Shown: positions 1 through 64,000 of the stretch, piece after piece
How positions within the stretch are numbered: the stretch's first letter is position 1
How the letters are laid out: each line of letters opens with the position of its first letter
Source of the DNA: a virus
IMG/VR virus record: IMGVR_UViG_3300003323_000328
Coordinates: 27,913 to 91,912 of that record
Strand: one strand, 5' to 3'
DNA length: 64,000 nucleotides
Translations under genes and position numbers: made by a program
Notes under the pieces: model-generated
The model's input: only the letters and a program-made list of their open reading frames with translations
The model's database searches: none
Told to the model about the DNA's origin: nothing

Positions 1-59
1 AATACCATAAAACGTACAAAAAAGGCTGGCTATACCAGAGCTATTGGATGGGCAATATC

Positions 60-164
60 TTATGCTATTCCTAACACTGAATAAAAAGAGTGAATAGTAA
101 CAGCGAGTATAACAAAAGCACCTAATGCTGTAATGTTATAATAGAAGTTTGTAGAATATTTCAT
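60..164 (-). CDS. Small single-span membrane protein (34 aa)
   Basis: A 34-codon frame begins 5 bases after the stop of the leftward gene at 170-415, so the two could be co-translated. The product has a short polar N-terminus and one hydrophobic stretch from about residue 12 to 33, consistent with a single membrane span. It ends at TAA (60-62). No family is recognised. Position and hydrophobicity are the only support, and chance is possible at this length. Confidence 0.4.
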   Translation of the reverse strand: MKYSTNFYYNITALGAFVILAVTIHSFYSVLGIA

Positions 165-169
165 GATGT

Positions 170-415
170 TTAGTTGTTTATGTTTTTGTTAAGAGAATCG
201 AGTTTAGTAAGTATATCCCATTCAAATCTTTCATGGGATTTAATAGTAAGACTATCATTGATATGTCTAGTCTGTAGAGCTTTAATTCCTTCTTTTAGGA
301 TAGTTATTTCTTCTTTTTGTGTTTTTGTTTTATAAAGAAGATGTATCTCAGTGATAACTGCTAGTAATAAGCAAGCACAAAGAAATACTGACAGTGCAAA
401 CCAAGTGTTTTTCAT
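170..415 (-). CDS. Membrane-anchored coiled-coil protein, spanin-like shape
   Basis: 81 residues. The N-terminus is a strongly hydrophobic segment (about residues 6-27) and the rest is charged and helical with heptad-like spacing. This is the layout of an inner-membrane spanin or another membrane-tethered coiled coil, but no family signature is visible. It follows the gene at 421-870 by 5 bases on the same strand, so the two are probably one transcript. A lysis role is only a guess, because a better lysis candidate cluster lies at 53.3-56.0 kb. Confidence 0.6.
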   Translation of the reverse strand: MKNTWFALSVFLCACLLLAVITEIHLLYKTKTQKEEITILKEGIKALQTRHINDSLTIKSHERFEWDILTKLDSLNKNINN

Positions 416-420
416 AGGTA

Positions 421-870
421 TTAAATATTAGGTATCATGTTTGTTACTTCAGTTGTAATCTCAGGATCAATATATCTACTATAATAAGGATGTCTTTTAA
501 TGAGTTTATTATACTCATCAGCAGCACGTATTAAAGATGGTCCTGAATAAAAAGTCCACATTTCTTGTTCTTTAGTAGTAAACTCATGCTTACTGATTGT
601 CTGAAGAACTATCATTGGCATTAAATGATCAACGTAAACTTCATAGTATTTAGTTGTATCAGGATTGTATTTCCAGTTGTTATAATCGATTTCTTCTGGT
701 TTGTTTCTTTCTGTTTTAGTGGACAGAATAAAGACGCATAAGGGACCTAGAAGTAAGTAGTACAGAACTTTGAAGTTTATTACTTTGATGTATTTGAGCT
801 GTATTGCTATATCATAGGAGATGAGTCCTGAGATCAGCCAGTACAGTATGGAGTTTATGAGGATATTCAT
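421..870 (-). CDS. Hypothetical membrane protein
   Basis: 149 residues. Two hydrophobic segments in the first third (about residues 5-22 and 36-51) suggest two membrane spans. They are followed by a soluble, charged C-terminal domain of about 95 residues. No family was recognised. It is the first gene of a short leftward group with 170-415 and 60-164. No Bacteroides-type TAnnTTTG box was found on this strand in the 210 bases upstream. Confidence 0.6.
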   Translation of the reverse strand: MNILINSILYWLISGLISYDIAIQLKYIKVINFKVLYYLLLGPLCVFILSTKTERNKPEEIDYNNWKYNPDTTKYYEVYVDHLMPMIVLQTISKHEFTTKEQEMWTFYSGPSLIRAADEYNKLIKRHPYYSRYIDPEITTEVTNMIPNI

Positions 871-1070
871 GGTAGTTTTGGTTAAGTAGAATAATATATA
901 TTAGGAAAAGGAAGAGTTTTATGAAGGTTTTAATAGTGTAAGTGAGTGAGATAGAGGAACTGTTCTTTCTACTTCTAGTAATAAACGAAAAGTTCTTTCT
1001 ACCTATCACCAAACAACTACAGTTTTATACCAAAAGCTCAATAATACTTATTATTATGAACGAAAATAGT

Positions 1071-1097
1071 AAAAGAAAAGGAGACTATACAGTCTCC
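1071..1097 (-). terminator. Intrinsic terminator overlapping the end of the 1085-1363 gene
   Basis: Read on the minus strand, a perfect 7-bp stem (GGAGACT with AGTCTCC, 1080-1086 and 1091-1097, 4-base loop) is followed by TTTTCTTTT. The stem includes the last codons and the TAG stop of the 92-residue gene, so terminator and coding end share the same bases. Confidence 0.8.
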
Positions 1098-1363
1098 AAT
1101 TCATATACATTTGTAAGTTCAGTACCGTTTTTATCTGCAGGTATTTGTTTACCCCATTTAAAACCATCAACTGTTTTACCTAATGGTAATTCAGCTTTAG
1201 CTTCTTCAAGAGTAATTCCTTTAACCAAGTAAAGAGAACCATTTTTGGTTGCACGTACTTGAAAAAGAGGATTTTTACTTACAGCGTTTTTTACAATAAC
1301 ACAAACTTGACCTGTGCTTACAACTCTGTGTCCTGCTACTAAGATTTTTTCAGAAGTTTCCAT
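1085..1363 (-). CDS. Small soluble protein of unknown function
   Basis: 92 residues, mixed beta-rich sequence without membrane segments, signal peptide or recognised motif. It has its own terminator and an upstream intergenic region of about 160 bases with strong base-pairing potential, so it is probably a single-gene, individually controlled and perhaps abundant transcript. It is divergent from the GIY-YIG gene at 1525. A nucleic-acid-binding role would fit its size and isolation but is not shown. Confidence 0.65.
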   Translation of the reverse strand: METSEKILVAGHRVVSTGQVCVIVKNAVSKNPLFQVRATKNGSLYLVKGITLEEAKAELPLGKTVDGFKWGKQIPADKNGTELTNVYELETV

Positions 1364-1400
1364 AATAATAGATGTTTAATTGTTAATGTTCTTTTGTCAT

Positions 1401-1481
1401 GACGGGTATGTTCCGTCCAAAATTTAGGAGGGGTTGTAGGTAGTAGGACCTCCATACCGATAACCACACCCAAATTTTTGG
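1401..1481. promoter_or_regulatory. Structured divergent intergenic leader
   Basis: Nested inverted repeats lie between two divergent genes. GGTATG (1405-1410) can pair with CATACC (1453-1458) around an inner GAGG/CCTC stem (1428-1431 and 1449-1452). A local GACGG/CCGTC hairpin occupies 1401-1417. An outer near-match joins CCAAAATTT (1418-1426) to AAATTTTTGG (1472-1481). These pairings partly compete, as in a switchable leader or an operator. No known riboswitch class was recognised. Confidence 0.4.
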
Positions 1482-1524
1482 ATATTTAAGTTTAATTTGT
1501 ATATTTATAAAAATTTTTAAATTT

Positions 1525-2169
1525 ATGATTTTATCTGGTGTATACTGTATTGAATGTATTGAAACTACTAAACGTTATATTGGAAGCACTAAAAACTTTT
1601 ATGAAAGATGGCGTGATCATAAAAGAAGACTTAGAAAAGGAATCCATCATTGTACTGAACTTCAGCAAGACTTTATAAAATATGGCGAAATTAAATTTAC
1701 ATTTATTGTTTTGCATAGAGAAGAAAATGATTTAAACTATAGAGAATTAGAACAAAAAGAAATTGATAAAACTATTAATAAGTATAATAAGAAGGATATA
1801 GAAAATAAATATATTAAAACTCATACTGCAGAAACAAAACAACTTTTATCAGAAATTGCTAAAAGCTATATAGAAGAAAATGGAAGTTTTAAACATACTG
1901 AACAAAGTAAAAGTAGATTGTCTAAAACGCTTAAACAAAGGTATTCTGAAGGACTTCACGATGTTCCATTTAAACTTGCTCCTATAGTTGCAGTTACTAG
2001 AACTTTTTGTACTAAATATTCTTCTATTAAAGAAGCTGCTGAAGATCTTAAAATCTCTAGATCTAAAATAACTGATGTTCTTAGATACCATAAAGCTATT
2101 AAAGATGGAACTACTATTACTAATGGACGTAGAAGTTATAGGGGGTATCAGTTTTATTACTTTGAGTAG
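1525..2169 (+). CDS. Freestanding GIY-YIG homing endonuclease
   Basis: 214 residues. An N-terminal GIY-YIG nuclease domain is visible: SGVY at residues 4-7, YIGS at 18-21, then the ERWRDHK helix carrying the conserved arginine. The middle is a charged linker. The C-terminal 50 residues (KYSSIKEAAEDLKISRSKI) resemble the NUMOD1/helix-turn-helix DNA-binding modules of phage homing endonucleases. The frame ends at a TAG. Unlike the second GIY-YIG gene at 58053-58787, no split host gene or group I core could be found around it, so it looks freestanding. It probably cuts DNA of related phages lacking the element and spreads by repair. Confidence 0.85.
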   Translation: MILSGVYCIECIETTKRYIGSTKNFYERWRDHKRRLRKGIHHCTELQQDFIKYGEIKFTFIVLHREENDLNYRELEQKEIDKTINKYNKKDIENKYIKTHTAETKQLLSEIAKSYIEENGSFKHTEQSKSRLSKTLKQRYSEGLHDVPFKLAPIVAVTRTFCTKYSSIKEAAEDLKISRSKITDVLRYHKAIKDGTTITNGRRSYRGYQFYYFE

Positions 2170-2249
2170 GGGTGCAAAGTTACAATATTTTACTTCCCTA
2201 GAAGCCTTTTCCAAACCTCAAAAATATTTTTAACTTTCTGCTTGACAAA

Positions 2250-2281
2250 TTTGGAAATGTCATTTTTTTCATATATATTTG
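2250..2281 (+). promoter_or_regulatory. Bacteroides-type promoter
   Basis: TTTG (2250-2253) and TATATTTG (2274-2281) are separated by 20 bases, matching the Bacteroidota consensus of a -33 TTTG and a -7 TAnnTTTG box. Transcription would start about 2288, at the left edge of the GC-rich island, and could run to the terminator at 2570-2600, giving a non-coding RNA of roughly 300 bases. The promoter call rests on consensus match only. Confidence 0.5.
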
Positions 2282-2305
2282 TGAAGGTCTCCGGAACAAA
2301 TATAT
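2273..2305. repeat. Perfect 10-bp inverted repeat with two opposed -7 boxes
   Basis: ATATATTTGT (2273-2282) and ACAAATATAT (2296-2305) form a perfect inverted repeat with a 13-base spacer. Each arm contains TATATTTG, so a Bacteroides -7 box is present on both strands, facing each other. It may be an operator overlapping a promoter, or the base of an RNA hairpin. Confidence 0.6.
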
Positions 2306-2448
2306 CCATCCAGCGGCTGTTAGCTGTCCGCAGGACGATAAGGCAAAAGGGGCTTCACATCGGGGTCCAAACCCGGCAAACGCTCCTCACGCCTCAACAT
2401 CTCCCTCATCCGTACCGCCCTTTACTACTGAGTTCACCCTGAAGGTCT
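2282..2448. other. GC-rich island between 9-bp direct repeats
   Basis: TGAAGGTCT occurs at 2282-2290 and again at 2440-2448. The 150 bases 2291-2440 are 55% GC by my count (83 of 150), in a genome near 30%. The island contains short hairpins (for example GCGG/CCGC around 2313-2331 and TCGGG/CCCGG with a 7-base loop around 2360-2376). No tRNA cloverleaf and no group I intron core could be fitted. It looks like a foreign insertion with a target duplication, or a structured RNA gene. This stretch and its flanks (2170-2672) hold no supportable protein gene. Confidence 0.5.
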
Positions 2449-2517
2449 ATCTAATCAAATCTACAACGTTTGCATAAAACTATCCATTTACTCTATATTA
2501 ATATGGAGTAAAAATCG

Positions 2518-2525
2518 TATCTTTG
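2518..2525 (+). promoter_or_regulatory. Possible -7 box upstream of a leader terminator
   Basis: TATCTTTG matches TAnnTTTG exactly, but no TTTG lies at the -33 position. It is followed by an AACGC/GCGTT hairpin (2529-2550) and then the intrinsic terminator at 2570, so transcription from here would give an RNA of about 70 bases unless it reads through into the late genes. Confidence 0.3.
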
Positions 2526-2569
2526 AATAACGCTAATTACAAGAAGCGTTGCTCCTTTTGTGAATAATT

Positions 2570-2600
2570 GAGACTCTCTGGCAGGAGTCTCTTTTTATTT
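2570..2600 (+). terminator. Intrinsic terminator ahead of the late operon
   Basis: A perfect 7-bp stem GAGACTC (2570-2576) and GAGTCTC (2585-2591) with an 8-base loop is followed by TTTTTATTTT. It sits between the promoter-like sites at 2250-2525 and the first late gene at 2673. It therefore either ends a small RNA or attenuates entry into the long plus-strand operon. Confidence 0.8.
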
Positions 2601-2672
2601 TGTGTAAATTTATTCTCATAAATTATTGCTAATAAGAATCTGGTCTATTATTTTTACATAAAAATAAAGATC

Positions 2673-3107
2673 ATGATTAAGGTATTTCAAACTTCATTCC
2701 ATGATGAAACCTCTGGTACAAGAGGTGATTGTTTAAGAGCTAGTGTTGCTTCTATTCTTAATCTAGCAATAGAAGAAGTTCCTGAGTTTCATAAATACTT
2801 TGACACCACTGAATGGTTTCAATATGTGATAGACTTTATGCAAACTAAAGGATATGAATATGAAGGACTAGTAACTCCTATCAGTAGTCCTGAACCAAAA
2901 GAACAAGCTATTAGTAGGCTTATTCAAGCTTATTCTAAAGAAGGATATTCTATTGATGGTAATTTCCTAGTATTTGGTACTTCACCTAGAGGAATATATC
3001 ATTGTGTTATATTTGATTCTAATGGTATGGTACATGATCCTCATCCTGATGGAACTGGTGTCACACCAGATAAGATACTTTTATTTTCTAAATTAAATCA
3101 AAACTAA
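2673..3107 (+). CDS. Putative papain-fold / C39-like cysteine peptidase
   Basis: 144 residues. GDCLRAS places a cysteine at residue 20 at the start of a helix. A later strand pair carries H110 (GIYHCVIF) and D122 (VHDPHPDG). This Cys, then His, then Asp order with the His at a beta-strand edge is that of papain-like and C39-like peptidases. No close family was identified by eye. It is the first gene of the plus-strand late operon, one base ahead of 3109. A role in processing virion proteins is an inference. A peptidoglycan or amidase role is equally open. Confidence 0.5.
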   Translation: MIKVFQTSFHDETSGTRGDCLRASVASILNLAIEEVPEFHKYFDTTEWFQYVIDFMQTKGYEYEGLVTPISSPEPKEQAISRLIQAYSKEGYSIDGNFLVFGTSPRGIYHCVIFDSNGMVHDPHPDGTGVTPDKILLFSKLNQN

Positions 3108-3108
3108 A

Positions 3109-3519
3109 ATGAATAAAGATGAAATAAAGAAACAACTTTTAGATTCTGTACGCATTAAAGGATCTGTAGAACCAGAAGTTATAACAGGAGCTAGATCTAG
3201 TACTGCAGGGACTATTGTTTTTGGTAAACCACATAATAATGAACCTTCTGTTATTGGTTATACTTATGGAGGAGTTAAACGTTGTGATCCTCTTTATCTT
3301 ATTAATCTTTCTACACAGGAGAGATATGTAATGTATTATATACTAACGTCTACTGGATTAGATAATCCTTTTAAACTTGATGAAATAACCATAGCTCTTT
3401 CTCTACAAGCAGTGGGAATATCCGTTTCTACGTATACGATTAGAAAAGGTATCACTGAACTTATTAAAAAAGGTATTATTACTAAAGAGAAAGGAATGTA
3501 CTTATGGATAAAAGAGTAG
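3109..3519 (+). CDS. Winged-helix-like protein
   Basis: 136 residues. The C-terminal half (about residues 70-136) reads as a helix-turn-helix with a wing: LDEITIALSLQ, then STYTIRKGITELIKKGII, then a beta hairpin ending in YLWIKE. This resembles the winged-helix domains of replication initiators and transcription regulators. The N-terminal 60 residues are basic and probably disordered. It overlaps the start of the 3504 gene by 16 bases. It could be a DNA-binding regulator of the late operon. The exact function is unknown. Confidence 0.55.
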   Translation: MNKDEIKKQLLDSVRIKGSVEPEVITGARSSTAGTIVFGKPHNNEPSVIGYTYGGVKRCDPLYLINLSTQERYVMYYILTSTGLDNPFKLDEITIALSLQAVGISVSTYTIRKGITELIKKGIITKEKGMYLWIKE

Positions 3520-3809
3520 ATTTTGATCTTCCTTTTGAAATTCAGGCAGTGTATACTGATGGAGATGGAAGAGAACATGTATATAGACTTAATTTTCTTT
3601 GGGAAGATGTAAATACTGTAGAAGAATTTGGGATACCAAATAAATATACACAGTATCTTCCTGAAAGTAAAACTGTATTGGTCCTTAAACCAATATATAG
3701 ACAAGTTGTAGCTCTTCTACCGTATGAATTTAGTAGAGAAGTATGGTGGGAATATAAGTCATGGCAGAAAACACAAAGAGTTAAAGTAAATCCTCTTTCA
3801 GCACAATGA
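3504..3809 (+). CDS. Hypothetical protein
   Basis: 101 residues, aromatic-rich and beta-strand-like, with no membrane segment and no recognised motif. Its start lies inside the end of the winged-helix gene and its stop overlaps the J-domain gene's ATG, so these three genes appear translationally coupled. Confidence 0.6.
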   Translation: MDKRVDFDLPFEIQAVYTDGDGREHVYRLNFLWEDVNTVEEFGIPNKYTQYLPESKTVLVLKPIYRQVVALLPYEFSREVWWEYKSWQKTQRVKVNPLSAQ

Positions 3810-4363
3810 GAACTAAAACAGTACCAATAAAACACTTCAGGGGAGAGGTCTCTTTTGAAGCAGTTAAAGTTAAATATAGACAGTTAGCTAAACAACATCA
3901 TCCTGATGCTGGTGGTAGTACACAATTATTTCAAGAAATATTAGAAGAGTTTACTTATATAAAAGAAACTAGTCCTAGTTATCCTCTCGGACTTACTAAT
4001 ACTACTAGTTGGGAAGATCTACTAAATCAAGCTACTGATTTAGCTGCTAGACAAAGAAGACATGCTAACCAAAGACCACTAACTGAGGAAGAAAAATGGA
4101 ATAACCTTAAAAGAGGTGATAGTAAATATGTTATTATAGATGATACTTTAGAAATTGCTTTAAGAGGTACTAAAACAGCTAACTGGCTTTTAATGGAAGT
4201 ATATAAGTTAGAAGAGCTTTCATTAATGCACTTTAAGTATATAAAGTTTATGCTTGTAAGAGAGGCTAAAATAAAAGGTAATCCGGAATTTAATCTCTCT
4301 GATGCTTGGCTGCATAAAGTTTATAGTGATTATTGTAGTATTTGGAGAACTAAATGGACATAA
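3806..4363 (+). CDS. J-domain (DnaJ-like) protein
   Basis: 185 residues. An N-terminal J-domain is visible: helix II VKVKYRQLAKQHHPDAGG with the diagnostic HPD at residues 32-34, then helix III LFQEILEEFTYIKE. J-domains stimulate the ATPase of Hsp70 (DnaK). The remaining 130 residues are phage-specific and lack zinc-finger CxxCxGxG repeats, so this is a class III type J-protein. Upstream of the packaging genes it could recruit host DnaK to capsid, portal or giant-protein folding. That role is an inference, while the domain call is firm. Confidence 0.8.
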   Translation: MRTKTVPIKHFRGEVSFEAVKVKYRQLAKQHHPDAGGSTQLFQEILEEFTYIKETSPSYPLGLTNTTSWEDLLNQATDLAARQRRHANQRPLTEEEKWNNLKRGDSKYVIIDDTLEIALRGTKTANWLLMEVYKLEELSLMHFKYIKFMLVREAKIKGNPEFNLSDAWLHKVYSDYCSIWRTKWT

Positions 4364-4366
4364 AAT

Positions 4367-4507
4367 ATGATATATTTGTTTAGAAATGGTAGCAGATACA
4401 GTTTAAGTATTCTTAACTTTATAGATACTACAGGAGACTGGCAATACAGTCAACCTATTATAGGAGAAGAAGGTAAATTTTATTATGATTTATGGCAAAC
4501 ATATTAA
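4367..4507 (+). CDS. Small hypothetical protein (46 aa)
   Basis: A 46-codon frame from ATG at 4367 to TAA at 4505-4507 fills the gap between the J-domain gene and the gene at 4492, overlapping the latter by 16 bases. It begins MIYLFRNGSRYS and contains several aromatic residues. Gap-filling and overlap like that of neighbouring genes are the support. No family was recognised. Confidence 0.55.
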   Translation: MIYLFRNGSRYSLSILNFIDTTGDWQYSQPIIGEEGKFYYDLWQTY

Positions 4508-4833
4508 CTAAAGGAAAAGGGATTAGAGCACAAATAGATAAACACATGGAAAAATCTGTTGAGTATTCTAATCCTAACTTAAAAACTGGTAAGAAAGTTA
4601 AATTTAAAAACCCTACTATTGAAGATGAAAGAAGAGTAAATAATTATAAGATAGTAGAAGCTAATATAGGTTCTATTAAAGAAAAAGTATCTATTACTGC
4701 TATTAAAATCGATCATAATTTTAAAGGTTTTATTACTTATAGAAGCAAACCATTTAGTTGGAATAACCCTGAAATTACTATTGAATTTAATGGTCAACAA
4801 GAATTTATGGATAAGATTATAACTAAATTATGA
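4492..4833 (+). CDS. Hypothetical protein
   Basis: 113 residues, lysine-rich and probably DNA- or RNA-contacting in its first half, with alternating beta-like segments in the second half. No known motif was seen. The ATGA overlap with the next gene (4830) indicates translational coupling. Confidence 0.6.
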   Translation: MANILTKGKGIRAQIDKHMEKSVEYSNPNLKTGKKVKFKNPTIEDERRVNNYKIVEANIGSIKEKVSITAIKIDHNFKGFITYRSKPFSWNNPEITIEFNGQQEFMDKIITKL

Positions 4834-5060
4834 CCATAGAAGAAATAAAATCTAACTACACCCCTAAACCAGGTTTTACAGTTTATGCTTATCAATCTAC
4901 TCATACTGGAAACTATATAGCTGCTATTTATGAAAAAGTAGAAGTTAATAGATTTAGAAAAGAGTCTATGGAGGCATATAAGAAAATTATATCTGTAAAA
5001 AATATTGATGATTATTTTGAACAAGTTAAACCTTACTTAGATGAACGAACCCTTAATTAA
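4830..5060 (+). CDS. Hypothetical protein
   Basis: 76 residues, soluble, with an N-terminal beta-rich part (GFTVYAYQ, GNYIAAIY) and a helical, charged C-terminus. No recognised family. It is coupled by overlap on both sides (4-base overlap upstream, 20 bases downstream). Confidence 0.55.
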   Translation: MTIEEIKSNYTPKPGFTVYAYQSTHTGNYIAAIYEKVEVNRFRKESMEAYKKIISVKNIDDYFEQVKPYLDERTLN

Positions 5061-5604
5061 AGAAGTAGGCGAGGAGGAACTGAAGTTTCTTGCTGAGAAA
5101 AAATCTGAATACACTAGACAAGGTATGTCAGATAAAGATGCACATGAACTTGCTATGGAAGATTGGAAGAAACTAGAAGCAAATAAGAATCCTGAAATAG
5201 ATGAAGCAGCTTGGGATCAAATTACTAAGAATATTGGACTATTTGATTTTCTAGATGATCAAATCAGACGTGCTCTTGGTAAATATAAATCTGCTTGGGA
5301 AAAAGCTAATCCTGAACAAACCATGGATTTTAAACTTCATCTTAAAACACATGGTGGAGTAGGTACTGCTGGAAATAAACGTCTTATTTCTGGTGTTTCT
5401 CTAATACTGGAAAAAGCACAAAATGGTTCTTGGACTGTATGGAGAGAAAAGAAAATTGAGTTTACTCATATAAGAGAAATGAGAGAAGGGCATAAATGGA
5501 AACTGGCTTTGTATGAAGCTATGTTACATGATCTTATTGCATTTGGTATTAGTTATCTTGTTGAACTTGATAATATAAAAAATAATGCTAATACTTCCAG
5601 ATGA
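5041..5604 (+). CDS. Hypothetical protein
   Basis: 187 residues. The first 100 residues are mostly charged helices and the following segment is beta-rich, with a TrpxxTrp pair (GSWTVWREKK, near residues 130-139). There is no membrane span and no recognised motif. It lies in the pre-terminase cluster and overlaps both neighbours by about 20 bases. Confidence 0.6.
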   Translation: MNEPLIKEVGEEELKFLAEKKSEYTRQGMSDKDAHELAMEDWKKLEANKNPEIDEAAWDQITKNIGLFDFLDDQIRRALGKYKSAWEKANPEQTMDFKLHLKTHGGVGTAGNKRLISGVSLILEKAQNGSWTVWREKKIEFTHIREMREGHKWKLALYEAMLHDLIAFGISYLVELDNIKNNANTSR

Positions 5605-5800
5605 AAAGCGCTATGTAGTAGCTTGGAATAAGGGAGAAAATAATAGAGAAATTGTTATAGTTTTTGATAAATATAGTCGTTCTGTTGTATATAAAGTTAA
5701 TACTTCAAATCACTCTAATGCCTACCCTTATATTAAAGAGTACTATGGAAAAGAAAACTGTGTACCGCCCCGGCAGGTAGATTTAAGAATCTATGAATAA
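5585..5800 (+). CDS. Hypothetical protein
   Basis: 71 residues with strand-like hydrophobic patterning (KRYVVAWN, REIVIVFDKY). No recognised family. It is the last gene before a strong intrinsic terminator (5810-5843), so it ends the first transcription segment of the plus-strand operon. Confidence 0.55.
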   Translation: MLILPDEKRYVVAWNKGENNREIVIVFDKYSRSVVYKVNTSNHSNAYPYIKEYYGKENCVPPRQVDLRIYE

Positions 5801-5809
5801 TTATCCAGT

Positions 5810-5850
5810 AAAAAAGGAAAGATTAAAAAGTCTTTCCTTTTTTATTTATA
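5810..5850 (+). terminator. Strong intrinsic terminator
   Basis: A perfect 13-bp stem runs from AAAAAAGGAAAGA (5810-5822) to its complement (5831-5843), with an 8-base loop and a T-rich tail. It lies between the genes ending at 5800 and starting at 5861. Confidence 0.8.
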
Positions 5851-5860
5851 TTTGATCTTT

Positions 5861-6070
5861 ATGTTTAGAATAGTACATCTTCATGATACATATTATGATC
5901 TAATAGCATATAAGGAGATGGCTACTAGAACATACATTATTTCTAAAATACTTTTTTCATTTGATTATGGATTAGTATTTACAGATGATGGAATTGAAGC
6001 TGAAGATAGAATTAAATATAGGTCTGTTTTAGAAGTATATGGCACAAAACAACAAAAAAACATTAGTTGA
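5861..6070 (+). CDS. Hypothetical protein
   Basis: 69 residues from the ATG at 5861. An in-frame TTG at 5852 is less likely as a start, since it lies inside a TATATTTG box (5847-5854) just after the terminator. If that box is a promoter, the message would be almost leaderless. The protein is soluble with mixed strands and helices, and no family was recognised. It overlaps the HU/IHF-like gene by 32 bases. Confidence 0.5.
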   Translation: MFRIVHLHDTYYDLIAYKEMATRTYIISKILFSFDYGLVFTDDGIEAEDRIKYRSVLEVYGTKQQKNIS

Positions 6071-6308
6071 TTATGAAGCTCTTAATAAAGGAAAGAAGTT
6101 TTGTAATGAAGATGTAATTAGAGAAGTAGCAGAAGAATTTAATGTTCATGAATCTATTGTTAGAGGAATAGCTAATGTTCAATCTGAACATACTCTTAGA
6201 GTAATGAAATCAGGAACTATGAAATCTATTATCTATGTTTATTTAGGTAAGTTTAAAGTAAATGCCAGAAGAGTACAAAAGATGATGGCTAATCAGATGA
6301 AGATATGA
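6039..6308 (+). CDS. HU/IHF-like DNA-binding protein, short form
   Basis: 89 residues. The pattern is that of the HU/IHF fold: a first helix pair (DVIREVAEEFNVHESIVRGI, residues 25-44), a further helix, then the strand leading to the signature turn LGKFKVNARR (69-78). This corresponds to the LPGFGTFEV-type turn of HU. The long DNA-binding arms are shortened. crAss-like phages commonly encode IHF-like proteins, and the place just before the terminase genes suits a role in bending DNA for packaging or genome organisation. The family assignment is by pattern only. Confidence 0.6.
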   Translation: MAQNNKKTLVDYEALNKGKKFCNEDVIREVAEEFNVHESIVRGIANVQSEHTLRVMKSGTMKSIIYVYLGKFKVNARRVQKMMANQMKI

Positions 6309-6997
6309 GTATAACAGATATATTTGAATTAAATCAAGATACATTTTTAGTAGAACTTCGAAAAGAAAATCTATCTACTATTAAAGAGTTTGCTACTCTT
6401 ATTAAAAGAGATAAAGGTGGACCTGGAGATACACAAGCCAGAAAAAAGATGAAAGCCACTAAAGAATTTACTTTTATTTATCATTATTGTAGTTATAAAA
6501 GTGAATTTATTAATTATTCTGAAAGAGATAGACGTAAAAAAGCTCTTATTAATGCTGAACTTGATCCTAATCTAAAGATTGAAGAGGATAATGATCTAAT
6601 GGCTGCTATTGAAGTATTTAAAGTACTTCAAGAAACTGCTTCTCTTAAAATGCTTAATGAGATTAGAGAAGGACTTCATGTATCTTATAAAGTTGTAAAG
6701 AAAATAAGACAGGATTTGGAGAAACAATTAGATGTATTAGATATAGATGAATTACAGGAAGTACAAGAAGGTGGTAAAATTAAATTAGTTGATCCTATTG
6801 CTAGGATTAAAGATAGATTAGATATGATTATATCCACTGCTAAAGAACTTCCTAAAACACTTAAAAGTATTGATGAATTAGAAGAAACAGTTAAGAAAGA
6901 ATTATCAAATGCTCCTAACCTACGTGGAGGATCAACTAAAGGAACTATGGAAGATCCTAAACCACTTCAAGTATCTAACCCACTGGATAATCTATAA
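6305..6997 (+). CDS. Protein in the small-terminase position
   Basis: 230 residues, almost entirely helical and charged. There is a probable DNA-binding N-terminal part (to about residue 100) and a long coiled-coil-like stretch (about 105-205), then a proline- and asparagine-rich tail. It overlaps the IHF-like gene by 4 bases, and its stop overlaps the large terminase ATG. Small terminase subunits are usually helical oligomerising proteins encoded directly upstream of the large subunit, so TerS is the likeliest job. No sequence motif proves it. Confidence 0.5.
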   Translation: MSITDIFELNQDTFLVELRKENLSTIKEFATLIKRDKGGPGDTQARKKMKATKEFTFIYHYCSYKSEFINYSERDRRKKALINAELDPNLKIEEDNDLMAAIEVFKVLQETASLKMLNEIREGLHVSYKVVKKIRQDLEKQLDVLDIDELQEVQEGGKIKLVDPIARIKDRLDMIISTAKELPKTLKSIDELEETVKKELSNAPNLRGGSTKGTMEDPKPLQVSNPLDNL

Positions 6998-9069
6998 TGT
7001 TAGTTAACTCAACTTATTTTAGAGAAGCAGCTATTCATTTTACTAAATACGGGTGTTATACTAAAGCACCTAAAGGTAGTAAGGATTGGTATGAGTATTG
7101 GAGAGAAGAAGAGAAAAGATGTTTACAGGGTTATAAAGTAGGTGATACTAAAATAACTGGTAAACATTATTTTTATCTTAACTATACTCCTATTAAAAGA
7201 GTAGTAGGAAAAGGTAAGACACAACGTAAAGTTGTTTCTTTTCCTGCTTTCTGGGAAATAGATTATAATTGGTGGTGGTATAAAGAAATAGCTTGGTATG
7301 GTTGTACTCCTGAACAATTATCCTCTTTAAAGTTATGGAAAGAACCTACATACTTAGGTGGTGCTCGTCATCTTAGCTGTCTTAAAACAAGACGTGCTGG
7401 TTTCTCTTATAAAGAAGCTGCTGATGGCACTTATAATTATAATTTTATTCCTGGTTCTATTAGTTACTTTCTTGCTGATAAAGAAGATTACTTAATTAAA
7501 GATGGTATTCTTAATAAAGTTGGGGATAATTTAGATTGGTTAAATAAATATACAGATGGATACTGGCTTAAAAATAGGCATAAGCATAATACCTTAATGC
7601 ACCAAGAAGCCAGTTATATAGATAATAAAGATAAGCAAGTTAAAGGTTTTAAATCGTCTATAATAGGGGTAACAGTTGCTGGTGATCCTGATAAAGCTCG
7701 TGGTAAAGATGGTCTAAAAATTACGTTTGAAGAAGCGGGTTCTTTTAATAATCTTAAAGCTGCTCTTGATATAGTTGTTCCCTCTGTTAGATCAGGCAGT
7801 ACTCTTACTGGTCAAATTTCTGTATTTGGTACTGGTGGTGAAGAAGGTGCAGACATTGAAGGTTTAGATGAAATCTTTAATGATCCTGAAACTTATGATA
7901 TGCTTCCATTTAAAAATGCTTGGGAAGATTATGAAGCTACAGAATGTGGTGTGTTTATACCATGTTATATGGCTAATACTACATTTATAGATGAGGAAAC
8001 AGGTAAAGTAGATATTCAAGCAGCTATAGAAGCTGATGATGTGGAGAGAGAGAAGAAAAGAAAGGCTACTGATCCTAAAGCTTTAGATAGAAGAATGGCA
8101 GAGTTTCCCAGAACTCCTACTGAAGCTCTCATTCGTGTTTCTGTTAATAACTTTCCTGCTGCTGAAGCTAAATATCAAAAAGCTAGAATTAAAAATTCAC
8201 TAGAATTTCAAGGTTTACTTAAACATGGTGAACTAGTTAGAGAACTTGAAGGACTTAGATTTTATGTTAAATCTAGAGTAGATGCTTGTCCAGTTGATTA
8301 CTATCCACATAAGAAAGATCATAATATACAAGGTTGTATTACTATAGTACAAGAACCTCAAAGAGATAGTAATGGTAAGATATCTGAAAATCTTTATATA
8401 GTTAATGTCGATCCTTACTATGATGATGAAGCAGAAGATACAACATCTTTAGGTTCTGTGTATGTGACTAAACGTTTTAATAATTTTACTCCTACTCATA
8501 GTATGGATGTAGCTTGGTTTAATGGTAGACCAAGATCTCTTACAACTTTTCATGAAAATGTAGTTAAACTAGCTGAATATTATAATGCAAAGATACAATC
8601 AGAAGTCGGTGGTGGTGGTAAAGGACTTTACGACTACTGTTATAAACATAAGAAGTTACATCTATTGGAATTTACTCCTATTAATATTAATAATCAAGAA
8701 ATTAAGAAAGAAAAAGGAAATAGAACATACTTGATGACAATGAGTACTGATGATAAAAGACAGGGTATTACTTATTATCAGGATTATTTAAAAGAGATAG
8801 TTGGTATTGATGAGAATGGAAATCAACTATTGAATATTCATTTTGTATATGACTTGGGACTTCTGGATGAAATTATTAAATTCAATCCGAAAAAGAATGC
8901 TGATAGAATTTCCGCTCAAATAGTGAAGCAATTTATGCTTAGGGAAAAATATCAAGTGGCTCTAAAAGATAGTAGTAAAAAGAACACTAGTCTTGCAGAC
9001 AGAGGACTCTTTGGAAAAACAACTGGACAACCATTATTACGATTAAAAGGAGATGACGTATTTATATGA
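6997..9069 (+). CDS. terL: Large terminase subunit (DNA packaging ATPase-nuclease)
   Basis: 690 residues. The early segment ITGKHYFYLNYTPI is characteristic of crAss-like terminases. The ATPase domain shows a Walker A-like KTRRAGFSYKEA near residue 130 (variant, without the usual GKS) and a Walker B KITFEEAG near 240. The RNase H-like nuclease domain offers acidic residues in IVNVDPYYDDE (about 472), IQSEVGGG (about 536) and FVYDLGLLDE (about 617). It pumps DNA into the prohead through the portal encoded next door and cuts the concatemer. The start at 6997 overlaps the previous stop, and its end overlaps the portal ATG by 4 bases. Confidence 0.92.
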   Translation: MLVNSTYFREAAIHFTKYGCYTKAPKGSKDWYEYWREEEKRCLQGYKVGDTKITGKHYFYLNYTPIKRVVGKGKTQRKVVSFPAFWEIDYNWWWYKEIAWYGCTPEQLSSLKLWKEPTYLGGARHLSCLKTRRAGFSYKEAADGTYNYNFIPGSISYFLADKEDYLIKDGILNKVGDNLDWLNKYTDGYWLKNRHKHNTLMHQEASYIDNKDKQVKGFKSSIIGVTVAGDPDKARGKDGLKITFEEAGSFNNLKAALDIVVPSVRSGSTLTGQISVFGTGGEEGADIEGLDEIFNDPETYDMLPFKNAWEDYEATECGVFIPCYMANTTFIDEETGKVDIQAAIEADDVEREKKRKATDPKALDRRMAEFPRTPTEALIRVSVNNFPAAEAKYQKARIKNSLEFQGLLKHGELVRELEGLRFYVKSRVDACPVDYYPHKKDHNIQGCITIVQEPQRDSNGKISENLYIVNVDPYYDDEAEDTTSLGSVYVTKRFNNFTPTHSMDVAWFNGRPRSLTTFHENVVKLAEYYNAKIQSEVGGGGKGLYDYCYKHKKLHLLEFTPININNQEIKKEKGNRTYLMTMSTDDKRQGITYYQDYLKEIVGIDENGNQLLNIHFVYDLGLLDEIIKFNPKKNADRISAQIVKQFMLREKYQVALKDSSKKNTSLADRGLFGKTTGQPLLRLKGDDVFI

Positions 9070-11435
9070 TAGAATCTAAAGATGTACAAAAAAGCTCTGT
9101 AGGTAGACCTCTTCAACTTCTTTCCTATAATGAAAAAGTTAAGAATGAAAATGCCTGGGGTAAAGAAGTAATAGATTATTATATTAGAACTGCTAGTTTT
9201 GGATCAATTGCTACAATAAGTGATAGATTAGCTATATCTAATATTAATCAATTATATGCTGCATATAACGGGGAATTACCTGCTAATATTTTTGATTCTG
9301 TTACTGATCCTCTAAAAGCTTCACAAGAAAAATATAAAGGATTTCCTGCTGAAATTCGTCCTTATAATATAATAAGACCTAGTATTGATCTTTTAATTGG
9401 AGAGTGGAATAAACGTCCATTTCAATATGATGTAGTTAATGCTGATGGAGAAGACGCTTTTAATAGTTTTGAATATTATAAAAGTGAAACTTATAGAAAT
9501 AATGTTATTCAAAGAGTTGTTAATACTATAAGTCAACAAAGAGGAGATAGCGAAGACACACAACTTCCTGTTTCCAATCCACAGACTATAATGTCTGAGT
9601 TAAATCTTAATTATAAAGATGTAAAAGCTCTTAAAGGTTATAGAGCCTTAAAAGTTTTAGATTTAGAATTAAAACTAAGAGAGGTTTGGAGACAGTTATT
9701 TAAAGATTGGTGTATAGGTGGAGAAGTTAATACTATTAAAATTCCTCTTCATGGAACTATTAAATATCTTAGACTCCCTGCTGGTTCTGTGTTTACAGAA
9801 CAAAGTAATCTTAGTAAAGATATAGAAGATAATGAATCTGCTGTAGTTAAATTTGTTGTTAGTACTTCTGAAATAGTAGATTTATTTTATGATAAAATAA
9901 AAGAAGAGGACTTAAAAGATCTTGATAGTAGTAATACAACTAGTATTTCTACTAGACTATTTACTACTTTTACTCTTGATACTGAAGGACAGTATATGGG
10001 TAAAGATAAACATGATCTCTTTTATATTACATGGAAAAGTAAAAAACTTATTGGATTTCTTACATATCCTGATCCTTTCAGTGGGATTGAACAATATGAT
10101 ATTGTTGATGAATCTTATAAAGTAGATAAAGAAGCTGGAGAATCTGTAGAATGGATGTGGGTAAATGAAGTATGGGAAGGATGGAGAATCGGAGATGATA
10201 AGTATATAGGAATACAACCTATTACTTGTCAAAGAAATGAAATGAATAATTTTTCTGCCTGTAAACTTCCTATTAATGGTAGAAAATTCTCAGATACTCA
10301 AACAAGTAATATTTCTATTGCTCTTCTGGGTATGCCTTATCAAATATTGTATATTATTTTAATGTATAGATTGGAACTTACTATTGCTAAATCAAAAGGT
10401 AAAATAGTTCTTTTAGATAAGAATGTTCTTCCAGATGCTGAAGATGGTGGTGAAGAACACTTCTTTTATTATGCGGAGGCTTTAGGATATGCACTAGTTG
10501 ATCCTAAAAAAGGAGCTGCCGGATTTAATCAATACACTGTATTAGATTTATCTCTATTTCAACATATACAAGAACTTATACGTATTATAGAATATGTAAA
10601 AGCTCAGTGGGATGAATTACTTGGTATCACAAGACAACGTAAAGGAGATATTACAGCTTCTGATGGTCTTGGTAACTCTGAACAAGCTATCTTTAGATCA
10701 TCTGTTATATCTGATCTTATATTTACTGGTTTTGAAGAGTTTCTTGAAAAAGAATTATCAGGTTTACTTGATTGTAGTAAATATGCTTGGGCTGATGGTA
10801 AAAAAGGAAGTTGGAGAAATGATGATGGTACTTTAGAAATGCTTTCTATTGAACCTGATGAATATTCTAATAGTAGTTTTGGAGTATATGTTAAAAATAT
10901 AAGTAAGTATTTAGATCAATTTAATGCACTTAAATCTAATATTAATGCTATTGCGCAACGTAAGGATGTTAAAACTTCTACTATAGTTGAGTTAATAACT
11001 ACTGAAAGTTTTACTGAACTCAAAGCACTAGTTAAAAAAGCTGAAGCTGCTGAACAAGAAATTATTAAGGCTACTGCTGAAAACGAACAAAAAGCCAAAG
11101 CACAACAAGAAGAAAGTCAAAAACAATGGGAGTACTTCTTGAAGAGTCTTGATATTGATTTCATGGAAAGAGAGTGGGATAGAAGAGATAATAATGAATA
11201 TATTAAAGCTGATGCTACTCCTAAAACTGATGGTACTACTGTAGATTTAGTAACACTACAGAAAAATTCTAATGATCGATTAGCTCAAATGGAAAAGAAT
11301 CGGCAAGAAGAGCAAAAGAATAGAACAGAAAAAGATTGGCAACAAATAGAAAGGGAAAAGATAGCTAGTCAAGAAAGAATTGCAAAGGATAAGAATAAAG
11401 TTGCATTGAAAAATAAAGTCGTGGGAGAGAAGTAA
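9066..11435 (+). CDS. Portal protein
   Basis: 789 residues, directly after the terminase, the place and size expected of the crAss-like portal. An N-terminal part is followed by a mixed alpha/beta clip-stem region and a long charged helical C-terminus (about residues 650-789, many Glu, Gln and Lys) that would form the barrel inside the head. Twelve copies would form the ring through which DNA enters and leaves, docking the terminase and later the tail rings. The assignment rests on synteny, size and secondary-structure pattern. Confidence 0.85.
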   Translation: MIESKDVQKSSVGRPLQLLSYNEKVKNENAWGKEVIDYYIRTASFGSIATISDRLAISNINQLYAAYNGELPANIFDSVTDPLKASQEKYKGFPAEIRPYNIIRPSIDLLIGEWNKRPFQYDVVNADGEDAFNSFEYYKSETYRNNVIQRVVNTISQQRGDSEDTQLPVSNPQTIMSELNLNYKDVKALKGYRALKVLDLELKLREVWRQLFKDWCIGGEVNTIKIPLHGTIKYLRLPAGSVFTEQSNLSKDIEDNESAVVKFVVSTSEIVDLFYDKIKEEDLKDLDSSNTTSISTRLFTTFTLDTEGQYMGKDKHDLFYITWKSKKLIGFLTYPDPFSGIEQYDIVDESYKVDKEAGESVEWMWVNEVWEGWRIGDDKYIGIQPITCQRNEMNNFSACKLPINGRKFSDTQTSNISIALLGMPYQILYIILMYRLELTIAKSKGKIVLLDKNVLPDAEDGGEEHFFYYAEALGYALVDPKKGAAGFNQYTVLDLSLFQHIQELIRIIEYVKAQWDELLGITRQRKGDITASDGLGNSEQAIFRSSVISDLIFTGFEEFLEKELSGLLDCSKYAWADGKKGSWRNDDGTLEMLSIEPDEYSNSSFGVYVKNISKYLDQFNALKSNINAIAQRKDVKTSTIVELITTESFTELKALVKKAEAAEQEIIKATAENEQKAKAQQEESQKQWEYFLKSLDIDFMEREWDRRDNNEYIKADATPKTDGTTVDLVTLQKNSNDRLAQMEKNRQEEQKNRTEKDWQQIEREKIASQERIAKDKNKVALKNKVVGEK

Positions 11436-11463
11436 AATTTAATAAAATAAACTATTTTTGAGT

Positions 11464-12636
11464 ATGCTAATTAAACATCCACATTTCGAACAGGGTAGCC
11501 CAAATGAACCAGCAGGAGGACAACAAGCTCCTGAAAAAGAAGTTGAAACTAAAGAGCTTGAAACTCTTAATAGTAAGGATCAAACTGCTCTTACAGAACA
11601 GGAAAAAGCAAGATTAACTGAGTTACAAGGTAAGTACGAACAAGTTTATAAAGATGCTAAAGGTAATGTTTTAACTAAAGAACAAGTTGCTGCTGCTAAA
11701 GAACTTGAAACTAAGGTTAATACTATTCTTAATAAACCTGAAGATCAGTGGACTCCTGAAGAAAAGAAGTTTATAGAAGAAAATACTGAACCAACTGAAG
11801 AAAATAAAAAATCTGTTTATCAACAAATAGATGAACAAAGAGGTTTAGATCTTGGAATTGATTATGGAGATGTTGATCCATTATCAGTTGAAGGTGTAGC
11901 TCTACGTGAAGAAGTATTAGAGAAAAGAGCTGTTAAAGAATATGATAACACTCTAAAGGCTAAGTATCCTAGAGCTTATCAGTTTATGGTACACGTTGCT
12001 CAAGGTGGTAAAGAAGAGGATTTCTTTAAACCTGAGAATGCAGATTTTAAATCATTGACTATTAATAAAGAAGATAAAGCTGGACAAGAAAAAATTCTTC
12101 GTATGGCTTTGGCTGCTAAAGGTAATTCTTCTGCAATTATTGAGGCTGTAATTACTAGTGTAAAAGATAAAGTTGCACTATATGAAACAGCGAAAGAGGA
12201 ACTAGAGAAGTTACAAGCAGAACAAAACCAGAAAGAACAAGCTAATCTTGCTAGAGCTAATGCTATGAAGCAAAAAGAAGAGCAAGACTATGCCAATCTA
12301 GCTGATTCTATCGAAACTGCTGTTTCTAAAGGATTTGAAGGAATTGTTGTTCCTGAAAAGGATAGACGTTCTTTCTTGGATTTCTTGGGTAGTAGATTAG
12401 ACTATAACAATGGTAGATTCTATGTTGCTAAAGAACTTAATCCTAAAGAAATAACAAAGGAACTTAAGTATCAATACTTTGAATTTAAAGGTGGGGATTT
12501 AAAAGGTCTTGTTGAAAGAGAAGCAAAAGCTCAAGTAGCAAGAAAGATTAAATCTGCTATTAAAGCAGAGATTGTACCTAAGAACGGTGGAACTGGTGGC
12601 TCTAGTAATTACAAACCACTTAAAGAAATCTTTTAA
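11464..12636 (+). CDS. Putative capsid scaffolding protein
   Basis: 390 residues from the ATG at 11464 (an in-frame TTG at 11458 is less likely). The protein is extremely rich in Glu, Lys, Gln and Ala with long coiled-coil stretches (about 35-120 and 225-290), has few aromatic residues and ends in a basic Gly/Ser tail. Sitting between portal and major capsid, this composition is typical of an internal scaffold that guides prohead assembly. No protease domain was seen in it. A TATTTTTG box (11453-11460) just upstream matches the Bacteroides -7 consensus. Confidence 0.6.
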   Translation: MLIKHPHFEQGSPNEPAGGQQAPEKEVETKELETLNSKDQTALTEQEKARLTELQGKYEQVYKDAKGNVLTKEQVAAAKELETKVNTILNKPEDQWTPEEKKFIEENTEPTEENKKSVYQQIDEQRGLDLGIDYGDVDPLSVEGVALREEVLEKRAVKEYDNTLKAKYPRAYQFMVHVAQGGKEEDFFKPENADFKSLTINKEDKAGQEKILRMALAAKGNSSAIIEAVITSVKDKVALYETAKEELEKLQAEQNQKEQANLARANAMKQKEEQDYANLADSIETAVSKGFEGIVVPEKDRRSFLDFLGSRLDYNNGRFYVAKELNPKEITKELKYQYFEFKGGDLKGLVEREAKAQVARKIKSAIKAEIVPKNGGTGGSSNYKPLKEIF

Positions 12637-12653
12637 ATTAATAGAATAAAACA

Positions 12654-14147
12654 ATGAGAAACTTTCAGTACCAAGTAAAAGAGATGGTGTTTGACGGTAA
12701 GAGTCTCTTGGATGAGCAGAATTTTTATAACCAGAATCAAGGGCAACCTTCTGAGTTAACAAAAAAGCTGACTTATATCATGGGCGATTACAATAGAAAT
12801 TATCCTATATCAATGATGACTATGGGTAATATTGCATCACCATCTGCAACTGTTGAACTCGATGATGTACAATTCACTTACCCCGTAATGGGTAGAGATG
12901 ATAAAGCTACCGGCTGTACATCTACCCCGTATACTTCCACTGATAAACCTGGAATTGGTCATAGCCAATTTTATATTTACTTTGGAGATAATTGGATTAA
13001 ACGTTTTTACACTATTGAATCTCCTAGAGGTGTTCAAGCTTATGTACTTGAAGATCCTCAACCTGAAGGAGATCAGTGGCGTTATACTGTACAACTTGAC
13101 CCTGCTGATGAAGATGACTACTGTCCAGTAACTGAACTTCAATATGGCTGTCAATGGGTTGAAGTTAATACACACGTTGCTGAATCTGAATCAAGAGGTA
13201 GCCGTTCTAAAATGGCGATGCCCGGTAAATGGAAAAACCAAATGGGTTTTATTCGTGCATCTATGGAATGGGCTGGTTCTGCTCCTAACAAGTTTATGAA
13301 TGTTAGTATTAAAACTGACAAAGGAGAAACCACTTCTTGGATGGACTTCTTTATGTGGCAGTTTGAAAAAAGATGGCTGAATGAATGTGAACATGCTTAT
13401 TGGTATTCACGTTATAACCGTCTTGCTGATGGCAGTATACCTCTTAAAGACTTGCTTACAGGAAAAGTGATTCCTCGTGGTTCTGGTCTTTTGGAACAAA
13501 TTCAAAATAAATCTACACACTCTAAACTGACTTACAATTCACTTGTTAATAAAATAGGTGATGCACTTTTTGGTCAGTCTGATTCAGGTGGAATGAGTAT
13601 TACTCTTCATACTGGTCTTGGAGGTATTAGAGATTTTGATAAAGCTATGAAAGAAGAAGGAGTTAAACTTCTTACTGATTTCACTGGTGTAGCTGATAAG
13701 TTTGTAACTGGTAGTGGTCGTGAGCTTATGTTAGGTGGTTTCTTTAATGGTTTCTATCATATTGATGGATACGTTATTAAAGTAAAACATAATCCTATCT
13801 TCGATCATGGACGTATTGCTCTTAAATCTCCTAAACATCCTGAAACTGGATTCCCTCTTGAATCTCACAGGTTGGTGTTTATAGATGATAATGACTATGA
13901 TGGACAACCTAATATTCAACACGTAGCACAAAAAGATCGTTCTTTCTTGCATGGTGTTGTAGCTGGTTTGGTTCAAATGCCTAGATCACTTGCTATTATG
14001 GGTGGATTTAATCTTAACAAAGAATCTATCCAACTGATTTCAGATGAGCAAGATAAAGGTAGCTATCATAGATTTAAATCTGCTGGTATTCAACAACTTC
14101 GCAGTACTAAGTCTTTCGATATGCAATGTGTAGCAGGAATTGTTTGA
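12654..14147 (+). CDS. Major capsid protein
   Basis: 497 residues, the size and position of the crAss-like HK97-fold major capsid protein, after the portal and scaffold-like genes. The N-terminal arm is polar and Gln/Asn-rich, and the body is beta-rich with many Trp, Tyr and Gly. The codons for abundant residues are well represented and the gene is closed by its own strong terminator (14174-14205), both fitting very high expression. The ATG at 12654 is preceded by an AATAAAACA leader with no Shine-Dalgarno motif. The call rests on position, length and composition. Confidence 0.85.
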   Translation: MRNFQYQVKEMVFDGKSLLDEQNFYNQNQGQPSELTKKLTYIMGDYNRNYPISMMTMGNIASPSATVELDDVQFTYPVMGRDDKATGCTSTPYTSTDKPGIGHSQFYIYFGDNWIKRFYTIESPRGVQAYVLEDPQPEGDQWRYTVQLDPADEDDYCPVTELQYGCQWVEVNTHVAESESRGSRSKMAMPGKWKNQMGFIRASMEWAGSAPNKFMNVSIKTDKGETTSWMDFFMWQFEKRWLNECEHAYWYSRYNRLADGSIPLKDLLTGKVIPRGSGLLEQIQNKSTHSKLTYNSLVNKIGDALFGQSDSGGMSITLHTGLGGIRDFDKAMKEEGVKLLTDFTGVADKFVTGSGRELMLGGFFNGFYHIDGYVIKVKHNPIFDHGRIALKSPKHPETGFPLESHRLVFIDDNDYDGQPNIQHVAQKDRSFLHGVVAGLVQMPRSLAIMGGFNLNKESIQLISDEQDKGSYHRFKSAGIQQLRSTKSFDMQCVAGIV

Positions 14148-14173
14148 TCAACATAGGTTAGGTTTGGGTTTTC

Positions 14174-14205
14174 GAGGGAGGGAGTTTCTCCTTCCCTCTT
14201 TTATT
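14174..14205 (+). terminator. Intrinsic terminator after the capsid gene
   Basis: An 11-bp stem (GAGGGAGGGAG, 14174-14184, with CTCCTTCCCTC, 14188-14198, one G-T wobble) and a TTT loop are followed by TTTTATT. It lies 27 bases after the capsid stop and rules out starts of the next gene upstream of 14206. Confidence 0.85.
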
Positions 14206-14226
14206 GTAACCAATTTTATTAATTAT

Positions 14227-15195
14227 ATGCCAACAAAAAAGAAGTTTATTAAACGTAATCGTCCATTTGTACATGAACAACTAAAATCTGTCGAAGCTCA
14301 AGAACAATTAGGATTATCAAGACAAGGAATAGGTTCTTATTTTGTAAGTTCTGTTTCTGCTAGAAAAGGCACTGGATTAAGTGAGGAAGAAATAATATTA
14401 CTCTTACCTCAAATTTTAAGTCTCCAACCTACTGATCCTGATTTTAGAAAAGAAGTTGATAGGTTTTATACAGAAATAAATACATTTATTTCTTATGATC
14501 GTGGAAGAGAATTTGAAGTAGGTCTTAGTATTGATAATGATCTTCCTGTTACTCACTTTATTGAAGTTACACAAGGAGATAAGGCTGTAAAAGTATATAA
14601 TATGCCAATAGAATTGGAAGATTATGTACGTTTTAGACATGCACAATCACATCCTTGGACTGCTGGTAGTCCTGAGGATGCAAAAGGTAATACTACTATA
14701 CATTTTTATGTAGAAGATCCTGAATTAGTAGTTAAAAATAAACTTAGTAGTTCTGATCTCGCAGATAAAGCTATTACTGTTTATCAACAAGTTAAAGACG
14801 ATGAATTAAAAGTAAAAGCTATTCTTACTGTTCTTAGTCCTTTTATTAAAAAGAAAAGACCTGGAGAAGTGTTTGTAGCTGATAATCTTCCATTTGGAGA
14901 ACAAATTATTCATCTCAGAGAACTTGCTATTAGTAAACCTAAAAGTTTTTATGATGCAGCAACTGATGAAAGTTTAGCTGAAAAATATAGAATAATTGAA
15001 CTTATTCGTACAGGACTTTTAATGCGGGCTGGTACTAGTATTCTTGTTACAGAAAGTAAGGAATTACTTGGTGTAGGAGAAGAAGCTGCTGCTACTGCTT
15101 TATTTAAAAATCCTGCAAATGCTCAAACTCTTCAAATGCTTAAGCATCAATATGATTCTAGACGTAGAGAAGAAAAAGCATTAACACTTAAATGA
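14227..15195 (+). CDS. Conserved-position head-tail structural protein
   Basis: 322 residues from ATG 14227. The frame stays open back to 14140, but that part contains the capsid terminator, so the later start is chosen. The N-terminus is basic (PTKKKFIKRNR) and the rest is helix-rich and charged, with no membrane segment. It directly follows the capsid gene and its stop overlaps the next ATG. In crAss-like phages this slot carries an uncharacterised virion protein. A head-completion or ring role is an inference. Confidence 0.65.
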   Translation: MPTKKKFIKRNRPFVHEQLKSVEAQEQLGLSRQGIGSYFVSSVSARKGTGLSEEEIILLLPQILSLQPTDPDFRKEVDRFYTEINTFISYDRGREFEVGLSIDNDLPVTHFIEVTQGDKAVKVYNMPIELEDYVRFRHAQSHPWTAGSPEDAKGNTTIHFYVEDPELVVKNKLSSSDLADKAITVYQQVKDDELKVKAILTVLSPFIKKKRPGEVFVADNLPFGEQIIHLRELAISKPKSFYDAATDESLAEKYRIIELIRTGLLMRAGTSILVTESKELLGVGEEAAATALFKNPANAQTLQMLKHQYDSRRREEKALTLK

Positions 15196-16238
15196 GAGCA
15201 CTTACAGTACGTGAATTAATTATTGAAGTACAACAACAGGTACAGAGACTCGGATCTTATAAAAGAGATAAGACTTCCGAGCCTCTTATCATTTGGAGAC
15301 TTAATACTGCACAGGATAGGTTTATACGCGATTGTATAAAACCTGACCCTAACCAGAATGACAAGTTTTCAATTAATGAAGAAAGTAGAACTAGTATTCA
15401 AGCTCTTATTGAAACAAATAAGAGCTTGTTAGTTTATAATGATATCAGTGGTACTTATTCTATACTTCCTTCTAATTTAGCTTATTTAGTTAATGACAGA
15501 AGTATAATTCTTCCTGATTGTAATGCACAATTTAGTTCTCCTTCTAGTAGTTATATAATTACGGCTACAGCTATTCCTTTTAACGAAAGTACTAAAGCAA
15601 ATGCTCCTTACTATTCCATCACAGCCACTGGTTCTTCTAGTAATAGTATTAGCTATAATCTTGCTAATAAAAAAGAAAGCTTTGAAATAATTGAAGTTGT
15701 TGCAAATCAATTAATTCAAGCAGGTGCATTAGATGTTTATTGGGAGAGTTTTAATGGTTGGTATGTGCCTAATAGTTTTATTGCAGTACATAGGATAGAA
15801 ACTGGACAATCTCCTCCACCTACTTTTGGTTTAACAATAGATGGAGTAGTTTCACAAACTTCTGTTAAAAACTTTACTGTTAATAAGTTTAAATCTTTTA
15901 GTGGCAATCAAGTACCTAATAGGAGTTATAAAAATGATTATGTACATGATGCAGTTAATTATAATTACTATGATCAACCTATTCCTGAAAGTCCTGTTAC
16001 TTATTTAGGAGGAAATAAGTTAAATATTCTTACTAGTAAAAGATTCCTAGTTTCCGAGATTATTTTAGACTACATTAGAAAGCCCCGAAGAATCAGTTTA
16101 TATTTGAATCAATCTTGTGAGTTAGATGGTTCTGTACATGAAAAGATTTGTAGTATTGCTACTGAGATGATTTTATCTAATATAGAAGCAGAAAACTACG
16201 CTATTAAAGTACAGGAAAATATAAATAGATTAGACTAA
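15192..16238 (+). CDS. Ring / tail-connector structural protein
   Basis: 348 residues. Helical ends surround a central beta-rich, Ser/Asn/Tyr-rich domain (about residues 100-270). The C-terminal part LVSEIILDYIRKPRRISLYL followed by an acidic helix that ends near an ENYAIKVQENINR segment resembles tail-connector proteins of podoviruses of Bacteroidota. It overlaps the previous gene by 4 bases. It probably forms one of the stacked rings below the portal. The family assignment is by position and pattern only. Confidence 0.6.
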   Translation: MRALTVRELIIEVQQQVQRLGSYKRDKTSEPLIIWRLNTAQDRFIRDCIKPDPNQNDKFSINEESRTSIQALIETNKSLLVYNDISGTYSILPSNLAYLVNDRSIILPDCNAQFSSPSSSYIITATAIPFNESTKANAPYYSITATGSSSNSISYNLANKKESFEIIEVVANQLIQAGALDVYWESFNGWYVPNSFIAVHRIETGQSPPPTFGLTIDGVVSQTSVKNFTVNKFKSFSGNQVPNRSYKNDYVHDAVNYNYYDQPIPESPVTYLGGNKLNILTSKRFLVSEIILDYIRKPRRISLYLNQSCELDGSVHEKICSIATEMILSNIEAENYAIKVQENINRLD

Positions 16239-16252
16239 AATATAAAAATAAA

Positions 16253-17491
16253 ATGGCTATTAAACGATTTACACGAAAAACAAAAGGTTTTAATGCTCAA
16301 GTATTTGTAGCAAAAGCAATAGATTATACTACCGATGCTACATACGCTCTGTTTATACAGAATGCTCCTGTTGGAGAATTGGGAATTTTTGATGCTAATA
16401 ATGCTCTTCATACAGATGCTATTACTTCAACTGAGTCTCTTTTCTTTGCAATGAGAACTACTGAAGGTGTTAAAAAATCACCTCTTTACAAACTCACTGA
16501 TCTTACTTCACGTAAAAAACTTTATGTAGCTCCTGTAAAACAGGTAGCTTATGTAGGTTGGAACAGAACAGGTGGAGCTATCAATAATCCTACTATTGCT
16601 GCTGGTCAGACTTTTTTAGTAAGAGTTATTGAAACTACAGAAGGATATGCTCCATTTCCTACCTGGAGTTATGAATATACTACTAAACCTACTGATGCTA
16701 TTATTGATGTAATGAGAGCACTTGCTAAGAAGATTAATGATCCTAATGCTCCTGAGCATTCTCAAAATCTTCAGCTTGTTACAGCTAAAGTAACAGCAGA
16801 TGCTACTTATAGTAACTACTCTCTTACTGGAACTACTCCTACTCTTACTGTAACTAATGGTAGTACAGATGTAGTACTGGGTGGCACAACTCCTGCATCT
16901 GATATAGCTGTAAATGATTATATTTCATTTGCACCTAGTTCAACTCCTTCTGATTCTGTAGGTGATATTTATAAAGTAATATCTATTATAGGTACTGGTG
17001 ATGGTCAAATTTACCGTTTAGACCGTCCTTTTACTGGTGCCACTCAAACTTATTCTGAAGCAGAATCTGAAGGTACAAGAGTTAAGAAAGCAGCTACTTT
17101 TGTAAATGTAGGTCTTGAATTTACTACTATTGATAATGATGTAACTTTTAGACTTGCAGTAGATGAAAATATGGTAGATGCAGACATTACTTACAGTACT
17201 ACTTATACTAAAAGCAATGGTACTTATGAACAAGTACTTGCTATGGAAAAAGAAGGTCAGGTATTTAATGGTGATACTGCACAGAATGCTCAATTTGCAG
17301 CAGACTTTGGACAACAAGATACATTTGCTGTTTCTGGTGAAACTTATGATTTTTATCATTTTGATTTCCTTAAAGCAGAAAATGGTATAGCTCCTAAAGC
17401 TACTACTTCTCATAGAGGATATGTAGTAGTTCCTGTAGCTAAATCAGCAGGTAATGTTGATACTACATTGAATACTCTTTTCGGTTTATAA
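16253..17491 (+). CDS. Structural protein, probably abundant
   Basis: 412 residues, Thr/Ala/Gly-rich and almost all beta, without cysteine or membrane segments. A central Ser/Thr-rich beta domain (about 180-290) looks like an immunoglobulin-like insertion. It has its own leader and its own strong terminator (17512-17545), like the capsid gene, so it is probably made in large amounts. It may be an auxiliary capsid, decoration or major tail-ring protein. The sequence does not decide between these. Confidence 0.6.
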   Translation: MAIKRFTRKTKGFNAQVFVAKAIDYTTDATYALFIQNAPVGELGIFDANNALHTDAITSTESLFFAMRTTEGVKKSPLYKLTDLTSRKKLYVAPVKQVAYVGWNRTGGAINNPTIAAGQTFLVRVIETTEGYAPFPTWSYEYTTKPTDAIIDVMRALAKKINDPNAPEHSQNLQLVTAKVTADATYSNYSLTGTTPTLTVTNGSTDVVLGGTTPASDIAVNDYISFAPSSTPSDSVGDIYKVISIIGTGDGQIYRLDRPFTGATQTYSEAESEGTRVKKAATFVNVGLEFTTIDNDVTFRLAVDENMVDADITYSTTYTKSNGTYEQVLAMEKEGQVFNGDTAQNAQFAADFGQQDTFAVSGETYDFYHFDFLKAENGIAPKATTSHRGYVVVPVAKSAGNVDTTLNTLFGL

Positions 17492-17511
17492 TAATTAATT
17501 GGATGTTTGCG

Positions 17512-17545
17512 GGGAAGGCTTTTGTGCCTTCCCTTAATTTTTTTA
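17512..17545 (+). terminator. Intrinsic terminator
   Basis: GGGAAGGC (17512-17519) and GCCTTCCC (17526-17533) form a perfect 8-bp stem with a TTTTGT loop, followed by TTAATTTTTTT. It lies between the genes ending at 17491 and starting at 17551. Confidence 0.85.
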
Positions 17546-17550
17546 TTACT

Positions 17551-18204
17551 ATGGCAAGTTTATGGCAGGCTGCTTCTATCTTAGCTGATAGAGCTGGTAA
17601 GAGAACAGATATAACCTTCATTCAGCAAATGAAGGATTTAGTTGTTATTAAACGTGCTAGAATAATTGCTAATAGTCTTTCTAAGTCTAGTAATGCAGAT
17701 AGATTTTATCTACAATCTTTTGATATAGATTTAAAATTAATTGATAAAACTGATGAATGTAGTCAGGAGGTCCCTGAATGTTGTGATAAAGCTTGGAAAA
17801 CAATAGATAAAATACCACAACCAATTAGATATGGAGTGCATCCATTTAATTATGTAGGAGGACCAGGAGGAAACATGCCTTTTGGTTATACTACTTTTGG
17901 AACTGAATATTTTATGCAAAAACGACCTATTGCTGGAAAGAGAGGTCGTTATACATATTCTAATGATTATATTTATACCTTTAATAAAGAAGTTCCATTT
18001 ATTAGAATAGAAGGTGTTTTCTCTGATCCTAGAAAAGTTGCTAAGTTTAGAGCATGTGGAACTACCACACCTTGTTATTCTGATGAACAAGAATTTCCTA
18101 TTGATGAACAAAACCTAGAAATTATAATTAAAGATATAACTAACGAACTTCGCTTTAATCTTCCTGATCAACCTACCCAAGTTAAAATAGACCATGATCA
18201 ATAA
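17551..18204 (+). CDS. Structural protein of the head-tail module
   Basis: 217 residues from ATG 17551. The open frame extends back to 17503, but that part lies inside the terminator. Three cysteines cluster near residues 70-82 (DECSQEVPECCDKAW) and two more appear in a CGTTTPC segment near residue 170. The middle is rich in Gly, Pro and Tyr. There is no recognised family. The place between capsid-type and tail-ring genes suggests a connector or tail ring component. Confidence 0.6.
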   Translation: MASLWQAASILADRAGKRTDITFIQQMKDLVVIKRARIIANSLSKSSNADRFYLQSFDIDLKLIDKTDECSQEVPECCDKAWKTIDKIPQPIRYGVHPFNYVGGPGGNMPFGYTTFGTEYFMQKRPIAGKRGRYTYSNDYIYTFNKEVPFIRIEGVFSDPRKVAKFRACGTTTPCYSDEQEFPIDEQNLEIIIKDITNELRFNLPDQPTQVKIDHDQ

Positions 18205-18778
18205 AATATCTACCGATCCTACCCGTGTTACAACTTCAGCATTAGATATGTACTATATGTATGCTAACCGGCTTATAGAGAAAGACCCAACTCTATCTCT
18301 AAGAGCTTGGAAATATATTACTGATGGCGAAATTATTAATAAAGAAGGAAAAGTAGTTATTAACTATAGACAGTTTAAAGAAATACTTTCTGCTTATAAT
18401 AGGAAAGCAGGAGATAGAGTTATTAAAGGATATACTCTAGATCTTCTTAATGGTTTAGGTAATTTATTCATGGCTAGAATACAAAGACCTACCAATTCTA
18501 ATAGAATAGACTATGGTACTAGCAAAAAACTACGAGCTAAGTTAGAAGCCGAAGGTAAACTTACTGATACTAATTGGCTTGTTCCTTATACTGATGATGA
18601 TTTTATCATGCTTCTTTGGCATAAAAGTAATAAAAAACAGCCGGGAGCACATATATATAAATTTAAAGTAGCAGGAGGTAAACCTGGGACTAGTTTTAAG
18701 TCTTCTATTAGTATGGCTAATAAACTTAACCCACATTTAAAAGCATTTTATCCATTCTTACCTACTAAAAGTATATGA
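18194..18778 (+). CDS. Conserved-position tail module protein
   Basis: 194 residues, overlapping the previous gene by 11 bases and the next by 4. The N-terminal half is helical (MYYMYANRLIEKDPTLSLR, then an HTH-like KVVINYRQFKEILSAYN) and the C-terminal half is basic. In crAss-like phages a protein of this size sits at this place between the connector and tail-stabilisation genes. The function is unknown, and a tail ring or assembly factor is most likely. Confidence 0.6.
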   Translation: MINKISTDPTRVTTSALDMYYMYANRLIEKDPTLSLRAWKYITDGEIINKEGKVVINYRQFKEILSAYNRKAGDRVIKGYTLDLLNGLGNLFMARIQRPTNSNRIDYGTSKKLRAKLEAEGKLTDTNWLVPYTDDDFIMLLWHKSNKKQPGAHIYKFKVAGGKPGTSFKSSISMANKLNPHLKAFYPFLPTKSI

Positions 18779-19569
18779 TCTATTCTTATATATCTTCTGA
18801 AATTATTATAGCAGATTTTTTAAGTAAGACTAAACTGACTGATAGTACTTATGCAGATGATCTATTAGAATGGTTAAAAGAAGGTATAAATTTATTGAGA
18901 TTACGTCACATGACTACTCCATCTCATTGTTATATACCTATTAGTTCTAATATAGGTAAACTTCCTTGTGGACTTATATATTTAGATGGAATTGTATATA
19001 ATGGTAAAAGACTTAGAAAAGGTACAAGTGGTATAGATACAAGAGTAACTGATCTTCTTATAAAAGAACCTACTAAGGTCCAAACTTATTTTGCTACTGA
19101 TACTACTGATCCGGCTTATCAAAATATTCAGGATTATAAATTAGTTAGAGGAGATGATCTTAAACCTGTTACTGAAATTAATCAAACAGAATATTACATT
19201 ACATTTCCTAATCATATTCAAACATCTTTTAAAGAAGGATGTGTTTTAGTTCTTTATAGAAGTTTGCCAGTAGATAAAGAAGGTTATCCTTTAATACCTG
19301 ATGAAGGTAATATAAAACAAGCTCTTTTTTGGTGGTTAATGGCTCAAATAACTTTATCTGGTTATAGACATGCTGATCCTAAAATGGATTATGATTATTG
19401 TGAAGCTAAATTCACTCATTATAGTATAGAGGGTAAAGGTAATATGAAGTATCTTTCTGTTGATCAAAGAGAGTCACTTCTTAGACTCACTACTAATCTT
19501 ATACCTCCTAGAGGTTACTATGAAAAATTCTTTATTAATGGAGAAGAACCAAAATATGTTAAATCATGA
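18775..19569 (+). CDS. Tail-tubular-like structural protein
   Basis: 264 residues. The N-terminal helices (ADDLLEWLKEGINLLRLR) precede a beta-rich middle. The C-terminal part is helical again (KQALFWWLMAQITLSGYRH, then MDYDYCEAKFTHY). The helix-beta-helix layout recalls gp4/gp11-type tail adaptors and tubes of podoviruses. It is coupled by 4-base overlaps to the genes on each side, and the next gene is the long tail-stabilisation-like protein. A tail ring or tube component is the best reading. Confidence 0.6.
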   Translation: MIYSYISSEIIIADFLSKTKLTDSTYADDLLEWLKEGINLLRLRHMTTPSHCYIPISSNIGKLPCGLIYLDGIVYNGKRLRKGTSGIDTRVTDLLIKEPTKVQTYFATDTTDPAYQNIQDYKLVRGDDLKPVTEINQTEYYITFPNHIQTSFKEGCVLVLYRSLPVDKEGYPLIPDEGNIKQALFWWLMAQITLSGYRHADPKMDYDYCEAKFTHYSIEGKGNMKYLSVDQRESLLRLTTNLIPPRGYYEKFFINGEEPKYVKS

Positions 19570-22500
19570 TAAAGGGACTTACTCAACAATTTAGTGGAGA
19601 AGGTACACCTAAAGGATATGCTTTCTATGGTAAAAATATTATTATCAATAGTAAACTTGATGAAATTGTAAATGAAAAGGGTTTTAAATTAGTTCAAGCA
19701 TTAGAAAATAATGCTATTACTAACATAGTTGGAATAATTTCATTTGGTTCTAAAATTATATTCTTTTATAAAGCTATTGTAAGTAGTGCTGAAACTTCTT
19801 GTATTGGAGTTTATGATGAAAATACTGATACATTTTCAGTTAAATTAGTAAGAACTGATCTAAATTTTAATATAGACTATCCTGTCATTGGTAAGGCAAA
19901 GCTAAATTTAGCTGGTAATCTTATTGTAGCTTTTACAGATAATTTTAACCCTCCTAGATATATTAATTTAGATACAGCAAGCCCATCAGATTCTCTTAGT
20001 TTGTATGGTCTTTTTCCATTTTCTACTAACCCTGATATAAATCTAAGTCCAGTAGAAGGTAGTGGAGGTTTTCAAAGTGGTGCTTATTTAGTAGCTATTC
20101 AGTACATAGATCAAAATAAATCTGGTACTAGTTGGAGTCAATTAAGTAATCCTCTATATATAGTTCCTAATAATTTTGGTGATAGTTATTTAATTGTACA
20201 AGGAGATGGAGGTGGTATCAATACCTCTAAAGGTATTAGAATTGATCTAACTAATTTAGACACTTCTTATAAGAAACTTAAAATAGGACTTATATCTAAA
20301 ATAAAAGATGTAGTTTCTTTTAGAGTTTTTAAAGAAATTAGCTATGCTAGTAGTACATTTAGTACTGTAATTACTGGAGGTGAATTAACTACTACCCTTG
20401 ATATAAGTGAGGTCCTAACAAAAAATCCTGTATTTGATCGAGTGTCTGAAATAGAGTCACTTAATGATCAATTATTTTTAGCGGATTTTAGGACCACTCC
20501 TATCACTGATCTTCAAAAAGTAGCTAATAGAATCAGTATTAAATGGAGAAGTGATAAAACTATTAGTGGAGCTTTTGGAGCAGATGAGGCTAAAGATGGT
20601 AATATAAAAACATATCTCCATGATGAAGTATATGCTTTTTATGTTCAATTCGAATTACCTAATGGAAGTTGGTCTAACTGGTTTCATGTTCCAGGTAGGG
20701 AAATGGAAATTCCTAAATTAGCTGAATCTGATATAGCTAATAGTATTAACCTTAATGGTGTTACTCCTAAAAAGTTTCAATTAGAAGATACTGGGACAGT
20801 TATTTCTACAGATTCTATTTCTTATGGAGAGGGTTTAATGGGACTTTGGCAAAATGAAGACGAAGTTTATCCTGATAACTTTCCTGATTTTGCTGGACAA
20901 AAAGTTAGACATCATAGATTTCCTAGCTTAGGATTTATGAAAAGTCTAGTTTATACTAATAATGATATTAATACACAATATATATCAAGTACTTGGGATA
21001 TACTGACTGTTAAAACTCAATTAAGTTCGATACCTTCTGAACTTGTAGGAAGATTTACTGGATATAGACTTGGATATGCAAAAAGAGATGAAAGTAATAT
21101 TACTGTTTTAGGTTATGATGTTATACAAAATGCGGGCAATATTGCTCCAGTAGGTGGAGATTCTATTTCAGATACTTTTTTTGCTGGACTTGGTGGTAAT
21201 TGGAAATCAAGATTAAAAACTGGTCCTATAGATATGGTTGTTGGTAATCCTAGTAAAAGTATGCTTAGATTACATTCACCTGATCTTCTTTATTATAAAT
21301 TTACTTTACAGAATTTATATCTTAATAATATTAAAAGATTTAAAACTGATACAGTTAATGATACAGTAACTAGCGGAGACATAGAATTTGGTGAACTTAT
21401 ATATACAAATGTAGATGATTTTGGTAATACTGCAGATAGTATACCAAAAACTAAATCTAGTCATATTACAAATTTCAGATTAAATGTTCTTAATATGACT
21501 ATGCCAAGTAATCAGAAATACTTGGCATTAAGTAATGCTAAATATGTTCCACATGGAGTAGAAATATCCGACCCTAATGGTACTATATTTAATGTATATT
21601 CTGAAGAAATTATTTCTGCTAAAGTAGAAGCTGATCTTCAATTTGATAATTCAGGAGTAGAGAGTGGTGATCCTTATTATTTTGTTAATAAAGAAGATCA
21701 TTTAGATGACAGTTCTCCTAATATATTTGAAGAAACTTATTTTTCTGCAATAAAAACTCTTAGAACTAATTTATTTGTGTCTTATACAGATCAAACTGTA
21801 GTGGGTATAAATAACATAGTAAGAAATTTTACTACTGAAACTCAACATAAAGGAGGAGACGGTTTTGTATGTCTTTACTCTTTTGTCACTACTGGTTTTC
21901 CACATAAAACCATGTCTGATACTTCTTTTAATGCTGGTATACCACAATCAGGATGGAGAAATCTAAAAGTGTTTATGTGTGAAAGTCGTATTAATCTTAA
22001 TCAACGTTATATACAACAAGATTCTGTTAATACCTATTTTTATCCATTTTTAGGTAGTAAGTACTTAAGTAATCAGGAAGATTATTGGTTATGGAAGATA
22101 GACATATTTAATAACGATTTAAATAAATGGCTTTATAATAAAGATAATAATACTATTAATGATTTTGAACAATTTGGCATTTTTGATGCCTCTGTTCAGG
22201 AAATTAATGATTTACCATTCGCAATAGCTAGATCACAGAAAGCTAGTAGAGATTCTGACATTGATGATGGATGGAGGATATTTAAATCTAATGATATTTT
22301 TTATACAGTTAGAGATAGAGGTTATATTATTAATCTAGTAGCATTTGGTACTGATTCTCTTTTAATACATCATGAGAGAGGTTTATTTAAAACTCGTGAT
22401 AAAGCTGTACTTCAAACTGACATTACTTTAATATCATTAGGTAGTGGAGATTTATTTGAACTAGAACCACAAGAAGCTACCCCCACTGAATATGGTCATG

Positions 22501-23378
22501 GTGGAACACAGCATAGGTTTTCCTGTATGCTTACTGAAGCTGGTTACTTTTTTGTTGATGCTGAAACAGGAGAAATATTTTTATATAAAGGGGGAGAAAA
22601 TTTTACATCTGTTTCTAAAGGTTTTAGAAATTTCTTTTATGAAGCACTTAAAAGAAAAATATACGCTGATAATCCTATAAATGGAGAAGGACTTACTGTA
22701 GGTTTTGATAAACAAAATCTTCGCATAGTGCTTTCTCTAAAAGCAGATGTGTCATTTACCATGTCGTTTGATCTCTTAAAAGAAGAATGGGCGTCTTTCC
22801 ATGATTATATTCCTGACCTATATGTAACTACTAGAAAAAATCTCTATTCTATAAAAAATAATAGTTTTTATACTCACAATAAAGGAGTAACTGGTAATTT
22901 TTATGGTACTATTTATCCTTCATTTGTTGATATAATATTTAATGATGAGCCTCTTCAAGAAAAGATCTTATCTTCTATAGAGTGGGTTACTAAAGTGTTT
23001 AAAAACAATGTTAATGTTCCTGATGAGACTTTAACACATATAACTATCTGGAATGATTATTTTTGTACAGGTAAAATAGCAATTAATCCACTTACTAATA
23101 TATCAGAATATGAAGCTAAAAATGCAAGACAATCAGACAGATCATGGAGATATGATGATATTAAAGGAGCCGTTATTGATCCTACCTTACCTTTCATTGA
23201 TGGGATTTTTAATGATTACCGTCCGATCCCTTCTAATATTGATGTAAACCTGCCCTGGTTCGAACAAGAAGAAATAAGAGGTAAATACTTCATTATCCGG
23301 TTAGAGTATTCAAATTTCGAAGATAAATCGGTATCTTTAAGAGGATTCATAGCCAACTCAAAAAGGTCAGCACGATGA
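19566..23378 (+). CDS. Tail stabilisation / muzzle-like protein
   Basis: 1270 residues, Asn-, Ser- and Gly-rich and predominantly beta, with repeated blade-like strand patterns such as IVGIISFGSKIIFFYKA early on and LVAFGTDSLLIHHERG near residue 930. A large beta-propeller or beta-domain protein after the tail-ring genes and before the cargo proteins is the crAss-like 'phage stabilisation' protein that forms the distal tail muzzle. Its start overlaps the previous stop and its stop overlaps the next ATG. Position, size and pattern support the call. No catalytic motif was seen. Confidence 0.7.
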   Translation: MIKGLTQQFSGEGTPKGYAFYGKNIIINSKLDEIVNEKGFKLVQALENNAITNIVGIISFGSKIIFFYKAIVSSAETSCIGVYDENTDTFSVKLVRTDLNFNIDYPVIGKAKLNLAGNLIVAFTDNFNPPRYINLDTASPSDSLSLYGLFPFSTNPDINLSPVEGSGGFQSGAYLVAIQYIDQNKSGTSWSQLSNPLYIVPNNFGDSYLIVQGDGGGINTSKGIRIDLTNLDTSYKKLKIGLISKIKDVVSFRVFKEISYASSTFSTVITGGELTTTLDISEVLTKNPVFDRVSEIESLNDQLFLADFRTTPITDLQKVANRISIKWRSDKTISGAFGADEAKDGNIKTYLHDEVYAFYVQFELPNGSWSNWFHVPGREMEIPKLAESDIANSINLNGVTPKKFQLEDTGTVISTDSISYGEGLMGLWQNEDEVYPDNFPDFAGQKVRHHRFPSLGFMKSLVYTNNDINTQYISSTWDILTVKTQLSSIPSELVGRFTGYRLGYAKRDESNITVLGYDVIQNAGNIAPVGGDSISDTFFAGLGGNWKSRLKTGPIDMVVGNPSKSMLRLHSPDLLYYKFTLQNLYLNNIKRFKTDTVNDTVTSGDIEFGELIYTNVDDFGNTADSIPKTKSSHITNFRLNVLNMTMPSNQKYLALSNAKYVPHGVEISDPNGTIFNVYSEEIISAKVEADLQFDNSGVESGDPYYFVNKEDHLDDSSPNIFEETYFSAIKTLRTNLFVSYTDQTVVGINNIVRNFTTETQHKGGDGFVCLYSFVTTGFPHKTMSDTSFNAGIPQSGWRNLKVFMCESRINLNQRYIQQDSVNTYFYPFLGSKYLSNQEDYWLWKIDIFNNDLNKWLYNKDNNTINDFEQFGIFDASVQEINDLPFAIARSQKASRDSDIDDGWRIFKSNDIFYTVRDRGYIINLVAFGTDSLLIHHERGLFKTRDKAVLQTDITLISLGSGDLFELEPQEATPTEYGHGGTQHRFSCMLTEAGYFFVDAETGEIFLYKGGENFTSVSKGFRNFFYEALKRKIYADNPINGEGLTVGFDKQNLRIVLSLKADVSFTMSFDLLKEEWASFHDYIPDLYVTTRKNLYSIKNNSFYTHNKGVTGNFYGTIYPSFVDIIFNDEPLQEKILSSIEWVTKVFKNNVNVPDETLTHITIWNDYFCTGKIAINPLTNISEYEAKNARQSDRSWRYDDIKGAVIDPTLPFIDGIFNDYRPIPSNIDVNLPWFEQEEIRGKYFIIRLEYSNFEDKSVSLRGFIANSKRSAR

Positions 23379-24526
23379 AAAAATATAAGTTAAAAAGGAA
23401 TTATCAAATGGGAGGATATGTAGCTGATCCTATGGGAGTTGGTAATAGTACTGATGAACGTAAGGCAGATCAAGCTACTAAAGCTGGTATAGGAATAGTT
23501 ACTGCTATTAATCCAATAGTTGGAGGTGGATTAGCTTTAGGATCAGCTATAGGCAGCACTACTATGGATGATAACGGTATTTATAAAAGTAAATCAGGAG
23601 AAATAATAGATAATAATATAAATCCTGTTACTGGAGTAAGAAATGTTTTGGATCTTGCTAAACATCCAGATGGAAGTTCTTTATTAAATTTGGCTTCCGG
23701 TGGTATGTTTGGAAGTAATAGAAGACAAAGAGAAAAAGAAGCTGCTCTAGAAAAACAAAGACAAGATAATTTAAATAAGTTTAATTCTTTTATTACTGAC
23801 AGAAGTAATTCTATTCTAGCTGATTATGATGTTTATGGTAATAAAGAAGAAGCTAGTTTATATCAAATGGGTGGTAAATTAAAACCACTTAACTCAGATA
23901 CAGTAGAAGTAAAAGGTCCTAGTCATGCAGAAGGAGGAGTTAAGATAGGAGGAGGAACTGAGTTAGAAGGAAATGAAACTGTAGCTGATGATTTTGTTTT
24001 CTCTGATTATTTAGGTTTTGCAGATAAACATAAAAAATTAGCAAAACAGATAGGAGTAGTAGAGAAAAAACCGCTTAACAATGAAAGAAGAGTTACATTA
24101 GAAATTCTTCGCAAAAAAGAACAAGCTCTAAAAGAACAGCAGGAACAAACAAAACAGTCTTTAGGTATACCTTCTTCAGATACATATCAAATGGGCGGTA
24201 GATTAATGGATCTTACTACTGGAGAAGCTTATACTGAACCAGAAGGAACACCTCCTTATACTGTAGCAGGTGGATTTACGAAAGTTGAAAGAGACTTTAG
24301 TAAAGAACCTTTTACTTTAGATGAATGGAGGTATAAAAGTGATGCTATAGATAGAGATTATAATAAATATCCTATAACAGCAGACGAAATAAAAGGGTGG
24401 ACACAATCTCTTAAAGATAGAGATTTAGCTTATCAAAGAGAAGCTGTTAGACAATACGGCACTAAATTAGATTTGAGTAAACATTGGGCTAATTTTAAAA
24501 GTAATGGCAGCAGGAAAACTAAATAA
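23375..24526 (+). CDS. Virion protein with repeated YQMGG motif
   Basis: 383 residues. Three copies of YQMGG are seen at residues 10-14, 163-167 and 271-275. The first follows a basic N-terminal stretch (KKYKLKRN). A Gly/Ala-rich hydrophobic stretch (about 35-70) follows, then charged helices. A central segment (GPSHAEGGVKIGGGTELEGN) is a turn-rich beta structure of a type seen in phage proteins of Bacteroidota. It lies at the head of a run of cargo-like proteins. It is probably packaged or tail-associated. The GG motifs may be processing sites. Confidence 0.6.
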   Translation: MKKYKLKRNYQMGGYVADPMGVGNSTDERKADQATKAGIGIVTAINPIVGGGLALGSAIGSTTMDDNGIYKSKSGEIIDNNINPVTGVRNVLDLAKHPDGSSLLNLASGGMFGSNRRQREKEAALEKQRQDNLNKFNSFITDRSNSILADYDVYGNKEEASLYQMGGKLKPLNSDTVEVKGPSHAEGGVKIGGGTELEGNETVADDFVFSDYLGFADKHKKLAKQIGVVEKKPLNNERRVTLEILRKKEQALKEQQEQTKQSLGIPSSDTYQMGGRLMDLTTGEAYTEPEGTPPYTVAGGFTKVERDFSKEPFTLDEWRYKSDAIDRDYNKYPITADEIKGWTQSLKDRDLAYQREAVRQYGTKLDLSKHWANFKSNGSRKTK

Positions 24527-25388
24527 ATACTACAAAAAATATCAATTTGGTGGTATTAATCAGAATATTGCTAATATAGATTGGCAATCAGTAATGGATG
24601 ATCAAAATCAGCCTAAAACTAATGGAGTTAATTGGAGTAATCTTGCTGGAACTGGTGTATCTCTACTTAGTAATTTAAGTAACATCAATAGAACTTTACC
24701 TACTCCTCAAGCACCAACTTTAGAAGACACTATTAATCCATCTTTAGTTAATTTTAATGCTGATAAACTTGGATTAGAGAAAGCATTAAGAGGAGTTAAT
24801 TCTGGTATAGATAGAGTATCTTCTAATTCTGGTAGAGCTAATGCACAAAAGGTAGCTAATTTTTCTAACTATCTGGAGGAACGTGGTAAATTAGCTCAGG
24901 CTGAAAATAATCTTAATGCTAGTATTATTAATAATACTAATCAATTTAATACTGGTGTTAAAGCAAGAAATGTTGAAAGACAAAATTCTTTTAAAGATGC
25001 TTTACTAGCTAGAAGTTTAAGACAAAATCAACTTGCGGCTGAGAATGTTTCTGATATAGGTAATAAAATACAAGCAAGTAGAAGAGATAATGCTTTAATG
25101 AATTTAGAAGAACAAAAACTTAGTATACTTCCCAGAGTTTATAAGGATAGTGGAGTTCTTAATAGAAATCTATCTGATTTATATGACCAACAATTAAATA
25201 ATTACGAAATGGGGGGTAAGATATATATAAAACCCGAAAATAGAGGAACATTTACAGAAGCTGCTACTGAACATGGTATGGGAGTACAAGGATTTGCTTC
25301 TAAAGTTTTAGCAAATAAAGGAAAGTATTCTCCTTCTATGGTTAAAAAAGCAGTATTTGCTAAAAATGCGTCTAAATGGAATCGTTAA
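24504..25388 (+). CDS. Virion protein sharing the YQ/EMGG motif
   Basis: 294 residues. A basic N-terminus leads to YQFGG at residues 13-17 and a second copy YEMGG lies at 234-238, matching the motif in the preceding protein. The middle is Asn/Gln-rich and helical (about 75-215). The C-terminal segment (TEHGMGVQGFASKVLANKG) is basic and helical. It overlaps the previous gene by 23 bases. It is probably a partner of the large cargo proteins that follow. Its biochemical role is unknown. Confidence 0.6.
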   Translation: MAAGKLNKYYKKYQFGGINQNIANIDWQSVMDDQNQPKTNGVNWSNLAGTGVSLLSNLSNINRTLPTPQAPTLEDTINPSLVNFNADKLGLEKALRGVNSGIDRVSSNSGRANAQKVANFSNYLEERGKLAQAENNLNASIINNTNQFNTGVKARNVERQNSFKDALLARSLRQNQLAAENVSDIGNKIQASRRDNALMNLEEQKLSILPRVYKDSGVLNRNLSDLYDQQLNNYEMGGKIYIKPENRGTFTEAATEHGMGVQGFASKVLANKGKYSPSMVKKAVFAKNASKWNR

Positions 25389-25391
25389 TTT

Positions 25392-27404
25392 ATGGCTACT
25401 AGTTCTTTATATGATTTAGTAAGTGGTTCTAATTCTGAATATGTTCCACAATTTATTGGTTCAAATTATAATGAACTTAATGATGCGGCAGCTAAATTAG
25501 ATCAAAGGTATAGAGAAAATAAAGACTATACTGATAAAATAGCTATTATGCTTGCTCAAGAAAAATATCTTGATGGGGATAAAGCTATTAAAGATAATCT
25601 GGCAAAATCTATTTACGGTTCTGTTAATAAGATAGCAGAATCTGATAAAAGTTTTGAAAATTCATCTGCTGCTGTTAGTCAATTAGCTAGAGACTTTTTT
25701 ACTAATGAACATAGAATAGCTGCACTGGATAACTACAAGAAAGTACAAGAAGCTAAAGAACTTAGAAATAAATTAGGAGCTAATGCTCTTAATTTTGGTG
25801 ATAACCCAGATACATTTTCTACTTTAGATCAACAAGGTAATATTCGTAATTTCAATAATGCTATAGAACAAAGGGGAGATTATTCTGGTAGAATGCAACA
25901 ACTTTTAGGAAAGGTTGCAGATGATGGTTATACTACTAGTCCAACTGGACAAAAAATCGAATTTGATAACTATGAACGTTATTTAATTAAATCTGGACAA
26001 GTAAATAAAATTAGTAAAGATAAACTTAATGCTTTAGTAGAAGGTTTACTTCCTTCTTATAAAAGTTCTGCTGAAGGAACTCAAGATTTACGTAGACTTC
26101 AACAACTAGAAGGATTAAAGAATACTCCAGTTACTATACCCATTTATGATAATAAAGGTAAAGTAATAGGACAAAGACAAACTACTCCTATTGATGAAGA
26201 TATAAGACAAAGATTTAGAGCTATTGCAGCTCCTCAACAATTTACAAATAGTAATACTCGTTGGGATGATTTTGGTCTTCCAGTAGGAACAAAAGGTAAA
26301 AATCCTTTAGAAGATGGAGAAGGAGTATATACTCCCACAGCACCTAGTGCTGTAACTGATAATACAACTTTAAATGCTATTCCAGATGCTGAATCTTTGT
26401 ATGATCCAGCTATAAGCACTAAGAATGAAGATGGAACTTATACACAATGGATAGATAAAACTACTGGACAACCAGTACAAAAAGCTTTATTACCCAAACC
26501 TCAGGGACAAAAAGGAGAGCCAAATGTTTTCTACGAAAGTGAAATAAATCGTTATAAACCAGTTAAAATTTCTCCTGAACAAATAGAAACTGAACTTCAA
26601 AGTCAGTATAATAAAACTAATAGTGCTATTCCAGGTCAATATAAAAACTTCCAAGATTTTAAAGATTCTTATAAAGCTGCTGTAACGAATCAAAAGAAAA
26701 TTACTCCTTCTGGAAATGTTATCGCACCTAATCAAGCAGATCAATATGACGATATGCTTAATAGATCAATAGGTAGTTCTCCTCTTTACTTTAAGGAAGG
26801 TTCTGAGCCAGTACAAGGATTAGATGCGTTAGCTGCTAAAATAGGTACTAGTCCTAGTAATATTAAAGTAAAAGCTACTAAAGTTTTATATGATAGTCCT
26901 AGAGCTGATCTTCCGGGAGGTTATGTAGAAGCCAAGATTGAAGTAAGTGATTCTAAAGTTAAAGAACATCCTACTACTGTATTTGTTCCACTTTCAGATC
27001 AATTTGTTGCTTTAGCTAAACCTATTGACGATCTATATAAAAATAGTTTTTATCAAGGCAAAGATACATTTACTCCTGATAACCCTTATGTACCTGAAGT
27101 TAATGGTAGACCAATGAAGGATAGTAATGGTTCTATTCTCTCTTTTTATACTGTAACTTCTCCTATTCCTAAAAGCCAGCAAAAAGCTGGTCAACCGGGA
27201 TTTAGAACTATAGTTTATACGAGTAAAATAGTTCCTAATGGTTCTGGAGGTTATGATGTAATTCCAGGTGAACAGCCACCTATGCCTATAGGACAGTGGA
27301 AACAAGAAATGACTAAAATTTTAGAACCTAGCTTTAAAGCTGTACTTAATTCTGGTCAGACATTTAACAGTAAAGATTATAAAGAACAAGGACTTGAATA
27401 CTAA
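25392..27404 (+). CDS. Virion cargo protein
   Basis: 670 residues, mostly soluble and polar. The N-terminal 130 residues are helical, with a pattern (YVPQFIGSNYNELNDAAAKLD) typical of the first cargo protein in crAss-like phages. The C-terminal two-thirds alternates Pro/Gly-rich linkers and beta segments. No catalytic signature was seen. It abuts the next large gene with a one-base overlap (TAATG). The likely role is internal virion protein delivered with the DNA, by position relative to the giant protein. Confidence 0.6.
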   Translation: MATSSLYDLVSGSNSEYVPQFIGSNYNELNDAAAKLDQRYRENKDYTDKIAIMLAQEKYLDGDKAIKDNLAKSIYGSVNKIAESDKSFENSSAAVSQLARDFFTNEHRIAALDNYKKVQEAKELRNKLGANALNFGDNPDTFSTLDQQGNIRNFNNAIEQRGDYSGRMQQLLGKVADDGYTTSPTGQKIEFDNYERYLIKSGQVNKISKDKLNALVEGLLPSYKSSAEGTQDLRRLQQLEGLKNTPVTIPIYDNKGKVIGQRQTTPIDEDIRQRFRAIAAPQQFTNSNTRWDDFGLPVGTKGKNPLEDGEGVYTPTAPSAVTDNTTLNAIPDAESLYDPAISTKNEDGTYTQWIDKTTGQPVQKALLPKPQGQKGEPNVFYESEINRYKPVKISPEQIETELQSQYNKTNSAIPGQYKNFQDFKDSYKAAVTNQKKITPSGNVIAPNQADQYDDMLNRSIGSSPLYFKEGSEPVQGLDALAAKIGTSPSNIKVKATKVLYDSPRADLPGGYVEAKIEVSDSKVKEHPTTVFVPLSDQFVALAKPIDDLYKNSFYQGKDTFTPDNPYVPEVNGRPMKDSNGSILSFYTVTSPIPKSQQKAGQPGFRTIVYTSKIVPNGSGGYDVIPGEQPPMPIGQWKQEMTKILEPSFKAVLNSGQTFNSKDYKEQGLEY

Positions 27405-30400
27405 TGGGAAAACAAACTAAAAAAGATTCTTCACTGTTTTCTGATTATTCATTTGATGACCCTGTAGTAAAACCTACAGGGTTTTCTGATTTTGTACAGG
27501 AACCATTAACTAAAGAAGAAGGTAGAAGTTTATTCAGACAAGCTGGATTTCAAGGAGATAGTCAATATGATAAAGGCTTAGTTTTTGGAAGTAATCAACA
27601 AAAACAAAGAGCACTTAATCAACCATGGTATGATCAATTAGGTAATCAAGCCACTAAAATTGTTCCCGGTATTGCTTTAGGATTAATAGAAAATGCTGGA
27701 TATATAGGAGAATTATTTGATGATACGAATGATTATAGAAATGCTTTTACAGATTTTGCTACTAGAAATAGACAAAATATGGAAGAAGCACTTCCTACTT
27801 ATAGAGAAAATCCAAATCAGGTTTTCGATTTAAAAGACCCTGCATGGTGGATGCAACATGGGGAAGGTTTAGTAGAATCCATAGGAGAATTTTTTGTAAC
27901 TGGTGCTGGAATTGGAGGAGCTTTAGGTAAATCTGCTAAAGGTCTTACTTCTGTACTTAAAGCTGGTAGATATGGAGAAGCTTTAGGTCAGGGTATTGCT
28001 CAGTTAGGTACAGCTTCTGCATTAGCATATACTGAAGGTGCCATGTCAGGTGCTCAAGTTTATCAAGATGTTTTAAGTCAAACAGGAGATAAAAAGAAAG
28101 CTGCTGATGCAGCTAGTACAACTGTTCAACTTAATACTATTATCAATACTGGATTAAATTTAACATCTGTTGTACCATTTTTTAAAACTGTTGATAATTT
28201 AGCTAGTACTAGTAAACTAGGTTTATCAAGAAAGGCTGGTGAAAAATTAGATGATTGGTTAGGAAGATTAAATGGTATAGAAGCTAATGGTGTACCTGAA
28301 GCTTCTTTTAGAAAGTCTCTTATAGCAGAAGCTGGACAAGAAGCATTAGAGGAAGATGTAAACTTATTTGCAGAATCTGAAGGTAGGATAAAAGGAGGTA
28401 TTGAAAAAGCAACTTCAGTTGATCCTTTTACACGATTTTTAAATAAGTCCTTTACAGAAGAAGGTGCTTTAAATGCAATTTTAGGTGCAGTAGGTGGTGT
28501 TGGACAAACTTTAGGTTCAGAATTAATTCCATATAGAGATTATACAGACGCTAACGGAAAAGAAACAAAAGTAAATAATAAGACTCTTGCAACTCTTTTA
28601 GATAATAAACAAGCTAGAGATTATATAACTACTTTAAAAGAAGATATAGGTTATGTTACAACTAAACAAAAAGAACTTAATACAGCTCTAGAAGCTAATA
28701 ATAAAGAAGGAGTAGAAAAGGCTAGAGAAGATCTTTTTAATATAGCTGCTTTAAAATCTATAAGAGAAGGTATAGGTGAAGAATTTGGAGAAGATTTAAA
28801 ACAAATAGCTAATACTGATAATTCTCAAATTGGAGAAGATGGCAATACAGATGCCATGAGGAAAGGATATGCCGACTCGCCAACTGACAATGCTTATAGG
28901 GAAAGAGCTGTTAAGAAAATAGCTGATTTACATACTCTTGGAAATGAGTATCAAAATATTAGACGTATTTTTCCTGATAAGTTTGTAGCTGATGAAGTTT
29001 TTAGACAAAGAATGAATGTTTATTCTAATCAGGAATTAGTTGATAATCTTGATAAACAAACGGCTATTCTTACCTCTGAAATACTTAAAACTGCACCTAA
29101 TCCTGAAATTAGCACTGTAATAGAAAACTATGCTAATGTAAATGCTTTAAATCAAGTTATTAGTAGTCTAAAAGAAAATAATTCTAATCCTACCATTATT
29201 AAAGGATTAGAAAATTCTTTGAGTATAGAACAAAAACTACTTGATGATTCTCTACAAGCCGATCCTAGTCTTAAAGAAACTCTTGATAAAAATAAAGGAA
29301 TAGCTAATCAACTAGTGCTTTCAAGAGCACCTCTTGTTCTTTATAGAGAAGAACTTAATGCTTTAAAAGCAGATTATAGTAAACTTCTCAATAATACTAA
29401 AGAAACTAGTGATAGATTACTTAAGAAAAGAGATGAAATAGTAGATACTATTAAGGCTAATGAAGAACAGAAGACTATCAATCAAGAAAAACTTCAAGAA
29501 ACTAAAGACCTTAATACAACTAAACAAGAAAAAGTAACTAAGTTTAGAGAGCCAGCAGGCGAAGGAGTATCTATTATATCCTCTCCTGAAGGAGGTTTTG
29601 ATGTCGTAGATGATGAAGCTCAAGCAGCTTTATCTAATCATCCAACAGTTGAAGAAGCTAGAGTTGCTGCTAAACAGTTAAGTCAACCTAAAGTTAAAGA
29701 AACAATAACTCCAATCAAAGAAGTTCCTCCTGAACCTACTATAATACAAACTAAGCCAGAACCAGATTTCAGTAATCATGGAACAACTGGAAAAGAATAT
29801 AAAGAATTAACTACGACTACAGAAGAAAGTATTGAGGTAATTCCAGATAATAATACTAATAGATCATTCAAAATAGCTTATAGAGCTAAAGAGAATGATA
29901 ACTCTCCTATAAATCCTACTTATTTAGAGTTACATTCTCCTTCTATAAATACTGGTACACCTTTAGTGTTACAAGTGGCTAAAGAAACTTCTTTTTACAA
30001 AGAAGATTTATCAAATGATAAACTTCCTATTGGTATTTATATTAAAGGAGAACTAAAAGGTTATGTATCTCTTCCTAAAGAAGGAGATAAAAATCTTAAG
30101 TTAATTAGAGAATACATTATTAAAAATGGTCCAGTTAATACAACTATTTCTGATAAGGATATGGGGGTGTTAAATAAATCTCAAAATAAACTTACTACTA
30201 CACAAGCTATGCCAGTAGTTAAAGATATTGTAGTGGGAAGAGATAATAAATTTCTTAAGGGTCCTGCTAATGAATATGCTAGTGATTTATTAGTTAATAA
30301 AACCAATACTATACAAAATGGTATTACGTATGCTGTTGTAACTTCTCCTAATGGAAAAGATATGGCAATACCATTAGATACTAAGAAACTTGATAAAGAA

Positions 30401-31186
30401 ATTGTAGATTCTATTGTATTAGCTACTAGAATATTTATTAATCCTGATTCTATCTTAGACCAAGATCAAAAACTACTTGATGAATTATTTGATAAATATG
30501 AAATTGATTTAAGAACTCCTGCTGGATATGAAAGGTATTTTAAATTTTTCTTATATAATTATAGTGGATTAAAGGACCCTATTAAAGTAGCTGAGTTTAA
30601 CCAAGATAAAAAAGACAAATATTGGGTTAATTTTACTGGTAATGGTATTCAGTATATGAAATCTGGTGGAGCTGTTACTGTTAATAATCTTCTTCAAGCT
30701 AAAGAAGTTGGAAGAAATACACCACCAGAAGTTGTAGATCATTACATAGATGAATTAGGTATTCATCTTAGTCACATGCACTATAATATCGATTTAACTG
30801 ATTTACAGAATAATCAAAAAGTTTCTTTACCTATTTTATCTTATAATGAAAAGGCAGATAAATTAGAATATACAGAATATAAACAAAGTGATTATAAAAA
30901 TCATGTTAAAGCTAGTACTGAAACTAATATTATAGGTGCTGCTATTAAAGAAAATGAGTATACATATTTTATACAACCTAAGATATTTTTCAATACCGAT
31001 TTTATGGGAACAGTTGCAGAACAAAATAATGGAAAACCTTTAGATAAAAGAGAAGAAAAACCTATATTGAGTACAAAAGAAACTGGATTACCTTCTATAG
31101 CAAAAAGATTAGGAAAATCAAAAGTTGATCCAGATCAAGTAACTGATGAAGTTATAGAAGAACGTCAAAAATATTGTAATAAATGA
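27404..31186 (+). CDS. Large virion cargo / ejection protein
   Basis: 1260 residues. Residues about 85-300 hold Gly/Ala-rich amphipathic segments (LVESIGEFFVTGAGIGGAL, then IAQLGTASALAYTEGAMSG), the kind of sequence found in phage ejection proteins that insert in the host envelope. A long coiled-coil region follows (about 385-720), then a Pro/Thr-rich linker (about 750-810) and a beta-rich C-terminal third. No enzyme motif was seen. It overlaps the 3595-residue gene by 4 bases, so the two are made together. It probably helps carry the giant protein and DNA into the cell. Confidence 0.65.
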   Translation: MGKQTKKDSSLFSDYSFDDPVVKPTGFSDFVQEPLTKEEGRSLFRQAGFQGDSQYDKGLVFGSNQQKQRALNQPWYDQLGNQATKIVPGIALGLIENAGYIGELFDDTNDYRNAFTDFATRNRQNMEEALPTYRENPNQVFDLKDPAWWMQHGEGLVESIGEFFVTGAGIGGALGKSAKGLTSVLKAGRYGEALGQGIAQLGTASALAYTEGAMSGAQVYQDVLSQTGDKKKAADAASTTVQLNTIINTGLNLTSVVPFFKTVDNLASTSKLGLSRKAGEKLDDWLGRLNGIEANGVPEASFRKSLIAEAGQEALEEDVNLFAESEGRIKGGIEKATSVDPFTRFLNKSFTEEGALNAILGAVGGVGQTLGSELIPYRDYTDANGKETKVNNKTLATLLDNKQARDYITTLKEDIGYVTTKQKELNTALEANNKEGVEKAREDLFNIAALKSIREGIGEEFGEDLKQIANTDNSQIGEDGNTDAMRKGYADSPTDNAYRERAVKKIADLHTLGNEYQNIRRIFPDKFVADEVFRQRMNVYSNQELVDNLDKQTAILTSEILKTAPNPEISTVIENYANVNALNQVISSLKENNSNPTIIKGLENSLSIEQKLLDDSLQADPSLKETLDKNKGIANQLVLSRAPLVLYREELNALKADYSKLLNNTKETSDRLLKKRDEIVDTIKANEEQKTINQEKLQETKDLNTTKQEKVTKFREPAGEGVSIISSPEGGFDVVDDEAQAALSNHPTVEEARVAAKQLSQPKVKETITPIKEVPPEPTIIQTKPEPDFSNHGTTGKEYKELTTTTEESIEVIPDNNTNRSFKIAYRAKENDNSPINPTYLELHSPSINTGTPLVLQVAKETSFYKEDLSNDKLPIGIYIKGELKGYVSLPKEGDKNLKLIREYIIKNGPVNTTISDKDMGVLNKSQNKLTTTQAMPVVKDIVVGRDNKFLKGPANEYASDLLVNKTNTIQNGITYAVVTSPNGKDMAIPLDTKKLDKEIVDSIVLATRIFINPDSILDQDQKLLDELFDKYEIDLRTPAGYERYFKFFLYNYSGLKDPIKVAEFNQDKKDKYWVNFTGNGIQYMKSGGAVTVNNLLQAKEVGRNTPPEVVDHYIDELGIHLSHMHYNIDLTDLQNNQKVSLPILSYNEKADKLEYTEYKQSDYKNHVKASTETNIIGAAIKENEYTYFIQPKIFFNTDFMGTVAEQNNGKPLDKREEKPILSTKETGLPSIAKRLGKSKVDPDQVTDEVIEERQKYCNK

Positions 31187-34100
31187 AGTGTCCTGTTAAG
31201 AGTACTCCTGATTGGAAAGCATTAGTAGATTTAGTTGGAGAAGATACTGCTTATGCTATTTATGTAAAAAATAATGAAGAAATTCCTGATCCTAAGGATT
31301 TTCAAAATTACATTAATTATAATCTTAGAGTAGTAACTGCTCTTAATTCTGATAAAGTTAGAGAACCTAAAAATAATAAAGAAGGTTTTCTTAACGATTT
31401 AATTAAACAAGGAGTACCTAAGGATCAACTTAATTTAGTTGAAAATTCTTTAGATAGTGTAGAAACTAAAGAGGATTTAAAGGAACAACTTATATTATCA
31501 ACAGTTTCTGGTATAGAGACAGCAGTTACTACTGATAAATCTGGTAATCCAACAAGTGTTTATAAAGATTTAAATGTTCCAGGAGGAAAAAATTATAAAG
31601 AAGTTGAGATAAGAACTCCTGATTTAATTTCTCCTATTAGAGGACATGCCGAATTTAGCACTAAAAAAGGTATTGGCTGGTTTAGAGCAGATGAAAAAGA
31701 AAATGATTCAAGTATTAGACGTGTACTAGAAGTACAATCTGATCTTTTTCAAAAAAGAAGAAAGAGTTTAAAGAACTCATTATTAAACTTGTTGAATAAT
31801 GATAATAATTGGGTAAGTTTTTTTGTTCGATCTATTATTCAAGACAGTTTTAAAAAAGGGTACAATAAAGTATTATTTCCTAGTGGTAATACTGCTAATA
31901 AAGTAGAAGGACAAGAAACTGTAGATGGATTTGTTGAAACTACAACTAAAAGGCTTAATGATATAAAAGAACGTAAATCTGCTTTTGAACAGACTTATAA
32001 AAAAGAAATAAAACAAAATGATGTTTCTACATTTACTCACAATAATGAGTATTATATGAGGAAACCGCGTAGTAAAACAAATAGTAAAATTACTTACGAG
32101 AAAAACTCAAATAATAAAACTATTAGTATTACTGCAGATCAATTCGCAAATGCTTATAAAGAATTTGTAGTAAGTCAATTTGATACTGAAATAGAAGCTT
32201 TAGAAAAGGAATTAAAAGATGTACAAGAAGGTAGAGTACCTTTTGTAGCTATTAATAAATTTTATCAAGATACTATTAAAAACACTCTAAAGAAAAGAGG
32301 GTACAATCCTACAGAAATTACAGATGAACATGCTAACACATGGTTTGAAGTAAATACAAATAATACTCCTATAGCTTTCTCTCCAAGCGAACAAACTATT
32401 GAACAGATTTACAGTGATTTAGTTATTCCGGGATTTAGTGCATATACTCAGAATGAAGCTGTTAATCATATAGCTGAACAAGTTATTATTTCTATAGATA
32501 CAACTCCTGGTATTTCATTCAATCAGGCTATTAGTAAGTTTGTAAACTATGCTGAAGATCAAATATTAACAGGAAATGAAAAGTATGAACCTATAGTAGA
32601 AAATATTGATAAATTTAGACAATTAGTTTTAGAAAGACTTAATAGAATAGGACTTTTACATAAAACTCCTATTGATGAAAATGATCAACTTACTATAGAA
32701 GGGGATGATGTATCTGATAGTTTTTATTGGGAGGATGATTGGGTATTTAAGTATAATAGTAAAATGAATGCACAAGAAACTATTAAAAAGTTTCTTACTT
32801 TTATACCTAAAACTACTTATGAGGATGGGGAGTACTACGAAGTAGAAAACTATCTTGGTACTTTATCATTTATACCTTATGATGAAGTATTTGAAGATCT
32901 TAAAGCTATTTTAGCTGATACTCCTAATAATTGGGAGGCAATGAGAACTAAGTTAGAGGATATCCAGACTACTAAACCTTGGATATTCAATCTACTCTTT
33001 CAAATGAATAACTATGAAGGAGATAGACAACAACTTATTAATCAATTTGTAACTTCCTTTTCTTCTACCTATAGTAATTTTAAAACTCTTCTTTGGGATG
33101 AAGATAATGGAACTTATGAATTTAAATTAATTGATACAGATCAAAACTCAGTTGTTAAAAATCTTTTATTTAAATGGCAAAACAATTTTTATACAGTAAA
33201 TGTAGAAGTAGGAGAAGTTATATCTGAGTTAGAAAAACTTAAGGATAATAAAGATGTAAATAGAATAAGAAAGTTTTTTACATCAATAGGTATAGATATT
33301 ACTACTCAAACTGTACAAGATTTAATTGACGGTAAAGTAGGAAATCTAACTTATGAACAACATTTTACGAGTACTGACAAAGGGCTTTTCAATCTTATCA
33401 AGAGTAGGTTGGCAGGACGAAATTCAAACGGGCTTGATCAAGAAGATGTTATTAATCCTGTTATTAACAATTCTGCCATTAGAAATCTTGCTAATACAGA
33501 GTACCTCTACAATAATACATTATACTCTAATAGTCTACGTAATGGTGAAGGTAATACTGTTTACAGTTATTCTTTTAATAAGTTTATAACTAAGCAGTTT
33601 CAAAGGCTTCAAGATAATGATTATGTTACTAAATATAGTAATATAACTTTTAATAGTCCTATTATTAGAGATGGTCAACCATTATATAAAACATGGTTAT
33701 ATGAATTGAAACACAATCCTTCGTTCAAGGATACTTTCTCTATAAGCCCTTTCGACACCGTTAAGGAGTCTGGTCGAGAAGGGACCAAACTAAGTAAAAT
33801 GACTGATATAGACTTAGAACTAACTAAGTTACAATTATTTCAGAACAAAGGTAATACTAAAAAAGGTGTAGGAAGAATAGCTAATTATTTATTTACTGTT
33901 CCTGGTAAAACTACTTCTTATATATTTACAGCTCCAGTACTAGATATTGTAGTATCTAATAAAAAATTAGGCAAAACAACTAAAGATGCTATTTATTCTA
34001 TTGCTCTAACAGAACTAAGTAGAATTAATAATTCTTTTGGAAAAGATATTACAAATACTAGATATAAGAATGGTTCTAAGTTTTTTTACTTCTTTCCAAG

Positions 34101-37100
34101 TTTAAATAAGAAAACTACTCCTGAAATATGGAATACTGATGGAACAGTTAAGCTACCTACTACAAATGTTAATGGTAAGACAGTAGAAAGTATTATTAGA
34201 GAAAAGATAGAAGCTGCTATAACCAATGATATTAATAATAAAATATCAGAATGGAATGATATAGGTTTTATAAAAGATGGTGAATTAATTTATACAGATA
34301 AGTCTTATAAACAGGGAACTAAAACTGATCCCTTTTTAGCTGCTGCTGATTATATTGTTAATAACACTTTATTTGAATTTAATTTACATCAAACTTTTAT
34401 TGGTGATCCAGCTTTATATTATAAAAAGAGTCCTGAAGATACATGGGATGAAATAGGAAAAAGACTTGCGGCTCAAATAGCTCCTGGAAAGGATTTATCT
34501 TTATTTTCTCCTACTGAAGATTTTATATCTGTTAAAGTTAAAGATAGAGAAGGAGATATAGCTTTAAATATTGCTGAGTTAAAGAAAATACTTAAAGATG
34601 AAGCTGCACCTTATGAATCTCTTAATGGTACAGATGCACAAGAATTTACTACTCTTCCAGAAGCTTTATTAGTTAAATATAGATTAGGTAATATTACTTC
34701 TGAAGTTTATAATAATATACTTAATAGAATCAAGAAAGATAAGGATAATTTAGTTCTTACAGAACAAGAATTAAATACTGTTTTACAACCTGATAAACCA
34801 GTATATGTAAGTACAGATATACTTACTGATCAGGATGTTGTTTCTTTAGAATATGTAAAATCTTCTTCTATTCCTTTATTACCTCAATTTACTAAAGGAT
34901 TAGAGCTAGATAAATTACGTAAAGCTATGGAAAAACTGGAAACTGAAAAAGGTAAACCAGTTAGACTGGCTTTTGATTCTGCTACTAAAGTAGGTGGAGT
35001 TCCCTCTATATCTATTTTTAATGAAGATGGTACAATCAAATCTGATTTAGATCTAAGTAATAATTATAAAGTTCTTACTAGAGATGGATTTAGAATACAA
35101 CAGGATGTTCCTTATGACCCTAATTATGAAGAAGTAGTTAAATCTACTCAAGCCACTAAACTTCTTTTTGACTCTATATTAGAAACTTCTGGATTTAATT
35201 ATAAAGGAAGCGATTATACAGGAAAACAATTAAAAGATGTCTGGAACAATCTTCATAAACAATTATTTGAAGGTAGTGCTGCTACATTACAAAAAGATAT
35301 TACACTTCCTGATGGTTCTTTAGATAGTCAAAAAATTCAACAAATTTTAGCAGAAGAAGCAGTTAAAAGAGAGTATACTCCTGCTGAAATTGCTTCTTTA
35401 TCTATACTTCCTGATGGCAGGTTTGAATTTCCTTTTTGGGCTTTAAATAGCAGTAAAAAATTTGAATCTATTATTACATCTCTTTATACTAATAGAGTTG
35501 TAAAACAAAAGATGCATGGAAGCTCTTATGTTCTTGTATCAGAAGAAGGAACTCAGGGTAAGTCTAAAGGTATAGTTTATACTTCCAATTATGAAGGTAA
35601 ACTTAAACCAATGAGAGTTGAAAATGGAGTTGTAAAAGGAGCACAAGTTTTAATTCCATGGAAATTTAAGGCTGATATAAATAAATTTATTACTGACGGT
35701 GTTATAGATAATACTAAAGTACCAGAAGAAGTATTAGAGCAATTTGGATTTCGTATTCCTAATCAAGGACATAATTCAATGTCTCTCATAGAAGTGGTTG
35801 GTTTTTTACCACCAGTAATGGGAGATATAGTAGTAGCATCTCGGAATTTTATTACTCAGATGGGTTCTGACTTTGACGTTGATAAACTTTATGTATACGA
35901 CTATTTTGTAAACATAGATGATAAAGTAAGTAAACAAGATAATATAAAGAATGATATTTTAGATATTCATAAAACTGTTCTTAAAAATCCTAAAGTATTT
36001 AAAAGTGCAGTTACTCCTCTAGGTAATGTTAAAGATAGTGAGTCTGCTAAATATCTTAAAAGTATTTATAAACAATCTATAGAAAATAGATTATCACCTG
36101 ATTATAAAAAAGCTAAATATCTTGAATCTATTGATGGTAAAGCAATGGTTGGTATAGAATCATTAGCTTCTACTCTAAATACAATTCTTCAAGAAAAAGA
36201 TATTTATATACAAAAACCGATTAAAGCCGATAGAAAAACAGTTTATGTAAAAGATTATATTACTTTTGGAGATGACAAAGGAAGTACTATACTATTAAAT
36301 AATCTGTCTTCTCCGCTTACTTGGAGAGGTAATAGTAAAAACTCTGTTATTTCCGCTGATCAATCTGCTGCTGTTGATAATGAAAAAGATCCAACTCTTT
36401 CTTATATTAATAGTAATCCTATAACTGCTCCTGCTAGAACTGCTTTACGTCAGCTTGGTCTTGAAGCAGATCATTTGAACTATTTTATGGCACAGGATGT
36501 AGTACGTTCTTTTACTAAACAAGTAAGAGCTAAGAGAAGCTTTTTATCTTCTTTTAGTAATAATATAGAAGAAACTATATTAGCTAATTTAATTAACGAT
36601 ACTAGAAAAGCTTATTTAAATACTCTGAGTGATTCTGATAAAGTATCTTATACAGATGATAGTTTATTAGATACTAAACTAACACAGAATCAGTTAAAAA
36701 AGAATCTTACTGAAAAAAGTTTATATATAGACTTACAAGTATTACTTCGTTTTGCTAAAGCATATAAAATTGGTAAGGACTTAAACACTATACAAAATGC
36801 TATCAATATAGAAAGTGGAGGAGTTGGTAAATCTGTTTTAGAGGTAGCTAATAAAAATAAAAGAATTAATAATCTTTCTAATATTAATTATGTAGCTAAT
36901 GTGACTACATTATTAGGAGACATGAAAGAAAGTGGATTAGTTCCTAACACATATTCTGGTTATGCAGTTACAAATAGTGTTCTTTTGGCTAATGATACTT
37001 TTAGTAAGCCCAATGATTTCTTTAAGTACGGTACTAGATCATTTAAACAAGTACTTGAAGAATTTACAGATATTACTGATAATATTCCTTCTGTAGATCA

Positions 37101-40100
37101 AACAGAAGTACTTTGGAATGGTCTTAAGAGTTTTGTTTTTGCTAATAAAATATCAGATAGAAGAAAAGACTTATTTTTAGGTAAAGAGGCTTTAGCTCAT
37201 AAAATAAAAGAATTTATTAAAACTAAAGAAGGTAGAACTAATCAATTTTTATTAAGACTTTCTTTTGATACTAAACCTAATCAACCCCAATTAATTAGCT
37301 ACAATGCGGCTAAAGAAGAATATGTAGATGAAATTAATATTTATAGAGGATTTTTAGATTTACTTGTTTCTCCTAACGAAACTACTAAACAACTTGGAAG
37401 AGATTTAGTAGATTATTTTTATCTTAATGGTGGTATACAACAAGCTAGGGAATGGGGTAAATATATACATCCTAGTTATTTAAAAGGAACTGTATATTAT
37501 AGTATTTTTAACGAAACTGATTTTGAAAATTTAGATACTATTGGATATGAAGAAGGTATTAGTAAATATACTAAACAATTTTTTCAGCATAATCCATGGT
37601 ATTTACCTACTTTAAATCTGCAATCTAATGAGTATAAAATTACTGAAGATACAATAGAATTAACTGATCCTCTTAATGTTAAAAAAGAATACCCTTTAGA
37701 ATTAAATGCTAAAGGTGAGTATCCTGTTATATTTAGTATTAAGGATAGTAAAAGTCCTAAAGGACATAAGATTTATGTTTCTATTGGTAATAATAAGTAT
37801 CAACAAATTAATGTTTTAGGAGCTACTAATTTTACTGAATATAATTGGACTGGAGAATCTATTATCCACAAAAATTATAATAAACCTACTAAAAAAGTAG
37901 CTGAGGTTAAAAATAAACCTATTAATGATACTAAAAGTGTACCAACTTTTTCTTTAGCAGAGTATACAGGAGATGTAAATAAAGTATTGAATAATATAAA
38001 AGATCCTAAGTATAAAGCTTTAGTTGATATACTAAAACAAAGAACTTATGATAATAATATAGAGTTTAATACATCTCTTCCACAGGGAGGAGAATATAGT
38101 TTAAATAATAAAACTATTTATATTAATCCTAATAAAGTAAAAAGTGTAGAAAGAACTATTCTTCATGAAGTAGTTCATGCTGCTACTATGAGAGCTTTTT
38201 ATTCTACTGATGGATTAACTGAGTCTCAAATAAATGCCGTGGAATCTTTAAGAAAAGTTAGATCATCCTTAAGGGATAAACTTATAGCTGGAGATTTTGA
38301 GGATATTGGATTAAAAGCTAGTGAATTAGAGGAATTTGAAACTTTATTTAAGGAAACTGCCAAAAGTAAAGAACAAGAAAAAAGAATGGTCGAATTAGTT
38401 CCTAAATATTATGGTTTTTATTCTGATGTAGAATTTATTAGTGAGCTATTTACAAGAGAAGAGTTTCAAAATACTCTTAATAATATTAAGTATGATAGTA
38501 ATAGATCTATATTAGATAGAATTGTTAATTTTATTACTACTATATTAAAAGAACTAGGAGTAAGTTCTAACACTGCTCTAGAAGCTTCTATTAAAGATGC
38601 AGTACTTCTTATTACCGATAAAAAAGAAAAGAAGAGTATTTTTGATCTTAGTAGATTAAATGATGTAACTGCAATGTCTCTTTCTGATTTTACTAATCAA
38701 GAATATAGAACACTGATTAATAAATTTGAAGAAAGATTAGCATTTATTGATAGCAGTATAGTTAAAGCTGTAATAGGAAATGAACCTGTTAGAGCTGAAC
38801 AATTAAGAGCTAGAAGGACTGAAGTAGAACAAGAATTTAATGAATTTAAAGATAACGCAGTTTTTGAAGGAGTTATTAAATTAGCTAACAATGATCTTAA
38901 AAATGTAGAAGAAATTCTAAAGCAACCTAGTATAAGTCATAATGATATTAATTATACAATACGTATAATTAAACAGTGGCAAGAAGCAAGTGATTTTGTT
39001 TTAGAAGAATCTGATGTTACAGATAGAAATACTCGCTATAAAGATATTAAAAAGATAGAAGCCGATGCTAGTGAGTTATATGATTTATGGATTCGAGTCG
39101 CTAGAAATAGTTTACTTTTAGCAGTTAAAGAAGAATCTGGACTTCAAAATCTTACACAAGAAGTATTAACTGCACAAAGTAAGATTAATACTCTTACTGC
39201 TAACTTAATGGATATATCTAGAACTGGTAATATTATATTATCAGTTATGGATAAATGGATGAGAGAATCAAGTAAAAGAGCTTCTCTAGAAGCAAATGCT
39301 ATTCATGAAGAAACTGCTAAACTTGTAGAAGGTATTAAAAATACTGATTTATTTAAAAAAGAAGGATATTATCTTTTTGCACAAAGAGACAATGAAGATA
39401 ATTTAACAGGTGAATTAGTTCGTCCTTTAAATGTAGAGTACTATAAAAATAGAAATCTGCTTCTAGAGAAAGCATCAAGGGAGGATAATAAAGAACTGAG
39501 AAGTATTTACTGGAAAGACTATTTCAATTGGATGAGAGAAAACCATACTTTCTTTGATATAAGAAAATTATACAAAGAAAATAATGATGGTACTTATACT
39601 TATAGTCCTGATACTGAATATGTAGATACTCTAAAGAAACAATTTAAAGAAAAGTTTAATAACCTGATAGAAGAACAAAAAAAGAAGATTGAGTTATATA
39701 ATGAAAAGTTAGGTTACAAAATACAATCTGTAGAAGGTGATCCTGAGGCTAATAGAGAAATAGAAAAGTGGAAAGCAGCTAATGATCCTACTATTTATTT
39801 AAGAAATGTTGTTAGTGGAGATTATAAGCAATCTATTATTGATGGAATATTTGTAAAAAATGAAGGACAGGAATATGTTGTAAAAAGAGCTAATAAAACT
39901 TGGGAAGATATTAGATATAACAAAATTCAAAATCAGCCAGAACTAAAAGCTTTTTACGATTATACAGTTCAAACTCTAAATAGACTTTACTCATTTATAC
40001 CGACTGGATTTAAAGAAGGTATAACAAATGCTACTATTCCTTCTATAAAGAAAAATCTTATAGAAGAATATAATGAGAAAGGAATGAATGCTGCTGTAAC

Positions 40101-41970
40101 TAAAACTAACAATAATTTTATAGAGGGTATTTCAGTTTTAGATACAGAATCTATAACTAATAAATTACAAGATCCTATTACAGGTAAACCTCTTTTAAAT
40201 CTTAATGTTAGATATTTAAATTCTTTAAGTCCTGAAGAAAGAACTTATGACTTAGAAAAAGTACTTAATACTTTTGCTACGGAAGCATTAAACTTTAAAC
40301 ATAAGTCTACAGTTGAAGATAGTATTAGACTAGCTCAATCTATTCTGGAACAAAGTCTTGAAGTTGTTAAATCTCCTAGAGGAGATGCAATGATTAATAG
40401 ATTTGGTGAAGTTATTAAAGTTAAGGATGGAAAAGCTCTCCAAGAACAAATGGAGTATGCTATTGAAGCTTTTTACGGACAACGTAAAGTTACTCAAGGT
40501 ATAACAAGTAAAAAAGTTTATACTAACAAAGCTAAGACTAAAGTAGATAAACTTAATAAAGAAATAGAATCTAAAGAGAAATATAGTACTGAAACTAAAG
40601 AGTTTATAAATGAATTAAAAGTTAAATATCCTCATTTAGTAACTCAAGATTTAGATGCTATACCTCTAAAAGAAGCTGCTAATAAATATTTAAAAGATAA
40701 TACAAGATTTATAGCAGGAAGTAAATTAGGAGATTCTTTATTGCAGTATATGCAATTAAAAGGTATGGGTTGGAATATATTTAGTTCTATTACTAACGTT
40801 GTTTTCGGTTGGATGTCTAATCTAACCTATGCTTCTGGTGGAGTTGATTTTACAGTAGATCAAATGCTTAAAGCTAATAGAATTATGCTTGGAGCCACTG
40901 GTAGAGCATTTGGTGTAAGTAATCCAATTGGAAGAAAAGTTAATAGATTAATGGATAAGTATAATGTTCTAGGAGAACTTAATGATGCAAGTTATAATGG
41001 AGTAACTAATTTTAAGAGAGTTAAAAAAGGTATTGAAAATTTATCACCCTATGAATTACAAAGAAAAGGTGAGTATTTTGTTCAAGGTATGACTATGGTA
41101 GCTACTATGCTTAATACTAAAGTAATGGTTAATGGTGTAGAAACTACTTTATGGAATGCTTATGATAATGATGGAAATTTCTTAGGAGATAATAAGAGTG
41201 ATTGGGAAGGCGATCTTAATAATAAAGCACATAATAAAGAATATTTTAAATTTTCTAACAAAGTCGATCAAATTAATAAAACTATTCATGGTAATTATGA
41301 TGTTAATTCACCTGTAAGAATTAAAAAAGGTGTTTTAGGTAGAGCACTTTTACAATTTAGATCATGGATTGCCGAAGGAGTTGCTTCAAGATTAGAAAAT
41401 GAAAAATATGATTTACTTTTAGGTAGAAAAAGAAAAGGTAGATGGAGAACTTATAGTGATCTAGGTTTTAAAGAAAGTCTTAGAGGTTTATTACGTATAG
41501 CTAGAGGTAAGAAACTAGATAATTTACGTAGTGATATCGATGCTACTATTGCTACTGAAAATATGAAAAGAAACTTAGCTGAAATCTATCAGTATAGTAT
41601 TCTTCTTGCTCTAGCTTATACTCTTATGGGCTTAGATTTAGACGATGATGATGAATATGGTAAAAAAGCTGTTAATCTTACTGTTAACCAGTTGCTTAGA
41701 TTACAAGATGATATAGAATTTTATTATAGTCCATTAGCTATAGAAAATATAGCTCAAAATGCATTACCTGTATTTACTTTAGTAAGAGATGGTGCTAGAT
41801 TTTTAGATGCTATTGAGAAAGGATTTATTGAGGGAGAATGGGATTATAAAACAGGTAAAAAAGCTGGTGAAAGTAGAATACTATGGACAGGAGCTAAAGT
41901 ATTTCCTTTTGGTAGTAGTATGGCTTCATTTATCAACAAAACAGAAAACGAAGAAAGTTTTAGAAACTAG
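31183..41970 (+). CDS. Giant virion protein with RNA-polymerase-like and zinc-protease-like regions
   Basis: 3595 residues in one unbroken frame. The N-terminus (residues 1-45, PDWKALVDLVGEDTAYAIY) resembles short domains at the start of large polyvalent phage proteins. An RNA-polymerase beta-prime-like core is suggested by FRIPNQGHNS (R1524) followed by GSDFDVDKLY, with D1563, D1565 and D1567 fitting the DxDxD metal triad. HEVVH at 2328-2332, with E2421 in VEFISELFT as a possible third ligand, marks a gluzincin-like protease region. Coiled coils follow (about 2500-2900). The C-terminal 420 residues contain hydrophobic and amphipathic segments, including one at about 3468-3485. crAss-like phages carry a virion RNA polymerase that is injected to transcribe early genes, and this protein is the candidate here. 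Confidence 0.75.
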   Translation: MKCPVKSTPDWKALVDLVGEDTAYAIYVKNNEEIPDPKDFQNYINYNLRVVTALNSDKVREPKNNKEGFLNDLIKQGVPKDQLNLVENSLDSVETKEDLKEQLILSTVSGIETAVTTDKSGNPTSVYKDLNVPGGKNYKEVEIRTPDLISPIRGHAEFSTKKGIGWFRADEKENDSSIRRVLEVQSDLFQKRRKSLKNSLLNLLNNDNNWVSFFVRSIIQDSFKKGYNKVLFPSGNTANKVEGQETVDGFVETTTKRLNDIKERKSAFEQTYKKEIKQNDVSTFTHNNEYYMRKPRSKTNSKITYEKNSNNKTISITADQFANAYKEFVVSQFDTEIEALEKELKDVQEGRVPFVAINKFYQDTIKNTLKKRGYNPTEITDEHANTWFEVNTNNTPIAFSPSEQTIEQIYSDLVIPGFSAYTQNEAVNHIAEQVIISIDTTPGISFNQAISKFVNYAEDQILTGNEKYEPIVENIDKFRQLVLERLNRIGLLHKTPIDENDQLTIEGDDVSDSFYWEDDWVFKYNSKMNAQETIKKFLTFIPKTTYEDGEYYEVENYLGTLSFIPYDEVFEDLKAILADTPNNWEAMRTKLEDIQTTKPWIFNLLFQMNNYEGDRQQLINQFVTSFSSTYSNFKTLLWDEDNGTYEFKLIDTDQNSVVKNLLFKWQNNFYTVNVEVGEVISELEKLKDNKDVNRIRKFFTSIGIDITTQTVQDLIDGKVGNLTYEQHFTSTDKGLFNLIKSRLAGRNSNGLDQEDVINPVINNSAIRNLANTEYLYNNTLYSNSLRNGEGNTVYSYSFNKFITKQFQRLQDNDYVTKYSNITFNSPIIRDGQPLYKTWLYELKHNPSFKDTFSISPFDTVKESGREGTKLSKMTDIDLELTKLQLFQNKGNTKKGVGRIANYLFTVPGKTTSYIFTAPVLDIVVSNKKLGKTTKDAIYSIALTELSRINNSFGKDITNTRYKNGSKFFYFFPSLNKKTTPEIWNTDGTVKLPTTNVNGKTVESIIREKIEAAITNDINNKISEWNDIGFIKDGELIYTDKSYKQGTKTDPFLAAADYIVNNTLFEFNLHQTFIGDPALYYKKSPEDTWDEIGKRLAAQIAPGKDLSLFSPTEDFISVKVKDREGDIALNIAELKKILKDEAAPYESLNGTDAQEFTTLPEALLVKYRLGNITSEVYNNILNRIKKDKDNLVLTEQELNTVLQPDKPVYVSTDILTDQDVVSLEYVKSSSIPLLPQFTKGLELDKLRKAMEKLETEKGKPVRLAFDSATKVGGVPSISIFNEDGTIKSDLDLSNNYKVLTRDGFRIQQDVPYDPNYEEVVKSTQATKLLFDSILETSGFNYKGSDYTGKQLKDVWNNLHKQLFEGSAATLQKDITLPDGSLDSQKIQQILAEEAVKREYTPAEIASLSILPDGRFEFPFWALNSSKKFESIITSLYTNRVVKQKMHGSSYVLVSEEGTQGKSKGIVYTSNYEGKLKPMRVENGVVKGAQVLIPWKFKADINKFITDGVIDNTKVPEEVLEQFGFRIPNQGHNSMSLIEVVGFLPPVMGDIVVASRNFITQMGSDFDVDKLYVYDYFVNIDDKVSKQDNIKNDILDIHKTVLKNPKVFKSAVTPLGNVKDSESAKYLKSIYKQSIENRLSPDYKKAKYLESIDGKAMVGIESLASTLNTILQEKDIYIQKPIKADRKTVYVKDYITFGDDKGSTILLNNLSSPLTWRGNSKNSVISADQSAAVDNEKDPTLSYINSNPITAPARTALRQLGLEADHLNYFMAQDVVRSFTKQVRAKRSFLSSFSNNIEETILANLINDTRKAYLNTLSDSDKVSYTDDSLLDTKLTQNQLKKNLTEKSLYIDLQVLLRFAKAYKIGKDLNTIQNAINIESGGVGKSVLEVANKNKRINNLSNINYVANVTTLLGDMKESGLVPNTYSGYAVTNSVLLANDTFSKPNDFFKYGTRSFKQVLEEFTDITDNIPSVDQTEVLWNGLKSFVFANKISDRRKDLFLGKEALAHKIKEFIKTKEGRTNQFLLRLSFDTKPNQPQLISYNAAKEEYVDEINIYRGFLDLLVSPNETTKQLGRDLVDYFYLNGGIQQAREWGKYIHPSYLKGTVYYSIFNETDFENLDTIGYEEGISKYTKQFFQHNPWYLPTLNLQSNEYKITEDTIELTDPLNVKKEYPLELNAKGEYPVIFSIKDSKSPKGHKIYVSIGNNKYQQINVLGATNFTEYNWTGESIIHKNYNKPTKKVAEVKNKPINDTKSVPTFSLAEYTGDVNKVLNNIKDPKYKALVDILKQRTYDNNIEFNTSLPQGGEYSLNNKTIYINPNKVKSVERTILHEVVHAATMRAFYSTDGLTESQINAVESLRKVRSSLRDKLIAGDFEDIGLKASELEEFETLFKETAKSKEQEKRMVELVPKYYGFYSDVEFISELFTREEFQNTLNNIKYDSNRSILDRIVNFITTILKELGVSSNTALEASIKDAVLLITDKKEKKSIFDLSRLNDVTAMSLSDFTNQEYRTLINKFEERLAFIDSSIVKAVIGNEPVRAEQLRARRTEVEQEFNEFKDNAVFEGVIKLANNDLKNVEEILKQPSISHNDINYTIRIIKQWQEASDFVLEESDVTDRNTRYKDIKKIEADASELYDLWIRVARNSLLLAVKEESGLQNLTQEVLTAQSKINTLTANLMDISRTGNIILSVMDKWMRESSKRASLEANAIHEETAKLVEGIKNTDLFKKEGYYLFAQRDNEDNLTGELVRPLNVEYYKNRNLLLEKASREDNKELRSIYWKDYFNWMRENHTFFDIRKLYKENNDGTYTYSPDTEYVDTLKKQFKEKFNNLIEEQKKKIELYNEKLGYKIQSVEGDPEANREIEKWKAANDPTIYLRNVVSGDYKQSIIDGIFVKNEGQEYVVKRANKTWEDIRYNKIQNQPELKAFYDYTVQTLNRLYSFIPTGFKEGITNATIPSIKKNLIEEYNEKGMNAAVTKTNNNFIEGISVLDTESITNKLQDPITGKPLLNLNVRYLNSLSPEERTYDLEKVLNTFATEALNFKHKSTVEDSIRLAQSILEQSLEVVKSPRGDAMINRFGEVIKVKDGKALQEQMEYAIEAFYGQRKVTQGITSKKVYTNKAKTKVDKLNKEIESKEKYSTETKEFINELKVKYPHLVTQDLDAIPLKEAANKYLKDNTRFIAGSKLGDSLLQYMQLKGMGWNIFSSITNVVFGWMSNLTYASGGVDFTVDQMLKANRIMLGATGRAFGVSNPIGRKVNRLMDKYNVLGELNDASYNGVTNFKRVKKGIENLSPYELQRKGEYFVQGMTMVATMLNTKVMVNGVETTLWNAYDNDGNFLGDNKSDWEGDLNNKAHNKEYFKFSNKVDQINKTIHGNYDVNSPVRIKKGVLGRALLQFRSWIAEGVASRLENEKYDLLLGRKRKGRWRTYSDLGFKESLRGLLRIARGKKLDNLRSDIDATIATENMKRNLAEIYQYSILLALAYTLMGLDLDDDDEYGKKAVNLTVNQLLRLQDDIEFYYSPLAIENIAQNALPVFTLVRDGARFLDAIEKGFIEGEWDYKTGKKAGESRILWTGAKVFPFGSSMASFINKTENEESFRN

Positions 41971-41999
41971 TATTCTTTTTTTGAAAAAATAGATAAAAG

Positions 42000-42033
42000 T
42001 AGGTTTTCCGCAGTGGAAAGCCTATTTTTATTT
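42000..42033 (+). terminator. Intrinsic terminator after the giant gene
   Basis: TAGGTTTTCC (42000-42009) pairs with GGAAAGCCTA (42015-42024), 10 bp with one wobble and a 5-base loop, followed by TTTTTATTTT. It separates the cargo-protein genes from the fibre module. Confidence 0.8.
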
Positions 42034-42034
42034 T

Positions 42035-42757
42035 ATGGCAGTAACAAAAGTCCTTTGTTTAAGTGAACGCTACCAAGATTGTAGTAAGTTTACTATTACT
42101 GATGAATCAGTATATACTACTAGTGCTCCTGATAGACGTCAAGATATTGCTAATATTTTAGTAGGTGCTAAAATGGACGAAAATCAAGTTCTTGATTATA
42201 TTACTGGACTTGATAATAGCGAACCTTTAAGTCAGATAAGTTGGTTAATAACTAGCAAAGGAGATGGAGCATATAGATTCTTTTTAGTTGGGGTTCCTCT
42301 ATTTAATCCTGAAACTACTTATGTAAATCAAATAGTAAATGGTTCTGGAGCTATAACTCGCTATCCTAATATTATATATCATGTTGCATCTGAAACATAC
42401 TACAGAGCTATTTTTAGTTCTTTTAATGGTATAGAGCCTACAGTAACAGACGGATGGCAGACTTATTGGGAAGCTTATGATTTACTTACTAATATTCAAA
42501 CTTATTTAGCAAGTGATAAGTTTAGTACTTTAATACATGATGATGGTTTTTATTGTAATTATGAATCTTGCTTATTAAAAAAGATTGATTCTATTACTGA
42601 TAAAGAACTTTGTGGTATTTGTCCAGATAACGAAGCTTTTAATACTGTATTAAGAATGCAGTTTATGTTGGATGCAGCTAATAGTAATAACTGGCAAGAT
42701 AAAGCTACTAGAAGTGAAGTAATTATTAAAGAAGCCACTAAAAAATACTGCTGCTAA
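42035..42757 (+). CDS. Cysteine-rich protein at the head of the fibre module
   Basis: 240 residues. The first two-thirds is mixed alpha/beta. The C-terminal part has clustered cysteines: CNYESC, then CGIC, and a terminal CC, with a helix RMQFMLDAANSN between. The spacing could bind a metal, although no named zinc finger fits. It starts 11 bases after the terminator stem and overlaps the next fibre gene by one base. A baseplate-to-fibre adaptor role is inferred from position only. Confidence 0.6.
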   Translation: MAVTKVLCLSERYQDCSKFTITDESVYTTSAPDRRQDIANILVGAKMDENQVLDYITGLDNSEPLSQISWLITSKGDGAYRFFLVGVPLFNPETTYVNQIVNGSGAITRYPNIIYHVASETYYRAIFSSFNGIEPTVTDGWQTYWEAYDLLTNIQTYLASDKFSTLIHDDGFYCNYESCLLKKIDSITDKELCGICPDNEAFNTVLRMQFMLDAANSNNWQDKATRSEVIIKEATKKYCC

Positions 42758-43863
42758 TGCTTGATCCTAAGTTAAAAGATAAACTTAATCAAGCCTATTC
42801 TAAAATAGGAGAGATTGGTTATCAATCTGCTCTCTCTTTAAGAAAAGGTAAAGATTTTACTACCAAGCAAAGAGAACTTTGGGAAAAAGGTATTAAAATC
42901 TGGACTATACTAAAGATACTTTTTAGACATGTAGATTTAGAAACAACTCCCCCTACTCTCTATAATATAACAGAAAAACAAGTTAATGAACTTGTTAGAT
43001 GTTTAGAAAAATTAGGTCAATTAGATGCTTTACCTATTGTACCTAAAATATTTCCAGGCTGTAAGCCAAATACTATTAATACTGGTGGAGGTAGTGGTAC
43101 AACTGGACCTGCCGGACCTGCTGGTAGTGATGCAAATATAGTTGTTCAACTTCAACCAGGTGAAACAGAATTAGAATTAGCTCAAACTACAGTGGGTGGA
43201 GTTAAAACATATACATTAGGATTTACTTTATATAAAGCTCCAGATGTATCTATTAGTTTTGCTGATCCACAAATTCATGAGAAAGGTACTGTAGTTTCTA
43301 CTAAAAATGTTACTTTAACTAGTGATAAAGGCAGTGAGAGTGTAACTGCTATGACTATTTTTGATTCTACTTTAAATGCACTTTTACAATCAATTATTAA
43401 TTTAACAACTATAAATGGTAACATACAACCAGTTATAAATGTTTTACCAGTTCCAGATGTATCTGATAGTCTATTAGTACAGGTTACTATTACAGACGGA
43501 ATAAATCCTTTTACTATAAGCAAAACACTACCATTTGTATATCCTATTTTGCATGGTAATAATGATAATACTAGTATAACTTATTATACTTCTTTAACTA
43601 AATTAATAGAAGAAAAAGGAACTAAGAATATATCTTTTAATGGTGATTATAAATATTTCTTTGTCTGTTATCCCGCTTCTTATGGAGATATTAAGATTTA
43701 TGACCATAATGAAATAGAAGTAACTAGTGAGTTTACTATAACTACTACAGATATTACAAGTACTGGATTAACTAATAACTGGACTACTAGTTATAAAATA
43801 TATAGAACTACTGATAAAACTACTATTAATAATAGATTATTTAGAATAGAATTTACAAGCTAA
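42757..43863 (+). CDS. Fibre protein with short collagen-like stalk
   Basis: 368 residues. A helical N-terminal part (about 1-100, LDPKLKDKLNQAYSKIGEIG) would attach to the tail. A short collagen-like GPAGPAGSD stretch follows near residue 117. The C-terminal 240 residues are beta-rich and Thr-rich, with Ig-like patterning. Gly-X-Y repeats in phage fibres promote trimer formation. The single-base overlaps with both neighbours indicate a tightly coupled fibre operon. It could equally be a fibre adaptor. Confidence 0.65.
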   Translation: MLDPKLKDKLNQAYSKIGEIGYQSALSLRKGKDFTTKQRELWEKGIKIWTILKILFRHVDLETTPPTLYNITEKQVNELVRCLEKLGQLDALPIVPKIFPGCKPNTINTGGGSGTTGPAGPAGSDANIVVQLQPGETELELAQTTVGGVKTYTLGFTLYKAPDVSISFADPQIHEKGTVVSTKNVTLTSDKGSESVTAMTIFDSTLNALLQSIINLTTINGNIQPVINVLPVPDVSDSLLVQVTITDGINPFTISKTLPFVYPILHGNNDNTSITYYTSLTKLIEEKGTKNISFNGDYKYFFVCYPASYGDIKIYDHNEIEVTSEFTITTTDITSTGLTNNWTTSYKIYRTTDKTTINNRLFRIEFTS

Positions 43864-45716
43864 TGGCTGGAGAAATAATAAATCAGTGGGACCTAAAAAG
43901 AAAACTGCCTTTAGACAAAAGGCAGAGAGTTGCTGATCAAACTGCACGATTAGCCATTCAATATCTTTATAAAGGTCTTATTGTTAGACAAGCTGATACT
44001 GGACAACTATATTTATATATTGGAGATGAAACTAGTAATCTTACTGGAGATTGGGAGTTAATACAAAAACTATATACAGGAACTGGTGCTCCTTCCACAA
44101 CATTAGGAACTATTGGAGATATTCATATACATGAAACCACTAAAGTTCTTTCTAAAAAAACAGGTGCTACTACTTGGACAGCTTTATTTACCATAACTGG
44201 TGCTCAAATTTTTACAGGAACTGGTGCTCCTAGTGGAGGTACTGGCTTAGATGGAGATATGTACTTTAGAAGTAATGGAGATGTTTATCAAAAAGAGTCT
44301 GGAAGTTGGGCATTAAAATTTAATATAAAAGGAAGTAATGGAACTAATGGAGATACCTATGCAAGTACTTCTACAACTTCTATTAATTTAGGAACTGCTA
44401 CGGCTCCTCTTAGTTTAACTATTGGAACTGGAAAAGCTTATACAGTTGGACAAGATGTAGTAGTCGTAAGTAGAGCTGATAATGCAAATAAAGTAACTGG
44501 TTCTGTTGTAAGTTATAATTCTGGAACTGGAGCTTTAGTACTTAATGGGTTAACTATTACTGGAACTGGAACTCATACAGATTGGGATGTTAATTTATCA
44601 GGAGCACCAGGAGCTACTGGTTCTCAAGGAAAAGCCTTTATTCATATTGAATCTGATATTAATTTAACTCAAGCTAAAATAGTAACTATACAAGGAGGAA
44701 GTTGGACTCCTCAAGCACCTTGGTCAGCTTCAGTACTTAATGATACTAGAAGTCCAAGTGAATTAACAGCTACTGCTGGTATTCAAGGAAATAAGGCTGG
44801 ACATAGTATAGCTTATGATGGTACTAATTGGTATGATAATGGTACTTGGAGAGGAGCTACAGGAGCAACTGGTGCTACAGGAGCTGCTGGGGCAGATGGA
44901 GCAACTATAACTAATAACTATCTTCCTTTTGTTTATATGAGTACAGCAGTATTCAATACACAAACAAGAAGTATTATAGTTAATAGACCTCCTGGAGGTA
45001 GTCTTGAAATAGGTGGAAAATGTGATGTAGGAACTATTTTAATAGTAAATCCTCCTTCAGTCACTAGTATTGCAATTAGTACTAATGCAAATGCAGCTAT
45101 AATTGGAAGTGGAGATATTAGTACTATAAATCCTAGTACAATAAATGGATTATCTATAGGAGTTAATGAGAAAATAACTAGAATTGTATTTATTTGTGCT
45201 ACTAGAAGTGGAGATAACAATACATGGGAAATTTTATCTGCTGATAGACATAATCAATATAACACTCTAACAGTTAATTTACCTTCTCCTGTAGATTTTA
45301 GAAGCAAAGTTGTAGCAAATACACTTATAGGAACTAAACAAGGTATTAGATATAGTAATTCTTTTACTTGGACAAAACCAGCTACTAAGTTTGAAGAATC
45401 CAATATATTTTATGCTAGAATAATGTATACATTCTATGTAAATAGAGGTACAGTTACAGATACATCTGCTTTTGAGGCTCATTTAGAAGCTGATACAGAT
45501 AGTAGTGGCGTATGGACAGAAATTCCTACGAGTAAAATATACTTTACTGCTACGGATGATTATCAACAATATATGTTAGCACATAGTGATAATAGTGTAC
45601 CAGCAGGATCAACTAGAGCTTATAGATTAGTTTTAACAGCTCAAGGTGGTAGTGATGCTGCAACAATAAATGTATCTGCACAAGCTTATGGTGAATTATT
45701 AGTAATAAGAAAATGA
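43863..45716 (+). CDS. Tail fibre protein with collagen-like segments
   Basis: 617 residues. Two related TGTGAPS repeats with a following GD pair lie near residues 77-95 and 119-140, a motif common in fibre shafts. Collagen-like Gly-X-Y runs appear near 246-256 (GAPGATGSQGKA) and 330-345 (GATGATGAAGADGA). The C-terminal 230 residues form a beta-rich head without cysteine. A fibre shaft and receptor-binding role fits. The overlap with 45713 suggests co-assembly. Confidence 0.75.
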   Translation: MAGEIINQWDLKRKLPLDKRQRVADQTARLAIQYLYKGLIVRQADTGQLYLYIGDETSNLTGDWELIQKLYTGTGAPSTTLGTIGDIHIHETTKVLSKKTGATTWTALFTITGAQIFTGTGAPSGGTGLDGDMYFRSNGDVYQKESGSWALKFNIKGSNGTNGDTYASTSTTSINLGTATAPLSLTIGTGKAYTVGQDVVVVSRADNANKVTGSVVSYNSGTGALVLNGLTITGTGTHTDWDVNLSGAPGATGSQGKAFIHIESDINLTQAKIVTIQGGSWTPQAPWSASVLNDTRSPSELTATAGIQGNKAGHSIAYDGTNWYDNGTWRGATGATGATGAAGADGATITNNYLPFVYMSTAVFNTQTRSIIVNRPPGGSLEIGGKCDVGTILIVNPPSVTSIAISTNANAAIIGSGDISTINPSTINGLSIGVNEKITRIVFICATRSGDNNTWEILSADRHNQYNTLTVNLPSPVDFRSKVVANTLIGTKQGIRYSNSFTWTKPATKFEESNIFYARIMYTFYVNRGTVTDTSAFEAHLEADTDSSGVWTEIPTSKIYFTATDDYQQYMLAHSDNSVPAGSTRAYRLVLTAQGGSDAATINVSAQAYGELLVIRK

Positions 45717-46477
45717 GTTGTAAGAAAAAATATATAATTAAGGCTGATCCTCTTACAGGTATAGGACCTCAAGGTCCACAGGGTCCACAAGGACCTGCTG
45801 GTCCAGGTGTTATTCTTCCTTTATCTACAGATGATGTAGATTATAGAGGTTCTGTTTTAACTGATATTTTAGATCAACTTACTTATACAGCCTTAGTAAT
45901 AAATAGTTTTACAGCTAGTCCTACTAATTATGAAAAAGGACAGGTATTAACATCTGTTGCACTGGCTTGGGCTTATAATAAAGCTGTTACAAGTCAAGGT
46001 ATCACTGGAACCAACGTAGTTCCTCCAACTTTAAATGTTGGAGATAGAAATAAAGTAGTTACATTAAATAATGTTAGTGTTAATACTACTATTACTTTAA
46101 CAGCCGATGATAATGAAACTGATAGTCACTCTCCAAAAACTAGACAACTTACATTAGCATTTTTAGATAAACTTTATTGGGGAGTATCTACTATACCTGG
46201 ATCATATAACAGTGCCTTTGTTTTGGGACTTGCAAATAAAGTATTAGCATCTAGTAGACAAACTTCTTTTAGTTTATCTACTGGAGCTTCTGAGTATATT
46301 TATGTAGCAATACCTGCTGCTATGGGTACACCTACATTTAAGACCAATGGATTCTTTGGAGGTCTTTCTCTAGAAGCAAGTTTTAATTTGACCAATGCTT
46401 CTGGATACACAAGTAGCTATAATTTATATAGAACAGATAACGAAAGTTTAGGATTAACTGCTGTAGAGATTTTATAA
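45713..46477 (+). CDS. Short fibre protein with GPQGPQ collagen-like stalk
   Basis: 254 residues. After a cysteine-bearing N-terminus (MSCKKKYI) comes a clean collagen-like run GPQGPQGPQGPAGPG near residues 19-33. An Ig-like beta domain follows (about 60-150), then a C-terminal beta domain (about 155-254). The C-terminal domain is similar in style to that of the 42757 product (both end with a YNLYRTD/YKIYRTT segment), suggesting duplicated fibre tips. Confidence 0.75.
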   Translation: MSCKKKYIIKADPLTGIGPQGPQGPQGPAGPGVILPLSTDDVDYRGSVLTDILDQLTYTALVINSFTASPTNYEKGQVLTSVALAWAYNKAVTSQGITGTNVVPPTLNVGDRNKVVTLNNVSVNTTITLTADDNETDSHSPKTRQLTLAFLDKLYWGVSTIPGSYNSAFVLGLANKVLASSRQTSFSLSTGASEYIYVAIPAAMGTPTFKTNGFFGGLSLEASFNLTNASGYTSSYNLYRTDNESLGLTAVEIL

Positions 46478-46478
46478 T

Positions 46479-49379
46479 ATGGGAATAGCAATAACCAGTA
46501 GATTAACCAGGGGTACTGATAACACGGCACCTTTTTCTCTATTTGAGGAACAAGATGCAGCTCTTAGTCATAGTACAGTAAATACTATCTCTGATAGAGA
46601 TGCTATTCCAGAATGGCGTAGAAGAGCTAAAATGTTAGTATACGTTATTGAAAATGATAATTACTATAGATTAGGAACAAATTTAACAATAGCTGGACAA
46701 GTTTGGACTTTATATACTTTCGGTATTCCAGATAATGTTGTTACAGAAGATGAAATTTTTGATATGGATGGTTATATAAAACCAGACTTAATCAGAAATG
46801 TATTTTTAAATGATAGTTATGTAGTGGATAGTGAAGCAGAAATGTTAGCTTTATCTACTGTTACAGGTAACTTTGTTATAAGAAGTGATACAAATTCAAT
46901 TTTTGTTAAACTTAATAATGATAATCCTTCTGATATAGGAGATTTTGCAGAAATAACCTATCCTGCTGCTGTACTATCTGTTAATGGACTTACAGGAGCA
47001 GTGGTTATCTCTATTACAAGTCTTATTGCTGCAGATGTTAGTGGATTTAATACTAAAATCTCTGAAAGTGCTAAAATATTAGAGATAGAGGCTTCTATTT
47101 CAGATTTACAGGATCAAATAGATTCTGCTGGTTTAACTTTTACTAATGGTATTACAGATACAGGAGGAGTAATTAGTCTAGGTGGTACAACAACTGCAAA
47201 TATAGCAATAAATGCAGACAGTGCTGGTGCAAGAGCTTTCACAGTAGGAGCTGCAACTGCTTTCAATTCTATAACAATGAGAGCTTCTAATGTTGGTAGT
47301 ACTAATTATGGTACATTTACTATAAACAGTAGTACAACTTCTATTAGTAGAGTTGTAAGTGGACTAGCGTTTAGTCTTCAATTAAGTTCTACTGGTGGAT
47401 TAGTTACAGATGGTTTAAGTACAGGAGGTTTACAAAATGCTGCTGATTATAGAGCTAATTATACTTCAAGAAGTTTGGCAGATTGGGGTAATGTAATAAG
47501 CCAATTAGGTGGTAAGAATTTAGATACAACTGTTACAGCTCCTGGTTCTGGACAAAATGGATACGTACTTTCTTGGAATAATATAAATCAAGAATATGAA
47601 TTAATTGTTCCTCCAACTGGAACAGGTACAGTAACTGGAACTGGAGTTTCAGGAAGAGTAGCTTTTTGGAGTGGTACTTCTGCTATAGATAGTGATTCTA
47701 CTTTTACATTTACCAACAGTATATTAAAAGTTCCTAGATTTAATAATTCTTTAGCCACAGCCCCATCCACTAATGTTACCGATGGTGATTTATATTATGA
47801 TTCTGTAATAGATGATTATAGATTACGTGGAAACGGAGTATGGACTAATATAACCAGACCTGGTGATTCTAGTATAGATGATACTAATTCTCCTTACTCA
47901 CTTTCAGAAGCAAATAGAAACTTTATTACTTATGTAAATACAAGTGCTGGAGATGTGACTATAGACTTATCAAGTACATCCCTAAGTAAACATTGGATTC
48001 AAACATTTGTAAATGTTGGTACTGGTTCTATTATATTAGATGCAGGTACTAACACATTAAATGCAGTTTCTAATACATGTAGCACACAATACGGTGCTTT
48101 TACAGTAACTTATGCTGGAAGTGGTATTTATTTTGCAATTGGAGCTTTAGGTGCGGCAGGAGGAAATTTACCTAATGGAAATGGTACAACTGTAAATGAA
48201 GCTGGTGGAGTTGATGTTGGAGGTTTACTTGTTGCTGATATAGTAATTGATGCAGACAATCTTCAAGTCAATTTTACTAATATAGGTAACTTTATAGTAG
48301 GAGTTACTGGAAATGATACCTTCATGGTGTCACATACTAGTGGAATAGAAAGAATATATGCTAATGCTCCATTAATATTAAATTCAGTAATAACTGGTAG
48401 TATTCCAACAGCCTCTAATTATGAAGGAGGAGTTTTATATGATACTACTTTAAATGTTATTAAATATAGTGATGGATTAACTTGGCATACATTACAAAAT
48501 GCACTGAGTAGTGGTAATGGTACTAGCATAAGTGGAACATCAGTTAACTTAGGTGGTACAATTACAAGTGATATTTCTTTTACTACAACTGGTCATAATG
48601 TGGCATTTGCAGGTGGAGTATTCGCTGCAACGGCTGGTAGTTATCAGTTTGCAGTCGATCCTACGGCAGGTGTAATCATAGATTTACCTTCTGGAGCTAC
48701 TGGGGATCTTTATTATAGAAAAAATACGGGTTATTTAGCACGATTACCAATAGGTACAACTGGACAAGTATTAAAAGTATCTGGAGGTTTACCTGCTTGG
48801 GGTACAGATAATACAGGTGGAGGCGGTCTTTCTGATGGAGATTATGGAGATGTTGTAGTTGGAGGTAGTGGAACTACAATGACAATAGATAATCAAGCTG
48901 TTGGTTTTTCCAAAATAGTAAACTCAGCTTCTGCTGGCTTATCTGTAATAGGAAGATCAACAAATAGTGCTGGTTCTTTTGCCGAAATTGCAGCAACTAC
49001 TGATGGAACAGCTTTGGTATTAAATGGCACAACTTTAGGATTTGGTACAATAGTAACTGCTGGTATTGCAAACTCTGCTGTAACTTATGCTAAAATGCAA
49101 AATGCTTCAGGAGGTACTCGTATATTAGGTAGAGCTTCTGGTTCTTCTGGTGTATATGCTGAGATAGCGGCTACTACTAATGGACAAGTATTGAAACGTT
49201 CTGGAGGTTCATTACTATTTGGTAATGTTGAAACTGTATCATTTACTGTAAGTACTTTACCATCTGCTTCTACTGCTGGTCAAATGATTTATGTAAGTGA
49301 TGAATCAGGAGGAGCTGTAATTGCTTTTGCTGATGGTACTAATTGGAGAAGATTAACAGATAGAGCAATAGTTTCATAA
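46479..49379 (+). CDS. Long tail fibre with triplicated module
   Basis: 966 residues, Gly/Thr/Ser-rich and beta throughout. LSVNGLTGAVVIS near residue 168 is a recurrent phage fibre motif, followed by a short coiled coil (about 195-215). A related module starting (G/T)NGxx then a (V)xLGG strand appears three times, near residues 222, 567 and 678. The C-terminus, ADGTNWRRLTDRAIVS after SDESGGAVIAF, is a widespread fibre tip sequence. It is probably the major receptor-contacting fibre. Chaperone-like cleavage was not evident. Confidence 0.8.
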   Translation: MGIAITSRLTRGTDNTAPFSLFEEQDAALSHSTVNTISDRDAIPEWRRRAKMLVYVIENDNYYRLGTNLTIAGQVWTLYTFGIPDNVVTEDEIFDMDGYIKPDLIRNVFLNDSYVVDSEAEMLALSTVTGNFVIRSDTNSIFVKLNNDNPSDIGDFAEITYPAAVLSVNGLTGAVVISITSLIAADVSGFNTKISESAKILEIEASISDLQDQIDSAGLTFTNGITDTGGVISLGGTTTANIAINADSAGARAFTVGAATAFNSITMRASNVGSTNYGTFTINSSTTSISRVVSGLAFSLQLSSTGGLVTDGLSTGGLQNAADYRANYTSRSLADWGNVISQLGGKNLDTTVTAPGSGQNGYVLSWNNINQEYELIVPPTGTGTVTGTGVSGRVAFWSGTSAIDSDSTFTFTNSILKVPRFNNSLATAPSTNVTDGDLYYDSVIDDYRLRGNGVWTNITRPGDSSIDDTNSPYSLSEANRNFITYVNTSAGDVTIDLSSTSLSKHWIQTFVNVGTGSIILDAGTNTLNAVSNTCSTQYGAFTVTYAGSGIYFAIGALGAAGGNLPNGNGTTVNEAGGVDVGGLLVADIVIDADNLQVNFTNIGNFIVGVTGNDTFMVSHTSGIERIYANAPLILNSVITGSIPTASNYEGGVLYDTTLNVIKYSDGLTWHTLQNALSSGNGTSISGTSVNLGGTITSDISFTTTGHNVAFAGGVFAATAGSYQFAVDPTAGVIIDLPSGATGDLYYRKNTGYLARLPIGTTGQVLKVSGGLPAWGTDNTGGGGLSDGDYGDVVVGGSGTTMTIDNQAVGFSKIVNSASAGLSVIGRSTNSAGSFAEIAATTDGTALVLNGTTLGFGTIVTAGIANSAVTYAKMQNASGGTRILGRASGSSGVYAEIAATTNGQVLKRSGGSLLFGNVETVSFTVSTLPSASTAGQMIYVSDESGGAVIAFADGTNWRRLTDRAIVS

Positions 49380-50398
49380 TGTTTCAATCTTACATAGGGT
49401 CTATTGCGAATCAATTTTATAGAGGAACACCTCCTCCTATTCCCAGCATTACTGTTGATAATATTATAGTTAATACTAGTGGAACTAGAATAATAACTAG
49501 TTATACTACTAGTGGTTCTAGCGAAAAAAATCAACTTCCAATAGCTTTTGGAGTACAAATAAATGGTCGTATAAATGTAGGACAGGCTGTTACCACTTCA
49601 TGGCAATATTTTCATGTTAATAATAGCGCTCAGGGAAGTAGTGTAGCTATATTACAACAAGCTGATGATATTGATTTCACAGTTAACGTAACTCAACTTA
49701 GTACTACTTTTCCCTACACATTTCTTTCTGGAAGCAGAGGAAAATATGTTAGATCAAAAATTACTCCTATAACCATAGATGGAACTCCTGGAGATGATGT
49801 ATATTCTGCTGTTAAACTAGTAGGAAATACTATAGTACAAAGAAAAATCAATGTTTCATTAGGAAGTGCAGGAAGTCCTACAGTTACAAGTTCTGAAACA
49901 TGGAATCATTGTTATACTGATAATCCAGATGCTACTTATTCTTTTAGTCCATTAGTAAGAAGTGATGGAGTTACTACAAGCTTTTCATTAGCTGTGGATG
50001 TAGCAATGTCAGATAATAATACTGGTTCTACTCTAGCCGGTATTAATAATGCAAGTGAATTTGGTGCTGGTGCTGCTAGAGGTTATTGGTATCCTGCTGG
50101 TTCTCCTGCTCGTGGTTTTAAAGTATTAGTAGGATCTGGCATGGGTATTGGAACGGGAGAAGTAAAGATTCTTTCTAATATAGCTTCAGGAACTAATGAA
50201 GCTTTTTTAAGTGTACAAAATATGCCTGTAGGATATTTACATCTTTCTAATGTAACTGCTAGTCCTCCAAGTAATGGAAATATAGCTTCATTTACAGAAG
50301 TAAATATGACTACTGATATATTATTTAGGTCTAATGATGGTACTGGATTATCTCCTATAAATGCTTTTATAATATATTATTACGAAGAATTACCATGA
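49379..50398 (+). CDS. Fibre-associated structural protein
   Basis: 339 residues. The N-terminal 20 residues (MFQSYIGSIANQFYRGTPPP) could anchor to the preceding fibre. The remainder is Ser/Thr/Asn-rich, all-beta and free of membrane segments. It begins directly at the stop of the long fibre gene and its stop overlaps the small 76-residue gene. A fibre tip or decoration role is suggested by context. No family was recognised. Confidence 0.65.
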   Translation: MFQSYIGSIANQFYRGTPPPIPSITVDNIIVNTSGTRIITSYTTSGSSEKNQLPIAFGVQINGRINVGQAVTTSWQYFHVNNSAQGSSVAILQQADDIDFTVNVTQLSTTFPYTFLSGSRGKYVRSKITPITIDGTPGDDVYSAVKLVGNTIVQRKINVSLGSAGSPTVTSSETWNHCYTDNPDATYSFSPLVRSDGVTTSFSLAVDVAMSDNNTGSTLAGINNASEFGAGAARGYWYPAGSPARGFKVLVGSGMGIGTGEVKILSNIASGTNEAFLSVQNMPVGYLHLSNVTASPPSNGNIASFTEVNMTTDILFRSNDGTGLSPINAFIIYYYEELP

Positions 50399-50625
50399 TA
50401 ACACTTGAAGATGAATACGAAAATGGATATACTCTTTATGGAAATAATGATAAAGTAGTTATATCAAATCAAAAAGTATCAAAAAGAGTTACTTTTTATC
50501 ATACAGAAGCTTATCAAAAAACTATTCATCCCACAGGAGCTTTTGAGTTTATTAATTGTACTGATGAAGAATTAATAGAACTAAGTAATAAAGTTAAAAA
50601 TTTACCTCCTCATATAGAAGAGTAA
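50395..50625 (+). CDS. Small protein in fibre module
   Basis: 76 residues, acidic, with a beta-rich first half and a helical C-terminus (DEELIELSNKVKNL). It is coupled by a 4-base overlap to the gene upstream and lies one base before the spike gene. Its size would suit a fibre assembly chaperone, but no family signature supports that. Confidence 0.55.
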   Translation: MITLEDEYENGYTLYGNNDKVVISNQKVSKRVTFYHTEAYQKTIHPTGAFEFINCTDEELIELSNKVKNLPPHIEE

Positions 50626-50626
50626 T

Positions 50627-52789
50627 ATGTATTGGTATTTTTTCGATAGTGGTTTTACTATTAGTGGTCCAAATAGGGTTAATTATCAACCTCAAGAGAC
50701 TATTATATTTAATTGTGTATATCTTCAGTCATTAGGCTTAGAAAGATCAGTTACTTGGAGGTTTTATAAAAGTGATGATTATACCGAAATAGGTGATCCA
50801 GCTCATCCACTTACAGGTATAAGTGCTGGAAGAAGTTTTACTTATGCAGAAGGTAAAAATGGTATAGAAGTTGAAATGACTTTAGATTTTGGTCTACATA
50901 GAACAAAATTTAGAAAACGTACTAGAGTAGTTATTATAAAAGATAAAACTACTCCTACATATACTTTAGACATTTCTACTATTCCTATGTTATCTGGTGG
51001 AGTAGTATTTAGTAATTCTGCTACTGCCTCTGTAACTAATAATTCTACAACTGTAACTACATCTGCTGCTCATGGAGCTTCTGTAGGAGATATTATTGTT
51101 TTAGTTCAAGGAAGTATATCAAGAACATTTGAAGCTAAAACAGGTACTATTGGTTCTACTATTATATTAGATAGAGTATGGGATGGAACTACAGGTACTA
51201 TTGCTAATGCAAGTACTAGAAGAGGCTTAGACATTCAGCATAGATTTAATGCTTCAGGAGTATGGTCACCAGGAGATATAGTTCATTTTACTGGTAGATT
51301 ATACACTGCCAGATGTAGATTTATTAATATTAATGGTACGGCTGGGAATGAAATATGGCTAACTGTTTCTAATAATACAGATACTTGTGAATTTTATAGA
51401 GCAGGTACAGTACAAGATGATGTATTTCAATTTAATGATAGTTGCAGCCATATAAGATTAATAGGAGATAAAGATAGTAGTGGTGTATATAGGTTTAAAT
51501 TAACTAATGGAGGATTTTCAGCTCAACACTTTAGTTCTGGAAATACTCATGATTGTGATAATATTAGAATAGCAACCATAAAAGTATATAATGCACATAG
51601 TACTGGAATAAAACCAAAACTTGATGCCGTTAGTAGATCAGTTGGAGCTTGGGATGATTGTTGGGTATATGATTGTGATGTTAGAAATAGTACTAATGAA
51701 GGTATTTATGCAGGTTATTTTAGATATAATTATGATAGTGGCTTTAATGGTGGAGATTATCACCATGCAATGCTTAGATATAAAAATTGGGCTAATTATA
51801 CTGCTTTTTGTGGATGGGATGGTAATCAAGGCTCTGGATGTGAGTTAGAAGCTGAAATGTATTATAATTTTGCTGAAGGAAATGCTACAAGTAATACTGG
51901 TAGTCAAAACTTTGGTATGGTTATGAATGGAGGCTGGAGAGGGCATTTTTATAATAATATAGTAAAAGGTAATACAGTTCAGTGTCTTGGTAATGGAGAT
52001 AGTTATATTTATAATAATATAATTTATAATACTACTTATGGAAATGCATTATTTGTCCGTAGAGCAGATAATAATTCTAGTTTAGGATCACCTTTTTATC
52101 CTCCTTATGATCCTGAAGCCAAATTATTTGTATGGCAAAATATACTTACATCATTAAATGATTCAGTATATATTCTTGATATTAGTGATGATGGAACTGC
52201 TGTTGTACCTTTTAGAGAAATTAATATTATAAATAATACTTTAGTTTATGTTGGAACTCCTGTAGAAGGGTATATAAGATATAATGAACCTGCAAGTGGT
52301 CAAACTAGAGTAACTACTCCTAATATTACTAGTAGTCCTAGTGCAGCAGTAGTTGATTTTCAAGATTATGCTTCAGGAGATACCAGACTAAAACCAACTA
52401 GTATAGTATTTGGTAGTTATGGAACTGATATGTCAACTATTATTGATAGATCTATTCTTCCAATAAGAATGTATACTGATATTACAGATCAAATAGTTCC
52501 TGAAAACGGTGATTGGAGGATGTCTCCACATCATGAATATGTAGGTCATGAGTCAGAGTTAGCTGCTTATATGGGTAGAACACAGATACAAAAATATCAA
52601 ACAGCTCAACTTGATAATAGTAGTGGTTGGAGTGATAGAGAAAAAATATGTAGGTTTTTTGGAGGAGATAGCAATAGAATGGCTGCTATTGGAAGTAGTA
52701 CTAAACCTCGTTATTTAAGCAGCGTTAAAGCTTATCCTAATTCTGGTGTACCTGCTATTGAAACTTTTGACGATGAAAGTCTCTTATAA
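50627..52789 (+). CDS. Tail spike with right-handed beta-helix
   Basis: 720 residues. An Ig/PKD-like N-terminal domain (about 1-110, containing VTWRFYKSDD) is followed by a Thr/Ser-rich beta linker (110-200). A right-handed parallel beta-helix then runs from about 215 to 580, shown by repeated short NN/NNI rungs such as FYNNIVKGNT and YIYNNIIYNTT near residues 440-470. Such folds are common in spikes that bind or cut surface polysaccharides of the host. No catalytic acid set could be assigned, so depolymerase activity is not claimed. It is the last gene of the fibre block. Confidence 0.75.
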   Translation: MYWYFFDSGFTISGPNRVNYQPQETIIFNCVYLQSLGLERSVTWRFYKSDDYTEIGDPAHPLTGISAGRSFTYAEGKNGIEVEMTLDFGLHRTKFRKRTRVVIIKDKTTPTYTLDISTIPMLSGGVVFSNSATASVTNNSTTVTTSAAHGASVGDIIVLVQGSISRTFEAKTGTIGSTIILDRVWDGTTGTIANASTRRGLDIQHRFNASGVWSPGDIVHFTGRLYTARCRFININGTAGNEIWLTVSNNTDTCEFYRAGTVQDDVFQFNDSCSHIRLIGDKDSSGVYRFKLTNGGFSAQHFSSGNTHDCDNIRIATIKVYNAHSTGIKPKLDAVSRSVGAWDDCWVYDCDVRNSTNEGIYAGYFRYNYDSGFNGGDYHHAMLRYKNWANYTAFCGWDGNQGSGCELEAEMYYNFAEGNATSNTGSQNFGMVMNGGWRGHFYNNIVKGNTVQCLGNGDSYIYNNIIYNTTYGNALFVRRADNNSSLGSPFYPPYDPEAKLFVWQNILTSLNDSVYILDISDDGTAVVPFREINIINNTLVYVGTPVEGYIRYNEPASGQTRVTTPNITSSPSAAVVDFQDYASGDTRLKPTSIVFGSYGTDMSTIIDRSILPIRMYTDITDQIVPENGDWRMSPHHEYVGHESELAAYMGRTQIQKYQTAQLDNSSGWSDREKICRFFGGDSNRMAAIGSSTKPRYLSSVKAYPNSGVPAIETFDDESLL

Positions 52790-52838
52790 AATTGTGGTTT
52801 TCAACACTTTAAGCTATATTAGATAAAAATATTCAATT

Positions 52839-53276
52839 ATGGCATTAGGAATCGAAACAAAAATTTCTTTACAAAAAGCAATCAATTATTATGAAGCTAT
52901 CTCGTTAATTGAAGACGAGGATTTAAGACCTGATTCTACAGGTTCAGTTAGACTTAACATTACAAACAAACTCTCTGCCAAGACAATCTACAAGCTTGGA
53001 CGTTTTAAAGATGTACTTGCTCCTATTAGTAAAAGACTTGATGAAACAAAAAGAAAATTACGTGATGATCATGTTGTTGAAAGAACAGAGCAAGGAAAAG
53101 TATTAAAAGTTGATATGGTTACTTATACTCAAGCAGTTGAATCCTTTATTGCTGGAGAAGAAGAAACAATTACTATACCTGAATTTAAAATGAGTGATTT
53201 TATTGACAAAGATAAATTCATAGTTCCTCTTAAATTTATTTCTTTATTTGGTGATTTAATAAAAGAAGATGAATAA
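52839..53276 (+). CDS. Hypothetical protein between fibre and lysis genes
   Basis: 145 residues, charged and helical in the first 90 residues (KLGRFKDVLAPISKRLDETK), with a short acidic strand-rich end. There is no signal peptide, membrane span or known motif. It has a 49-base leader without Shine-Dalgarno and overlaps the downstream membrane protein gene by 8 bases. It could be a virion assembly protein. The function is unknown. Confidence 0.6.
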   Translation: MALGIETKISLQKAINYYEAISLIEDEDLRPDSTGSVRLNITNKLSAKTIYKLGRFKDVLAPISKRLDETKRKLRDDHVVERTEQGKVLKVDMVTYTQAVESFIAGEEETITIPEFKMSDFIDKDKFIVPLKFISLFGDLIKEDE

Positions 53277-53718
53277 AATCCTACTTGCTCTACTCGGTTT
53301 AATTTGTATTAGTTTAGAAGTTTATAGAAATTACTACTTAATAATTAAACAAAAGATTCGTCCTAATTATAGAAACTCTAATATCTTTAGAGCCTATCTT
53401 TTATTTGCTCTTAATATTTTATATACAGGTAAGATAGCAATATCAATAGAATATACATTTTTATTAATAATGATGTTTGCTGTATTTTTTGATCCAGCTT
53501 TAGCTAAAGCTGAAGGAAAGCCTTTATTCTATATTAATAGAACGGCTCAATCTAGTTGGTATGATAGAATACTTAATAAAATAGGTCCATTTTATCAATT
53601 ATACCTTTTTGCAGAGTTTATATTTCTGTTGATGGCAATAGATATGTATATAATAGGATGGGATAATTTTAAAGATCAAGTAACAGGAAATTATAACTGG
53701 AATAACTGGATATGGTAG
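53269..53718 (+). CDS. Multi-span membrane protein
   Basis: 149 residues with three or four hydrophobic segments: about 3-20, 41-55, 60-78 and 110-132. The loops are basic (KQKIRPNYR). It overlaps the DUF5675-like gene by 7 bases. It belongs to a run of small membrane proteins that I read as the lysis cassette. A holin is possible, though the size and number of spans do not single it out. Confidence 0.6.
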   Translation: MNKILLALLGLICISLEVYRNYYLIIKQKIRPNYRNSNIFRAYLLFALNILYTGKIAISIEYTFLLIMMFAVFFDPALAKAEGKPLFYINRTAQSSWYDRILNKIGPFYQLYLFAEFIFLLMAIDMYIIGWDNFKDQVTGNYNWNNWIW

Positions 53719-54203
53719 AAAACAGAGAATTAGTATTACGTAGAATCTTTGACAATGGAGATACTACTGTAGGATATATGATTGAAAAAGGTCCTCATCA
53801 AGCTTTTATTGGATATACTTGTGAAGATCAGAAACAAATAGGTCCTAAAATAAAAGGAGAAACCAGGATACCTGGAAATAAACGTTATAGATTAACTATT
53901 AATAAAGCTCTTACTGGTAAAACAGAAGAATATAGAAAAAATTATACTTGGTTTAAATTTCACATTATGTTAATGGATGTGGAAGGATTTGCCGGTATAT
54001 ATATTCACATAGGAAATGATGATGATGATACTGATGGTTGTCTCCTTATAGGAGACAAACAAAGTAATATTTCTCTTACTCCTGCTATAGCTAAACCAAT
54101 AGAAAATAGTACTAATTGTTTCAAAAGATTCTATCAAAAATATTATCCTCTTCTTGATGCAGGAGTACCTGTTTATCTTACTATTATAGACGAAGAATTT
54201 TAA
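53712..54203 (+). CDS. DUF5675-like protein, possible cell-wall enzyme
   Basis: 163 residues. The order of segments matches the DUF5675 family: GYTCEDQ near residue 36, an IKGETRIPGNKRYRLT strand pair, then GFAGIYIHIGN with a run of aspartates and a DGC motif (about 92-115). A conserved His (IHIGN) before a Gly-Cys (DGCLLIG) is reminiscent of the catalytic His and Cys of L,D-transpeptidases. The phage context between membrane proteins and spanin-like genes makes a peptidoglycan role plausible. The family call is by pattern, and the activity is an inference. Confidence 0.65.
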   Translation: MVENRELVLRRIFDNGDTTVGYMIEKGPHQAFIGYTCEDQKQIGPKIKGETRIPGNKRYRLTINKALTGKTEEYRKNYTWFKFHIMLMDVEGFAGIYIHIGNDDDDTDGCLLIGDKQSNISLTPAIAKPIENSTNCFKRFYQKYYPLLDAGVPVYLTIIDEEF

Positions 54204-54568
54204 TGACCTCTTTTGATTATTGGTATGTAGGATTTATTATTAGTACAACCATGTTGTTCTCAATAATATTTATAGTCCTACATACCCATGTTTGGGTAAG
54301 AAATGGTTATGCAGGTAAGAATAAAATATTAGAGCCACATGAAGTTGATAAACTTGTAGCTCATATTATTGCTGAAGCTTGTTTAGTAATGTTGTGGTTA
54401 GTTGTAGTTATAGAACCTTTGGTCTATCTTCATTATAGATGGACATTTAGTTGGGATTCAAAGGCTCTTATTGCTGGGGGATTTTTAGGGTCTGGAATAT
54501 ATATTGCATTTAAGGGTAAAATACATAAAGTTCTTAATTTAGATGAAAGCACTAAGTCAAATAAATAA
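54203..54568 (+). CDS. Membrane protein, holin candidate
   Basis: 121 residues with three likely spans: about 8-28, 55-75 and 88-104, and a charged C-terminal tail. Small size, several spans and position directly after the DUF5675-like gene fit a holin. It overlaps the gene before by one base (TAATG), and its stop overlaps the ATG of the 54568 gene. Confidence 0.55.
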   Translation: MTSFDYWYVGFIISTTMLFSIIFIVLHTHVWVRNGYAGKNKILEPHEVDKLVAHIIAEACLVMLWLVVVIEPLVYLHYRWTFSWDSKALIAGGFLGSGIYIAFKGKIHKVLNLDESTKSNK

Positions 54569-54923
54569 TGGAAGAAGTTGTAAAGTATTTTATCGTATGG
54601 TGCTTCGGTGCATTGTGCGCTTCCGTAGGTTTTTTAATACTGCGATACTACGAACTGAAGCGTTTAAATACACTTCTAAAAGATATGGAAGAGTTCTACA
54701 GGCAAAAATTCGAAGAAATGATCTACAGGATAAATCACAATGGAGCCATTCCAGACAGCGCTTCTCTACGTGGGTTGATAAAATTGATTATATTGGTGAT
54801 AAAGAGTTGTATAACCTCATTGTGGAACTTATGGGGAAAGCAGGAATGGAATACGAAATTAGTTATAGAAGAACTGCAAACGATAATCCATACAGAGTTC
54901 AAATTTCTGGAAAAAGAGTTTGA
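54543..54923 (+). CDS. Alternative reading frame within the lysis module
   Basis: 126 residues in the -1 frame relative to the 54568 gene. The first 75 residues are Arg-rich and unlike a folded protein. From about 54785 to 54923, however, the translation (DKIDYIGDKELYNLIVELMG, then GMEYEISYRR) looks natural and uses A/T-ending codons like the rest of the phage, while the other frame there uses many G/C-ending codons. This suggests either a nested gene or that this 3' half is read by frameshift from the 54568 frame. Uncertain. Confidence 0.35.
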   Translation: MKALSQINNGRSCKVFYRMVLRCIVRFRRFFNTAILRTEAFKYTSKRYGRVLQAKIRRNDLQDKSQWSHSRQRFSTWVDKIDYIGDKELYNLIVELMGKAGMEYEISYRRTANDNPYRVQISGKRV

Positions 54924-55005
54924 GGAATTTAGTGAATCAGTACATACTATATTAAAGGACTATGACAAGTATCAGCACAACAAAGATAAGAACAGAATGG
55001 AGTAA
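54568..55005 (+). CDS. Membrane-anchored coiled-coil protein
   Basis: 145 residues starting in a TAATG overlap with the previous gene. An N-terminal hydrophobic segment (about 7-26) is followed by a basic, coiled-coil-like part (LKRLNTLLKDMEEFYRQKFEEM). The second half includes another hydrophobic stretch and an acidic helix. The bases from 54785 on look better coded in the -1 frame (54543-54923), so the true product may be shorter, frameshifted or overlapping. An inner-membrane lysis or spanin role is possible. Confidence 0.55.
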   Translation: MEEVVKYFIVWCFGALCASVGFLILRYYELKRLNTLLKDMEEFYRQKFEEMIYRINHNGAIPDSASLRGLIKLIILVIKSCITSLWNLWGKQEWNTKLVIEELQTIIHTEFKFLEKEFEEFSESVHTILKDYDKYQHNKDKNRME

Positions 55006-55306
55006 ACCTTTTATAGATTTTTTAGAATCTTTTAAATCTACTAAAGGTGGATTTTCCTATAAAAGATTAGCTGCTTTTGGTGGTCAAATAACTGCTACTT
55101 ATATAACTGTTAGATATGTAACACCAGACAACCTATTATACGTATTAATAGTATGGCTGTTATTTATTCTTTTATGTATGGCTGTTATAGAATTTAAAGA
55201 TGTAGTTCAACTTAAAAATGGAACTACTGTAGAAAAAGTTTTTAAGGAAGCTGAATATAAAGAAACTACAACTTCTGTACAAGATGAGTCTGAAAGTATC
55301 AAATAG
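54962..55306 (+). CDS. Holin-like membrane protein
   Basis: 114 residues. A soluble N-terminus with a GGFSYKRLAAF stretch leads to two hydrophobic segments (about 38-52 and 58-76), and the tail is charged. The compact two-span layout with a basic residue pair before the first span is common among phage holins. It overlaps the 54568 gene by 44 bases and the next gene by 23. It competes with 54203-54568 for the holin role. Confidence 0.55.
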   Translation: MTSISTTKIRTEWSKPFIDFLESFKSTKGGFSYKRLAAFGGQITATYITVRYVTPDNLLYVLIVWLLFILLCMAVIEFKDVVQLKNGTTVEKVFKEAEYKETTTSVQDESESIK

Positions 55307-55655
55307 TCTAGTAATATTTATATTAATAATACTAGTAATAGCGTTACAATATTACCTGCAAAGTAAATATGTAACAGCTAAAACAAAAATACAGCTTTAT
55401 GAAAAAGAACTGAAGATACTAGAAGATACTATAAAAAGTAGAGATAAACAACTTCTAATAGAAATTAATAGAAGAAAAGAAGATAGGAAAAGAGATTCTC
55501 TTACTATAGCAGATATTAAAAGTCTCAAAAAGAAAGATAGTATACTACATATAGTTACTATTAATAAGCTTATTACTAAGTATAAATCATATACAGATGA
55601 AAAAATTGATTCTCTTATCACTAAGGAATATTATACTAGTACTCATAACCCTTAA
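55284..55655 (+). CDS. Inner-membrane spanin-like protein
   Basis: 123 residues. One N-terminal membrane span (about 8-26, LVIFILIILVIALQYYL) is followed by a long charged coiled coil (about 30-100). This is the layout of Rz-type inner-membrane spanins. The next gene overlaps its end by 59 bases in another frame, as spanin pairs often do. There is no sequence signature beyond layout and context. Confidence 0.55.
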   Translation: MSLKVSNSLVIFILIILVIALQYYLQSKYVTAKTKIQLYEKELKILEDTIKSRDKQLLIEINRRKEDRKRDSLTIADIKSLKKKDSILHIVTINKLITKYKSYTDEKIDSLITKEYYTSTHNP

Positions 55656-56016
55656 TTGTACTTTCTCTATAAGCCGGTGTCAAGATCGTAATAATCTTCA
55701 GATGCCCACAGTCAGACAAATTAAGGAATGGGCACTTTCCTTAAATGAACAGAATAAAGTATATAGTAAAAAATTACTTATTAAAGATAGTATTATACAA
55801 GAACAAGATACTCTTAATAAATCATATCTTAATAGAATTAAATCTTATGAAAGAGATTCTATAAGTTATGAAGTTCAGAAAGCTGCTTATAGAGAAAGTA
55901 TTATGGTGAGGGATTCTGTGATCCAAGATAAAAACAAGATTATTAAACTACGTACTATACAACGTAATAGTCTAGGACTATTAACTATAATAGTAATAGT
56001 CCTAGCCATACTTTAA
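55597..56016 (+). CDS. Exported coiled-coil protein, spanin partner candidate
   Basis: 139 residues. A signal-like N-terminus (KKLILLSLRNIILVLITLNC) is followed by a charged coiled coil (about 40-115) and a C-terminal hydrophobic segment (about 123-139). A cysteine at residue 20 could be a lipidation site, but the residues before it (TLN) do not match the usual lipobox. Overlapping the spanin-like gene, it may be its outer partner, or a unimolecular spanin with both ends membrane-bound. It is the last plus-strand gene, and a 12-bp inverted repeat lies in its 3' end. Confidence 0.5.
   Translation: MKKLILLSLRNIILVLITLNCTFSISRCQDRNNLQMPTVRQIKEWALSLNEQNKVYSKKLLIKDSIIQEQDTLNKSYLNRIKSYERDSISYEVQKAAYRESIMVRDSVIQDKNKIIKLRTIQRNSLGLLTIIVIVLAIL
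55972..56005. repeat. Perfect 12-bp inverted repeat at the convergent junction
   Basis: CTAGGACTATTA (55972-55983) and its exact complement (55994-56005) flank a 10-base loop, inside the last codons of the plus-strand operon and 7 bases beyond the stop of the converging minus-strand operon. No T-run follows on either strand, so it is not a canonical intrinsic terminator. It may still block transcription from both sides. Confidence 0.55.
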
Positions 56017-56210
56017 GAATTGCTATAAATAGCAGAAAGTAAAGTAGAAGACTTTTTAATTCTATCAACTTCTTCTAGCAACTGTTTCCAATTAGCTTCA
56101 TTAAGTTGAGTAGTATTTTTACCAAGATGATTATATAGTTCATTAGTATTATTACTGATAACTTTTAATGCATCTAGTATTTGTGTCTTATAATCCTCTA
56201 ACTCCTCCAT
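56013..56210 (-). CDS. Small helical protein
   Basis: 65 residues, fully helical and amphipathic (YKTQILDALKVISNNTNELY), without membrane span. It is the last gene of the minus-strand operon, coupled by a one-base TAATG overlap to the MazG-like gene. The function is unknown. Confidence 0.6.
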   Translation of the reverse strand: MEELEDYKTQILDALKVISNNTNELYNHLGKNTTQLNEANWKQLLEEVDRIKKSSTLLSAIYSNS

Positions 56211-56746
56211 TATTTTTCCAGTTCTTTACGTTCTTCCTCTACATTTCTATTAATAGCTTGCTCATCACTATAAGTGGCATTCTTATATCTAATTTTATGT
56301 AACTTATTAATATTTCTTTCCCACGCTGCTTCTATATCTACCTTTCTTTGAACATTGGGATTTTCATAAAAATTACAGATAATATCAAATAATACATTAG
56401 CTTTTTCTATTTCTTGTTCCCTATTAATTTCTTTACCATATACAAGAAACTTTTTAAGAATATCAGATAACTGACTAGCTTCATATACTAAAGAATTATA
56501 AGTATAACCACCTTCAAAAGTGGTACGAACTGGTGTAATCTTTCTAATTACAGTATAATTAGCAAAATACCATGAAAAATCTCCAAGTTCTTCAGCTATA
56601 TTAACAGAATCTTGATTAGTAAGAGCATCAGCTAATTCATTAAGTTCTGAAAACATTCCAATAATCATGTGAACACAATCCATTTGTTCACTACCTAAAG
56701 GCTTAATAGTTTTAGGTGCCTCAATTACATATTCTTCAAATTTCAT
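56210..56746 (-). CDS. MazG-like nucleotide pyrophosphohydrolase
   Basis: 178 residues. The all-alpha NTP-pyrophosphatase signature is visible: E34 and E37 in FSELNELADAL, then E52, E53 and D56 in IAEELGDFSWYFANY, the metal-binding ExxE and EExxD set. Such enzymes cleave nucleoside triphosphates to monophosphates, cleaning pools of non-standard dNTPs or lowering ppGpp in phage-infected cells. The C-terminal 80 residues are a charged helical extension. It sits in the same operon as uracil-DNA glycosylase and ThyX, which points to control of deoxyuridine and thymidine nucleotides. The substrate is not shown. Confidence 0.75.
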   Translation of the reverse strand: MKFEEYVIEAPKTIKPLGSEQMDCVHMIIGMFSELNELADALTNQDSVNIAEELGDFSWYFANYTVIRKITPVRTTFEGGYTYNSLVYEASQLSDILKKFLVYGKEINREQEIEKANVLFDIICNFYENPNVQRKVDIEAAWERNINKLHKIRYKNATYSDEQAINRNVEEERKELEK

Positions 56747-56750
56747 ATTA

Positions 56751-57092
56751 TTATTTATTATAAGTTCCTAAAACTCCTCTACTTTCTCTGTTATTTTTAC
56801 GTTCTTCTATTAGATCGCTTATAGCATCAAGATGTTCAATCATTTTAGTAGTAAAAGGATTTTTTAAATCTCCTATATTATTGTCATCTAAATACATTTT
56901 AACTACCTCTATTAAACTTTCAGTAACTAAACCTTCTTGTCTAAATTGAGTAGTATCAGCTTTATTACCTTTAACAAAGCGGATAATTTCTACTCCACAA
57001 AACTCAAGTCCTTTTTCAGTTACCTTATATTTAGGTACTTCATAACTAGCCTTAGGATTTAAGACTTCAATTTCTGTTGGTTTTCTCATCAT
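56751..57092 (-). CDS. Hypothetical protein
   Basis: 113 residues, charged, with a short beta-rich N-terminal region (YEVPKYKVTEKGLEFCGVEII) and a helical remainder. No motif was recognised. Its start overlaps the stop of the preceding 80-residue gene by one base, and it lies 4 bases ahead of the MazG-like gene. Confidence 0.6.
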   Translation of the reverse strand: MMRKPTEIEVLNPKASYEVPKYKVTEKGLEFCGVEIIRFVKGNKADTTQFRQEGLVTESLIEVVKMYLDDNNIGDLKNPFTTKMIEHLDAISDLIEERKNNRESRGVLGTYNK

Positions 57093-57334
57093 TATTTTTT
57101 CGTTTTAGTTATTAAATTAAGTTCCTCTAGTTGCTCTACTATTTTACTCATAGGAGTAGTTAGTTCTCTAAATAAATTATCCCCGTCTTTATCTACTTCT
57201 TTATATACAAGTTCTATATATTCTAAAGGAGTTCCTTTATTAATAATAGCAAAATGTTCTATAGTATCAAGATTAATTAGAACAGGAATAGAAGTATTAT
57301 CTTTACCTTTAAAAGATACTTTTATAAAGCTCAT
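57092..57334 (-). CDS. Small beta-rich protein, FlbD-like pattern
   Basis: 80 residues. The sequence reads as strand (FIKVSFKG), strand (IPVLINLDTIEHF), strand (IELVYKEV) and a final helix (PMSKIVEQLEELNL). This order and the INLDTIEHF segment resemble small FlbD-like or related 'INPDLIE' proteins of unknown role. The similarity is weak. It is coupled by a TAATG overlap to the tiny membrane protein upstream. Confidence 0.55.
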   Translation of the reverse strand: MSFIKVSFKGKDNTSIPVLINLDTIEHFAIINKGTPLEYIELVYKEVDKDGDNLFRELTTPMSKIVEQLEELNLITKTKK

Positions 57335-57426
57335 TAAAAGATCATTATTGTTGCTACTATTACTATTACAAAAAGCACTATAACTCCAATAGGAGTTAAG
57401 TTACCAATTAATTTCTTTTCTTCCAT
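57334..57426 (-). CDS. Tiny single-span membrane protein (30 aa)
   Basis: A 30-codon frame from ATG at 57426 overlaps the end of the uracil-DNA glycosylase gene by 26 bases and ends in a TAATG overlap with the next gene. It would otherwise leave a gap in a gapless operon. The product has a charged start (MEEKKLIGN) and then a hydrophobic segment (VIVLFVIVIVATIMIF) that forms one membrane span. The coupling on both sides makes it likely to be real. The function is unknown. Confidence 0.6.
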   Translation of the reverse strand: MEEKKLIGNLTPIGVIVLFVIVIVATIMIF

Positions 57427-57943
57427 GTTGTTTTAAAAAATTGTTTGTTTTACTAAAATATTTACCACCACTAAAAGTTTTAGGATAATCAGGAATTACC
57501 ATACCGAATTGATCTCTATTATAAAGATCAGCAGCAGGATGTTTACCTTTTAAAACTAAATGATTATTAGTCTCAACTTTAGTTTTATTATAAACAGTTA
57601 CTACATCATTAAAAAGACTTTGAGATTCATTACCCCATAATATAAATACTTTAGGTAAATGATCATCCCACAACTCATATACGATTTTTTTAACTATACG
57701 TTCCCAACCTATTATTTCTTTATGTGAATTAGGTTTGCCTTTGCGTACAGTTAAACAACTATTTAATAGTAATACTCCTTGTTTAGCCCAATGTTCAAGA
57801 CTAAAATCATAATCTAATTTTAGTCCATTATAAAGATCATTTTCAACTTCTTTATATATAATATCTAAAGATTTACCATAAGGTTTAGTAGCTCCATTGA
57901 GGTAACCAAAAGCTAGTCCATTAGCAGTACCGTCATTATAAGG
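57401..57943 (-). CDS. ung: Uracil-DNA glycosylase, exon 2
   Basis: 180 codons continuing the gene whose exon 1 is at 58820-59431. Joined after the intron, the product reads VVIIGQD then PYNDGTANGLAFG, the family 1 UDG motif GQDPYHGxGQAxGLAF with His replaced by Asn. This exon carries LLLNSCLTVRKG and the second active-site region KGKHPAAD, with the histidine at residue 339 of the joined 384-residue protein. It excises uracil from DNA. It cannot be translated as a functional enzyme without splicing. The TTG at 57946-57944 straddles the splice site and is not a real start. Confidence 0.9.
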   Translation of the reverse strand, partial: PYNDGTANGLAFGYLNGATKPYGKSLDIIYKEVENDLYNGLKLDYDFSLEHWAKQGVLLLNSCLTVRKGKPNSHKEIIGWERIVKKIVYELWDDHLPKVFILWGNESQSLFNDVVTVYNKTKVETNNHLVLKGKHPAADLYNRDQFGMVIPDYPKTFSGGKYFSKTNNFLKQHGRKEINW

Positions 57944-58819
57944 CAATTTTGTTATCGTATAAATTCTTTATTTTATACTTCTAATACTTTATCATCGTAT
58001 TAGTTCAGACTATATCATCACTTATATTAAGTGTTGGACGCTCGTGTTGAGTTTATTGCTTCGCTTGCTCACTCATTAGTCGTTGAACGTTCATGGTACT
58101 TTTCCAGCGTTCCCATGCTTCGCTGCTGATTGCCCTTAATTCCAGATGGGTTTCCAGCAATTCATCCAATTTATACAGGACTCCTTCATAGATAAAAATC
58201 ATATTTTTATACACAAAAGACTTCATATAATTTCCTCTAGCTGCTGCAGCTAAACTGATAGCACTTAAATTAAGTGTTTGTGCAGCATCTTTAGCAGAAA
58301 TATATTTTTTAATAAACTTACCAGAAATAGAAAATTGATATACAGTCTTATTTAATCTTTCGGCAGTCATTTGAGTTGTTTTAATTTTTTCAAGCATTGT
58401 TGCTCTATAGATAGGGTCTTTCCATTTTTCTTTTCTAATTGCACTCATCTTATCTTTGAAATCTTGAGTACTAGAACTACCTTCTCTAATAGCTCCAAAT
58501 TGATTAACTATTTTAAAACTATTATCAAGTTTATAAATATTTATCCAATGTTGCTCTCTTTCTATATAATTATCACAAACTTCAATAACTTCAAAAGTTA
58601 TATAATCTCCATTAATAAAAGCATCAATAATTGATTTACACCCTTTACCTATTAAATTATTTTTAATATTATAAAGATGTACTGCCTTTCTTTTACTTAG
58701 GTTATTAGTAGAACCTATATAAATAAGACGTTGATTATGTGCTTTTAGAGCGTATACTCCGGGTAAATTTGGAACTTTCATGTCCAAAAATAATTAATTT
58801 AACCAAAAATAAAAATTTA
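57944..58819 (-). mobile_element. Group I self-splicing intron in the uracil-DNA glycosylase gene
   Basis: 876 bases between GQD and PYN codons. The 5' exon ends in T and the intron ends in G, as in group I introns. On the minus strand the core elements are seen in order: P and Q, AATTGCTGGAAA with AATCAGCAGC (58122-58162, forming P4-P5 with a CCC/GGG pair); R, GTTCAACGACTA (58077-58088); S, GATATAGTCTGAAC (58003-58016). R and S pair through GACTA/TAGTC (P7). A TAATAC/GTATTA hairpin near the 3' end could be P9. I could not assign P1 with the 5' exon with certainty. The splice points come from the protein motif. Confidence 0.88.
58053..58787 (-). CDS. Intron-encoded GIY-YIG homing endonuclease
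   Basis: 244 residues. The GIY-YIG domain shows LPGVYAL at residues 7-13 and YIGSTNN near 24-30. A NUMOD1-like DNA-binding module lies near 165-215 (VYQFSISGKFIKKYISAKDA). The start is 32 bases inside the intron. The last 38 codons, which are richer in G and C, lie over the P, Q and R elements of the ribozyme core, so this end of the protein evolves under RNA constraint. The enzyme would cut intronless alleles of the glycosylase gene and let the intron spread. It is a second, different GIY-YIG enzyme from the one at 1525-2169. Confidence 0.88.
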   Translation of the reverse strand: MDMKVPNLPGVYALKAHNQRLIYIGSTNNLSKRKAVHLYNIKNNLIGKGCKSIIDAFINGDYITFEVIEVCDNYIEREQHWINIYKLDNSFKIVNQFGAIREGSSSTQDFKDKMSAIRKEKWKDPIYRATMLEKIKTTQMTAERLNKTVYQFSISGKFIKKYISAKDAAQTLNLSAISLAAAARGNYMKSFVYKNMIFIYEGVLYKLDELLETHLELRAISSEAWERWKSTMNVQRLMSEQAKQ

Positions 58820-59431
58820 ATCCTGTCCAATTATTACTACTTTAGTATGATCAAAAGTACAAAGTTTTAATGCTCTAAATACTCTTTCAGGAGAAGGATA
58901 GATAGTATAAACTTTTCTTTCAGCTTGTACTCTAGCCCTTATACCTTTCATTAAATCACTTGTAAAAACTTTTTCTAGTAGCTCATACCAATTAGTACCA
59001 ACTTTATTCATCCAAGTAAATCCATCTGGATTAATAGATCGCATTCCTTTATGACGTCTATCCCAATGGTATAAAGGAACATATACTTTTAGTTCAGTTG
59101 TATCCTCAAAATGAAAGAATTGTCCAAACTCTAAAGCTCTTTGTTTAGTGATTACATAATCATGAGTTCTAGTCTCATAATGTATATCATCTACATTTTG
59201 TAAGATAGTGTAATTAATACTCCAAGCATTAGTTTTTCTGAATATATTCTTTTCATCTTCAAACTTAGTATATAAAATATTATTTTGACCCAAAAGTATA
59301 TGCCCAATACACCTAATCTCCCCATCAATATCAATAAAAACTCTACCACCTTCTTCTGGCTTATATATAATCTGTCTGCCATTTTTATCGGTATAATTAA
59401 GAAGCTTTTGTAACTTTTCCTCTACGCTCAT
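58820..59431 (-). CDS. ung: Uracil-DNA glycosylase, exon 1
   Basis: 204 codons ending at the catalytic aspartate of GQD, just before the intron, where unspliced translation meets TAA at once. Residues about 145-204 match the UDG N-terminal region: NWYELLEKVFT, AERKVYTIYPSPERVFRAL, HTKVVIIGQD. The first 140 residues are not part of the usual enzyme of about 225 residues and form an extra domain with several aromatic and acidic residues of unknown function. It overlaps the upstream 98-residue gene by 35 bases. Joined to exon 2, the product is 384 residues. Confidence 0.9.
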
Positions 59432-59693
59432 ATCTTAATTTTATTTCACTAAGAGGAACAGTTTGATCAACATTACGAATAGATAGTTTATCATATCCTA
59501 ATTCTTTGGCATGTTTAACAACAAGATCATATTCTTTATGAAGTCCTTTATTATAAACAGCATATAAAAGTAATCCAGCTATATTCTGTAAAAAAGTTTT
59601 ATCTTCCTCATCATTAGCTAATTTGCTAACACTAGCTTTTCTTTTTAGTTGTTTATATTCCGATTCAGGTATTAATATCATTCTTTCAGACAT
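59397..59693 (-). CDS. Hypothetical protein
   Basis: 98 residues, charged, with a short beta opening (MSERMILIPESEYKQLKR) of a type often seen in small phage proteins, and a helical middle. No motif identifies it. It overlaps the glycosylase gene by 35 bases and the next gene by 16. Confidence 0.6.
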   Translation of the reverse strand: MSERMILIPESEYKQLKRKASVSKLANDEEDKTFLQNIAGLLLYAVYNKGLHKEYDLVVKHAKELGYDKLSIRNVDQTVPLSEIKLRYERRGKVTKAS

Positions 59694-59908
59694 AATAATT
59701 CATTTAAACGTTCAATTAAATTATATAACACTCCTACAGCAGATTCAATAAGTTCTATTATTCTTTGATGATCATAAAAACTATATAAAGAACTTTTAAT
59801 TTCTTTCATAGAAACTTCAAAATTTAATATATTCCATTTATGTTGAATGTAATCTACTTGTTTAGGAAGTCTTCTTAAAATAATAGCAATTTCTTCATTG
59901 GTTGTCAT
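59678..59908 (-). CDS. Hypothetical helical protein
   Basis: 76 residues, almost wholly helical and amphipathic (IIELIESAVGVLYNLIERLN). There is no membrane span or known motif. A 4-base overlap couples it to the L7/L12-like gene upstream. Confidence 0.6.
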   Translation of the reverse strand: MTTNEEIAIILRRLPKQVDYIQHKWNILNFEVSMKEIKSSLYSFYDHQRIIELIESAVGVLYNLIERLNELLCLKE

Positions 59909-60225
59909 AAACTATCAATAATACTTTTAGCTCTATGTAAATCATATCCTGTACGTTCTTTAAGAATTTTTACTGCTTGTAATTTATGTTGTCTTTCTAA
60001 AGCATCTAAAATTTCTCCCATAACTACTTTATTTAAGTTTGTTTTACTATACAATAGATTCTCTCTATGCTGTCTAATATTAAAATGATTTGTTTTTAAA
60101 CTATTATTAATAGTATCTAAAGTAGTTATAAGCTTATGTAGAGATTCAGTAGAAGCTGGAGTATTTAAATACTCCATTATTACTTCTAACGCTTTAAATT
60201 GATCACTTAATTTTAATTCTTCCAT
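59905..60225 (-). CDS. Protein with ribosomal L7/L12-like C-terminal domain
   Basis: 106 residues. The final 35 residues (KLQAVKILKERTGYDLHRAK, then SIIDSL) match the pattern of the ribosomal L7/L12 C-terminal helices that contact translation factors (K-x-A-V-K-x-hxExTGhxLxxAKxxV). The N-terminal part is a predicted helix bundle of about 70 residues with no known family. The domain also occurs in unrelated small bacterial and phage proteins, so a ribosome role is not implied. It could bind a translation or transcription partner. Confidence 0.6.
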   Translation of the reverse strand: MEELKLSDQFKALEVIMEYLNTPASTESLHKLITTLDTINNSLKTNHFNIRQHRENLLYSKTNLNKVVMGEILDALERQHKLQAVKILKERTGYDLHRAKSIIDSL

Positions 60226-60227
60226 AA

Positions 60228-61226
60228 TTATAAACCTAAGTATTCTCTATATTGTATCCACCCATTAGTAAAATTTCTACTACTTTTGCTCATACTATCT
60301 GCCAAAGCACAATGTTCAAAAGGTGAAGCATGAACAGGAACAGCTTTTTGTAGTTCTTCTGCTTTTTCTACATATTTATTAAAGGTCCAAGGTTTTTGAT
60401 CTTCCCCAACAATAGTATATGAAGTTCTAGCAGCTATCATACTTGATGCTTTTAATTTATAAGAAGTAGACCAAGTATGATTATCAGTTCCTTCTATTTC
60501 TTCTTCATATAAATCGTTATTATAATTTCCATCAGCCTTCATTAAATCAACTATTTCTTTATTATATGGAATATGCCATTCACCATCTTTAAGTTGATTA
60601 GGAGTAGATTCATTATAAGCATCCCACATAGCTTCTGCAAGAGCCATTATGTGAATTTCAGCTTGACCTTCATTAATTTCCAACCACTCAACAGTATTTT
60701 GTGGTACATCTAGAGGTATTTCTTCTTCTGTATGTATATGTAACCAATCTTTTTTACTTCTATATCTTTCAGTACCTAATACATAACTAGGACAACGTAA
60801 AGCAAAGAAATTTTCCCATTCTGTAGCAGTTACAATGACAGTTTGCCACATAAAAGGTTCAAGAAGTCTATTACAAAGTTGCTTAGTAACTATTAATTGT
60901 GCTAATTCTTTAGCTTTGCTAAAAGCTACCCATTTAGCTTCCAGCCATTTAGTTCTTGCCTTAATATCATCATCTCCTTGTAAATATTCAATACCTTGCA
61001 TTCCTTTATGATCTTTTTGAAAAGCTATAGGTACAAAAGGATTAGACTCAACTGCTTTTAACATTTTTTCAAATGGTATAGCTCTACTACTAGCACTATT
61101 TCGACTAAATGCTCTATGCGTATTAAATTCAGCCAAGATAATACGAGGAAATGTAACTACCATAGTAGTAATACGATCTCCAATATTATTAAGACTATCG
61201 GCAATAACTTTAGCTTCTATTATCAT
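60228..61226 (-). CDS. thyX: FAD-dependent thymidylate synthase ThyX
   Basis: 332 residues. The ThyX signature is present in THRAFSRNSASSRA (residues 36-49), matching RHRxxSxNxxSxR apart from the first R, which is T36 here. Supporting segments are RIILAEFNTHR before it and ITTMVVTFPR, which carries the start of the flavin-binding region. ThyX makes dTMP from dUMP using FAD and methylenetetrahydrofolate. The length exceeds the usual 220-270 residues, with extra loops in the middle and C-terminus. It is transcribed with UDG and MazG-like genes, consistent with shifting the pool from dUMP to dTMP. Confidence 0.9.
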   Translation of the reverse strand: MIIEAKVIADSLNNIGDRITTMVVTFPRIILAEFNTHRAFSRNSASSRAIPFEKMLKAVESNPFVPIAFQKDHKGMQGIEYLQGDDDIKARTKWLEAKWVAFSKAKELAQLIVTKQLCNRLLEPFMWQTVIVTATEWENFFALRCPSYVLGTERYRSKKDWLHIHTEEEIPLDVPQNTVEWLEINEGQAEIHIMALAEAMWDAYNESTPNQLKDGEWHIPYNKEIVDLMKADGNYNNDLYEEEIEGTDNHTWSTSYKLKASSMIAARTSYTIVGEDQKPWTFNKYVEKAEELQKAVPVHASPFEHCALADSMSKSSRNFTNGWIQYREYLGL

Positions 61227-61228
61227 AT

Positions 61229-61849
61229 TTAATCTATTGTTTCGTAATATAATAAGGTCGGATTGTTTTTATGTATCTCTATATTTGGATATTCTGCTGT
61301 AAAAGCTTGTAGATTAAAAGGATTACTGATAATATGATAACCATTTTTAGTAGGTAAAACAGTTAAAATTTCATACTCTTTATTAAGTACTTTCTTGTGT
61401 TGAAGATTAATAAAGTGTCCTACTTTATTTACTGTTATCCTATCTTTAGTATCAATATCAATAATCCAACGTTTATCAACTTCAGAATGGTAATTACCAC
61501 ATACAGAATCATAAGATTTTCTTATATTATAAAAATCTTTATTCATCATTTGATTAGCCACTTTTTGTAGTAACTGAAAAGCAGTTTTCTCAAAACTTCT
61601 AGGATTAAGATTAATACCTACTCTTGCATTAAATATCTTAGATAACTCAATCATTTCTTTTTTATAAAGATTAAGTTTATCTACACTATTTATATAGTAG
61701 GCTTTAATAAGCCTACTATTGTTATTGCTTCCTCCAACTTGTCCATCAGTATGATCCTTTTTTCTTTGTAGTATTTGTACAAAATAAAAATTATCATTAC
61801 TAGGAAATTCCAGTAGAGGAATAATAAGATCAAAATTATCTATTATCAT
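61229..61849 (-). CDS. Putative primase-fold (AEP/PrimPol-like) protein
   Basis: 206 residues. A strand-ending acidic pair, KRWIIDIDTKD with D131 and D133, and a later PTKNGYHII with H172 recall the archaeo-eukaryotic primase fold, where DxD and a strand-borne histidine bind metal and nucleotide. An upstream ARVGINLNPRS segment (75-85) with an Asn-Pro-Arg would fit the same fold. It is short for a PrimPol (usually 300 or more), so it may be a trimmed or repurposed nuclease/ligase relative. It lies 2 bases before thyX. The assignment is by motif only. Confidence 0.5.
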   Translation of the reverse strand: MIIDNFDLIIPLLEFPSNDNFYFVQILQRKKDHTDGQVGGSNNNSRLIKAYYINSVDKLNLYKKEMIELSKIFNARVGINLNPRSFEKTAFQLLQKVANQMMNKDFYNIRKSYDSVCGNYHSEVDKRWIIDIDTKDRITVNKVGHFINLQHKKVLNKEYEILTVLPTKNGYHIISNPFNLQAFTAEYPNIEIHKNNPTLLYYETID

Positions 61850-61851
61850 TA

Positions 61852-62094
61852 TTAACTTATTTGTAAAGGAGGACTAACAAGATATTCACTATTCCATGCA
61901 GAGTCTAATACATCTTCTAAAGTTTCTTTATCTATCTCATTCCACCAATCATTTAGATCGCTTTCATAATTATTTTCTTTATAAAGACAAATAAAAGCTT
62001 CTCTACAAGCTTCTATTTCATTAGAAGCTTGTACTTTATAAAGTTTGTTATGATTATCAAACATATTTGCTATTCCTACTACGTATGTATTCAT
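61852..62094 (-). CDS. Hypothetical protein
   Basis: 80 residues, acidic, Trp-containing (LNDWWNEIDKETLEDVLD), with a beta-start. Repeated helical segments suggest a small soluble fold. No known motif was seen. It is coupled to the genes on both sides by overlaps or very short gaps. Confidence 0.55.
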   Translation of the reverse strand: MNTYVVGIANMFDNHNKLYKVQASNEIEACREAFICLYKENNYESDLNDWWNEIDKETLEDVLDSAWNSEYLVSPPLQIS

Positions 62095-62339
62095 TCTAAT
62101 ATTGCTTTAATTTTCTTATATCCATTTTCTTTATAATACTCATATCTAATAGAAGCTTTACCTCTTAATACACAATGAGGATTTCTTTTCCTTTCATAAG
62201 TATTAACAGTAGTTCTAATAGAAACAGAATCAACTATAACTTGTTTTCCTTTAATTTGGATACACCATTTAATTCTTTTATATTTTCTTAAGTAGTGTTT
62301 CCAAAAAAACATCCAAAAGATTTTCCTTTTCTTTGTCAT
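62091..62339 (-). CDS. Small basic protein
   Basis: 82 residues with a strong positive charge: Lys/Arg-rich throughout (KKRKIFWMFFWKHYLRKYKR at the start). Its aromatic N-terminus could associate with membrane or nucleic acid. There is no recognised family. The 4-base overlap with 61852-62094 and the one-base overlap with 62339-62701 mark it as part of the operon. Confidence 0.55.
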   Translation of the reverse strand: MTKKRKIFWMFFWKHYLRKYKRIKWCIQIKGKQVIVDSVSIRTTVNTYERKRNPHCVLRGKASIRYEYYKENGYKKIKAILE

Positions 62340-62701
62340 TAGGTAAAATCTAAATGATCTGTAGCTTCTACTTCATTAATAGGAGTACTAACGGATTGTT
62401 TATCTACAATAATTCCTTGAAGTAATACAAGATAATTAATCATATCCTTAATACGTTCTGAAATAGGTTCACTTTCAGATTGTCCTTCAGTTTTTACATA
62501 ATTAGTAATAGCCTGATAGTGTTTATTCATAAAAACCCAACACACTTTTTCAGGAGGAATATTAAGAGCTTTTCCACCTTCTTTAAAGTTAGAAAGAGCA
62601 TCTTCACTACCTTTAGTATAATCAGCTCCTTTTGCTTTAGCTATTTCTTCTGCAGAAGAAAATGTCTTCTGCATCAATTCATAAAATTCTTTATTAGTCA
62701 T
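62339..62701 (-). CDS. DUF1599 / Nmad1-like protein
   Basis: 120 residues. Residues about 22-38 (AKGADYTKGSEDALSNF) and the helix ISERIKDMINYLVLLQGI (about 80-97) fit the small phage DUF1599 / nucleotide-modification-associated domain 1 pattern, in which a DY motif precedes an NF and a final DMINY helix. The family often sits near thymidylate and hypermodification genes. The function is unproven, and a nucleotide-binding role is plausible. It overlaps the nuclease gene by 8 bases. Confidence 0.65.
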   Translation of the reverse strand: MTNKEFYELMQKTFSSAEEIAKAKGADYTKGSEDALSNFKEGGKALNIPPEKVCWVFMNKHYQAITNYVKTEGQSESEPISERIKDMINYLVLLQGIIVDKQSVSTPINEVEATDHLDFT

Positions 62702-63881
62702 TAGTAGGTTTGTTAAATTTTAAAAATCCTTTATTAACTCTTTCTTCTAAAGAATAAGTATATTCTTTGTTATATATGTGCCAAGCTAACCTAGATAAAA
62801 GTTCTCTACATTCTACAGAGCCTTTATTAAGCCATTCTTCACTAACTTCATAAGGAGCAGTAAGAAAGTTACCAAATGTTTCTACAGGAATAACATTAAC
62901 TTTAAGTGTATATTCTGAAAAAATCTTATCTGGAAACACAGCTTTAAACCAAAAACTTATAGCTCTTTTATAAAAAGCCATTTGCCGATAGGTTCTGTAA
63001 AATTCAAAAGACTTTTGATAAGTATAAATAGAATGACCAGTTGATTTTAAATCATTATAAGTAATTACTTTAGTTCTGTGATTAATATGAAGATTATCAA
63101 GAAGAGCTTTACATGGAATAGTAACTACTGCGCCTCCAACAAAAGGTATTTTTATCTTCTCAGACCAAAATATGGGGAGTTCTTTAAATCTTTGACATTC
63201 TGTATCAACAACTAATCCATCAATATCATCAGTTTTAAGCCCTAAAAGAACACTTACCACAGGATGAAGAGTAATAGCAGTAATAGCTCCTACAACTTTC
63301 TCCTTAGTTTCAGCATTAATAACATGCTTATTAGAAGCTTGTTCTAAAAAAGTTAAGTACTTTAACGCTGAGTCTTCTGTAATTATATTAGAAAGAACTT
63401 TTAATTCTCCATAACTAGTATAAGAATTAGTTTCTATTCTACTAGCTCTAAAAACTCTAATAGTATCCTCTATATTTAAATTAAGGATACTAGCTAGTTT
63501 TTCAAAATAAAGTTTAATTTCAGCTATTTCAGCATCTCTTGTAGAAACTGTTTTAGTTTTACTAGTAATAGCAGTATTTACTGTATCTAAAGAATTTAAA
63601 GAAAGATGAGACTTGTTCAATATTACTCTCTCTAGAAGCCGACTCATCATTTCCGTAGGCTTATCAAAATCTTCTATTGCAAAATTATCAGGATCTTCTT
63701 GATAACTATGAATAAGTTTACCATTATTAAGAGAAGTTTTTATCTTAACTTCTTCTCTATCGGCAAAAAACTGTTTAAATTTAATAATACTGCCACCTGT
63801 AGTTGGATCAAGACTAACTAAAGAACTGCTAGATACTACAGGTTCATCTGGTGTTCCTATTTCATAATAGTTTAAAGACAT
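62694..63881 (-). CDS. RecB-family PD-(D/E)XK exonuclease
   Basis: 395 residues. The family motifs occur in order: GKLIHSY with H58, LLDNLHI with D262, TYNDLKSTGHS with D277 and K279, and YRQMAFY with Q300 and Y304 (QxxxY). This set is that of RecB/Cas4-type exonucleases. The middle (about 60-220) is a helical insert. It could process phage DNA ends for recombination or degrade host DNA. It overlaps the partial gene upstream by 10 bases. Confidence 0.85.
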   Translation of the reverse strand: MSLNYYEIGTPDEPVVSSSSLVSLDPTTGGSIIKFKQFFADREEVKIKTSLNNGKLIHSYQEDPDNFAIEDFDKPTEMMSRLLERVILNKSHLSLNSLDTVNTAITSKTKTVSTRDAEIAEIKLYFEKLASILNLNIEDTIRVFRASRIETNSYTSYGELKVLSNIITEDSALKYLTFLEQASNKHVINAETKEKVVGAITAITLHPVVSVLLGLKTDDIDGLVVDTECQRFKELPIFWSEKIKIPFVGGAVVTIPCKALLDNLHINHRTKVITYNDLKSTGHSIYTYQKSFEFYRTYRQMAFYKRAISFWFKAVFPDKIFSEYTLKVNVIPVETFGNFLTAPYEVSEEWLNKGSVECRELLSRLAWHIYNKEYTYSLEERVNKGFLKFNKPTND

Positions 63882-64000
63882 AGTAAGTTTAGATTAATTA
63901 CTAATTTTTTAAGTTTATTATAACAAAATTCTTCTAAATCTTCATAACTTTTAGTTTCATCATTATATTTCCTATCTTCTTCACCACTACACCAAAGTGG
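63872..64000 (-). CDS. Partial gene, 3' end
   Basis: A 42-codon open stretch runs off the window edge at 64000 and stops at TAA (63874-63872), overlapping the nuclease start by 10 bases. It begins PLWCSGEEDRKYNDETKSYE and ends in a leucine-rich segment. It is the C-terminus of an upstream minus-strand gene in the same operon. No family can be assigned from this tail. Confidence 0.6.
   Translation of the reverse strand, partial: PLWCSGEEDRKYNDETKSYEDLEEFCYNKLKKLVINLNLLCL

Follow-up and report, generated by a model that had tools for sequence, protein, structure and literature searches.

A predicted mobile group I intron at the active-site aspartate codon of a phage uracil-DNA glycosylase gene, and its same-site relatives

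The interrupted UDG gene and its insert

The window, the whole 64,000-nt stretch that was analyzed, stems from a 91,912-bp IMG/VR record of crAss-like phage DNA and carries on its minus strand a family-1 uracil-DNA glycosylase (UDG) gene with an 876-nt insert directly after the codons for GQD. The phage has PHROG matches to terminase, portal and major head protein, and its terminase is nearest (33-35%) to those of phages cr115_1, cr10_1 and similar, which we take to be crAss-like phages; the class of the window phage rests on these names. Exon 1 (58820-59431, minus strand; 204 codons) comprises an N-terminal extension of about 140 residues followed by the start of the UDG domain, and ends with ATT GGA CAG GAT (IGQD). 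Exon 2 (57401-57943, minus strand), which matches PF03167, opens with CCT TAT AAT (PYN) and runs to a TAA stop codon. Both exon edges, GQD and PYN, had been named in an earlier note on this DNA and were confirmed on the minus strand.

When joined, the exons form 384 codons without an internal stop. The alignment of the joined product to family-1 UDG, a check proposed in the earlier note, yielded 190 bits with NF003592 (cut-off 162), compared to 49 for exon 1 and 124 for exon 2 alone. The profile match is contiguous: exon 1 accounts for profile positions 3-65, exon 2 for 66-220, and as these segments abut, no UDG residues are missing or duplicated at the joint. With TIGR00628, the joined protein scored 176.9, slightly below the cut-off of 185.75. 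The motif residues D204, P205 and Y206 (GQDPY), N265 (LLLN motif) and H339 (HP motif) are all present, the Asp of GQDPY presumably being the general base equivalent to D64 in E. coli UNG, and the residue following GQDPY is Asn, where His is usual. The start MSVEEKL lines up with the starts of the full-length homologues L005-L007. Residues 1-140 (window 58817-59431) lie outside the UDG profile and are common to L005-L007, L016 and L040 while most phage UDGs are without them; this shared extension speaks in favor of 59431 as the start.

The insert (57944-58819, minus strand) ends with G, and its first codon in the exon frame is TAA, so that an unspliced message would end directly after the catalytic Asp, as had been claimed. 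A covariance search of its minus strand with RF00028 matched the full model (1-253) at 57981-58234 with 80.1 bits and E=1.7e-20 (gathering score 50 bits), a region corresponding to the ribozyme core from P3 to P9. A search of the entire parent record returned this one match, again with 80.1 bits; a fast gathering-mode Rfam scan of the whole window missed it, a filter effect. The P, Q, R and S elements and the terminal G that the earlier note had read from the letters were all found in the insert. The R element GUUCAACGACUA (58077-58088, 5' half of P7), the S element GAUAUAGUCUGA (58005-58016, 3' half of P7) and the P9 hairpin (57981-58003) were placed by the RF00028 alignment, and the P3 strands UUGGAUG (58163-58169) and CGUCCAA (58034-58040) by covariation. 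A P9.1 hairpin, GUAUAAA/UUUAUAC, follows at 57957-57978 and shows two-sided changes in six of its seven pairs among the A-type relatives described below. All these elements lie on the minus strand. The RF00028 match together with the joined UDG above its NF003592 cut-off bears out the claim that a group I intron sits directly after the Asp of GQDPY.

Guide pairing and covariation identified ACAGGAU at the end of exon 1 (58820-58826, minus strand) as the 5' half of P1. Its partner, the internal guide GUCCUGU (58175-58181, minus strand), is located 3' of most of an endonuclease open reading frame and directly before P3. Just upstream of the guide, AAGG (58183-58186, minus strand) pairs with CCUU of exon 2 (57940-57943, minus strand) as P10. 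P1 thus has 7 bp with a terminal U.G at the 5' splice site, and P10 has 4 bp. By inspection, no conventional guide was seen near the intron's 5' end, the sole 7-bp match being located downstream of the ORF start.

In the transcript, the intron would fold and the guide would pair with exon 1 to form P1, whereupon guanosine would attack after the terminal U of exon 1. P10 would then position exon 2, joining the GQD and PYN codons, and the predicted spliced joint, GGACAGGAT ligated to CCTTAT, would be translated into the 384-residue UDG. We put the probability that the insert is a mobile group I intron, spliced to give a full UDG, at a little over nine in ten. Exon continuity, ribozyme fold, guide pairings, ORF family, empty sites and recurrence are visible in the sequence, and from these we infer splicing, cleavage, homing and separate expression.

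As the sequence comes from metagenomic assembly only, the gene might instead be broken, with an intron incapable of splicing and with halves that are either non-functional or act together as a split enzyme. Both exons are open, though, with D204, Y206, N265 and H339 conserved, the ribozyme helices are intact and covarying, and the intact exons in 12 same-site cases speak against decay; we consider a broken gene very improbable. The metagenomic nature of the record likewise raises the question of an assembly chimera or misjoin mimicking an insertion, which appears next to impossible given that a complete ribozyme with matching guides fits both exon edges exactly and that same-site introns were found in independent metagenomes.

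The endonuclease frame within the P1 loop

The intron contains an ORF of 242 codons from ATG (58053-58781, minus strand) that is absent from the earlier note. Its product carries a GIY-YIG domain (PF01541, 29.9 bits; cut-off 22.6) and a NUMOD1 domain (PF07453, 27.5 bits; cut-off 22.8), and reached 39.0 with TIGR01453, below the cut-off of 56.05. The endonuclease start precedes the guide, so that the loop of P1 is taken up by the ORF. The 3' part of this frame has a double role, its final codons (GVLYKLDELLETHLELRAISSEA...) also serving as guide, P3, P4 and further ribozyme core.

Homing would require that the GIY-YIG/NUMOD1 protein cuts intronless UDG alleles (a GGACAGGATCCTTAT-type site), at or near the insertion point, in co-infecting phages, and that repair of the cut allele copies the intron in. 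The activity of the enzyme is uncertain from its sequence, as the GIY-YIG score is modest and no close relatives occurred in the phage record collection or the viral contigs. These two points are also what an intron that splices but is immobile, with a degenerate or inactive endonuclease and vertical inheritance, would lead one to expect. The closest UDG relatives (~48% identical) are intronless and too distant to date the arrival of the intron, which is equally compatible with immobility. In contrast, the 242-residue ORF is open with both domains above their Pfam cut-offs, and the protein retains the start of the motif, GVYAL...RLIYIGSTNN, along with the NUMOD1 DNA-binding domain. An immobile intron is possible but doubtful, and we favor the mobile intron.

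ORFs reaching into an intron core require tight control (PMC3984707). As the endonuclease frame crosses guide and core, the protein would most likely be translated from non-splicing RNA, e.g., from transcripts starting at a promoter inside the loop. Such an mRNA would have no 5' splice site and be unable to splice, so that translation across the core would not interfere. A short distance 5' of the endonuclease start codon, TATTTTTG (58785-58792, minus strand) matches the -7-like motif TANNTTTG; within this AT-rich stretch the match is weak alone, and TATTTTTG is a possible candidate for an intron-internal promoter. TANNTTTG occurs near the intron start in six of the 12 UDG-site introns, where 1.2 would be expected. 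By inspection, TTG-N19/20-TANNTTTG is located directly 5' of the intron endonuclease start codon in L087, L242 and L254, an arrangement that resembles a Bacteroidota promoter.

Same-site introns in other phage UDG genes

Viral contigs were searched with the exon-2 protein only, so that the search had no bias for or against introns. The GQD/PY junction was uninterrupted in 112 of 115 loci; L050 was incomplete, and L087 and L088, which are identical, were interrupted at the same base as the window. A pattern of exon 1 followed by TAA together with a second scan, with duplicates removed, brought the distinct interrupted UDG genes to 12 (window, L087, L129, L218, L242, L244, L248, L250, L253, L254, L261 and L288), a lower bound because the main pattern demanded TAA and CARGAT. 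Uninterrupted related phage loci, including syntenic relatives, number more than 110. The closest relatives have an empty site with the MazG neighbor kept in L040 and L042 and the Thy1 neighbor in L042; no near-identical pair of phages with and without the intron was found. The same exon-1/stop pattern gave 12 matches in bacterial and archaeal genomes, none of them in a UDG gene, suggesting that the UDG intron site is phage-borne at this sensitivity. The pattern scan GTCYTGTATAAATTG was discarded; among the matches listed, most were chance 15-mers.

RF00028 matched L087 with 96.7, L261 with 93.5, L244 with 84.8, L254 with 76.2, L129 with 68.9 and L248 with 53.5 bits. The match to L250 fell into two pieces of 41.1 and 40.9 bits, both below the cut-off. 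This UDG-site intron (L250 3691-5374; 1685 nt) has a LAGLIDADG ORF in its P1 loop and another in a later loop, the latter interrupting the RF00028 match. L242 and L253, searched inside long loci only, gave no match; in core sequence they closely resemble L261 and L244. L218 gave no match even when searched alone; it was accepted as an intron on its predicted guide pairing, exon continuity and compensatory changes in P4, where several pairs are altered, and P7. Its P7 (intron at L218 1103-2133) differs by two compensatory pair changes, GACUA/UAGUC to GCAUA/UAUGC, with the presumed G-binding G-C pair retained. L288 is the weakest case, as a long distance separates its guide from the core and the third P10 pair fails. 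Its 851-nt GQD-site insert, on the reverse strand, starts with TAG, and most of it is taken up by a 260-residue ORF with a CxxC-type motif pair, which had no PHROG match and was not recognizable as an endonuclease.

The introns provided a further means of judging the helices. Across P1, P3, P4, P7, P8 and P9.1 of six A-type introns, 96.9% of the positions were paired, as opposed to 31-46% when the partners were slid, and two-sided pair changes amounted to 18 versus 5.0 in shuffles, with none of 500 shuffles reaching 18. L040, a related full-length phage UDG that is 48% identical, reads continuously across GQDPY; this read-through and the helix covariation together indicate that the intron match in the UDG insert is not due to chance.

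Covariation also extends into silent positions of the exons. Position -7 of P1 coincides with the wobble base of the Gly codon; nine introns have A opposite guide U there while L244 and L254 have U opposite guide A, and L242 is mismatched (permutation p 0.0018, ignoring kinship of the introns). In 10 of 12 introns, the third P10 pair is formed with the wobble base of the exon-2 Pro codon, again a silent position, the codons CCT, CCA and CCG accompanying AGG, TGG and CGG, respectively (p 0.0015 for the base and 0.0008 for helix length, from permutations ignoring kinship). These covarying P1 and P10 changes recur within the closely related B group. The intron is preceded by CAGGAT in 11 of 11 interrupted genes, whereas among 47 uninterrupted relatives carrying CARGAT only 8 have this hexamer (p 3e-7, kinship ignored); CAAGAT occurs in most of the uninterrupted relatives, and the interrupted set comes from a scan limited to CARGAT. 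The excess of CAGGAT fits a P1 constraint, co-conversion, or both. The earlier note had further suggested that placement at highly conserved bases protects the intron from deletion and keeps its target site in relatives. That the site is occupied in 12 or more distinct UDG genes of phages is in line with this, whereas the DNA target itself is conserved only in part.

Exchange of modules, origin and known systems

The ORFs in the P1 loop belong to different families. The window has GIY-YIG, and L087, L129, L218, L242, L250 and L254 have LAGLIDADG_2; endonuclease-VII-like (EndoVII-like) ORFs occur in L244 and L248 (by PHROGs) and in L253 and L261 (by similarity to L244 and L248). L242 and L261 have cores that are 93-96% identical and unrelated enzymes, and EndoVII-like enzymes with 53% identity to each other accompany an A-type core in L248 and a B-type core in L261, strongly indicating that enzymes and ribozymes have been exchanged at the UDG site. 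The ORF continues past the guide in nine introns and ends inside the guide region in L087 and L218. Because the ORFs read past the guide, unrelated enzymes share their C-terminal residues (VLYK or VLxK, then ELLE or similar). With the guide being part of the endonuclease gene, an adjustment of P10 to a silent host-gene change would force an amino-acid substitution in the endonuclease (Arg, Trp, Gly or Met ahead of the VL(Y)K tail). A P1-loop ORF as a feature unique to UDG introns was not firmly upheld, as a few of 76 other introns, compared by means of a small nuclease panel, may read into the core (e.g., L386 and L403).

On balance, we regard the phage UDG GQD/PY junction as probably a repeatedly invaded site, where ribozymes of two types and endonucleases of three families recombine as P1-loop modules and where host silent sites and the parasite's protein co-evolve via RNA pairing. 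A single ancient insertion with endonucleases swapped later would explain that the same base and the same guide are used and that all 11 introns with a clear guide beside P3 have a P1-loop ORF. The cores, however, split into types A and B. Based on 157 columns, the B-type UDG introns formed one clade (100/100), the window core paired with a Proteus phage terminase intron (96/89), and a single clade for all ten introns tested, and with it one origin of all UDG-site introns, was weakly rejected (AU p 0.044, at the poor resolution of these columns); a single clade for the five A-type introns was not rejected (AU p 0.154). A single insertion thus appears unlikely, and repeated invasion of the site remains our preferred reading.

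Several features have counterparts in known systems. T4 td/I-TevI and the introns of Bastillevirinae (PMC11878797) and of crAss-like phages (PMC7886860) likewise combine a self-splicing core in a conserved nucleotide-metabolism or structural gene with a loop-borne endonuclease and a stop codon shortly downstream of the 5' splice site; the introns described here differ in having UDG as the host gene and a P1-loop ORF that encodes the guide. The nearest in core sequence (~73-77% identical to the window's) are Flavobacterium phage Fpv introns and the Proteus phage 3H10_20 terminase intron, which differ in host genes, guides and ORF location, their nuclease ORF being placed after the core, unlike the P1-loop ORF of the window. 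Endonuclease ORFs overlapping the core (PMC3984707, Fig. 2b) resemble the frame of the window in entering it, but the overlap in the UDG introns takes in the guide, so that the codon before VL(Y)K (AGG, CGG or TGG) varies with the host gene's half of P10. An rDNA site occupied by different endonuclease families (PMC3943268) is similarly a conserved functional site that was independently occupied with unrelated endonucleases, whereas the UDG site is protein-coding, in phages, and associated with LAGLIDADG, EndoVII-like and GIY-YIG enzymes.

Introns placed at active sites, ORFs that overlap the core, and a single conserved site used by different endonucleases have already been described (PMC3943268, PMC3984707). 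Introns are abundant in crAss-like phages, and the host genes given in PMC7886860 are others than UDG. A search of the open-licence literature returned no report of a group I intron-interrupted UDG gene; UDG as an intron host and the recurrent GQD/PY site are apparently undescribed, each element being known in kind. The analysis adds an intron host gene, with no earlier report found, and a naturally occurring series of introns that occupy one site in divergent phages. Within this series, insertion base and guide are common while ribozyme type and endonuclease differ, which suits it for tests of endonuclease/intron pairing and swapping. Gene calling turns such interrupted genes into two fragments and an endonuclease, which leaves the UDG content of phage genomes under-annotated, and some UDG-site introns escape default Rfam scans. 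A second GIY-YIG homing endonuclease (phrog_314) is encoded at 1525-2169 on the plus strand of the window; with the record's only group I intron match being that in the UDG gene, this endonuclease may be free-standing or reside in an intron that the model missed.
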